This document shows positions 1-35,427 of a stretch of DNA of 35,427 nt, in pieces. The position numbers were made by a program, and so were the translations under genes. Source of the DNA: Deltaproteobacteria bacterium (lineage in GTDB: Bacteria > JAEEML01). The stretch covers positions 1 to 35,427 of the forward strand of contig JAEEML010000095.1 of NCBI GenBank assembly GCA_016283195.1. Reading direction: 5' to 3'. Under the pieces are notes generated by a model. It ran no database searches. It was not told where the DNA came from and saw only the letters and a list, made by a program, of their open reading frames with translations. Position 1 is the stretch's first letter. Each line of letters starts with the position of its first letter.

Positions 1-1
1 T

Positions 2-259
2 GCCAGTGAATGGTTTAAGAATTTTAAGGAAAACGATTATATGTCTAGCAAGGCATTTTTGCGGGAAAAATTTCTGCGTGACCAGGCAGCTATCCGCAAA
101 GCCGGCTGGGAAGATGGCCGGGAGGAAGGTAGAGCAGAAGGTTTAGCAGAAGGCAGTTTAAAGAAAGCTAAGGCTCTGGCCCAAAAATTCATGGCTCTTG
201 GCCACAGTAAAGAAGAAGCAGCCGAGTTTGCAGAAATTGATGTGAAATTGCTTGATTAG
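2..259 (+). CDS. C-terminal end of Rpn-type nuclease / putative transposase (5' partial)
   Basis: The frame is open from the left edge (first full codon at 2), so the ATG at 41 is probably internal. The visible 85 residues contain a charged helix of alternating Gly/Glu/Arg (EDGREEGRAEGLAEG) followed by a short tail with MALGHSKEEAAEFAEI. This is the usual ending of the Rpn / PD-(D/E)XK family of recombination-promoting nucleases annotated as putative transposases, in which an EGxxEGxxEG linker precedes a small helical motif like 'LLxxGxSxEEIAxxTGL'. The catalytic core lies outside the window, so activity cannot be judged. A related Rpn C-terminal fragment alone could also look like this. Confidence 0.7.
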   Translation, partial: ASEWFKNFKENDYMSSKAFLREKFLRDQAAIRKAGWEDGREEGRAEGLAEGSLKKAKALAQKFMALGHSKEEAAEFAEIDVKLLD

Positions 260-309
260 GAGAAATGATATACCATGCGGCGAAAATCTTGAGGTGTGTT
301 TATGGCTGC

Positions 310-1257
310 TTAGTCTTTGAGACAGCGGACGGAATAGCCATTAGATATAGTGTCGTGGCCCACGCCCACCAATGTGGTGACTACGTACAGATTACCCGCT
401 TTCTCTCCATCCAGCGTACTAGACCAGAAGTAGGCGAATGATGCGAAACTTTTGTAGATATTATTGTTATAATAACCTGCAGGCAAGGCACCAAAGGCAT
501 ATTTATCTGCTCCGCCGCTCCAACTGGTAGCACGCAAGTTCTCTGATGCAAAAGAGTTGTCGCCATCCTCTTTTACAGAAGTAATCAGGGTGTTAAACTC
601 TGTATCAGACGGTAAATGCCAGCCATCTGGGCAGACTTTTTGCGCATCTTCCCAATTATAGAGACACCCGTAATGTTCCACAAAATCCGGATCAGCTTCG
701 GTGTTGGTAAGGCAGGTTACTGCGCTGCCGTCGGTGGCTGTATCGCTGGCCATATTCTCGGCCATCCAGATTTGCTCACCGATTATGGTTGTTTTATAGG
801 CAACGCCGTTGGTGTCAGCCATGTAACCAAGGGCAAGAACAGAACAATCTTTACCGGTGTAACCTTTGGAACAAGAACATTCACCGTTGCCATTTAGGCC
901 ATCGTTGCAGGTGCCGTGCTCACAGGTGCAAGCAGCGCAATTTGCTCCAAAGTAGCCGGCATTGCAGTAAAGATAGCCGCCATTGCCATTTGGTAAACCA
1001 TTGGCTTTTGGCAAGTTTTCCGGGCTATAGATGACATAGGATGAGCCATCGGCCGGACAGATAACTATGCCGTGATCGGCATCTTTTTTCACCACATAGC
1101 AGCCTTCGCCGTCACTCCCTGCATCGCCCTTGAAACCTTGCGGGCCCTGTTTGCCTTCTGGACCTTGCTTCCCTTCCGGCCCTTGTTCGCCGGCACCGCC
1201 GCAGGCCGTGAGGGCCAAAGTTAACATTGCTGAGACTAAGACTTTACACTTTTTCAT
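310..1257 (-). CDS. Lipoprotein with collagen-like, EGF-like and FISUMP domains
   Basis: The start chosen is the ATG at 1257, which has AAGGAG just upstream; an in-frame start further out (1308) would put residues before the signal peptide. The 315-residue product has a lipoprotein signal ending in LTAC (Cys19), then a short collagen-like run of GPEG/GKQG/GPQG triplets (about 24-50), a Cys-rich EGF-like module (about 98-138) and a C-terminal domain (about 143-314) with WMAENM, CPDGWHLPSDTEF, FWSS and a terminal SVRCLKD, the hallmarks of the Fibrobacter succinogenes major paralogous (FISUMP) domain. Predicted to be anchored in the envelope and displayed as a binding or adhesion protein; the ligand is unknown. 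It is transcribed away from the repeat and toxin-antitoxin region. Confidence 0.8.
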   Translation of the reverse strand: MKKCKVLVSAMLTLALTACGGAGEQGPEGKQGPEGKQGPQGFKGDAGSDGEGCYVVKKDADHGIVICPADGSSYVIYSPENLPKANGLPNGNGGYLYCNAGYFGANCAACTCEHGTCNDGLNGNGECSCSKGYTGKDCSVLALGYMADTNGVAYKTTIIGEQIWMAENMASDTATDGSAVTCLTNTEADPDFVEHYGCLYNWEDAQKVCPDGWHLPSDTEFNTLITSVKEDGDNSFASENLRATSWSGGADKYAFGALPAGYYNNNIYKSFASFAYFWSSTLDGEKAGNLYVVTTLVGVGHDTISNGYSVRCLKD

Positions 1258-1260
1258 ACT

Positions 1261-1283
1261 GCACTCCTTGTGCCAATGGGCAC
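1261..1283 (-). promoter_or_regulatory. Mutually exclusive leader hairpins over the SD of the FISUMP lipoprotein
   Basis: On the minus-strand mRNA the segment just before the ATG at 1257 can fold two ways. GTGCC-CATT-GGCAC (1283 to 1270) leaves the Shine-Dalgarno free. GCAC-AAGGA-GTGC (1273 to 1261) places the SD AAGGA in a five-base loop. The two stems share the GCAC at 1273-1270, so only one can form at a time. GGA in a hairpin loop over the SD is the known recognition pattern of CsrA/RsmA; use by such a protein here is inference. Confidence 0.4.
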
Positions 1284-1306
1284 GGAAAATTTGTTTAGGT
1301 ATTTTC

Positions 1307-1395
1307 AATACCTAATATACAGGGTACCCTGTAAAATTTTGAAAAATCAGCGCGATCCCCCGCCTGTGGCTGGCGCCACTATGCCCCCAAGTTGC
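1307..1395. repeat. Repeat copy A (about 90 bp) with 16-bp palindrome
   Basis: The first 52 bases (1307-1358) are identical to 2331-2382. The following part diverges but keeps a GC-rich hairpin-like stretch and the shared GCGCCACTATGCCCCCA. Positions 1318-1333 are a perfect 16-bp palindrome (TACAGGGTACCCTGTA). The copy sits 50-140 bp upstream of the minus-strand lipoprotein start. No terminal inverted repeats or transposase are visible, so it resembles a REP-type element or a duplicated regulatory region more than an insertion sequence. Confidence 0.85.
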
Positions 1396-1530
1396 GCCGG
1401 CCCCCCAGAACTCACTTGAGCCTATAAAATACATATAAATTCAAACAGGTGAGCCCATCGCCATTTGTAAAAATGGAGAGGGGCGAGATGATAATAAAAT
1501 CCAGTACTTAGCGGGGTGAGGGAAGGCGGG

Positions 1531-1557
1531 GCCACTATGCCCCCAGTTGCCTCTTGC
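1531..1557. repeat. Partial repeat copy C
   Basis: Only the last part of the repeat is present here: GCCACTATGCCCCCA followed by TTGCCTCTTG, matching 2400-2425 almost base for base. The flanking GGGGC and GCCCC can form a 5-bp stem with loop CACTAT. It ends about 15 bp before the antitoxin promoter, just as copy B ends at the ispG promoter. Confidence 0.65.
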
Positions 1558-1571
1558 CGGGCTAAGAGCCG

Positions 1572-1601
1572 CTGGCAGAATATGGAAAGCTGTGCTATAG
1601 T
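1572..1601 (+). promoter_or_regulatory. Candidate promoter of the toxin-antitoxin operon
   Basis: CTGGCA (1572-1577), an 18-bp spacer ending in TGTGC, then TATAGT (1596-1601). The antitoxin ATG is about 17 bp past the likely start site. The layout matches the ispG and tRNA promoters in this window, which also have 18-bp spacers ending in TGTGC. Confidence 0.55.
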
Positions 1602-1623
1602 GAGTAGAGCTGGAGGTGCGCAG

Positions 1624-1860
1624 ATGTTAGCAGTAAACGGATATTTTGACGGAAATACTTGCATTGCTTTGGATACATCGCATTTTCACCCTAACCAGCG
1701 GCTTGTTATTACAGCCCTGGATGAAGATATTGATGCTAGCGATATACAAAAGCAAAAAGAGAAAGCTCTGGCAGAACTTCATGGTGTTTTTGGTATGCTG
1801 ACCCATGAGGAGGCTGAGGATATTCGTAATAATCGCGTGAATTTTAAGGAACGTTATTAA
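1624..1860 (+). CDS. Antitoxin of a VapBC-type toxin-antitoxin pair
   Basis: A 78-residue protein starting at the ATG at 1624, preceded by GGAGGTG. An in-frame upstream ATG at 1516 has no SD and runs through the promoter and partial repeat, so it was not used. The N-terminal part (about 1-36: AVNGYFDGNTCIALD, then VITALDED) resembles the small beta-rich DNA-binding domain of antitoxins that begin 'xxVxGxYxxGxxxxL'. The C-terminal helix ends LTHEEAEDIRNNRV, the usual toxin-neutralising tail. Its stop overlaps the toxin start in TAATG, so the two are translationally coupled. The role, neutralising the PIN toxin and repressing the operon, is assigned from this position and family pattern. Confidence 0.75.
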   Translation: MLAVNGYFDGNTCIALDTSHFHPNQRLVITALDEDIDASDIQKQKEKALAELHGVFGMLTHEEAEDIRNNRVNFKERY

Positions 1861-2258
1861 TGTTATATATGCTGGATACGAATATTGTTAGCTATTTGCT
1901 CGAAAAAAACGAAAAAGTTCTGGCTCGATTTGATACTATTTTTATGCAGAATAAGATTACAATTTCGAGCATTGTTCACTATGAGATCCAGCGAGGAATT
2001 TTTTGTCGGTGCTCAAAAAAATTACAGGAAAAGTTTGAGCTTTTTTGCAAGCATGTTCCTGTAATTGCTCTTACAAATTCTGATTTTATGCTTGCCGCGC
2101 GTATTTATGCAGATTTGCGTTTAAAAGGTAAGCCCATAGAAGATGCTGATATTTTTATTGGGGCTAGTGCTTTGGCGAATGAGGCTGTGCTGGTAACCAA
2201 TAACGAAGAACATTTGGGTCGTATTAAAGGGCTAAGAATTGAAAACTGGACGAAGTGA
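1860..2258 (+). CDS. vapC: VapC-family PIN-domain ribonuclease toxin
   Basis: A 132-residue PIN domain. Visible catalytic acids are Asp6 in MLDTN, Glu42 in HYEIQRG, Asp95/Asp97 in IEDADIFIGA, and the VTNNEEHLGRI region (Asn115/Glu116), where VapC/FitB relatives hold the fourth metal-ligand position. Length and motif order are typical. PIN toxins of this class cut RNA, often initiator tRNA or rRNA, when the antitoxin is lost; the target here is unknown. The pair is more AT-rich than its surroundings and lies between two copies of a repeat, which suggests acquisition by transfer. No terminator is obvious after the stop. Confidence 0.9.
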   Translation: MLYMLDTNIVSYLLEKNEKVLARFDTIFMQNKITISSIVHYEIQRGIFCRCSKKLQEKFELFCKHVPVIALTNSDFMLAARIYADLRLKGKPIEDADIFIGASALANEAVLVTNNEEHLGRIKGLRIENWTK

Positions 2259-2330
2259 GGTGTTCTACAAATTCGTCCATAGAGCCTCCTTTTAATACTG
2301 TTGGAACCTAATTTGGTGTTAGTTATTTTT

Positions 2331-2426
2331 AATACCTAATATACAGGGTACCCTGTAAAATTTTGAAAAATCAGCGCGATCCGCCCGCCTGCGGTGGGCG
2401 CCACTATGCCCCCATCTTGCCTCTTG
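2331..2426. repeat. Repeat copy B with the same 16-bp palindrome
   Basis: 2331-2382 is identical to 1307-1358, including the palindrome at 2342-2357. It continues with a GCCCGCC/GGTGGGC stem (about 2383-2399) and then GCGCCACTATGCCCCCA. The corresponding stem in copy A has changed sequence. The repeat runs directly into the -35 element of the ispG promoter. Confidence 0.85.
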
Positions 2427-2453
2427 GCCACTTATTCCCAGGTGTGCTAAAAT
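2424..2453 (+). promoter_or_regulatory. Candidate ispG promoter
   Basis: TTGGCC (2424-2429), 18-bp spacer ending GTGTGC, TAAAAT (2448-2453). The ispG ATG lies about 85 bp past the predicted start site, with SD AAGGAG near 2527-2532. Confidence 0.6.
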
Positions 2454-2542
2454 ATTGGCTGTGCTTTGAGGTTTAAATAACTTCACGCAAGAAAAACCAG
2501 CCTGCCCCAATAGAGCGGCGAAGTTAAGGAGATTACTAAAAT

Positions 2543-3601
2543 ATGGGTTCCCCAAAAAGTGTTAAAATTGGCACTGTTACCATTGGCGGCGGCGCACCCA
2601 TAGCCATTCAGACTATGTGTAGCACTAAGACGGCTGATGTTGCGGCCACTTTAGCCCAAATAAAGGCCCAGGCAAAAGCCGGCTGTCATGTTACCAGAGT
2701 GGCTATTCCCAATAAAGAAGCGGCCTTGGCCCTTTCCGCTATTACTAAAGAGAGCCCGCTGCCTATTGTAGCCGATATCCATTTTGATTACCGCCTGGCG
2801 CTTATGTCTATAGACGGGGGCGCCGCCGAAGTGCGCATAAATCCCGGTAATATTGGCGCTAAAGAGCGTGTGGCCGAGGTGGTAAAAGCGGCCAAAGCGG
2901 CAGATATTCCCATCAGAATCGGCGTCAATAGCGGCTCGTTGCCGCAAAATCTGCGTCATTTACCGCTCTCTGAAGGGCTGGTACAGGCGGCGCTGGATGA
3001 GATAAAAGTGCTGGAAGATCTTGACTTTTCTGCCATAAAGATATCCATCAAAGCCACCGATGTTCTGACCACGGTAAAAGCCTATAGAAAGCTCCACACT
3101 CTATGTGATTATCCGCTCCATTTGGGGCTCACCGAGTCGGGAACGCTCCTTAACGGTGCCATAAGGTCCAGCGCCGCCCTGGCCATTTTGCTGAGCGAAG
3201 GCATTGGCGACACTATTCGCGTTTCTCTCGCCAGCGATCCCATAAAAGAGGTACTGGTGGCCAAAGAGCTCCTGCGATCTCTTGACCTTTATCAGGGCGG
3301 AGTGGTGGTTCATGCCTGCCCAACCTGTGCCCGCTGCCATGGCTCAGTTTGGCAAATGGCCGAAAAACTTGAAGAAAGGCTCGCCACATTTAAGAGTAAA
3401 CGCACTATTAATCTGGCTGTTATGGGCTGCGAAGTCAATGGCCCCGGCGAGGCTGCCCTGGCTGATATGGGCATGGCCATGAAGGGGAATAAAGAAGCTA
3501 TTCTCTTTGTTAAAGGAGAGATGGTGGCCAGTGGCCCCGAAGAGGAAATCTTTAATAAACTTATCGAAAAGGTAGAAAATTATTATGCTGAAAAAATGTA
3601 A
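2543..3601 (+). CDS. ispG: 4-hydroxy-3-methylbut-2-enyl diphosphate synthase
   Basis: This [4Fe-4S] enzyme converts methylerythritol cyclodiphosphate to HMBPP in the MEP isoprenoid pathway. The 352-residue protein has the TIM-barrel start (IGGGAPIAIQTMCSTKTAD), RINPGNIG near 98-104, and the C-terminal cluster ligands Cys259 and Cys262 (CPTC) and Cys296 (MGCEVNGPGEA), with the conserved Glu303. Length matches the short bacterial form. Oddity: after CPTC the family usually reads GRTxxD, but here it is ARCHGS, adding a fourth cysteine (Cys265). The start follows AAGGAG by 10 bases. The 3' end overlaps the next gene by 17 bp, so the two are cotranscribed. Confidence 0.95.
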   Translation: MGSPKSVKIGTVTIGGGAPIAIQTMCSTKTADVAATLAQIKAQAKAGCHVTRVAIPNKEAALALSAITKESPLPIVADIHFDYRLALMSIDGGAAEVRINPGNIGAKERVAEVVKAAKAADIPIRIGVNSGSLPQNLRHLPLSEGLVQAALDEIKVLEDLDFSAIKISIKATDVLTTVKAYRKLHTLCDYPLHLGLTESGTLLNGAIRSSAALAILLSEGIGDTIRVSLASDPIKEVLVAKELLRSLDLYQGGVVVHACPTCARCHGSVWQMAEKLEERLATFKSKRTINLAVMGCEVNGPGEAALADMGMAMKGNKEAILFVKGEMVASGPEEEIFNKLIEKVENYYAEKM

Positions 3602-4151
3602 TATCCTTGTTTTTACAATACTTTTTTTGATGCAGTCTTTGGCTTTCGCCGCCTCCTCTTCTCCTAAAGAGGCCATAAGCGGGCTCTTAAAAGAAGTCAA
3701 AACTCTTGGCAGCAGAGAGCCGGCCCGTGATGAATTAAAAGCTCTGGCCGGAAAACTTGCCGCCCATATAGATGAAAATGAGCTGAAAAATCGCCTCTTT
3801 AGTGATGTCCAACAGCTTACGCCGGAGCAAAAAAACGAGCTTTTGGGGCTAGTAGAAGTGCAGCTCACAGCCGCCCTTGTTGGAGCTCTAAAAAAACAGG
3901 ACGGCCGGGATTTGCCCCTTAAAGAGCTGGTAAAAGATGATAATATTGAGCTTATTTTTACCCAAAAAAAAGATGAAAAAGAGCAAGAAGTCGTTTTGCT
4001 CTTTGCCAAAAAAAGCGATAGCTATTTACTTAAAGATGTTTTAGCTGGTAAAAAATCACTGCTTTCTGTTTATCAAAAGCAGATGAAAAAGCTATTTAAA
4101 AAGCATACTTACGCAGAAGTAGTAGAGCGCCTTAGTAAATCCAAACAATAA
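3585..4151 (+). CDS. Secreted MlaC/Tgt2-like protein
   Basis: A 188-residue protein with a signal peptide (about 1-23, ending AFAA). The mature part resembles MlaC (PF05494, toluene-tolerance Ttg2/Tgt2), the periplasmic phospholipid carrier of the Mla pathway. N-terminal helices carry ELKALAGKLAAHIDENELKN, then LTPEQKNELLGLVEVQL. The C-terminal part has YLLKDVLAGKKSLLSVYQKQ and YAEVVERL, paralleling the MlaC ending 'DVxVEGVSLVxxYRxQF...YxxLIxxL'. The assignment rests on pattern, not on a search. No mlaE/F/D genes are nearby. It starts inside the last codons of ispG, indicating coupled translation. It converges on the next gene with only 4 bp between stops. Confidence 0.6.
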   Translation: MLKKCNILVFTILFLMQSLAFAASSSPKEAISGLLKEVKTLGSREPARDELKALAGKLAAHIDENELKNRLFSDVQQLTPEQKNELLGLVEVQLTAALVGALKKQDGRDLPLKELVKDDNIELIFTQKKDEKEQEVVLLFAKKSDSYLLKDVLAGKKSLLSVYQKQMKKLFKKHTYAEVVERLSKSKQ

Positions 4152-4155
4152 TATT

Positions 4156-4671
4156 TTAGCGGGTTACGTCCATTTTAACGGTGCCGGGTCTTGATATATC
4201 GGCTTTATTCATGGCCTCATCGAGTGAAGACCAGGTTGTTCCGCCGTTGTCATTGATGCAGGAAGTTAAGCTCATACTACTGCCGCTCATGCTGTAATAA
4301 TAAGCAATCCAGCCCGGGCGGCTCTTGTTGTAGCCGTAGAGATAGCCGTGGCGGGAGTCAACAATGCGCCGGGCGCCGCGCTCGAAGGCCAGCGGCGTTG
4401 ATGAGATGTAGTCTTGTTCGCCGTTGCTTTTAATTTTAAAAACACTCATGGCAAATGTATCGCCGGATGACGTAATTTCATAATTATTACCGTTGCTTGC
4501 CTGCTTCCATACGCCTTCGATAACCGGCTCCGGTTCGCGGCTTGTATTGCTGGCAGCCGGGGTGGAAGGACTGGGGCTGGGGCTTAAAAACAAAGCGCAA
4601 CTATTAAAAAAAGTTACTGCCAGTAGTGAAAGACCTAAACCGAGTCCTTTGCGTACACCCTTGTAATTCAT
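4156..4671 (-). CDS. Small lipoprotein of unknown function
   Basis: The start is the ATG at 4671, which follows AAGGAGGTTACG; an upstream in-frame ATG at 4737 would overlap the promoter. The 171-residue product has a lipoprotein signal with lipobox FNSC (Cys about 25), a Pro/Ser-rich linker (SPSPSPSTPAASNTS), and a C-terminal domain starting VIEGVWKQ with alternating beta-strand character (YEITSSGDTFAMSVFKIKS). 'GxW' followed by such strands is common in lipocalin-like lipoproteins, but no family was recognised. It is expressed divergently from the GH25 lysozyme. Confidence 0.75.
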   Translation of the reverse strand: MNYKGVRKGLGLGLSLLAVTFFNSCALFLSPSPSPSTPAASNTSREPEPVIEGVWKQASNGNNYEITSSGDTFAMSVFKIKSNGEQDYISSTPLAFERGARRIVDSRHGYLYGYNKSRPGWIAYYYSMSGSSMSLTSCINDNGGTTWSSLDEAMNKADISRPGTVKMDVTR

Positions 4672-4725
4672 CGTAACCTCCTTATCGGTATTGGGCGGAA
4701 ATAGTACCCGCCATCTGGCCAAATA

Positions 4726-4753
4726 AGAATATTTCATTTTGTATCTATGTCAA
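4726..4753 (-). promoter_or_regulatory. Candidate promoter of the 4156-4671 lipoprotein
   Basis: Minus strand: TTGACA (4753-4748), 16-bp spacer, TATTCT (4731-4726). This leaves a leader of about 50 bases before the ATG at 4671. Confidence 0.55.
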
Positions 4754-4822
4754 TCGCTATATTGGAAGAGCTTTTTAACCCTTCCGCCGCGCAGTAAAAT
4801 ATTTTTAATAATTTAATGTGAT

Positions 4823-4838
4823 TAGCTTTATGAAGCTA
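4823..4838. promoter_or_regulatory. Inverted repeat upstream of the GH25 promoter (operator candidate)
   Basis: TAGCTT-TATG-AAGCTA is a perfect 6-bp inverted repeat ending 11 bp before the -35 of the lysozyme gene, in the divergent intergenic region 4672-4913. Binding by a regulator is conjecture. Confidence 0.3.
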
Positions 4839-4849
4839 TTTTTCAAATC

Positions 4850-4878
4850 TTGGCAACACAGTAAAAAATTGTTACGAT
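4850..4878 (+). promoter_or_regulatory. Candidate promoter of the GH25 gene
   Basis: TTGGCA (4850-4855), 17-bp spacer, TACGAT (4873-4878). GATAAT at 4876-4881 is an alternative -10 with a 20-bp spacer. The ATG at 4914 follows an AAGGAGG. Confidence 0.5.
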
Positions 4879-4913
4879 AATAAAAGGCGATGCTTTGTCC
4901 CAAGGAGGAACAC

Positions 4914-7034
4914 ATGTCAAAGCAATATTTACCTCTTGTTCTTGGGCTTTTTACTCTGGCTATGATGACTTCTTGTGCCGGTGGCGGTGATGCTACCATG
5001 GGTAGTTATCTAAATCTCCAATATGATGAGACTATTGAACAGGCAGTTCACAAAACATGTGGAGTAAATTCAACTTTTAGAGGCATTGATGTCTCCAAGT
5101 GGCAAGGCGATGTCGATTGGGCCAAAGTGGCTGCCGATCCCCAGAATATTAAATTTGCCATTGCCCGCGTTTCCGACGGTCTTAATTACAGCGATTCAAA
5201 ATTTGATACTAATTACAAAAAGATAAAAGAGGCCGGTCTTATTCGCGGTACTTATCAGTTTTTCCGCCCTTCGCAGGATGCCGTAAAGCAAGCGGATTAT
5301 CTTTTGGAAAAAATAGGTAACAAGCTGGAAGCCAATGATTTGCCGCCGGTTATTGATGTGGAGGCCGATGAAAACCTTTCTGCGACAGAAGTCGCTGCCG
5401 CCGTTACCAAATGGATTAACCGTGTGGAGAGTAAATTAGGTGTAAAACCGATTATTTACACTGGTGGCTATTTTTGGGATTCCCATGTAAAAAGCAGCGA
5501 TTTTGCCGATTATCCACTTTGGCATGCCGCATATCCTAATACTTGGACTAGCTCCTCCTGTCCCTCGATTTCTGATAAATGGACTAACTGGGCTATCTGG
5601 CAATATTCCTCCGAAGCCGCTGTTAACGGTATTTCCGGGCATGTTGATATAAATGTTATAAATGGTACTTTGGAAGATTTGCAAAAGCTCACTTACGGCG
5701 GCGGCTGCCAAAATATTCCGCCTGCTGGGCGCATTATTGACGAAACAGATGCCTGCTTTTTTGCCGGCGGAAACAGCAAATATTTGCGCCATGTCAGCGG
5801 CAGCGGCTATAACGAGGCCTTTATCTGGAGTAAAACCTGGATTACCGCTGAGCCCAGTAACTACGGCAAATGGAGCTTTAACTTTGAGCGTAGTGGTAAA
5901 TATCGCATAGATTATTATCTCACTAATAAATCAGAGGAATTAACAGATGTGGCTACCGCTATTCCCTACAAGATTATGCATAACGGTACTCTCGATAGCG
6001 TAATTATTGATCAAAGCGGCCATGAGGGTTGGAAGGAAATAGGTACTTATCATTTTGCCAAAGGCGGTGCCCAATATCTCATTATAGATGACAAGGCGGA
6101 AGATGATGCCACCAAAGGCAAGCAATTTATTCTCGATGCAGTAAGAATTACCCCGGTTTGTGATCCTGTTCCATTAGCCGGGCGCATTATTGACGAAGAG
6201 GAATCATGTTTTGTTGGCGGCGGTGACCCCAAATGGCTGCGATCTCTCGATGATATTGGTTATAAAAATCATCTTATCTGGTCCAATACCAAGAGCACAG
6301 TAGGAAGTGCCGCCACCAGTACCGGCACATTTAATCTTAACTTTGCCGCTGCCGGTAGTTATGAACTCTTAGCCTATATTCCGGCCGATAAGAGTCCCAT
6401 TTTAGCTGCCAGTGGCAAAGCAAGTATCGGCCAGGGGGTGGAGTATGAAATAAAACATGGCGCTGCTGTTAGCAATGTGACAGTGGATCAGTCTGTAGCA
6501 GCTGGTTGGTATTCTATCGGAGCATTTGATTTTACTGCCGGCGGTGAGCAATATGTTATGGTAAAAGATTCAATAAGTGCCGATAGTTATAAAACGCAAA
6601 CCTTTATTATTGATGCTATAAAATTAGATCTTATTGCCGATGATCCCGGTGATGATCCCGGTGACGACCCCGGCGATGATCCCGGTGATGATCCCGGCGA
6701 TAATACCGATGCCGATACCGAACCAATAATTATAAATGATGATACTAACGAAGAAGAGGCCAATAAGCCGGCTGATTTCTTTAATGATAGCGGTGAAAAT
6801 AATAATCAGCATGAAGAGGATGATGATGCAGTTGAAGAAAAGCCAGATGTAAATCCTGATATTAATCAGGGCACAAATAATCACCAGAGTAGCGATAATT
6901 CGGTTAGCGTAAATCAAAACAATACTCAGCCTAAGCGGGGTTGCAATAGTGCCGCCGGTGATGTTTCCACTTTTACGGCTCTTCTCCTGGCTGCTTCTCT
7001 TCTTACGGTGCGCCGCAAACGGATGGTAAAATAA
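4914..7034 (+). CDS. GH25 lysozyme-family lipoprotein with two golvesin-like modules and a MYXO-CTERM-like tail
   Basis: A 706-residue protein starting at the ATG at 4914 (SD AAGGAGG). Residues 1-21 form a lipoprotein-like signal (MMTSC, Cys21). Residues about 56-252 are a GH25 muramidase domain: RGIDVSKWQG with Asp59, PPVIDVEAD with Asp148 and Glu150, and GHVDINVI with Asp245. Two homologous modules follow (about 270-425 and 428-587), each starting AGRIIDE; their VDQS/GWYSIG/GEQYVMVKD strands resemble golvesin C-terminal-like domains. Then come five DDPG units, an acidic Asn-rich linker, and a tail with Cys677, a hydrophobic helix and RRKR, typical of MYXO-CTERM sorting. Expected to cut the glycan strands of peptidoglycan and to remain on the cell surface. 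Confidence 0.85.
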   Translation: MSKQYLPLVLGLFTLAMMTSCAGGGDATMGSYLNLQYDETIEQAVHKTCGVNSTFRGIDVSKWQGDVDWAKVAADPQNIKFAIARVSDGLNYSDSKFDTNYKKIKEAGLIRGTYQFFRPSQDAVKQADYLLEKIGNKLEANDLPPVIDVEADENLSATEVAAAVTKWINRVESKLGVKPIIYTGGYFWDSHVKSSDFADYPLWHAAYPNTWTSSSCPSISDKWTNWAIWQYSSEAAVNGISGHVDINVINGTLEDLQKLTYGGGCQNIPPAGRIIDETDACFFAGGNSKYLRHVSGSGYNEAFIWSKTWITAEPSNYGKWSFNFERSGKYRIDYYLTNKSEELTDVATAIPYKIMHNGTLDSVIIDQSGHEGWKEIGTYHFAKGGAQYLIIDDKAEDDATKGKQFILDAVRITPVCDPVPLAGRIIDEEESCFVGGGDPKWLRSLDDIGYKNHLIWSNTKSTVGSAATSTGTFNLNFAAAGSYELLAYIPADKSPILAASGKASIGQGVEYEIKHGAAVSNVTVDQSVAAGWYSIGAFDFTAGGEQYVMVKDSISADSYKTQTFIIDAIKLDLIADDPGDDPGDDPGDDPGDDPGDNTDADTEPIIINDDTNEEEANKPADFFNDSGENNNQHEEDDDAVEEKPDVNPDINQGTNNHQSSDNSVSVNQNNTQPKRGCNSAAGDVSTFTALLLAASLLTVRRKRMVK
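6639..6698 (+). repeat. Five 12-bp tandem repeats coding DDPG
   Basis: Five in-frame units of GAYGAYCCCGGY encode Asp-Asp-Pro-Gly repeats between the second module and the acidic linker of the GH25 protein. Such runs can vary in copy number by slippage and act as flexible spacers. Confidence 0.9.
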
Positions 7035-7047
7035 GCCTCGTTTCTTC

Positions 7048-7076
7048 TTTCTTAGCTAATCCGTTGCCTCTATAAT
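7048..7076 (+). promoter_or_regulatory. Possible prfB promoter
   Basis: A perfect TATAAT at 7071-7076 with a weak -35 TTTCTT (7048-7053) at 17 bp. It lies in the 106-bp gap between the GH25 stop and prfB. Confidence 0.35.
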
Positions 7077-7140
7077 AAAATTCTGGCATAAAGAGGCCGC
7101 TGTTATTGCCTGATTACGGCATTTTTTAAGGAGCATTTTT

Positions 7141-8238
7141 ATGGATCTTTTTGAACTTGGCAGCAAAATGCATGAATACCGGAAACGGCTCGATGAACTT
7201 AAAAGCCACCTGGATATTGAGCGCAAAGAGATGCGCATTAAAGAACTTGAGCATATTGCCGCCGATCCCACCCTTTGGGACGACCCCGATAAAGCCAAGA
7301 CCATCCAGCAGGAACAGGCCACCATTACTCACACTTTGAACCGCTTTAAGCAGCTGGATAAAGAGGTGACCGATGGTGAAGACGGTTACGAGCTGGCTAA
7401 GGAAGATGCCGATTTTATTCCGGAACTTGAGGAGCTGGTGCCCAAAATAGAGCCGGAGCTAAGGCAGCTCGAAATGGAGCAGATGTTTACCGGTGAGCTC
7501 GATGGCAATGCCGCCATTGTCACCATCAACTCCGGCGCCGGCGGCACTGAGAGCCAGGACTGGGCCGATATGCTCTTTAGAATGTATATGCGCTATTGCG
7601 AGCGGCGCGGTTACACGGTGGAGATGGCCAACTTGCAGCCGGCCGATGATGCCGGGATTAAAGCAGCTATGTTTATTGTTCGCGGCGACTGGGCCTATGG
7701 CTATTTGCAAGCCGAATCGGGGGTGCACCGCCTGGTGCGCATTAGCCCCTTCGACGCCAATGCCCGCCGCCACACCAGTTTTGCCGCTGTTAATGTTTCG
7801 CCGGAAATCGATGATTCCATCGAAATTGATATCCGTGATGAAGATCTTAGGGTTGATACTTACCGATCCGGCGGGGCCGGTGGCCAGCATATCAATAAGA
7901 CCGATTCGGCTGTGCGTATTACCCACCTCCCTACCGGCATTGTGGTGGCCTGCCAGGCCGAGCGCTCACAGCATAAAAACCGCCACACAGCCATGAAGAT
8001 GTTGCGCTCGCGCCTCTATGAACTGGAACTTAGGAAAAAAGAAGAAGAAAAAGTGCGCCTGGCCGGTGAAAAGAAGACCATCGAGTGGGGTAGCCAGATA
8101 AGAAGCTATGTGCTGCATCCCTATAAATTGGTGAAAGATCACCGCACCGGCTATGAGACATCCAATGCCGATGCCGTTTTGGACGGCAATATCAATGACT
8201 TTATCGAAACGTATCTAATGGAAAAATCAAGATTATGA
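7141..8238 (+). CDS. prfB: Peptide chain release factor 2
   Basis: RF2 reads UGA and UAA stop codons and triggers peptide release on the ribosome. The 365-residue protein carries the RF2-specific recognition tripeptide Ser-Pro-Phe at 202-204 (VRISPFDANARRHTSF) and the catalytic Gly-Gly-Gln at 247-249 (SGGAGGQHINKTDSAVR). Length equals E. coli RF2. The whole gene is in one frame: there is no in-frame UGA near codon 26 and no CTTTGAC slippery site, so the classic autoregulatory +1 frameshift is absent. SD AAGGAG lies 7 bases before the ATG. Its stop overlaps the next start (ATGA). Confidence 0.97.
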   Translation: MDLFELGSKMHEYRKRLDELKSHLDIERKEMRIKELEHIAADPTLWDDPDKAKTIQQEQATITHTLNRFKQLDKEVTDGEDGYELAKEDADFIPELEELVPKIEPELRQLEMEQMFTGELDGNAAIVTINSGAGGTESQDWADMLFRMYMRYCERRGYTVEMANLQPADDAGIKAAMFIVRGDWAYGYLQAESGVHRLVRISPFDANARRHTSFAAVNVSPEIDDSIEIDIRDEDLRVDTYRSGGAGGQHINKTDSAVRITHLPTGIVVACQAERSQHKNRHTAMKMLRSRLYELELRKKEEEKVRLAGEKKTIEWGSQIRSYVLHPYKLVKDHRTGYETSNADAVLDGNINDFIETYLMEKSRL

Positions 8239-9455
8239 ATAAAGCACTAACTGGCCTTAATATTTTGGATTTTGGGCAAATTGTGGCTGGCGGCCATCTC
8301 TCGGCCATGCTGGCCGATTTGGGCGCTAATGTAGTAAAAGTGGAAGCCCTAACCGGCGATCCGCTACGCACTTCCGGGCCATTGCAATTTGGCGAAAGCA
8401 GCTATTTCAGCCAAGAAAACAGAGGCAAAAAGAGTATCGCCCTCAATTTAAAAGCGCCGGAAGCGGTGGAAATAGTTAAAAAACTTTTGCCACATTTTGA
8501 TGTGGTTATTGAAAATTTCCGCCCGGGCACCATGGCTAAATTCGGCCTTACTTATGAAGACTGTCGGCAGATAAATCCGGCCATTATTTACCTTTCCATC
8601 TCCGGCTTTGGGCAAAATAACAGCCGCACCATGGAGCCGGCTTATGACATTATTTTGCAAGCTGAGAGCGGCCTGGCCCGGCAGACTGGCTATGACGCTC
8701 CGGCCCGTATTCCGGCGAGTCTGGCCGATTATGCCGCCGCTTTAAACGGGGCCGTGGCGCTTTTGGCCGCTCTGCGCTACCGCGACCAAAGCGGCGTAGG
8801 CCAATATATAGACCTGGCCATGTATGACACTCTTTTAGCTATGACGGATAACAGCTTTTCTATCTGGCAAAAGATGGCCGCCGCAGGTGCTAGCGCCAAT
8901 GATGAAGCAGCGCAGAAGGCGGCCGGGCTCATCTCCTGCGGCTCTAGCCACCCGGGTACGGCGCCGCATGGTTTTTACCCCACGAGCGATGGCTATATTG
9001 CCCACATGTCGCTCTCGGAAAAGATGTGGCAGGATTTATGCGGGCTCATAGAGCGCCCGGATTTGGCGGCTGATAGCACACTGGATAATCCTTCCAAGCG
9101 GCGGGCCGCCCATGAGCGCATCGACCGCGCTATCAGTGAGTGGACTAGCCGGCAAACAACCGCGCGGGTAATTGAAATGTTCAGAGCGGCCCGCCTGCCG
9201 GTGGCCAAAGTGCGCACTATCGCCGAAGCGGCCGGCGATAAGCATAATGAAGAGCGGGGCATATTCTGCACGCTAAAGCAGGGCGATGGCACAGTAAAAG
9301 TGCCTGATTTTCCGGCAAAATTGAGCGAGACGCCGGCCGCTCCCGGCGCAAAAGCCCCGGCTCTTGGCGAGCATACAGATGAAATTTTGGCGCAGTATCT
9401 GGCTCTTACTCCGGCAGAAATAAAGAGCCTTAAAGAGCGAAAAATTATCGGCTGA
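8235..9455 (+). CDS. CaiB/BaiF family (type III) CoA-transferase
   Basis: A 406-residue protein spanning the full family length. The N-terminal Rossmann-like part has LDFGQIVAGGHLSAMLADLGANVVKVE, then ENRGKKSIALNL and ENFRPGTMAKFGL. The catalytic Asp is expected at 165 (ASLADYAAALNG), the nucleophile that forms the acyl-CoA anhydride. GVGQYIDLAMYD and the C-terminal domain ending TDEILAQYL are also typical. Members move CoA between carboxylic acids (carnitine, oxalate, bile acids, methyl-branched acids) or racemise alpha-methylacyl-CoA. The substrate cannot be told from sequence, and no dedicated partner is adjacent. It overlaps prfB by 4 bp, an arrangement that couples translation but has no clear functional logic. 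Confidence 0.92.
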   Translation: MNKALTGLNILDFGQIVAGGHLSAMLADLGANVVKVEALTGDPLRTSGPLQFGESSYFSQENRGKKSIALNLKAPEAVEIVKKLLPHFDVVIENFRPGTMAKFGLTYEDCRQINPAIIYLSISGFGQNNSRTMEPAYDIILQAESGLARQTGYDAPARIPASLADYAAALNGAVALLAALRYRDQSGVGQYIDLAMYDTLLAMTDNSFSIWQKMAAAGASANDEAAQKAAGLISCGSSHPGTAPHGFYPTSDGYIAHMSLSEKMWQDLCGLIERPDLAADSTLDNPSKRRAAHERIDRAISEWTSRQTTARVIEMFRAARLPVAKVRTIAEAAGDKHNEERGIFCTLKQGDGTVKVPDFPAKLSETPAAPGAKAPALGEHTDEILAQYLALTPAEIKSLKERKIIG

Positions 9456-9487
9456 GTGAAAACCGGCCTGATTTATCGCTTTTTTTT
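9437..9487 (+). terminator. Probable intrinsic terminator after the CoA-transferase
   Basis: GCGA-xAAAT in the last codons can pair imperfectly with ATTTATCGC (9471-9479) around a GC-containing loop, followed directly by eight T (9480-9487). The stem is AT-rich with a mismatch, so strength is uncertain. Confidence 0.45.
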
Positions 9488-9504
9488 AGAGCACTAAGGG
9501 TGGC

Positions 9505-9601
9505 CTTTTAATGTTTAAAAGCATAAATATTGACACCATAGTTCCTTCTAGGGTAGCGTAAGGGCGGTATTTTGTGGCTTTAAAGGGCATGCTTTTAAAG
9601 C
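9505..9601 (+). promoter_or_regulatory. Two related inverted repeats bracketing the barrel-gene promoter
   Basis: CTTTTAA-TGT-TTAAAAG (9505-9521) lies 8 bp upstream of the -35. GCTTTAAA-N9-TTTAAAGC (9577-9584 / 9594-9601) lies in the leader. Both are built from the same TTTAAAAGC half-site, and a third self-complementary copy, GCTTTTAAAGC, overlaps the second. This is the layout expected for a regulator binding on both sides of a promoter. The second repeat could also act as an mRNA hairpin. Confidence 0.45.
9530..9559 (+). promoter_or_regulatory. Candidate promoter of the outer-membrane barrel gene
   Basis: Consensus TTGACA (9530-9535), 18-bp spacer, TAGCGT (9554-9559). The leader to the ATG at 9629 is about 60 bases and contains an 8-bp inverted repeat. 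Confidence 0.5.
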
Positions 9602-9628
9602 TATAAGTTCAGTTTAGAGGAGTACCAA

Positions 9629-10564
9629 ATGAAGCATTGGTCTTTTTATCCGGCCTTTGTTTTGGGCATAATAACTATGTTTAGTCTGACTCCGGCCGCC
9701 AAAGCCGGTGTTTTGCAGCTGGATTTAACAGCTCTCGGGCGTCCTGTCGGTAACGATACAACTCCGAATCAACGTTTTCAAAGCATGGTAACCGAACTGG
9801 GAGCCGCTTTGGGTGCCGGTATGATGTCGCCGGCCGAATCTCTTGGGTATTCCGGCTTTAACTTTGGCCTCGAAATGAGCTGGGCCGATATTCACCAAGA
9901 AAACAGCTATTGGCGCGGTCAGCCCGGCCACCGTGTGTGGCACGAAAACGGCACTAGCCAGGGTTATAACCAACGCCTGGCTTCTTCTTTAAATGCCGCC
10001 CGCATCCATGTGCGTAAGGGTCTTCCTCTTAGTTTTGAAGTCGGTGCTACACTCACTTATATGCTGGCCGGTGCTGTTGGGACCGATCTTTACGCTGTTG
10101 GTGCCGAAGTTAAATGGACACTTCTCCATGAAAAATTCCTGAAACAATTGCCGGATATTGGTGTGCGTTTTGCCGCTAATCGTCTTTTGGGCCCGCAGCA
10201 ACTTGATTTAACGCAAGTGCAAATGGATTTTGCCATCTCTTATAGCTTTGGTCTCGGTGGAATGGTGGGCCTCACTCCTTATGCTGGTTATACTTTGTGG
10301 ACTGTTCATGCTGTTTCGCAAATTTTGGAATCTTCTCCAGAGGCTTCTACTCATTCCGGCGGTGACAGCGGCTCGCTTTACACCTTAGCTCAAGTTTCTT
10401 GGAATGAGAATTTGCAACACCGCGCCTTTTTAGGACTCAGATTTATTATTAATTTTATAGAAATATTAGGCGAAGTCGATCTCAACTTTATGAATTTGCA
10501 AGCCGCGGAAAAGAAGCTCACTATCATGCCGACATATTCCGTTAAATTTGGTTTTGATTACTAA
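9629..10564 (+). CDS. Predicted outer-membrane beta-barrel protein
   Basis: A 311-residue protein with a signal peptide (1-27, cleavage near AAKA-GV). The mature part has alternating hydrophobic strands with aromatic girdles: FNFGLEMSWADI, LSFEVGATLTYML, LYAVGAEVKWTL, MDFAISYSFGLGG, LTPYAGYTLWTVH, AFLGLRFIINFIEILGEVDL. It ends in a strand closing with FGFDY, a terminal aromatic as expected for BAM-dependent barrels. This pattern supports an outer-membrane location; transport or structural function is unknown. SD GAGGAG is 8 bases before the ATG. Inverted repeats around its promoter suggest regulated expression. TatA follows 35 bp later. Confidence 0.75.
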   Translation: MKHWSFYPAFVLGIITMFSLTPAAKAGVLQLDLTALGRPVGNDTTPNQRFQSMVTELGAALGAGMMSPAESLGYSGFNFGLEMSWADIHQENSYWRGQPGHRVWHENGTSQGYNQRLASSLNAARIHVRKGLPLSFEVGATLTYMLAGAVGTDLYAVGAEVKWTLLHEKFLKQLPDIGVRFAANRLLGPQQLDLTQVQMDFAISYSFGLGGMVGLTPYAGYTLWTVHAVSQILESSPEASTHSGGDSGSLYTLAQVSWNENLQHRAFLGLRFIINFIEILGEVDLNFMNLQAAEKKLTIMPTYSVKFGFDY

Positions 10565-10599
10565 ATTCACCTTATATTAGATTTAAGTAAGAGGTTTTT

Positions 10600-10821
10600 A
10601 TGGGCAATATAGGCATGGGTGAATTGATTGTCATCCTGGTTATTGTGCTGGTGATATTCGGCGCCGGTAAATTGGCGCAAGTAGGTGATGCTCTTGGTAA
10701 GGGAATTGCCAATTTCCGCAAAGCCTCCAAAGAGGGGTTGGAAGAAAGCAAAGAAGCTGCTCCGGCTAAAAAAGACGAAGTAGCACCCCGGGAACAGGCC
10801 AAAGAGGAAACTAAAGAATAG
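10600..10821 (+). CDS. tatA: Twin-arginine translocase subunit TatA
   Basis: A 73-residue inner-membrane protein that forms the protein-conducting oligomer of the Tat pathway for folded proteins. It has the family order: short N-terminus, one membrane helix (about 6-22, [18 protein letters not shown]) with the FG hinge, an amphipathic helix ([19 protein letters not shown]), and a charged tail rich in Glu, Lys and Ala. TatB would be longer; the size here fits TatA/E. tatB and tatC are not in the window. Its stop codon shares one base with the folD start. Confidence 0.93.
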
Positions 10822-11651
10822 TGGCTGCCATAAAATTTTCCGGCAAAACTCTAGCTAACCAAATTTACCATAATCTTAGCAGCGAAGTAGCTAATGTGCT
10901 AAAAAACGGCATAAAACCGCACCTGGCCATTGTGCGGGTAGGAAATGACGAAGCGGCTGCGCTCTATGCCGATGTGAAATGTAAAAAAGCTGAAAAATTA
11001 GCTATTTCCACCAGTTGTATTGCTCTGCCCCAAGATGTTTCTCCTAAAGAATTTAGTTCATGTTTAAATGCGCTTAATGCTGATTCAGCTATTAAAGCTA
11101 TTCTGGTTGAAGCGCCTTTGCCGGCCCCTCTTTTGCCTTATTTACAAATTGCCAAAGAAAAAGATGTAGATGGTGCCTCCGGCGGAGCGCTTTTTGCGCC
11201 CTGTACAGCTATGGCCGCTTTTAACATTATTAAGGAAAGCGGCGCTATGATAGATGGGGCCAAGGCGGTTGTTATCGGCCGTTCGGCTGTGGTTGGCCGG
11301 CCGCTGGCCCAGCTTTTGCTATCAGCTAATGCCACTGTTACCGTTTGTCATTCGCATACCAAAGATTTAGCTTTTTATACCCAGGCAGCCGATATACTCA
11401 TTTCGGCTACCGGTAGGCCCAATCTTATTAGCGGCGCAATGGTTAAAGAAGGAGCGGTGCTGATTGATGTCGGCACTACCCAAACGGCCGGCGGACTTGT
11501 CGGCGATTTTCAGGAATCGGCTTATGAAAAAGCGGCTTTTTATACCCCGGTGCCAGGAGGTGTGGGGCCGGTGACCACCGCCATGTTGCTGAGTAATGTG
11601 GTAAAAGCGGCCAAATTACAGGCCGGCATAATTAAAGAGGACAAGCTATGA
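10821..11651 (+). CDS. folD: FolD: methylenetetrahydrofolate dehydrogenase/cyclohydrolase (divergent)
   Basis: This bifunctional enzyme interconverts methylene-, methenyl- and formyl-tetrahydrofolate. The 276-residue protein starts with GTG overlapping the tatA stop (TAGTG). Conserved: the Tyr49/Lys53 catalytic pair (YADVKCKKAEK), DVDG at 115-118, the nucleotide-binding VIGRSAVVGRPLAQLL (151-166), and TPVPGGVGPVTTAMLL. Odd: the folate-site motif VQLPLP reads VEAPLP (Gln to Glu97), and PCTPxG reads PCTAMA (127-132). These changes could alter cyclohydrolase activity, so a second FolD elsewhere is possible. Its stop overlaps the next start by 4 bp (ATGA). Confidence 0.9.
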   Translation: MAAIKFSGKTLANQIYHNLSSEVANVLKNGIKPHLAIVRVGNDEAAALYADVKCKKAEKLAISTSCIALPQDVSPKEFSSCLNALNADSAIKAILVEAPLPAPLLPYLQIAKEKDVDGASGGALFAPCTAMAAFNIIKESGAMIDGAKAVVIGRSAVVGRPLAQLLLSANATVTVCHSHTKDLAFYTQAADILISATGRPNLISGAMVKEGAVLIDVGTTQTAGGLVGDFQESAYEKAAFYTPVPGGVGPVTTAMLLSNVVKAAKLQAGIIKEDKL

Positions 11652-12706
11652 AGGTTACCCCGGTTGTTATTGCCGGCGGTAGCGGCACCAGGTTTTGGCC
11701 GCTTTCCAGGCAGAATAATCCCAAGCAATTTTTAAAACTTTTAGGCAGCGATTCTATGCTGAGAGCAACAGTTGAGCGCCTTTTGCCCATAGCTCCTCCG
11801 GCTGATTGTTATATTGCCACCGGCGAAAAATATGCCGAGCGCTGCAGTGCCGAATTGCCGGAAACCGCTAAAAGCCACATTATTGCCGAGCCCAGCCCGC
11901 GCAATACTCTGCCGGCTATTACTCTGGCAGCAACAGTTATTAAAAGAGCCTTGGGAGAGACAATTCTCCTTGTTTTGCCCGCCGACCATTATATCGCCAG
12001 AACAGCTCCGTTTATCGCCGCCTTAAAAAAGGCGATAACTCTAGCCGAAAAAGAACTTATTGTTACCCTGGGGATTACTCCTACGGCGCCGGAAACAGGT
12101 TTTGGCTATATTAAAAGCGGTGATAAATTAGATGAAACGGCCTGCAAGGTGGCGGCTTTTGTGGAAAAACCCGATTACCGGACGGCTGAAACATATTTAG
12201 CCAGCGGTGAATATTTTTGGAATGCCGGCATTTTTGTGATGAGTACAACGCGCTTTTTTAAAGAATTGGCCGCCAGGCAGCCGGAGGCTTTTGCGCTAAG
12301 CCAAAAATGGCTTGATGCCACTCAAGAAGATTTTTCCCAAATACTGGCCGATACCTGGCCCGCCATGCCGGCTACTTCCATTGATTACGGTATTATGGAG
12401 AAGGCCGAAAACCTGGCTATAGTGCCTGTAGAATGCGGTTGGTCCGATGTCGGTAGTTGGCCGGCGCTCCCGGCACTCAGCCAAATAAATGACGCCGGCA
12501 ACATGGAACGCGGGCGAGTAATTAGTTTAAATACTCAAAATTCCGTTATTTTTAATGATTCTGATAAAGTTGTCGCCACTCTTGGTGTAAAAGATATTAT
12601 AATTGTTGCCACGAGTGATGTAATTCTGGTATCTTCCAAGGGCGATGCACAAGATGTTAAGGCACTTGTGGATCTAGTCAAAAATAGGGAGCCGTCCTTA
12701 GCATAA
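11648..12706 (+). CDS. manC: Mannose-1-phosphate guanylyltransferase
   Basis: Makes GDP-mannose from GTP and mannose-1-phosphate for polysaccharide and LPS synthesis. The 352-residue protein has the nucleotidyltransferase signature VIAGGSGTRFWPLSR (7-21) with NPKQFL, AEPSPRNTLPAI, LVLPADHYI, the sugar-phosphate motif FVEKPD, FWNAGIFV, and SIDYGIMEKA followed by GWSDVGSW. It is the single-domain form: the C-terminal phosphomannose isomerase cupin of AlgA/ManC fusions is missing, so an isomerase must be encoded elsewhere. It overlaps folD by 4 bp. A GMPP acting on another hexose phosphate cannot be fully excluded. Confidence 0.93.
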   Translation: MKVTPVVIAGGSGTRFWPLSRQNNPKQFLKLLGSDSMLRATVERLLPIAPPADCYIATGEKYAERCSAELPETAKSHIIAEPSPRNTLPAITLAATVIKRALGETILLVLPADHYIARTAPFIAALKKAITLAEKELIVTLGITPTAPETGFGYIKSGDKLDETACKVAAFVEKPDYRTAETYLASGEYFWNAGIFVMSTTRFFKELAARQPEAFALSQKWLDATQEDFSQILADTWPAMPATSIDYGIMEKAENLAIVPVECGWSDVGSWPALPALSQINDAGNMERGRVISLNTQNSVIFNDSDKVVATLGVKDIIIVATSDVILVSSKGDAQDVKALVDLVKNREPSLA

Positions 12707-12739
12707 ACGCTACTCCCACCAGCATAAGGGATTGTTCTC

Positions 12740-13318
12740 GTGGAATTCACCCCTCCTGATATGACTTCCCCCTTGGATGCGGCCGAAAGACTTGCTGCTA
12801 TGCCGCCTGAAGCCTCTGTAAAAGGGCTCTTTTTCTCTACCGTTATAGGCGCTTTAAGAGAGAAGTGCCCTGATAGCGAGCTGATTAAAAATTACGACCA
12901 TTTCAGCAATTATTCGTGTGCAGAACTTATTGAATTACTTGATAAAAGCTCGAAAGCTCTTTATCCGGAATTGCCGCAAAGACAAGCTTTGCGCCTTTTG
13001 GGACAGCGCCTGTTTCAAGGTTTTAAAAAAACTACCGCCGGGATGCTCTTTTATACTGCTGCCGGGCATCGTATAGATAATGGCTTTCAAATGATTAACA
13101 GCATTTATAATTTGCTCTCGCAAACTAAAGCTAATCTTTTGGAAGTTGGCGAAGATTATGCCATTATCAGCCTCACCGACGCCTGGGTTTTCCCTACTTG
13201 CTACCATATCGGTACCTATGAAGGCGCAGTGATGCTTTTTAATAAAAAGCCCAAAGAAGTACTGGTAAAAGAATATTCTCTCTCTAATGTGGATGTGCTT
13301 TGTCGCTGGGAGGATTAA
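12740..13318 (+). CDS. TIGR02265/DUF2378-like protein
   Basis: A 192-residue cytosolic protein. The GTG at 12740 is the likely start (AAGGGA 9 bases upstream); an ATG at codon 8 lacks an SD. The sequence VKGLFFSTVIGAL, the central ALRLLGQRLFQGFKKTTAGM and the closing TYEGAVMLFNKKPKEV...YSLSNVDVLCRW follow the pattern of TIGR02265 (DUF2378), a family largely confined to Myxococcales and relatives and of unknown function. Its stop codon overlaps that of the convergent acyl-AMP ligase in TTAA. It follows manC by 33 bp with no visible terminator, so it may belong to the tatA-folD-manC transcript. Confidence 0.75.
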   Translation: MEFTPPDMTSPLDAAERLAAMPPEASVKGLFFSTVIGALREKCPDSELIKNYDHFSNYSCAELIELLDKSSKALYPELPQRQALRLLGQRLFQGFKKTTAGMLFYTAAGHRIDNGFQMINSIYNLLSQTKANLLEVGEDYAIISLTDAWVFPTCYHIGTYEGAVMLFNKKPKEVLVKEYSLSNVDVLCRWED

Positions 13319-14946
13319 CCCAGTTGCTCATTAGCCCAAGTAGCTAATTTTTCTCTAAAAATTTTGGCATTATGGCGGACATCCATCGGGAATGGCTGCG
13401 GGTAAAAAAGTATATCTTCTATGCCCCTAGCATGGGTACTCGCCGCCGCCAGTGCCAGAAGTTCAGCTTTTACGGCCTCTTGGTTTTCCCGGCTTTGGGC
13501 CGGCATTTCAATACAAACGGCAGCTTTAGTCTTGCCGTTTTGCCTAATGGGAACCAGAGCGGATCTCTTTATTTTCGGGCACTTATTAAAAACGGCTTCG
13601 GTTGGTAAAGTATAATAAGTATGGTCACTTGTGACCACTCTATGCGACTTGCGCCCGCACATCCAGAGGCGCCCTTTTTCGTCAAAATAGCCTACATCGC
13701 CCATGCGGTGCCAAAAGGTGGCGCCATCCGGGATTTTTGCCAGTTTGGTGTAATCTGGGCGGCCATAATAGCTTGCGGAAACCATGGGCCCGCGCACGAT
13801 TATTTCGCCCATAGTGCCGGTGGGGACAATGAGCGCCGGGTCAAAAGTGGCAATGGCTTCATCTGTAATAGTTATTACTTTAATTTCCGCCTCACTGTTG
13901 GCTCTCCCCACGCAGACACCGCCGCCTTCTTTGGTAATTTCTGCTGTTTCGGCAAATATTTCTTTGGAGCCGATGTCGGAAATTGGTAGAGCTTCGGTGG
14001 CGCCGTAAGGAGTATGCACTTCTACGCCCGCTTCTAGGGCTTTTACAAAAGAGCTGAGCTGCGGCACGGCTACCGGAGCGCCGCAAGAGATAACGCGCTT
14101 TAATGATGGCAGTTTTATGTTGCTTTGTTCGCAGTAGGCGCCGACTTTGGCCACTACCACCGGGTTGGCAAACATATTGGTGCAATTAAATTTTTGAATA
14201 GCTTTAACAATATTGGCCGGATTACTGGAGGCAGGTTTACTGGTATCCATATCGGGCACAATGCTGGCCATGCCCATAGCGGCGTCAAAAAGGGCAAAAA
14301 GAGGGAAGGTGGAGCAATCGGTTTCCCCCTCTTTTATACCGTAAACATCGCGGATAAGGCGCACCTGAGCGGAGAACATGCCATGGGTATAAAGAGCGCC
14401 CTTGGCCCGGCCGGTGCTGCCGGAAGTAAAATTGATGGCCGCCGGTGTATTGGTATTGACTTTGACGATTTCGGGGCATTTACCGGCGCCCATGGCCAAA
14501 AGGCGGCTATAAGTAGTGCCGCCCCAAAAGAGGCGCGGGCCCACGGTCACCAGCTTACGAAGAGTAGGCTTGCCCCAGCCCTTTAATAGGCGGGCAATGT
14601 GTGCTTTGGTGAGGCCGATAAAGGCTTCGGGCCTAGCTTCGGCCAAGCATTTGGTGACATTATTCAGCCCCATGCCCGGGTCGATAAAAATGGCCACTGC
14701 GCCCACTTTAAAGAGGGCAAAAGTGAGAGCAAAGAGCTCTTCGCCGGGAGTGACCATCATGGCGACATGGGTGCCTTCTTTGATACCGAATTCTCTTAGC
14801 GCCACTGCCAGGGCGTTACTGCGATCCATGAGATCTTTGCAGGTAATTTGGTGAATTTTTTCGCCTTTTAAAACGGCGATAGCCAGGGCATCCGGCTGTT
14901 TTTGGCCCATATCATCGATGTATTCCGCCACATTTAAATGTTCCAT
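13315..14946 (-). CDS. AMP-dependent fatty-acid ligase (OleC/PRK09274-like)
   Basis: A 543-residue ANL-superfamily adenylating enzyme. Visible motifs: the phosphate-binding loop TSGSTGRAKG (174-183), YGATEALPI, the ATP-binding GDVGYFDEKGRLWMCGR, and a C-terminal PMDVRHNAKIFREKL whose Lys is the expected catalytic residue. The opening NVAEYIDDMGQKQPDALA and closing RHNAKI resemble the OleC-type family annotated as 'fatty acid CoA ligase / peptide synthase'; OleC makes beta-lactones from beta-hydroxy acids. Neither oleA, oleB nor oleD is nearby, so a plain acyl-CoA or acyl-AMP ligase is equally possible. It lies 11 bp after dnaA with an SD (AAGGA) in that gap, so the two form an operon. Confidence 0.85.
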   Translation of the reverse strand: MEHLNVAEYIDDMGQKQPDALAIAVLKGEKIHQITCKDLMDRSNALAVALREFGIKEGTHVAMMVTPGEELFALTFALFKVGAVAIFIDPGMGLNNVTKCLAEARPEAFIGLTKAHIARLLKGWGKPTLRKLVTVGPRLFWGGTTYSRLLAMGAGKCPEIVKVNTNTPAAINFTSGSTGRAKGALYTHGMFSAQVRLIRDVYGIKEGETDCSTFPLFALFDAAMGMASIVPDMDTSKPASSNPANIVKAIQKFNCTNMFANPVVVAKVGAYCEQSNIKLPSLKRVISCGAPVAVPQLSSFVKALEAGVEVHTPYGATEALPISDIGSKEIFAETAEITKEGGGVCVGRANSEAEIKVITITDEAIATFDPALIVPTGTMGEIIVRGPMVSASYYGRPDYTKLAKIPDGATFWHRMGDVGYFDEKGRLWMCGRKSHRVVTSDHTYYTLPTEAVFNKCPKIKRSALVPIRQNGKTKAAVCIEMPAQSRENQEAVKAELLALAAASTHARGIEDILFYPQPFPMDVRHNAKIFREKLATWANEQLG

Positions 14947-14957
14947 GAGGCTTTTCC

Positions 14958-16385
14958 TTAGCTGCGGCGCAGAAGCTTTTCTATAGCATTTACGGCTTCT
15001 AAAATCTCGGCATCGCTTTTGCCGATAAGACTTTCGATTTTGCGGCAGGCACTCATGATGGTGGTGTGATCCTTGCGCTTAAAATCTTTGGCCAAAGCCG
15101 GGTAGCTGGTGGGAAGATGTTTGTAACAAAGATACATAGCCAGTTGCCGGGGGCGTACCAACTCTTTAGTGCGGCTACCGGAGGTCAACAATTTGGGATC
15201 AAGGTGGTAGAACTCTGAAACAGCCTCGGTGACATCGGCTACCGAAATTGCCCCTTGAGCAATATCATAGACACCAACCAAGAGCTCCTTGGCATAACTT
15301 GTGGAAAGAGAACGGCCGGTTCTGGCGGATTCAAGACTTAGCCGTTGCAAGGCTCCTTCCAAAGTGCGCACATTGGAGGGCAGGGCACTGGCAATATAAA
15401 AGGCCACATCTTGTGACAATTTAAGATTCATGGTGCTGGCCTTTTTTTGCAAAATGGCTACTTTGGTTTCTAATGCCGGAACCTGAATATCGGCCAGGAG
15501 GCCGGATTGAAAACGGCTGCGCAGACGCTCGGGGATATCCGGCATATCATGCGGCAGTTTGTCGGAAGCAAAAACCAGCTGTTTGCCGTTGTTTTTCATC
15601 GTATTGAAAATATTAAATAATTCGTTTTGTGTGGCTGTCTTGTTGCCGGCGATGAATTGAATATCATCCATTAGGAGTACTTGGCATATTTTGTGATAAC
15701 GAGTGTTAAAAAAGCTCATTTTGTTATCACGCATAGCCCCGATATATTCATCCAAAAACTCATTGGTAGAAAGATAGACAATTGACCAGTCCGGATGACT
15801 GGCGGCTATTTTTTGCCCGATGGCATGCAAAAGATGAGTTTTTCCAAGACCTGATGGGCCGTAAATATAAAGGGGATTATAGCGCTCACCAGGAGCAGCT
15901 GCCACTGCTTGAGCCGCGGCCAGTGCCAGGGCATTGGAGGAGGGGTCGCCGATAAAGGTGTCAAAAGTATAACGCTTATCAAACAAAGAAGAAATGATGG
16001 CCTTAGACTTTTGAACGGGCTTGGCCTCCGGTGGCCGGGAATCCGGTGCTTTGTCATCTTTTTGAGCTATATTATTAGGTTTTTTACGGCTTATAGATTT
16101 CTCATGCCCGGCTGTTTGCGGCGCAATAACCATGTTTAGGTTAACCGGTGAGCCAACTATTTTTGAGAGCTCATCGCGGATAAGTGGGGCATAATTATTT
16201 GATTGTACCCAGTCTTCTATAAAACCGTTTTCCACAGCCAGCGTGATGGTGCCGTTATCAAAAGAGAGCGGTTTCATACAGGCGAAAAAATTATAAGTGA
16301 ATGTACTGTAGCTACCGCTTATCAGCTGCAGAAATTCCTGCCATAGCTCCGTTGCCTTTTGAGAGCTCATTGCCTCATCCGTCAT
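14958..16385 (-). CDS. dnaA: Chromosomal replication initiator DnaA
   Basis: A 475-residue protein with all four domains. Domain I (about 10-90) binds DnaB or partners. A Lys/Pro-rich linker covers 95-130. The AAA+ domain has Walker A GPSGLGKTH (176-184), Walker B LLMDDIQF (237-244) and the arginine-finger region PERLRSRF. Domain IV carries the DnaA-box signature, FKRKDHTTIMSACRKI (435-450). There GGR, usual before DHTT, is replaced by KRK, so base contact would use Lys438 in place of Arg399 of E. coli. dnaN, recF and gyrB are not adjacent, unlike the common origin-linked arrangement. SD GGAGG lies about 11 bases before the start. The next gene is an acyl-AMP ligase. Confidence 0.96.
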   Translation of the reverse strand: MTDEAMSSQKATELWQEFLQLISGSYSTFTYNFFACMKPLSFDNGTITLAVENGFIEDWVQSNNYAPLIRDELSKIVGSPVNLNMVIAPQTAGHEKSISRKKPNNIAQKDDKAPDSRPPEAKPVQKSKAIISSLFDKRYTFDTFIGDPSSNALALAAAQAVAAAPGERYNPLYIYGPSGLGKTHLLHAIGQKIAASHPDWSIVYLSTNEFLDEYIGAMRDNKMSFFNTRYHKICQVLLMDDIQFIAGNKTATQNELFNIFNTMKNNGKQLVFASDKLPHDMPDIPERLRSRFQSGLLADIQVPALETKVAILQKKASTMNLKLSQDVAFYIASALPSNVRTLEGALQRLSLESARTGRSLSTSYAKELLVGVYDIAQGAISVADVTEAVSEFYHLDPKLLTSGSRTKELVRPRQLAMYLCYKHLPTSYPALAKDFKRKDHTTIMSACRKIESLIGKSDAEILEAVNAIEKLLRRS

Positions 16386-16410
16386 ACGCGCTCTTTCCTC
16401 CTGCCGAAGA

Positions 16411-16438
16411 TCTATAAGGATCTGTTGGCGGCTATCAA
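16411..16438 (-). promoter_or_regulatory. Possible dnaA promoter
   Basis: Minus strand: TTGATA (16438-16433), 16-bp spacer, TATAGA (16416-16411), within the 93-bp gap upstream of dnaA. No clear DnaA box (TTATCCACA-like) was seen in this gap. Confidence 0.4.
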
Positions 16439-16478
16439 AGAACCATTACCCGAAGATGGTCCTCAAGACAAGTTTTCG

Positions 16479-16754
16479 TCAGTTTGCATATTCGCCGTCA
16501 GCGCCCAGCCAATAAGTTGGGCTCTTCCCCTCTTTTAGAGGCTCTTCCCGACCGGCAGCGGCTAAAAGTTGCCAATAAAAGAGCCAACTGGCAGCTGTGC
16601 CGGAGTCACTAAATGGATAAGCCTGCTTTACCAAAAGGGCGCCGGAACTATCGTTTACACTTAAACCGAGTGCCAGTTTGCCGGTTTCCTCGCATAAATC
16701 AAAGGTGAAATAGAGGTTATCGTTATAATAGGCTCTCTTTTGCTCTCTTAACAT
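16479..16754 (-). CDS. Small protein of unknown function upstream of dnaA
   Basis: A 91-residue protein, clearly translated to judge by AAGGAGG seven bases before the ATG at 16754. It begins with charged residues, then NDNLYFTFDLCEETGKLALGLSVNDSSGALLVKQAYPF, which looks like a small beta-sheet fold; then SGTAASWLFYWQLLAAAG, an amphipathic helix, and ends GKSPTYWLGADGEYAN. There is no signal peptide or membrane helix. I recognise no family. It lies 93 bp upstream of dnaA on the same strand, and dnaA may also be read from its promoter. Its leader carries a striking hairpin. Confidence 0.7.
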   Translation of the reverse strand: MLREQKRAYYNDNLYFTFDLCEETGKLALGLSVNDSSGALLVKQAYPFSDSGTAASWLFYWQLLAAAGREEPLKEGKSPTYWLGADGEYAN

Positions 16755-16766
16755 GTGAACCTCCTT

Positions 16767-16784
16767 AGTGGCTCCTTGGCCACT
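16767..16784 (-). promoter_or_regulatory. Leader hairpin with CAAGGA loop before the 91-aa gene
   Basis: On the mRNA: AGTGGC-CAAGGA-GCCACT, a perfect 6-bp stem with a 6-base loop holding ANGGA. It is followed at once by the true SD AAGGAGG, so there are two GGA motifs about 13 bases apart. This is the arrangement of CsrA/RsmA-repressed leaders; the regulator itself is not in the window. Confidence 0.45.
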
Positions 16785-16793
16785 GCATTAACC

Positions 16794-16821
16794 AATATAC
16801 CGAAATATGAGTGAATGTAAA
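16794..16821 (-). promoter_or_regulatory. Candidate promoter of the 91-aa gene
   Basis: Minus strand: TTTACA (16821-16816), 16-bp spacer, TATATT (16799-16794). It is placed just upstream of the hairpin and SD. Confidence 0.5.
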
Positions 16822-16932
16822 AAAATAGGCGCAAAAGTGGGAGTGTGTAGGTGTATGTATGTCAATAAAATAGGCAAATCACGAGTTTCTTTAGTTAATA
16901 AAAGAGGTAAGAAAGAAAAAATAATAATTATA

Positions 16933-16997
16933 CCTTGCAAACAAGGAGTTTTTGTGCCAATTTCCGGCTTGTTTTGCCCCAATAAGGGGCCAAAAAC
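16933..16997 (+). promoter_or_regulatory. Structured leader of infA
   Basis: Two stem-loops precede infA. CCTTG-CAAA-CAAGG (16933-16946) is followed by AGTTTTT. A longer one at 16971-16996 pairs CCCC with GGGG plus flanking G-C and T-A pairs. Between them, an AAGGAG five bases before a GTG at 16954 could start a 29-residue leader peptide ending at 17043, overlapping the infA start out of frame. The rest of 16755-17015 is AT-rich and holds nothing else I can support except the divergent promoter and leader of the 91-aa gene. Confidence 0.3.
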
Positions 16998-17015
16998 CGA
17001 TACATTCGAGGAACT

Positions 17016-17234
17016 ATGGCGAAAGAAGAAAATATTCAAGTAGACGGGCGGGTGCTGGAAGCTCTCCCCAACGCGATGTTCACGGTGGAACTTGATAACG
17101 GGCACAAGGTTTTAGCCCATGTTTCCGGCAAAATGCGTAAGTTTTTTATCCGCATTTTACCAGGTGACAAAGTGACTATCGAGCTCTCCCCTTATGATCT
17201 CACACGGGGGCGCATAGTTTATCGCGCTCGCTGA
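17016..17234 (+). CDS. infA: Translation initiation factor IF-1
   Basis: A 72-residue protein of standard length made of a single S1/OB-fold domain. Typical features: [22 protein letters not shown], the [24 protein letters not shown] core, [24 protein letters not shown]-1 binds the 30S A site and assists IF-2 and IF-3 in start selection. It is not in a ribosomal-protein operon here; mutM follows 32 bp downstream on the same strand. SD GAGGA lies 5 bases before the ATG. Confidence 0.96.
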
Positions 17235-17266
17235 GTTTTCACTCAAGCACATTTTGTGGAGCAGAT

Positions 17267-18058
17267 ATGCCGGAATTGCCGGAAGTCGAGACAATGATGC
17301 GCTCTTTGGGCGACCTTAAGGGCGATGCTTTGCTCTCTTTTGATTTTTTCTGGCCGCGGCAGGTAGAGCCCTCTCCGGCTATATTTAAGGAAAAGCTCAC
17401 CGGCGCAATAATTAAAGAAATAAAAAGGCGCGGAAAATATATCTGCCTTTTTACCGATAAGGGGCTTCTCGCAATTCATCCGCGCATGTCGGGCTCTTTG
17501 GCGGTTTTGCCGGAAGAAGTGCCATTAGGTAAACATACGCGCCTAGTAGCGCACCTTTCAGGCAGCAAAAAATTGCAATTCGATGATGCGCGTAAATTCG
17601 GGCGCTGGAAGTTTTTGCCCCCGGGGGCAGATATTCCCGGCGTTGGTGTGGAGCCATTTTCGCCGCAATTTACCGCAGAGTGGCTTTATGACACTCTAAA
17701 AGAGCAAAAAAAGAAGCCTTTAAAGGCCTTATTGCTTGATCAAAGCCTGCTTTGCGGTCTCGGCAATATTTATAGCGACGAAGTGCTTTTTGCCGCCGGT
17801 ATTCATCCCGCCCGCCCGGGGAGTGCTGTAACCATTAATGAGTGTAAAGCTTTACAAGAGGCGGTGCTGGCCATTTTAAGTAAAGCCATTGAGCTTAAGG
17901 GTACCAGCTTTGATTGGGCCTATGGCGGCGGCTCCATGCAAAATAATCTCATGGTTTACGGGCGGGCGGGAAAGCCTTGCAAAAACTGCGGCACTTTGCT
18001 TGAAAGTGTAAAAATCGGCGGGCGGCGCAGCGTCTTTTGCCAAAAATGTCAGAAATAA
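17267..18058 (+). CDS. mutM: Formamidopyrimidine-DNA glycosylase
   Basis: Removes 8-oxoguanine and other oxidised purines and nicks the abasic site. The 263-residue protein has the N-terminal catalytic Pro2-Glu3 (after Met removal), Lys57 (RRGKYI), the IHPRMSGSL strand, DDARKFGRW, the helix-two-turn-helix region LLCGLGNIYSDEVLFAAGIHP, and a C-terminal zinc finger with Cys-Lys-Asn-Cys and Cys-Gln-Lys-Cys (GGRRSVFCQKCQK). All key residues are present. The glycine-rich AYGGGSMQNNLMVYGR region fits Fpg better than Nei. It converges on moxR with a hairpin between the stops. Confidence 0.95.
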   Translation: MPELPEVETMMRSLGDLKGDALLSFDFFWPRQVEPSPAIFKEKLTGAIIKEIKRRGKYICLFTDKGLLAIHPRMSGSLAVLPEEVPLGKHTRLVAHLSGSKKLQFDDARKFGRWKFLPPGADIPGVGVEPFSPQFTAEWLYDTLKEQKKKPLKALLLDQSLLCGLGNIYSDEVLFAAGIHPARPGSAVTINECKALQEAVLAILSKAIELKGTSFDWAYGGGSMQNNLMVYGRAGKPCKNCGTLLESVKIGGRRSVFCQKCQK

Positions 18059-18062
18059 AGCG

Positions 18063-18091
18063 GCCTAAAGAGTAAATGACCTCTTTACGGC
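18063..18091. terminator. Bidirectional terminator-like hairpin between mutM and moxR
   Basis: TAAAGAG (18066-18072) and CTCTTTA (18081-18087) form a perfect 7-bp stem with an 8-base loop, extendable by GCC/GGC past one bulged base. It lies between convergent stops and overlaps the moxR stop. No clear T-run follows, so it may act mainly as a 3'-end stabiliser. Confidence 0.5.
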
Positions 18092-19035
18092 ACAGCCACC
18101 AGATGCACAATTTGCTTTAGCACTTCATCGCTGGTTACTCCCTCGGCTTGGGCCGCAAAACTAAGCCCCAAGCGGTGGCGCCAGCAATCAAAAATCATTT
18201 TTTGCACATCATCGGGAGTAACATAATCGCGCCCGGCCAGATAAGCCGCCGCCCGCGAGGCCTCGGCCAAATGAATAAGGCCGCGCGGCGAAATACCATA
18301 TACCAGCAAATCGGCTACCTGATCCAGGGCATAGCGCTTGGGCGCGCGTGTTACCGCCACCAAATCAAGCAGATAGTTTCTAACTTCAGGGGAAAAATTC
18401 ACCTTTTTTACGGCTGCTACATGCTCGGCTAGTTTATCGCTCGTAAGTTCGGGAGGCAAAGGCGCAGCTAAGCGGCCGCTAAGAGCCGCATCGAGCATGG
18501 ATCTTTCGGCCTCTCTTACAGGATAATCCACGCGCACTTTAAAGAGGAATCTATCCAGCTGCGCTTCCGGCAATTGATAGGTTCCCTCTTGCTCCAGGGG
18601 ATTTTGGGTGGCCAAAACCACAAAAGGCTCCGGCAATTTAAGCGTCTCTTCGGCAATGGTCACTCCGCGTTCGGCCATGGCTTCCAAAAGGGCGCTCTGC
18701 ACTTTGGCCGGAGCGCGGTTTATCTCATCAGCCAAAACAATGTTAGCAAAAACCGGCCCTCTATGGATGGTAAAATCCATTTTATCGGGGCGCAAAACCT
18801 GGATGCCAATGAGATCACTGGGGAGTAAATCCGGAGTAAACTGAATGCGCGAAAATTTAAGGCCGAGTGCACTGGCAAAGGCCCGCACAGCGGTGGTTTT
18901 GGCCACCCCGGGAACGCCCTCCAGGAGCACATGGCCGGAAGTCAAAAGAGCTATTAATAGGCGCTCAAAAAGGGCATCCTGTCCATAAACCGTCTGGCCC
19001 AGTTTTTTTAATAAAGCTTGCAATTCTTCGTGCAT
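18085..19035 (-). CDS. MoxR-family AAA+ ATPase
   Basis: The start is the ATG at 19035 (SD AAGGAG, which overlaps the stop of the gene before it); an in-frame GTG/ATG ten codons upstream lies inside the neighbour. The 316-residue protein has Walker A GVPGVAKTT (40-48), Walker B VLADEINRAPAKVQSALLEAM, sensor 1 LATQNPLEQEGTYQLPEAQLDRF and the C-terminal lid with GISPRGLIHLAEASRAAA. MoxR ATPases remodel or activate partner complexes, often with VWA/DUF58 proteins; no such partner is in the window, since the gene ends the operon. It is likely translationally coupled to the PEGA barrel gene. Confidence 0.9.
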   Translation of the reverse strand: MHEELQALLKKLGQTVYGQDALFERLLIALLTSGHVLLEGVPGVAKTTAVRAFASALGLKFSRIQFTPDLLPSDLIGIQVLRPDKMDFTIHRGPVFANIVLADEINRAPAKVQSALLEAMAERGVTIAEETLKLPEPFVVLATQNPLEQEGTYQLPEAQLDRFLFKVRVDYPVREAERSMLDAALSGRLAAPLPPELTSDKLAEHVAAVKKVNFSPEVRNYLLDLVAVTRAPKRYALDQVADLLVYGISPRGLIHLAEASRAAAYLAGRDYVTPDDVQKMIFDCWRHRLGLSFAAQAEGVTSDEVLKQIVHLVAVP

Positions 19036-19045
19036 TAAAGGCTCC

Positions 19046-19828
19046 TTAGCGTTTGCCACGGCCATAGAGATTTATCTGCCATTCCAAGAGTAAATGGTGG
19101 CCGGGAGAACGGGCAATATCAAACTCGTAGCGCAAATTTAAAAGAAAATGGGTGCCAAGATAAAAGCCCAGCCGGGCATAGAGACCGCCGCCGGCCATAA
19201 GTTCATAGCTTGGATAAAGCTGGCCGCCGATAAAGCCGAAAAGGCCGCCGGAAATAAGCATATAAAAGCCGGTCCAAAAGGCGCCGCCGTAAATATGCGA
19301 ACGAATAGCTGCAACCGCAAGCTGGCCACTGCGTGGCTCAAAAAATATGCGCACCGGCAAGAGACCTATTTCTATAGGTAAATAGGCCTTGGGGGCCAAA
19401 AGCTCAAGGCGGGCTAAATCTAAAATCAGCTGTGGTTTTATTCCGGCCTTGGCCATAAAGCCCACCCCGCCCGGTTCCAAAGTCAGCCAGCGTCCGCGCC
19501 GCTGTAATTCCTGAGGAATATTTTTAAAATAACCGCCGGCTGTAGGAAATTTAGGTAAGAGCTGAAAATTAAGCGCCACTTCATTGCCACCTGGAATATC
19601 TACTTCACCGCTTAGGGCTTCGTAACCGGCTCTAACAATGGTGTATTTGTGGCGCCCGGCTTCCAGCGGCCAAGGCGGCGCCGATAGAATTTCCGCTCCG
19701 TCTATGGTTATATGAGTCGCCGCGTCAAACGGCGAGCCGCTCACAGTGAGGCGGCCATAGGCAAAAAGGGGGATACTGTGAAACGATAAAAGCAGAAAGA
19801 GAAAAACAGCCGCTTTTATTTTATACAT
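19046..19828 (-). CDS. Secreted protein with PEGA-like domain and C-terminal barrel-like region
   Basis: A 260-residue protein with a signal peptide (1-24, ending LFAYG). Residues about 25-95 look like a PEGA domain: GRLTVSGSPFDAATHITIDG, LEAGRHKYTIVRAGYEALSGEVDI, with the usual Pro-x-x-Gly-like beta pattern. The rest contains glycine-rich aromatic strands (HIYGGAFWTGFYMLISGGLFGFIGGQLYPSYELMAGGGLYARLG) ending LLLEWQINLYGRGKR, consistent with a small outer-membrane barrel or a membrane-inserted region. Function unknown. It starts 3 bp after queF and its stop codon overlaps the moxR SD, so it belongs to the operon of the receiver protein, queF and moxR. Confidence 0.65.
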   Translation of the reverse strand: MYKIKAAVFLFLLLSFHSIPLFAYGRLTVSGSPFDAATHITIDGAEILSAPPWPLEAGRHKYTIVRAGYEALSGEVDIPGGNEVALNFQLLPKFPTAGGYFKNIPQELQRRGRWLTLEPGGVGFMAKAGIKPQLILDLARLELLAPKAYLPIEIGLLPVRIFFEPRSGQLAVAAIRSHIYGGAFWTGFYMLISGGLFGFIGGQLYPSYELMAGGGLYARLGFYLGTHFLLNLRYEFDIARSPGHHLLLEWQINLYGRGKR

Positions 19829-19831
19829 GAA

Positions 19832-20188
19832 TTACGGCTCGTTATACTCCGCCACCACATTGGTGGAAATGCCGCCTCTAACCAAAAAATCGCCTTTAAC
19901 TTCCAGGTGATGGGGCTTTAAAACGGCTGCTAAATCGTCACAAATTTGGTTAATAACCGCCTCATGGAAACAGCCCTCTTCGCGGAAAGTCCAAAGGTAG
20001 AGTTTTAATGATTTTAGCTCCAAGATATATTCTGCCGGTTCATAGCTGATATAAATAGTAGCAAAATCCGGTTGCCCGGTCATAGGGCAAAGGCAGGTAA
20101 ATTCCGGCGAGGAAATATTAACTTTGTAGCGCCGTTCTTTTTTAGGATTGGGTTTTACAACGAGTTCTTTACTGGGTACAGAAGACAT
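19832..20188 (-). CDS. queF: NADPH-dependent 7-cyano-7-deazaguanine reductase (short type)
   Basis: Reduces preQ0 to preQ1 in queuosine synthesis. At 118 residues it belongs to the short, YkvM-like single-domain class. The active-site Cys34 and Asp41 lie in FTCLCPMTGQPDFATIYI, spaced as Cys55 and Asp62 in B. subtilis QueF. The NADPH motif ELKSLKLYLWTFR and the substrate Glu-His pair (CFHE) follow, then EVKGDFLVRGG. SD GAGGTG precedes the ATG at 20188. It is placed 18 bp behind a large receiver/TPR gene and just before a PEGA barrel gene, with no other queuosine gene in the window. Confidence 0.94.
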   Translation of the reverse strand: MSSVPSKELVVKPNPKKERRYKVNISSPEFTCLCPMTGQPDFATIYISYEPAEYILELKSLKLYLWTFREEGCFHEAVINQICDDLAAVLKPHHLEVKGDFLVRGGISTNVVAEYNEP

Positions 20189-20206
20189 ATATTACACCTC
20201 GGTATT

Positions 20207-23200
20207 TTATAGTTTTTCAATAAGTTCGCGCACTTCGGCAGCATGGGTGCCATTTGGCGCCAGTTTTAAATAATTGGTATAAGCCTTTTTGGCGGTGGGA
20301 TTCTGGCCTATAGCCTGGTAAGCACGGCCGAGGACTAACCAGCCCTGCGGGTCGCGTTTATTGAGCTGTACGCCGTCACGCACAATAGCTATGGCTTTAC
20401 TGGCTTGTTTGTCGTCTATATAAGCGGAGCCCAGTTTAATAAGCAATTTAGCATTTTGCCCATCAAGCTCCCGGGCTTTTTCATATTCGGCTATAGCGGC
20501 TTTTAGTTTGCCGCGTTTTTCCAGTATTTCCCCTTGCGAGAAATGCTTTGCAGCTTGAGCCTTGGGATCAACCGCCGCCGCCGGGGCGGGAGCCGGAGCT
20601 GTGGCTTTAGGTTTGGCCTCTGTTTCGGCTTTGCGCTCGGCCTTAGGCTCTTTGGGCTCGATTTTGGCTGTCTTGGTTTCGGCTTTATGTGGCTTAGTTT
20701 CGGCTTTGCGCTCAGTTTTGGGCTCAGTTTTGGCCACTGCCGGCTCTTTTACCTCTTTTTTGGGCTCTACTGCCGGCTCTTCTTTAACCACCGGCGGCTC
20801 ATCTTGAACATGGGCCACATTTTCCGGCAATTTGGGCGGCGGAGGCGGCAATTTTACTTCTTCGGCCGGTTCGTCCTGCTTGGCGTCGTGCTTATTTTCC
20901 TGGGCGGCCTCGGAAGGTTGCTCTTGGTTTGGTGCTTCGGTATTTGCGGCATCCACAGCTTGCGGGATTTCGCCGCTCGGTTTGTCAGGAGCCTTGGCCA
21001 TATTGTTTTCAAGGGCTGTGGCTACGGGCGTTTCCTGGCCTTTATGATCAGCATCGCCGCTAAACATTATAACCAAAAGAAAGACAAACAAGGCTATAGC
21101 TGCACCGGCGGCAATTTTTATAATGAGCTTTTTCTTTTGCTGGCTGGCGATAAACTGGTTATCAAGAGAATCAGGCACAAAATTGGGATCGGTCTGCTCT
21201 TGGGCCTGGGCCATTTCTCCCGCAGAGAGCCTGCCGACAAAAGTCGAACTTTGATTTATAGACGCCGGCTGACTGGGCTTTAAATGCTCCATAGCCTTGG
21301 CCGGCAGGGGCTCGTAATCATCATCGTCATCGTCGTCTTCATCAATCGGATCTGGTGCAAATGCTCTAAAAACAATAGTTTCCGGGCGTTCTCCCCTAAC
21401 TATTGGTGGGCGCGGTTTGCTGACCGATAGCGGCGCCTTTGCGGCTACCGGTGCTGGTTCTGCTTCAGGAAGTGGCTCGCTGGGAGTGGTCTCATCGGGC
21501 ATAACTACCGGAGCCGGTGCTGGTATTTCTTCCGGCACTGGGGCGCTCGGTGTTGTTTCGTCGGCCATTGGCTCTGGAGCTATTGGCTCAGGTTGCTGCT
21601 CTTCTGGTAGCGGCTCGGTCGGCGTGGTTTCATCGGCCATGGGCATGGGCGGCGCTAGAGGTTCCGAAGTAACAGGCTGTGCGGCTGTCGGCATTGGCTC
21701 CGGTTGTGCCGGCTCCGGCATGGCAGCTTCTATTGGTTGCTGTACTTCCTGCGCTATATGCTGAGGAATATCATTGCTCCCGGCTGTTTCCGGCGCCTCC
21801 TCGGCTTTTGGTTCCTGATTAGCCTGGGCCGGCTCTGGTAATTCGGCTAGCGGGGTAACAGAAGCTGCTTCTTCGGTTACAGGCTTTTGGGGCATATAAT
21901 ATGGCGGATAAGCCGGTGGTACCGGTGCTGCTCCGGCTGGCTGATTGGGCAGCGGCGGATAAGAATATGGCGGCATGGGCATACCGGGCATGGGGTATGG
22001 ATATGGATATCCCGGCGGCGGCTGGGTTATTGGCGCTCCAGCAGCCGGCGGCACCGGCGGATAACCCTGTGGCGGCTGCGCCATGGGCATACCGGGCATA
22101 GGATATGGATACGGATAAGGCAGCGGCATTGGCTGCTCTTTGGAGAGAGGCTGGCCATCAGGCCCCAGCGCTGCTTGAGGAGGCACCGGCGGATACCAAT
22201 AACCGCCGTAATATGGCGGCACCGGCGGATAACCGACAGGTGGTACTCCTCCGCCTATTGGCTGCTGATTAGGTGCTCCCGGATAGGGATAATTAGGGGC
22301 CCCGTAGGGCGGCGGATAAGGATACCCTGGATTTTGTTGCTGCTGTGCCTGCTGCTCCTGAGATTGCTGCTCCGGCAAAGGCTGTTCGCTCATAAGATCG
22401 CTGCTGGAGCCGGGGATATCTTTGGACGCCGCTTTCCCTTCTTGAAAAGCTTCTTCCGACTCGTTTTCGCCATCATCGGAAGCCGGCAACATGGTGACAT
22501 TTTGAATAAGTCCTTCAAAATAGAGCTTGGAAATCAAATTCAAGCTTTCAAGATCGCCAAAATCGCATAGATCAACAACATCGAGTATTGTGTGCTCACC
22601 GTCGAAAAGGCGCAGCATAACATCGAGTTCATCGGGAATTTCCGAAAGACGGCTTGCCAGTTCGGTAAAATCAATATCCAGTTTGCTATCGAGCGGTGGG
22701 AGTTGCTCCAAAAAGCGCCCCCACTCATCAACTCGCCGCATACCTTCCATAAGAAGGCCCTGGATAGTCATTTGAATGACTTCCGGCCGGGAAATGGGGC
22801 GGAAATCAACTTCAAAAGTGCCCTCATTCCACACTAAGAGGCGATAGACGGCGCGTTCTCCCTTGAGGCGCCCCAGTTCGGCATCAATAATTTTGCCGTT
22901 TACAAAATAAAGCTCGGCTTTTTTGTGATTAGCTTCATTGTTAACATAAATAATGCCGCTTTTGCGCCCCATTTCTACGGTTTGCAAAAGGTCAACCACG
23001 CTGACATCGGCCAAATTACCCTGGAATTTGGTTTTCGAAGCCTGGCGGGCAATTTCCTCTTTGTCCTTTTTTTCCAAAAGGATTTTTATGCGCGTGACAA
23101 TCTCTTTTATGTAAATGGGCTTGGTGAGATAATCTTCCACGCCAAGTTCCAGGCCGTGTACCTTTTCCTGCAAGGTTTTTTCGCTGGTTAAAAAGATGAA

Positions 23201-23437
23201 GGGAATAGTAATAAAGCGCACATCATCTTTTAATGTTTTACACAGCTCAAAACCATCCATCTGCTCCATTTTAGTCTCTGAAATAACTAAATCAGGAACA
23301 GAAAGTTTAACTTTTTCCAAGGCTTGCAAGCCGTTGGTGGCGGTGGTTATGGAAAAGCCGGCCTTTTTAAGCGAGACTTCAAGGACGCGCAAACTTTTTT
23401 CATCATTATCGACTAAAAGCAGATGTTTCTTGGCCAC
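20207..23437 (-). CDS. Pseudo-receiver/DUF4388/TPR membrane protein
   Basis: A 1076-residue protein starting at GTG (SD GGAGA). Residues 1-120 form a receiver domain with acidic pair Asp10/Asp12, Thr84 and Lys106, but the phospho-acceptor position is Glu54 (VISETKM, codon GAG) instead of Asp. Residues about 138-310 are DUF4388 (PATAN-like), common in myxobacteria and other delta-type lineages. Residues about 360-540 are rich in Pro and Tyr (PYPYP, PPVPP). Repeats of [13 protein letters not shown] follow, then an acidic stretch, one membrane helix (about 767-791), an Ala/Lys/Glu-rich rod and TPR repeats (about 969-1076). The membrane helix implies the receiver half and TPR half lie on opposite sides. 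Likely a signalling scaffold; the partner is unknown. Confidence 0.88.
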
Positions 23438-23478
23438 TATCTTTCTCCGAAATTGCCTAGATATGGCAAGCCGTCGGT

Positions 23479-23507
23479 AATATAGGCCAATATTGCGCTA
23501 AGGTCAA
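23479..23507 (-). promoter_or_regulatory. Candidate promoter of the receiver-queF-PEGA-moxR operon
   Basis: Minus strand: TTGACC (23507-23502), 17-bp spacer, TATATT (23484-23479), in the 86-bp gap between trxB and the receiver gene. It gives the downstream four genes their own start site. Confidence 0.6.
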
Positions 23508-23523
23508 AGAGTGTTCACAAAAT

Positions 23524-24453
23524 TTATGCTTTTTCTATATATTCTATAGCTGCCATGGCTGCCAGCGTCCCGTCGCCGACAGCCGTAGCCACCTGGCGGG
23601 GGGAGCCGCTACGCACATCTCCGGCTGCCCAAATACCTTTTAGGGAGGTAGATAAATCCTGGCCGGTGACAATGTTTCCGCCGGCATCGAGGGCTATTTG
23701 CTCTTTAAAAGGGGTACTATTAGGCTCTACGCCGACAAAAATAAAAACTCCGCGGGTGGGGTATTCTTCTAAAGTTTCGTCTTTGATATTTTTGATTTTA
23801 ACGGCCTTAACCAGCCTGTCGCCGACAATTTCCGTGACAACGCTATTCCATTTAAAAACTATTTTCTCGTTACTAAAGGCTTTTTCCTGAATAATTTTTT
23901 CGGCTCTTAGAGCATCGCGCCGATGAATAATGGTTACTTTGGCCGCATATCTTGTGAGGTATAGCGCTTCTTTAACGGCTGAATCCCCACCGCCCACCAC
24001 CACAATCTCTTTGTTTTTGAAAAAAGCGCCGTCGCAAGTGGCGCAGTATGAGACGCCTTTGCCGCTAAACTGCTCCTCGCCGGGAACAGCCAGCTTTTTA
24101 TGCCTGGCGCCGGTGGCGATAATTACGCTTTTGGCCATAACTTGCTCGCCGCTTTCTGTGGATAAAATATAGCCGCCGCTTTCTGCCTGAGAGAGAGCGC
24201 TCACTTTAGCCGCTATGTGGACTGCGCCGAAATCAAGGGCCTGTTTAGCTATTTTTTCGGCCAGCTCGGCGCCGGTGATACCGCCAGGAAAACCTGGGTA
24301 ATTTTCGATAATATCAATACGCGAGAGCGTGCCGGAAAGCCCCTCATCGGCAATAATGGCCGTTTTAAGGCGAGCCCTGGCTCCGTAAATAGCGGCCGTA
24401 AGCCCAGCCGGCCCGCCGCCGATAATGGCAAGGTCAAAAATATTGTCTGTCAT
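23524..24453 (-). CDS. trxB: Thioredoxin reductase
   Basis: A 309-residue FAD/NADPH flavoprotein that reduces thioredoxin. It has the FAD-binding GGGPAGLTAAIY (12-23), the redox-active Cys137-Ala-Thr-Cys140 pair (GVSYCATCDGAFF), the NADPH-binding VVVGGGDSAVKEALYL, HRRDALRAEKI, and the C-terminal GIWAAGDVRSG with QVATAVGDGTLAA. Length and order match the low-molecular-weight bacterial class. It lies 11 bp after the nucleoside kinase on the same strand, with SD AAAGGA before the ATG. No thioredoxin gene is adjacent. Confidence 0.96.
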   Translation of the reverse strand: MTDNIFDLAIIGGGPAGLTAAIYGARARLKTAIIADEGLSGTLSRIDIIENYPGFPGGITGAELAEKIAKQALDFGAVHIAAKVSALSQAESGGYILSTESGEQVMAKSVIIATGARHKKLAVPGEEQFSGKGVSYCATCDGAFFKNKEIVVVGGGDSAVKEALYLTRYAAKVTIIHRRDALRAEKIIQEKAFSNEKIVFKWNSVVTEIVGDRLVKAVKIKNIKDETLEEYPTRGVFIFVGVEPNSTPFKEQIALDAGGNIVTGQDLSTSLKGIWAAGDVRSGSPRQVATAVGDGTLAAMAAIEYIEKA

Positions 24454-24464
24454 GATTTATTCCT

Positions 24465-26162
24465 TTACTTATAACTGAAAGCGCTGCCCCCGATAAATTC
24501 CCTAAGCAGCGATGTTGGCGGGATGGCATCGGGGAAAACGGGCACAAAGAGATCCAAAAAGCTAAGAAGCGACTGGGCGGTAACAGCGCTCGGGTGGTTG
24601 CGCGGCACCTCCAAAAGGTAACGCTCGGCATAGACTTTGAGCACCGCCGGCTCATAAACTAAGGCGCTATTAAATATAGCATCGGCCTCCTCCTGGAAAG
24701 GAAAGATATGGCGACGCTCACCGAGGCGCACCGAAGGCCAGAGCTCAATGGTGCGGGTGGCTGGATAGCCGCGATAGCGCCGGTCGCGCACGATGCGGCG
24801 AATAAGGCGCGTCTCAGAAGTGAAAATGCGGTTGGAATTATCAATACATAGCTGAGTTAAGGCATTGATATAAATGCGGAATTTTTGCTCGTCCGGCACG
24901 CTGGAGGTAAAGCGCGGGTTAAGCCCGTGGATGCCCTCCACAATAATGACGTCGCGCGGGCCTATCGCCATGGGCACCCATTTTTCTTTTGGTACCCGCT
25001 CACCAGTGTGGAAATCGTAAATCGGTGTATCAACTGTTTTGCCGGCCAAAAGGTCGGTTAAATTGTGGTTAAAAAGGTCGAGATCGATGGCTTCTAAAGC
25101 TTCAAAATCATAGCTGCCATCCGGATGACAGGGGGTATCTACGCGGTTTACATAGTAATTATCCATAGAAATAGCCACCGGACGTATGCCGTTGACCTTT
25201 AATTGCAAGCTAAGGCGCTTGGCAAAAGTAGTCTTGCCGGAGGAAGAAGGGCCGGCGATGAGCACCAGGCGCACACTCTTCTTTTCAGCGATCATATCGG
25301 CAATCTGGGCGATTTTCTTTTCGTGAAAACCTTCGGAAATGCGTATAATATCAGAAATTTCCCCGGAAAGGCAGAGTTCGTTCAGTTGCCCTACCGTGCG
25401 CACGCCTAAAATCTCATTCCAGCGCATAGTCTCCTGATAGGTATGGAAGAGCGGACGCTGATTATCATAATTGGCCGGATGCTCGCCGCCGTTTAAGAGC
25501 GAGGGGAATTGTAAAACAAAGCCCGGCGGATAGTGACTGAGGCCAAAATCGAGCATGGCTCCGGTAGATGGTGCCACCGGCCCGTGCTGAATATCATAAT
25601 AAGTACCGAGTGTTACCAAAGTGACATCATCGGAGCGCCAGGTTTTTAAAAGGGCTACTTTGTCCAAAAGCCCCTGCTCGGTAAAGAGCTCCATGGCCTC
25701 TTCCACACTCATGGTCTCGTGTTTAAAAGGCTTATCCTCCCGCACCAGTTGCAGCATACACTTTTCGAGGGCCATGAGCTTGCCGTTATCTATACCCTCC
25801 TGGCCTTTGGCATCTCGGCAGGTGAAGTGGTAGCCATAACCGAGACTTTGGCCCACTACCAATTGCATATCGGGGAAAAGGCGCTTTGCTGCCTCGTAAA
25901 GTATAAGAGTGAGTGAGCGCCGATAGACGGCAGCACCCTCTTTACTGGCTACCGTCACCGGCTTTAATTCGCCGGAGCTTACCAGTTTGGTATCGAAATC
26001 CACCAGGCGATTATTCATAATGGCCGCGAGACATGGGTAGCCGGCGCTATCGCGTCTCGCCGATAAAAGATGCGAAGCCGGTGTGCCGCTAGGTATAGTC
26101 ACCACTCGGTCAAGTACTTTAATTTCCAGATTTTTTACTCGCTGATTCATAGCAACAGTCAT
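24465..26162 (-). CDS. Nucleoside (uridine) kinase-like protein with N-terminal ThrRS-like region
   Basis: The ATG at 26162 is preferred (AAGGAAG about 8 bases upstream); a longer in-frame start at 26213 is possible. The 565-residue protein combines an N-terminal TGS-like segment (IKVLDRVVTIPSGTPA), a region like the threonyl-tRNA synthetase second additional domain (YEAAKRLFPD, LGYGYHF), and a C-terminal uridine-kinase/phosphoribulokinase domain. That domain has P-loop AGPSSSGKTTFAKRL (303-317), SMDNYYVNR, the substrate motifs YDFEALEAIDL and PIYDFHTGER, and VIIVEGIHGLN. This architecture is known for a class of nucleoside kinases found in several bacterial phyla and would phosphorylate uridine or cytidine. 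It heads a transcript with trxB. Confidence 0.85.
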   Translation of the reverse strand: MTVAMNQRVKNLEIKVLDRVVTIPSGTPASHLLSARRDSAGYPCLAAIMNNRLVDFDTKLVSSGELKPVTVASKEGAAVYRRSLTLILYEAAKRLFPDMQLVVGQSLGYGYHFTCRDAKGQEGIDNGKLMALEKCMLQLVREDKPFKHETMSVEEAMELFTEQGLLDKVALLKTWRSDDVTLVTLGTYYDIQHGPVAPSTGAMLDFGLSHYPPGFVLQFPSLLNGGEHPANYDNQRPLFHTYQETMRWNEILGVRTVGQLNELCLSGEISDIIRISEGFHEKKIAQIADMIAEKKSVRLVLIAGPSSSGKTTFAKRLSLQLKVNGIRPVAISMDNYYVNRVDTPCHPDGSYDFEALEAIDLDLFNHNLTDLLAGKTVDTPIYDFHTGERVPKEKWVPMAIGPRDVIIVEGIHGLNPRFTSSVPDEQKFRIYINALTQLCIDNSNRIFTSETRLIRRIVRDRRYRGYPATRTIELWPSVRLGERRHIFPFQEEADAIFNSALVYEPAVLKVYAERYLLEVPRNHPSAVTAQSLLSFLDLFVPVFPDAIPPTSLLREFIGGSAFSYK

Positions 26163-26268
26163 TAGCCATACTTCCTTTCCGGCCGTGGCCTTCCTGCTAT
26201 AGATACCCCACAAAAAAATAAAGCAACAGTCCGCATGTTACTTTTTAAAAAAAATTATAAAAAATTTG

Positions 26269-26298
26269 TTGTCTAGGTAAATTGCCTTGTGCTAGATA
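26269..26298 (+). promoter_or_regulatory. Candidate promoter of the tRNA gene
   Basis: TTGTCT (26269-26274), 18-bp spacer ending TTGTGC, TAGATA (26293-26298), preceded by an A/T-rich stretch (26245-26266) that could serve as an UP element. The tRNA begins about 65 bp further on. The rest of 26163-26366 shows only the leader of the divergent kinase gene. Confidence 0.6.
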
Positions 26299-26366
26299 GG
26301 GGGTGACTTACGGAGGGTACACCCTTTGTATTTGCATTTGAGGAAGTTTCAGTGATTTGTGAGAAG

Positions 26367-26442
<76 letters not shown>

Positions 26443-26470
26443 TCCTCTTTCCCAAGCTGGCTTCCATGTC

Positions 26471-26500
26471 CTGCCGTAATTTATTTAAGCATATTATAAT
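26471..26500 (+). promoter_or_regulatory. Candidate promoter of the zinc-ribbon gene
   Basis: CTGCCG (26471-26476), 18-bp spacer, perfect TATAAT (26495-26500). The predicted start site falls at about 26507, so the transcript would have a leader of only about 20 bases. Confidence 0.5.
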
Positions 26501-26507
26501 CAGCCAA

Positions 26508-26524
26508 TATGAAAGGAGCTCATA
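26508..26524 (+). promoter_or_regulatory. SD-containing hairpin before the zinc-ribbon gene
   Basis: TATGA-AAGGAGC-TCATA: a 5-bp stem whose 7-base loop is the Shine-Dalgarno sequence for the GTG at 26527. The stem is AT-rich, and a predicted start site near 26507 would leave it at the very 5' end of the mRNA. It may be a GGA-in-loop site like those before mglB and the 91-aa gene. Confidence 0.3.
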
Positions 26525-26526
26525 CA

Positions 26527-27252
26527 GTGCGAGAACAGCTGTTAAACCTCATTGAGGTACAAAAAATCGATGCCAAAATTGCCGAAATCAAGCGCTCATC
26601 CGAACAATACCCCAAACGCCTAGCATCCCAGGAAAACAAAGTAAAAGCTGCCCGTGAGCAGGTTAATCTCATCAAAAATGAGCTAGATGCTTTGCAAAAA
26701 GAGTATGAAGAGAAGGAAGGCACTTTAAAAATCGAGGAAGCCAAACTCAAAAAATGGGAAGCCCGCCTTTCGGATATCCGCAATCAACGAGAATATATTT
26801 CTCTTTCCCGCGAGGTGGAAGCCGCAAAAAGGCAAAATAAAGAAGACAGCGAGCAAATGCTGGAACTTTTGAACACCATTGAAGAGAAAAAGAAAATCCG
26901 TGATACTCTCTCTGATGATCTGGCCGTTCTGGAAGTTGATTTTGCGCAAGAAGCCACTGAATTAAAAGCTAAAATTGCTCAAATTGAAGAAGAAATCGCC
27001 GGTGAAGTCAAAGTGCGCGATGAGCTCACTAAAGCGGTGAAGCCCAATATTTTGAAAAAATATGAGATCATTCGTGATCGTAAAAAAGGTATTGCCCTGG
27101 TCGCCGCCAAAGACGGCTGCTGCAAAGGGTGCAATATGAACATTCCGCCCCAGCTTTACAATACTCTTTTGCGCATGAACAGCATTGAGCTCTGCCCCTG
27201 CTGCAACCGCATTATTTATTGGGAAGGCATTACCGAAGAAAAGAAAGATTAA
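26527..27252 (+). CDS. Coiled-coil protein with C4 zinc ribbon
   Basis: The GTG at 26527 is chosen because AAGGAG sits 8 bases before it; the in-frame ATG at 26509 overlaps the SD itself. The 241-residue protein is one long coiled coil (about 1-185, heptads rich in Glu/Lys/Leu, including WEARLSDIRNQREYISLSREVEAAK) followed by a zinc ribbon (Cys-x2-Cys in CCKGCNMNIPP and CPCC in ELCPCCNRIIYW). This is the PF02591 family (Chlamydia CT398-like), conserved in many bacteria. CT398 has been linked to sigma-54 and secretion proteins, but the general role is unsettled. It is monocistronic here, after the tRNA. Confidence 0.88.
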   Translation: MREQLLNLIEVQKIDAKIAEIKRSSEQYPKRLASQENKVKAAREQVNLIKNELDALQKEYEEKEGTLKIEEAKLKKWEARLSDIRNQREYISLSREVEAAKRQNKEDSEQMLELLNTIEEKKKIRDTLSDDLAVLEVDFAQEATELKAKIAQIEEEIAGEVKVRDELTKAVKPNILKKYEIIRDRKKGIALVAAKDGCCKGCNMNIPPQLYNTLLRMNSIELCPCCNRIIYWEGITEEKKD

Positions 27253-27306
27253 AATTCCTTCTCTTTTATCCTCTGCCCCTGCGTCTGCCGGCTATTAAAA
27301 TAGAAA

Positions 27307-28620
27307 TTACCAGAGTTTGAAATCGCGAATTACGGGCATGTGTTGCATTTGCCCGGCGGTGGAGTCTTTGGCTTTTACCGGCGATACATCTTTGAGAGAA
27401 TTAAAGGTGCGGCTATCAAAGACCAGGCCATCGTCAAAAGATTCCTCGCCGATGACGACGGCAGTTTCTTTTTGGTGCAAATAAGAGTCAACATAAACGC
27501 CGTCATAAGGTTTACTGCGCTTGATATTGGTGCCTTCATTGCCGTCCTGGTCTTCCGGATAGTCGCTTTCTTTTACCACTACTACATTATTCAGGGTTTT
27601 TAAGCATAGTGCATCGCGCGAGGTGGTATTAAAATCGCCGCCGATAACGATATAGTCGTTATCTGGCACATTGGCGGTGATATAATCCACCAGGGCGTCG
27701 GCTTCTGCCGGTTGTTTGCTGGTTTTGGTGAGAAAATGCACTGAGATAGCCCAGAGATCTTTGTCGCCGGGAATATCAATGCGCGCCCACTCAAAATGGC
27801 GATTATCAACCTGATTATCCCGCCAGGTGCCGGACTCTTTAATAGGATAACGGCTGATTATGCCATTGGGAATATCGCCGCTCAGCTTCATGGCGCCGCG
27901 ATGATAAGTAAATTCCTCCCCAAAGACACCGGCCACAAAATCATCAATATCTTTAAATGAATATTCTTTATCAAGTTCGGCAAGATAGCGAAATTCCTGG
28001 ATTAAAACTATATCCGGCTTTAGCCCCATAAAGATGCGGATACCGGGGCCGGCGTAAGATTGTTTTGAAGTACTGGTGATATTGGCCGACATAATGCGCA
28101 GAGTAACGGTGTCAAGAAGCACACATTCGCCGGTCTCACTAAGCTTATAGCCCGGCTCGCAACGGCAATAATAACCGCCGCCGCTGACTGTGCAGGTGGC
28201 TTCGGTATCGGCGCAAGGATCGGGGTCGCAAGGATTAATACATTGATTGTTTTCACAAATAAGGCCGCGCTCGCAAGAGCCACATTCATGTTTTCGGCCT
28301 GTTGCGTCAATCGCAGAACCGCAGTTAAAACCGGCAGCGGCGCAGCTTTTCCAAAAGATTTTATCGGTTGCGGCATCGGTTGCAGCGTCAGGTGGTGGAA
28401 GAGGGAGATCACTAGTGCTATCAGGCTGTGGCAATGCGTCGGATTGTCCATCGGAAGAGGAATCAAAAGCAGCATCGGTTATAGTATCGGTTATAGTATC
28501 AGGGAGGGCAACGCCAGGTGCCACAATGGGTTTATCGCTTTTCCAGCTATTCTCGGCAGGTGTAACGTCGGTGCAGGCGCCTATACAAAGTACACTCAGG
28601 AAAAGCCAGGTTTTTTTCAT
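27307..28620 (-). CDS. Endonuclease/exonuclease/phosphatase-family lipoprotein 1
   Basis: A 437-residue protein with lipobox IGAC (Cys16), a Thr/Asp/Pro-rich linker containing TDTITDA and DAATDAATD repeats, a Cys-rich segment (CGSCERGLICENNQC), an EGF-like module (PCADTEATCTVSGGGYYCRC) and a C-terminal EEP (DNase I-like) domain. Catalytic-type residues seen: Asn in IMSANIT, Glu in IQEF, His in SVHFL, Asp/Asn in GGDFN. The usual terminal Ser-Asp-His is Met-Gln-His (MQHMPVIRDF). It would face the periplasm or outside, acting on a nucleic acid, phosphoinositide or other phosphodiester. It is a clear tandem paralogue of the next gene upstream, with matching DNA segments near 27760 and 29105. Confidence 0.85.
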   Translation of the reverse strand: MKKTWLFLSVLCIGACTDVTPAENSWKSDKPIVAPGVALPDTITDTITDAAFDSSSDGQSDALPQPDSTSDLPLPPPDAATDAATDKIFWKSCAAAGFNCGSAIDATGRKHECGSCERGLICENNQCINPCDPDPCADTEATCTVSGGGYYCRCEPGYKLSETGECVLLDTVTLRIMSANITSTSKQSYAGPGIRIFMGLKPDIVLIQEFRYLAELDKEYSFKDIDDFVAGVFGEEFTYHRGAMKLSGDIPNGIISRYPIKESGTWRDNQVDNRHFEWARIDIPGDKDLWAISVHFLTKTSKQPAEADALVDYITANVPDNDYIVIGGDFNTTSRDALCLKTLNNVVVVKESDYPEDQDGNEGTNIKRSKPYDGVYVDSYLHQKETAVVIGEESFDDGLVFDSRTFNSLKDVSPVKAKDSTAGQMQHMPVIRDFKLW

Positions 28621-28654
28621 GATTTACCTCTTCGCTACACGCGTTAAACCAAGA

Positions 28655-29866
28655 TCACCACAGTTTAAAGTCGCGAATAACCGCCATGTGTTGCATCTCT
28701 TTGGCATTGGAATCATTATATTGTACAGGAGCAACAGCGGAAAGCGGTTTAAATTTGCGGCTGTCAAAGACCAGGCCGCTCTCATGGGCAGTGTCACCAA
28801 CAATGGCGGCTGTTTCTTTGGCATGGAGATCTTTATCTACATAAATACCGTCGTAGGTTTTATCGCGATTGCGGTTGGTATCTTCGTTGCCGGCTTGATC
28901 ATCGGGAAATTCGCCTTTTATAGTCACCACATCGCTGAGGTAATCGTAGACATGTTCGTTTCTGGAAGAGGTGTTAAAATCACCACCGATAGCTATATAA
29001 ACATCTTTAGGAACGTTTTTCTTAATATATTCAACTAGTTCTTCTGCTTCTATTGCTCTTTGGGCTTTGTCGGTCAATAGGTGTACCGAGACGGCCCAGA
29101 GGTCTTTGTCGCCGGGGATATCAATGCGCGCCCACTCATATTGGCGGTTTTGATAACTCTCTTGAATCCATTGGCCGGATTCTTTAATGGGGTAGCGGCT
29201 GATTATGCCATTGGGAATAGCGCCGGTGCCGCGGTGAAAAGAGAACTCGGGGCCAAAGGTGTTTTTGACAAAATCAGTAATATTTTCAAAGGAAAATTCG
29301 CTATCTAAATCCTGGCGGTAATTAAATTCCTGAATCATTACGATGTCGGGTTTTAAGCCTTTAAAAATACGGATGCCCGGCCCTTGGTAGGTTTGCTGGC
29401 CGCCACTTGTAATATTGGCACTCATAAGGCGCATGATGGCGGTTTTTTGTTTGGTGCAAGTGCCGCTGCCGTTGTCTTCATAGCCCGGTTCGCAAGAACA
29501 AACATAGCCGCCGTAAGTAGAGTTACAAATTGTTTTGTTGCCAGCTGTGCAAGGGTTGGGATTGCAGGGGTTTTCACATTTGTTTGGAGTGCCTAACCCA
29601 CCGCAAACATAGGGTAAATAACAAGAACCGCAATTTATGGTGTTGCCGCAATCGTCAACTATGTCGTCACAACGGGCGCCGACACTAAGGCAGGTAACTG
29701 TTGGAGTGCAATTGGGATTGGGAGCCGGCGGCTCATCAATATCAATATCAATATCGCTTATGGTATCGGAGGGCAAATCAGGCTCGGGCGGATTAATAAA
29801 CAAACCGCAACCGGAGACTAAAAAGGACAAGCTAAATATCAGAAACCGGCCGGCGTTTTCCAACAT
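28655..29866 (-). CDS. Endonuclease/exonuclease/phosphatase-family lipoprotein 2
   Basis: A paralogue of the neighbour at 27307. The ATG at 29866 is used; a GTG two codons upstream is an alternative, and a G-rich stretch (GGTGGGGGG) serves as SD. The 403-residue protein has lipobox VSGC (Cys20), an Asp/Ile-rich linker (DTISDIDIDIDEPP, from an ATCAAT-type DNA repeat), a Cys-rich segment (CGNTINCGSC), an EGF-like module (NPCTAGNKTICNSTYGGYVCSC) and an EEP domain with MSANIT, IQEF, SVHLLT and GGDFNTSS. The terminal motif is again Met-Gln-His. The 34-bp gap to its paralogue suggests a shared transcript. Confidence 0.85.
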   Translation of the reverse strand: MLENAGRFLIFSLSFLVSGCGLFINPPEPDLPSDTISDIDIDIDEPPAPNPNCTPTVTCLSVGARCDDIVDDCGNTINCGSCYLPYVCGGLGTPNKCENPCNPNPCTAGNKTICNSTYGGYVCSCEPGYEDNGSGTCTKQKTAIMRLMSANITSGGQQTYQGPGIRIFKGLKPDIVMIQEFNYRQDLDSEFSFENITDFVKNTFGPEFSFHRGTGAIPNGIISRYPIKESGQWIQESYQNRQYEWARIDIPGDKDLWAVSVHLLTDKAQRAIEAEELVEYIKKNVPKDVYIAIGGDFNTSSRNEHVYDYLSDVVTIKGEFPDDQAGNEDTNRNRDKTYDGIYVDKDLHAKETAAIVGDTAHESGLVFDSRKFKPLSAVAPVQYNDSNAKEMQHMAVIRDFKLW

Positions 29867-29886
29867 GAGCACCCCCCACCGTTTTC

Positions 29887-29915
29887 ACTATAAGCAAATT
29901 AGAACTTTATTGCAG
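29887..29915 (-). promoter_or_regulatory. Candidate promoter of the paired EEP lipoprotein genes
   Basis: Minus strand: CTGCAA (29915-29910), 17-bp spacer, TATAGT (29892-29887), in the 71-bp gap after the DUF4340 gene. The -35 is weak, the -10 good. Confidence 0.45.
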
Positions 29916-29937
29916 CAAAAAAATTAGAAATGTGAAA

Positions 29938-31365
29938 TTAATTTTGCTTAAGACTTTGTTCCATAAGTTGCCGCAAAACCCGCTCGCGGATTTCCGGAGG
30001 GAGCTTTTGTAACTCATCGTAATTAGGGCCGTTTGTTTGAAATGATTCCGGGCGCCTGAACATGGCTTTGCCGCTATTGAAGCGCTTTAGATTATGAGCG
30101 TCCAGGCCATAAGTGCCGGGATAATCGCTACTTACGGTAATGTATAGATTATTGTCGTCTTTATCGCCTATGGTTACGCGGTGCAGGCCGTTTTTGTCTT
30201 CTATCTCCATAAAACGGCTGTTTTTGCTGATGCCCAAAGTGCCGCTCGGCCCCAAATAGCGGCTGGCTCTTAAAGCGGCCAAAGTTTTGACGGCAATTTG
30301 GGCGCTTTTTAGGTCAAAATCGCTATCGCTATTACCATCGGCCGGGGTGAAATTACCGGCGCCGTCGCTTATAAGTTCCGCCGGCTCTTCACCGCCGAAG
30401 CGCACCCTTTTTATCGAGGGAATATCCACATTAAAAAGGGTGAGATCGCGCAGCAGCGGGAGGGGCTTTTTTATTTGTTCGAGAGCGGCCTGAGGCAAAA
30501 GATAGATATCATCCTGACCTTCCACCAGAGCTTTATATTGTCCTTTGTCGTTTTGAGTGCCGATGAAGAGATTTTTAACTTTTTGGCCGAAAGATATGGC
30601 AAATGAAGCGCTGACCTCGCCGATGCTGGCGCTTTCTTCATCAATAAAATCAGCAGCTTTTAAAAGAGCTAGGCTGCGCATAAAGGCAGCGGCCCGCTGC
30701 TTATCCAGGCGGTAATTGGCATCCAAATCAGCGGCTTTTATATTAAAGGAGGAGCCATCGCGCGTAAGGGTATAAGAGGAGCCGTCAAAGCTGGCTATGA
30801 CTTTGGTTATCTCCTCCGGATTATTAGAGAAAATGTGCTTTTCGCGCCAGGATAGCTCATCGAGAGCCAGTTCATGGAGCGGCGCTTTTATACCGCGAAA
30901 GACCTCTTTGTGGCCCGGCAGACGAATAAAAACGGTGCCGTCTTTGCCCCGCTTGCCAAATATGAGCTTAAATTGCTCGGTGCCGCCGCTTAAAAGAGTC
31001 ACCGCTATGCCCTGGGTATCGCTGATTTCATAAACTTCGTGGCGGGCCGGCGAATCGGTGGTGAGCTCTCCGAATTTGGTTTCGCTAAGGGCATTTATAA
31101 GGCGCAAAATTTTTCCGCTGTCGGCTACTTTATCGAGCCCTTTAGAGCTTTTTAAATACCAGCCGGCCGTTCTTTGCTCCAAATTTATGTGGCGATCGCC
31201 TTTAGTGATATTTATGCTGTTTATGGCTCCCGGTTCAAATATCGGCATTTCGGCCAAAGTGATGCCGCGCTCGGCTTCCAGCGATTGCCTCCAAATGACA
31301 GCCAAGAGCAAAATGCCGGTAATTGCTAAGATAATTGCCAAACTTTTTTTCATTTTGCGTCCCAA
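29938..31365 (-). CDS. DUF4340 protein of a GldG-type ABC cluster
   Basis: A TTG at 31365 is the likely start: the GGAGG that overlaps the previous stop codon is 8 bases from it, whereas the ATG at 31353 would be 20 bases away. The 475-residue protein has one N-terminal membrane helix (KKSLAIILAITGILLLAVIW) and a large periplasmic part of repeated DUF4340 units: DRHINLEQRTAGWYL, LINALSETKFGELTTD, then TLRASRYLG-like and HRVTIGDKDDNNLYITV. It is regularly found beside GldG/ABC-2 modules. The function is not established; it probably acts as a periplasmic accessory to the exporter. It follows the GldG gene by 6 bp. Confidence 0.8.
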   Translation of the reverse strand: MGRKMKKSLAIILAITGILLLAVIWRQSLEAERGITLAEMPIFEPGAINSINITKGDRHINLEQRTAGWYLKSSKGLDKVADSGKILRLINALSETKFGELTTDSPARHEVYEISDTQGIAVTLLSGGTEQFKLIFGKRGKDGTVFIRLPGHKEVFRGIKAPLHELALDELSWREKHIFSNNPEEITKVIASFDGSSYTLTRDGSSFNIKAADLDANYRLDKQRAAAFMRSLALLKAADFIDEESASIGEVSASFAISFGQKVKNLFIGTQNDKGQYKALVEGQDDIYLLPQAALEQIKKPLPLLRDLTLFNVDIPSIKRVRFGGEEPAELISDGAGNFTPADGNSDSDFDLKSAQIAVKTLAALRASRYLGPSGTLGISKNSRFMEIEDKNGLHRVTIGDKDDNNLYITVSSDYPGTYGLDAHNLKRFNSGKAMFRRPESFQTNGPNYDELQKLPPEIRERVLRQLMEQSLKQN

Positions 31366-31371
31366 AGCAGT

Positions 31372-32955
31372 TTACCTCCCAGGCATAAGTTTCCGGCGTT
31401 TCTTTTCGCGCTTTTGCCAAATAATAAGGCCCAGTAAAATGAGCAGTGCCGGCCCGCCAAAGATATTACCATATTTGATAATATTGCGCTTTAAGCTCCC
31501 GATGTCTTCATTTAGAAGAGCAAAGGAGAGGCCGCGCCCGCGCATGGCCAAAAGTTCATCGTCGCCCATGAGCCAGTCAAAGGTGTTCAGTACCAGGGCG
31601 GCGCCTGATTCTTGCAATAGATCGTCTTGCACAAAATAGCTATTACCAAAAAGAGCCAGGCGGCCGGCGCCTTTTTGCGGGCCGTAAAATGAGCTAAACT
31701 CGCCGCTAATGGCCATGGCCAGCGGAATGGGTTCATGGGTGAAATTTATCTGCCTTTGACCCCAGTCCTGCACGGGGCTTAAATTGAGCTCGGCGCCGGT
31801 CTCTTTCCAGGCCTCGGCGCTGCTTTGAGCAATAACTTCGCCTTTGATATTCTGGCCAGTAAGTTTTAAGGGACTGGTAAAAGCCATGGCAATGGGCCCG
31901 AGACCGGCCGAGATGGGATTTTCCGGATAGCGCAGCAAAAGCGGCATAAAGTAGTATTTAACCGGCTGATTTATAATCAAAAAGCCTTGCCTTTTCTGGA
32001 CGCCGATACTGGCGCCCTGGGCATCGCCAACCAGGCCTTTTTCGATGGTGAGGCCGTAGTTGGCAAGAAGCGCAGTAAGGCCGTGATTGATCGGAGTGGC
32101 GCTGAAATCTTCCATATTTACATCAAAGCTGTCGAGCATAAAGGCAACGCCCTTGCCGGCGAGAATAAAGCTGTCAATGGCTTTAAGCTCCTTTTCGCTA
32201 AGAGTGTTTTTCGGCCCGATAACGGCAAGCAGGGCAATATCAGCGGGAATTTTTTCTTCTTTGGTAAGATCGATCTCGCTGAGCTCATATTGCGCCGAGA
32301 GCAAAGTAGCGAGTTTTTCGAGCCCATCCTTAGCGCTCGGCCCGTTATGGCCGTCTAAAAAGGCTACTTTCGGCGCCTCTTTGCGGGCCATTTTGCGAAT
32401 TAAGGAGGTGATATTATATTCCAATTTGCCCACATCCTGCACCACCGGCAGAATTTCGCGCTCCTCGCCGTAAATGAGCTCCAGCCCCATATAAACGCGG
32501 CGTTCTTCTACTTTGTCGTCTTCGTTTACTCTAATCACCACCGGCGGAATGCCCTTGGTTTGTAATTCCTGTTCGATTTTGCTTAGCGGGCGCAACGGCC
32601 GGCCAAAAATATCACGCCCACCGTCTTCCTCTTTGGTCTCGCCGTCTTCCACTTTCATCGGGTCGATAAACTGGTAGCGCACTTTCCCCTTGGAAATGGC
32701 ATAGTATTCATCGAGCAAATCCTTGGTATAGGTAGCGACTATACTATAGGGCGGCGGCAGTTCGGCTGTAAAATAGGCTTTTATGGTCAGCGGATCTTCC
32801 AGGCGCTCTACCACTGCCTGGCTGGCCGCCGAGGGCGTATAGCGCTTATCAAAAGTCAAATCGAGGCGGCCGGAAAAACTGGCTGCTAAAATATTTACTA
32901 AAATAACTATAATAACCACCGCCAGAGCGCTGATTTTGTTTTGCCACCCGGCCAT
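31372..32955 (-). CDS. GldG-family ABC accessory membrane protein
   Basis: A 527-residue protein with an N-terminal membrane helix (ALAVVIIVILVNILAASF), a long periplasmic domain of the PF09822 type (RLDLTFDKRYTPSAASQAVVERLEDPLTIKAYFT, DLLDEYYAISKGKVRYQFIDPMK, FLDGHNGPSAKDGLEKLATLL, GVAFMLDSFDV) and a C-terminal helix (ALLILLGLIIWQKREKK). In Bacteroidetes GldG works with the GldF permease and GldA ATPase and is needed for gliding and SprB export. In other phyla the module is common with no fixed role. It overlaps the permease gene by one base in TAATG. Confidence 0.88.
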   Translation of the reverse strand: MAGWQNKISALAVVIIVILVNILAASFSGRLDLTFDKRYTPSAASQAVVERLEDPLTIKAYFTAELPPPYSIVATYTKDLLDEYYAISKGKVRYQFIDPMKVEDGETKEEDGGRDIFGRPLRPLSKIEQELQTKGIPPVVIRVNEDDKVEERRVYMGLELIYGEEREILPVVQDVGKLEYNITSLIRKMARKEAPKVAFLDGHNGPSAKDGLEKLATLLSAQYELSEIDLTKEEKIPADIALLAVIGPKNTLSEKELKAIDSFILAGKGVAFMLDSFDVNMEDFSATPINHGLTALLANYGLTIEKGLVGDAQGASIGVQKRQGFLIINQPVKYYFMPLLLRYPENPISAGLGPIAMAFTSPLKLTGQNIKGEVIAQSSAEAWKETGAELNLSPVQDWGQRQINFTHEPIPLAMAISGEFSSFYGPQKGAGRLALFGNSYFVQDDLLQESGAALVLNTFDWLMGDDELLAMRGRGLSFALLNEDIGSLKRNIIKYGNIFGGPALLILLGLIIWQKREKKRRKLMPGR

Positions 32956-33665
32956 TAGTTATTCCTCCTTGCTTTAAGTGTGAGTACCCCCAGGTAGAGG
33001 GCCAAAAAGGCTATAGAGAGATAATAAATAATATCTTTGGTATCTATAATGCCTCTGGTAAAGTTCTCAAAATGGGTGGTTAAAGAAATATATGCCAAAA
33101 ATGAGCCTAGGCTTTCGGGCAAAAAGAAGGTAAAAGCGCCGACCAAATAAAGGGTAAAACCCAGCGCGAGGGCCAGAATAAGAGCACTTATCTGATTTTT
33201 GGCCAGCGCCGAAGCCAAAATGCCGATGGCCGCCAGAGCGAGAATGAGAGCCAGTGTGCCGACGTAGCCGCTTAATACCGGCCCAAAATCAATAACGCCG
33301 ATAGTGGCCACCGAGAGGGCATAAGGCACAGTAAAGAAGAGCCCGCAGATTAAAAGCGCGCAGGCCGATAAATACTTGCCCAAAATTATATCTCTATCTT
33401 TTAGCGGCATGGTGGCGATGAGCTCAAAGGTGCCGCTTTTGCGCTCTTCAGCCAAAAGGCGCATGGTAACGGCCGGCGAAAAGATAACCAGCATGAGAGG
33501 CATTAGAGCAAAAAAGTTGCGGAGCGAGGCTTCGCCGATGAGAAAAAAGCTGCTGAAAAAAAGCCAGCCGGTGGTGAGCAGAAAAACGGTGAGGACGATA
33601 TAAGCCACCGGTGAATGGAAAAAACCGCGAAATTCTTTGGTGGCTATAGTTATAATATTATTCAT
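32955..33665 (-). CDS. ABC-2 type permease (GldF-like)
   Basis: A 236-residue protein with six hydrophobic helices: VAYIVLTVFLLTTGWLFFSSF, FALMPLMLVIFSPAVTMRLL, LSACALLICGLFFTVPYAL, VGTLALILALAAIGILASAL, ALILALALGFTLYLVGAFTFF and IIYYLSIAFLALYLGVLTL. The cytoplasmic loop AEERKSGTFELIATMPLKDRDIILGKYL is typical of ABC-2 permeases in GldF-type modules. With the ATPase it should form an exporter or mechanotransmission complex. Its start overlaps the ATPase end by 8 bp and its end overlaps the GldG gene, so all three are translated together. Confidence 0.9.
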   Translation of the reverse strand: MNNIITIATKEFRGFFHSPVAYIVLTVFLLTTGWLFFSSFFLIGEASLRNFFALMPLMLVIFSPAVTMRLLAEERKSGTFELIATMPLKDRDIILGKYLSACALLICGLFFTVPYALSVATIGVIDFGPVLSGYVGTLALILALAAIGILASALAKNQISALILALALGFTLYLVGAFTFFLPESLGSFLAYISLTTHFENFTRGIIDTKDIIYYLSIAFLALYLGVLTLKARRNN

Positions 33666-34638
33666 GATTTTCCTCTTTGCTCGCTTTTTCGTCCAAAGTG
33701 AGATGGCGGAAGGTTTCTTCCAAAGAGAGCTGCTTTAAGGAGAGATGCATCAGGTATAAATCATTTTCTATGAGCGCTTTTAAAAGATAAGGACGCACAT
33801 CCTGGCTGCTGTGCACCATAAAATAGCTGGTATTATCTTCATCGCGCAGCGGTGTAACTTTCAAAATGCCGTTTAGAGATTGCAAAACTTTCAGGGCTTT
33901 TTCTTTATCCGGCAGAGAACCGCCAGCGGCGCTCAAAGCAATTAAAAGACCGCTGCTGCCTTGTGCTTCGATGAGGTTTTCCGGCGTATCATCGGCTACC
34001 AGAATGCCTTTATTAATAATTATCACCCGATTGCAGGTGGCCTCCACCTCAGGCAGAATATGGGTGGAGAGAATAATGGTCTTTTCCTCGCCCAGTTTGC
34101 GGATAAGAGCTCTTATATCCACAATTTGGTTGGGGTCCAGCCCCGATGTCGGCTCATCGAGAATCAAAATGGGCGGATCATGAATAATGGCCTGGGCAAG
34201 CCCCACCCGCTGACGATAACCTTTGGAGAGAGTGCCGATATCCTTGCCCAAAACGCCTTCAATGCCGCAAACTTTGATAACTGTTTCTTTGCGCTTTTGG
34301 GCTTTGGGGCCGGAAAGATGGCGCAGGCGGGCGGCAAAATCCAAAAATTCATCCACCATCATTTCATCATAAAGCGGAGCATTTTCCGGTAAATAACCTA
34401 TTAAGGCTTTGGTGGCGGTGCTCTCGCCCGTTACCTCCTGGCCATTCACCAAAACGCGCCCGGCCGAAGGAGCCAAAAAGCCGGTGATAAGTTTCATAGT
34501 GGTGGTTTTCCCGGCGCCGTTGGGCCCCAAAAAGCCCACTATTTCTCCGCGCTTTACTTTGAAAGAGACATCTTTAAGAGCGGTAAAAGAGCCGTATTTT
34601 TTTGAGCAATTTTCCACCGCTATCATTTCTTCGCTCAC
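33658..34638 (-). CDS. ABC transporter ATP-binding protein (GldA-like)
   Basis: The GTG at 34638 is the start (GGAGG 8 bases upstream). The 326-residue protein has Walker A GPNGAGKTT (38-46), the Q-loop region YLPENAPLYDEM, signature LSKGYRQRVGLAQA, Walker B ILILDEPTSGLDP and the switch His in STHILPEVE. The C-terminal 100 residues (EKALKVLQSLNGILKVTPL, LEETFRHLTLDEKASKEE) match the extension of ABC-2 ATPases. It powers the permease and GldG partner encoded next. It is transcribed divergently from mglB across a 201-bp intergenic region that also contains CCAGTT/AACTGG inverted arms near 34651-34676. Confidence 0.93.
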   Translation of the reverse strand: MSEEMIAVENCSKKYGSFTALKDVSFKVKRGEIVGFLGPNGAGKTTTMKLITGFLAPSAGRVLVNGQEVTGESTATKALIGYLPENAPLYDEMMVDEFLDFAARLRHLSGPKAQKRKETVIKVCGIEGVLGKDIGTLSKGYRQRVGLAQAIIHDPPILILDEPTSGLDPNQIVDIRALIRKLGEEKTIILSTHILPEVEATCNRVIIINKGILVADDTPENLIEAQGSSGLLIALSAAGGSLPDKEKALKVLQSLNGILKVTPLRDEDNTSYFMVHSSQDVRPYLLKALIENDLYLMHLSLKQLSLEETFRHLTLDEKASKEENHE

Positions 34639-34781
34639 AATATTTACCTCCAGTTCGCCTGTTTTTCGCTAAAAAACTGGCGACATTCCATAACAAGTGA
34701 GCCGGAAAAATTATTTCATAAAGAAAAAAGATAAATTCGCTTGCCTTATCTCCGTCTTTTTAGTATTCCCCTAAAATGGTT

Positions 34782-34802
34782 TATCGGGAAAAGGACCCGA
34801 TA
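34782..34802 (+). promoter_or_regulatory. Leader hairpin with AAAAGGA loop upstream of mglB
   Basis: TATCGGG-AAAAGGA-CCCGATA: a perfect 7-bp stem with a 7-base loop that contains ANGGA, 23 bases before the real SD (GGAGG at 34826-34830). As DNA it is also an inverted repeat that could bind a repressor. The upstream TTGCCT at 34741 is a possible -35 with a poor TATTCC -10. Confidence 0.5.
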
Positions 34803-34839
34803 TGATTCAGAGCGGCACATTAGTCGGAGGTATGGCATA

Positions 34840-35319
34840 ATGAACTCACATATGGTGATGTTCGAGGAAGAGTTCAAGCAAATTACCGTCGTCTGTGAGC
34901 GGTTGACAAAAGAGGCCAATGCCAAAGTAGTCTTTTTGGTTGATAAAAACGGCCAACTTATTGCCAGCGCCGGCGAGACGGACAATCTTGATACTACTTC
35001 GCTCGCGTCTTTAACTGCTGGAAACATTGCGGCCACCGGTGGCCTCGCCAAATTACTCGGCGAAAAAGAATTCAGTATTCTTTTCCATGAAGGCGAGAAG
35101 GATAATTTACACATTTCCATTGTCGCCTCGCGGGTGATTTTGGTGGTCATTTTTGATGATCGTTCCAGTCTGGGCCTCGTGCGTCTCAGAGTCAAAAAAG
35201 CCAGTGAAGAATTGGCCAGAATATTTGACTCGCTCTCCCAAAAGGTTGAAGATCCGTCCAATGGCACACCTTTTGCCGAGATTACCGATGACGATATCGA
35301 TAGCTTATTTAGTGAATAA
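34840..35319 (+). CDS. mglB: MglB, roadblock-family GAP for MglA
   Basis: The ATG at 34840 (GGAGG 9 bases upstream) gives 159 residues, which I recall as the length of Myxococcus xanthus MglB; the upstream in-frame extension to 34741 is non-coding leader. It is a Roadblock/LC7 protein with FEEEFKQITVVCERLTKEAN, KVVFLVDKNGQLIASAG, TTSLASLTAGNIAATGGLA, VILVVIFDDRSSLGLVRLR and the tail FAEITDDDIDSLFSE. By eye this tracks Myxococcus MglB closely. MglB stimulates GTP hydrolysis by MglA and marks the lagging pole in polarity and motility switching. It is followed 26 bp later by mglA. Confidence 0.97.
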   Translation: MNSHMVMFEEEFKQITVVCERLTKEANAKVVFLVDKNGQLIASAGETDNLDTTSLASLTAGNIAATGGLAKLLGEKEFSILFHEGEKDNLHISIVASRVILVVIFDDRSSLGLVRLRVKKASEELARIFDSLSQKVEDPSNGTPFAEITDDDIDSLFSE

Positions 35320-35345
35320 CCAGCGGAAAATAGGACTCTAGTACT

Positions 35346-35427
35346 ATGTCGTTTATCAACTATAGCTCCAGAGAAATTAACTGCAAAATTGTTTACTACG
35401 GGCCGGGTCTTTGCGGCAAAACCACAA
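35346..35427 (+). CDS. mglA: MglA, Ras-like GTPase (3' partial)
   Basis: The first 27 residues lie in the window: [20 protein letters not shown] and then the P-loop GLCGKTT, as in MglA of Myxococcus. MglA sets cell polarity and drives type IV pili and gliding engines in its GTP-bound state. The gene runs off the right edge. The mglB-mglA order is the conserved operon layout. Confidence 0.96.

Follow-up and report, generated by a model that had tools for sequence, protein, structure and literature searches.

The window, a stretch of 35,427 nucleotides, lies on contig C138 of a draft genome of 3.22 Mb in 190 contigs. Near its start, a lipoprotein gene, a VapBC-like toxin-antitoxin pair and ispG are separated by two copies of a repeat, called A and B (Table 1). 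Positions 1307-1358 and 2331-2382 carry the same 52 bases, and the wider match (1295-1361 and 2319-2385) contains three mismatches in 67 positions. Both copies carry the perfect 16-bp palindrome TACAGGGTACCCTGTA, in A at 1318-1333 and in B at 2342-2357; a search allowing up to three mismatches finds no others in the window, the expected number of sites being 0.05. The identical, palindrome-bearing blocks on either side of the toxin-antitoxin pair had been described in a first-pass annotation and were confirmed in position, as was the common tail GCGCCACTATGCCCCCA, found in both copies. A second dyad, TTAGGTATT-TTC-AATACCTAA at 1295-1315, adjoins the palindrome and was absent from that annotation. 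The VapC-like toxin also matches the NCBIfam VapC models (E 1.7e-27, below the curated cut-off) and follows a small antitoxin gene, as in VapBC systems; the antitoxin is recognized by position only, and family searches with the candidate at 1624-1860 gave no match. An 18-codon open reading frame with a strong ribosome-binding site (AAAAGGAGG) lies on the minus strand after copy B (2227-2283), overlapping the 3' end of vapC, and may be a gene remnant or due to chance.

Table 1. Features around the two repeat copies (positions in the window) and leaders found on other contigs of the same genome.
Feature	Position	Strand	Remarks
Lipoprotein gene of copy A	310-1257	-	Signal peptide MKKCKVLVSAMLTLALTACGG, collagen-like repeat, EGF-like stretch, FISUMP domain
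5' UTR	1258-1294	-	Hairpin GTGCC-CATT-GGCAC, ribosome-binding site AAGGAG, then start codon of MKKCK
Dyad 2, TTAGGTATT-GAA-AATACCTAA	1295-1315	-	Centre-to-centre distance to dyad 1, 20.5 bp; the predicted transcription start would fall within it
Predicted sigma-70-like promoter, TTCAAA-18-TATATT	1314-1343	-	Consensus match 9/12, also found at copy B
Dyad 1, perfect 16-bp palindrome TACAGGGTACCCTGTA	1318-1333	-	Between predicted -35 and -10, overlapping the first two -10 bases
AT-rich upstream stretch, decayed GC stem, GGCGCCACTATGCCCCCA tail	1334-1395		Stem and tail REP-like, also found without the leader
Another dispersed repeat (CCATTTGTAAAAATGGAGAGGGG ... GGTGAGGG)	1401-1526		About 40 further matches in the genome
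Third partial copy	1528-1545	+	Only the REP-like tail; shortly 5' of the vapB promoter
Predicted vapB promoter, CTGGCA-18-TATAGT, extended -10	1572-1601	+	Consensus scan
VapB-like antitoxin candidate, 78 aa	1624-1860	+	Position before vapC; 5' end in common with the C3 antitoxin
VapC-like PIN toxin	1860-2258	+	PF01850, E 1.1e-9; PIN match above cut-off
Copy B, orphan leader	2319-2385	-	Intact dyad 1; one damaged arm in dyad 2; not followed by a lipoprotein gene
REP-like stem and tail, ispG promoter TTGGCC-18-TAAAAT, relic of promoter/mini-ORF module (ACTTCACGCAAGAAA)	2386-2494	+	
ispG	2543-3601	+	PF04551; NF001540 above cut-off
Leaders C48, C3a, C3b, C49a, C87			Full paralogues of the copy-A gene
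Leaders C3c, C7			Start of the same protein, then contig end
Leader C49b			Leader joined directly to a FISUMP domain
Leader C46a			Start kept; frame seems damaged
Leaders C82, C88, C109			Cys-rich lipoproteins of a second class; C88 also has a FISUMP match farther along

On the minus strand, copy A forms the promoter and leader of the lipoprotein gene at 310-1257, whose transcription points away from ispG. The product contains the collagen-like repeat GPEGKQ (GPEGKQGPQG) and a FISUMP domain that passes the curated cut-off (PF09603, E 2.7e-29; TIGR02145, E 2e-33). A FISUMP member has been detected in the cell-envelope proteome of Fibrobacter succinogenes (PMC4619616). As in FISUMP (Fib_succ_major) surface families generally, the paralogous family is large, with 114 domain matches in this genome. 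In comparison, the leader described here is shared by only a subset of about ten FISUMP genes, fused to collagen-like and EGF-like segments; a literature search found the FISUMP family named, but no description of such regulation.

Among the paralogues (on C48, C3, C49 and C87, together with the gene at 310-1257), the N-terminal two thirds are fairly constant, and a hypervariable stretch is located just ahead of the conserved SVRCLKD end, with a mean identity of 18% in one 30-column block. A diversity-generating retroelement target was considered and rejected, as the search returned no near-identical template for the 3' part of the gene. Three reverse-transcriptase matches are present in the genome, one of them below the cut-off.

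The predicted minus-strand promoter encloses dyad 1 in both A and B. This is a weak consensus match (9/12), and the promoter scan gave seven sites for 3.0 expected, matches being only moderately commoner than in shuffled sequence. Downstream, the 5' UTR region shows zero to five differences in 37 positions.

The sequence TACAGGNTANCCTGTA occurs at 13 exact sites in the 3.2-Mb genome, for 0.013 expected, with GGGTACCC at the centre of 11 and GGCTAGCC at that of the other two. Twelve of the sites lie just 5' of lipoprotein start regions, copy B being the sole orphan. Dyad 2 (TTAGGT-N9-ACCTAA, at most one mismatch) was likewise found at 13 places, every one of them a leader. The two dyads always occur together, with their centres 20.5 bp apart in intact leaders; dyad 2 of C7 is short of one loop base, and in C109 dyad 1 has decayed and dyad 2 is intact. 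The same dyad stands before many start codons and hardly elsewhere, as expected for the operator of a gene set. It had been proposed earlier that the segment forms a small repeat family upstream of promoters. The family exists, with its 13 exact copies, but each of them (B excepted) is itself a promoter and leader, and the lipoprotein gene that it serves lies on the other strand from that considered in the proposal. An integron attC site or gene-cassette array was also considered and set aside, as the repeat reads into a coding start and does not stand after a gene's stop. On C109, two leader copies are arranged in tandem (L051 6830-6950), the outer one degenerate, 5' of the Cys-rich lipoprotein gene.

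The pattern of variation indicates that the leader is under functional constraint. In the six full genes, the 54-nt core has zero to five differences per pair, whereas 25-54% of the fourfold-degenerate sites differ in the N-terminal half of these genes (pairwise Fisher p 1e-4 to 1e-11). The leaders of class I (collagen/FISUMP) and class II (Cys-rich lipoproteins, C82/C88) have little in common outside the core: in blocks of ten, 8-10 positions agree over the stretch that spans both dyads, and agreement is close to chance from about 40 bases on the downstream side and 20-30 on the upstream side. Between the classes, arm changes are paired, G-C being replaced by C-G in dyad 1 and A-T by C-G in dyad 2. 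Covariation was scored at 0.118, compared with 0.042 for shuffled sequences (0 of 500 reach 0.118) and at most 0.058 for slid controls; the paired changes represent few independent events, and the one in dyad 2 also occurs inside class I (C49a). In copy B alone among the otherwise intact leaders, dyad 2 has a changed stem base opposite an unchanged partner.

From its sequence, the repeat can be regarded with some confidence as the promoter/operator leader of a paralogous surface lipoprotein gene family, carrying two dyads for a putative shared regulator. The two mirror-image sites probably bind one such regulator. Their distance of two helical turns, and their position over the promoter spacer and the start, would suit a dimeric repressor that binds cooperatively. 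This putative protein, most likely a repressor of the helix-turn-helix type, would sit on one face of the helix, at dyad 1 between the two promoter elements and at dyad 2 over the start of transcription, and its binding would switch about a dozen lipoprotein genes together. A further layer of control, over translation or the stability of the mRNA, may come from the hairpin adjoining the ribosome-binding site.

This arrangement resembles the operators of dimeric bacterial repressors, both in the perfect palindrome between -35 and -10 of a set of genes and in the second dyad about two helical turns away. It differs from them in that the regulator is only putative here and that the motif, at two mismatches or fewer, is absent from all 385 other genomes searched. 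With up to three mismatches, the 23-nt core pattern is absent from 375 of these genomes, and the hits in the remaining ten have three mismatches each; the nearest of these comparison genomes have only the domain in common with the source, and none comes from the same phylum. The core motif gave no hit in viral contigs or plasmids. Over the GTDB contigs, the palindrome pattern gave 12 scattered hits in unrelated lineages, which were judged to be due to chance. The feature is real and under functional constraint, and it is of an ordinary kind, a probable promoter/operator leader that is new in sequence and belongs to a poorly sampled lineage. An odd repeat thereby becomes a defined, testable putative regulon of surface proteins, whose two dyads offer a direct bait for the putative regulator. 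It is conceivable, though doubtful, that the whole represents a coordinated surface-display system in a phylum-level isolated bacterium, in which the putative regulator would act on the paired-dyad operator and co-switch a dozen lipoproteins whose N-terminal part is fairly constant and whose sequence is hypervariable in a stretch ahead of the C-terminus.

Control at the RNA level is the main rival of the operator, because the leader RNA folds well and a hairpin precedes the ribosome-binding site. The dyads would then be RNA elements in a leader transcript with two or three hairpins (dyad 1, dyad 2 and GTGCC-N4-GGCAC), controlling translation or mRNA decay. The leader RNA folds better than its shuffles (z -2.5 to -2.6; 5' UTR with dyad 2, z -2.5), the third hairpin adjoins the ribosome-binding site, and the paired arm changes suit RNA equally with DNA dyads. 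Were transcription to begin further upstream, dyad 2 could function as an RNA hairpin. However, with the best promoter match, which shares bases with dyad 1, transcription would begin midway through dyad 2, so that neither dyad would be transcribed whole. Moreover, dyad 1 has no loop, as in a DNA palindrome, and Rfam has no match at the leader (a snoRNA match at 1509-1630 is sub-threshold only). Taken together, RNA hairpins are an unlikely explanation of the dyads. Another process that could preserve the likeness of the leaders is gene conversion, and it has to be asked whether this or recent duplication alone could account for it, leaving the dyads without a function of their own. Such a history would suit the clustering of the family, with three copies on C3 and two on C49, and the high identity that extends over the signal peptide. 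It is nevertheless quite improbable, as the fourfold sites adjoining the leader differ far more and the class II genes have the core alone in common, with paired changes.

The location of A and B as direct repeats on both sides of vapBC might rather suggest a MITE or a site-specific recombination site, which brought the gene pair or could excise it; many small dispersed repeats are present in this genome, and a second vapBC is found beside a leader on C3. This is very improbable, since the homology between copies enters the coding sequence on one side and stops at varying points of the GC stem on the other, and every copy but one serves a gene. A MITE or transposon end was rejected for want of constant ends. 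The two vapBC pairs are alike at the DNA level only in the promoter and the start of the antitoxin. Furthermore, the closest relative of B is not A (91.7%) but C3a on another contig (96.4%), and several other leaders are as close to B as A is, or closer. B is therefore not a sister duplicate of A, and a target-site or insertion duplication was discarded on the same values. Nor do they support the first-pass suggestion of a duplication accompanying vapBC insertion, and neither does the block from the B leader through the ispG promoter to 2494, which matches C48 (7540-7734) with 79% identity over 197 bp. A repeat on both sides of a toxin-antitoxin pair is thus not necessarily a signature of mobility. 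To return to the operator leader, copy B appears from its sequence to be one that has lost its gene and is now decaying.

The GC stem and its GCCACTATGCCCCCA tail seem to constitute a separate REP-like element adjoining the leader. Without the leader, CGCCTGCGGCGGGCGCCA was found at C46:2884 and on C125, C168 and C187. The element shares with REP-like intergenic elements a GC-rich stem and GCCACTATGCCCCCA tail recurring between genes, and such elements account for the upstream edge of the repeat only, not for its palindromic core. The stems of A and B had been noted to differ while a stem remained possible in both. This holds for copy B, with an 8-bp stem (z -1.67), but copy A can form only another, weaker hairpin that does not stand out (z -0.97; 28 of 200 shuffles are equally good); this looks like decay of the consensus CGCCCGCCTGCGGCGGGCG and not like a compensated structure. 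The third partial copy reported before the antitoxin promoter was recovered as a match of 17 in 18 bases shortly 5' of the predicted vapB promoter. Members of the other dispersed repeat, at 1401-1526, are found beside accessory genes.

The region around the vapB promoter (1566-1644) is 85% identical to the promoter region of the second vapBC on C3 (L043 10612-11233). That pair encodes a different PIN toxin, has a similar promoter and antitoxin start, and stands head-to-head with a lipoprotein leader. On C48, the promoter found before ispG leads a mini-ORF beginning MASRKKLSNISKLPPL, followed by a DUF4160/DUF2442 pair, and a relic of this mini-ORF is present upstream of ispG. The C48 module at ispG and the second vapBC beside the C3 leader point to more than one round of shuffling that involved both the leaders and accessory genes. 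The module of promoter and mini-ORF recurs at L045 7655-7815, in L175 and L179, and at 2424-2494 of the window; its neighbours are unrelated accessory genes (the DUF4160/DUF2442 pair, an Rpn-like tail), and it is a relic before ispG.
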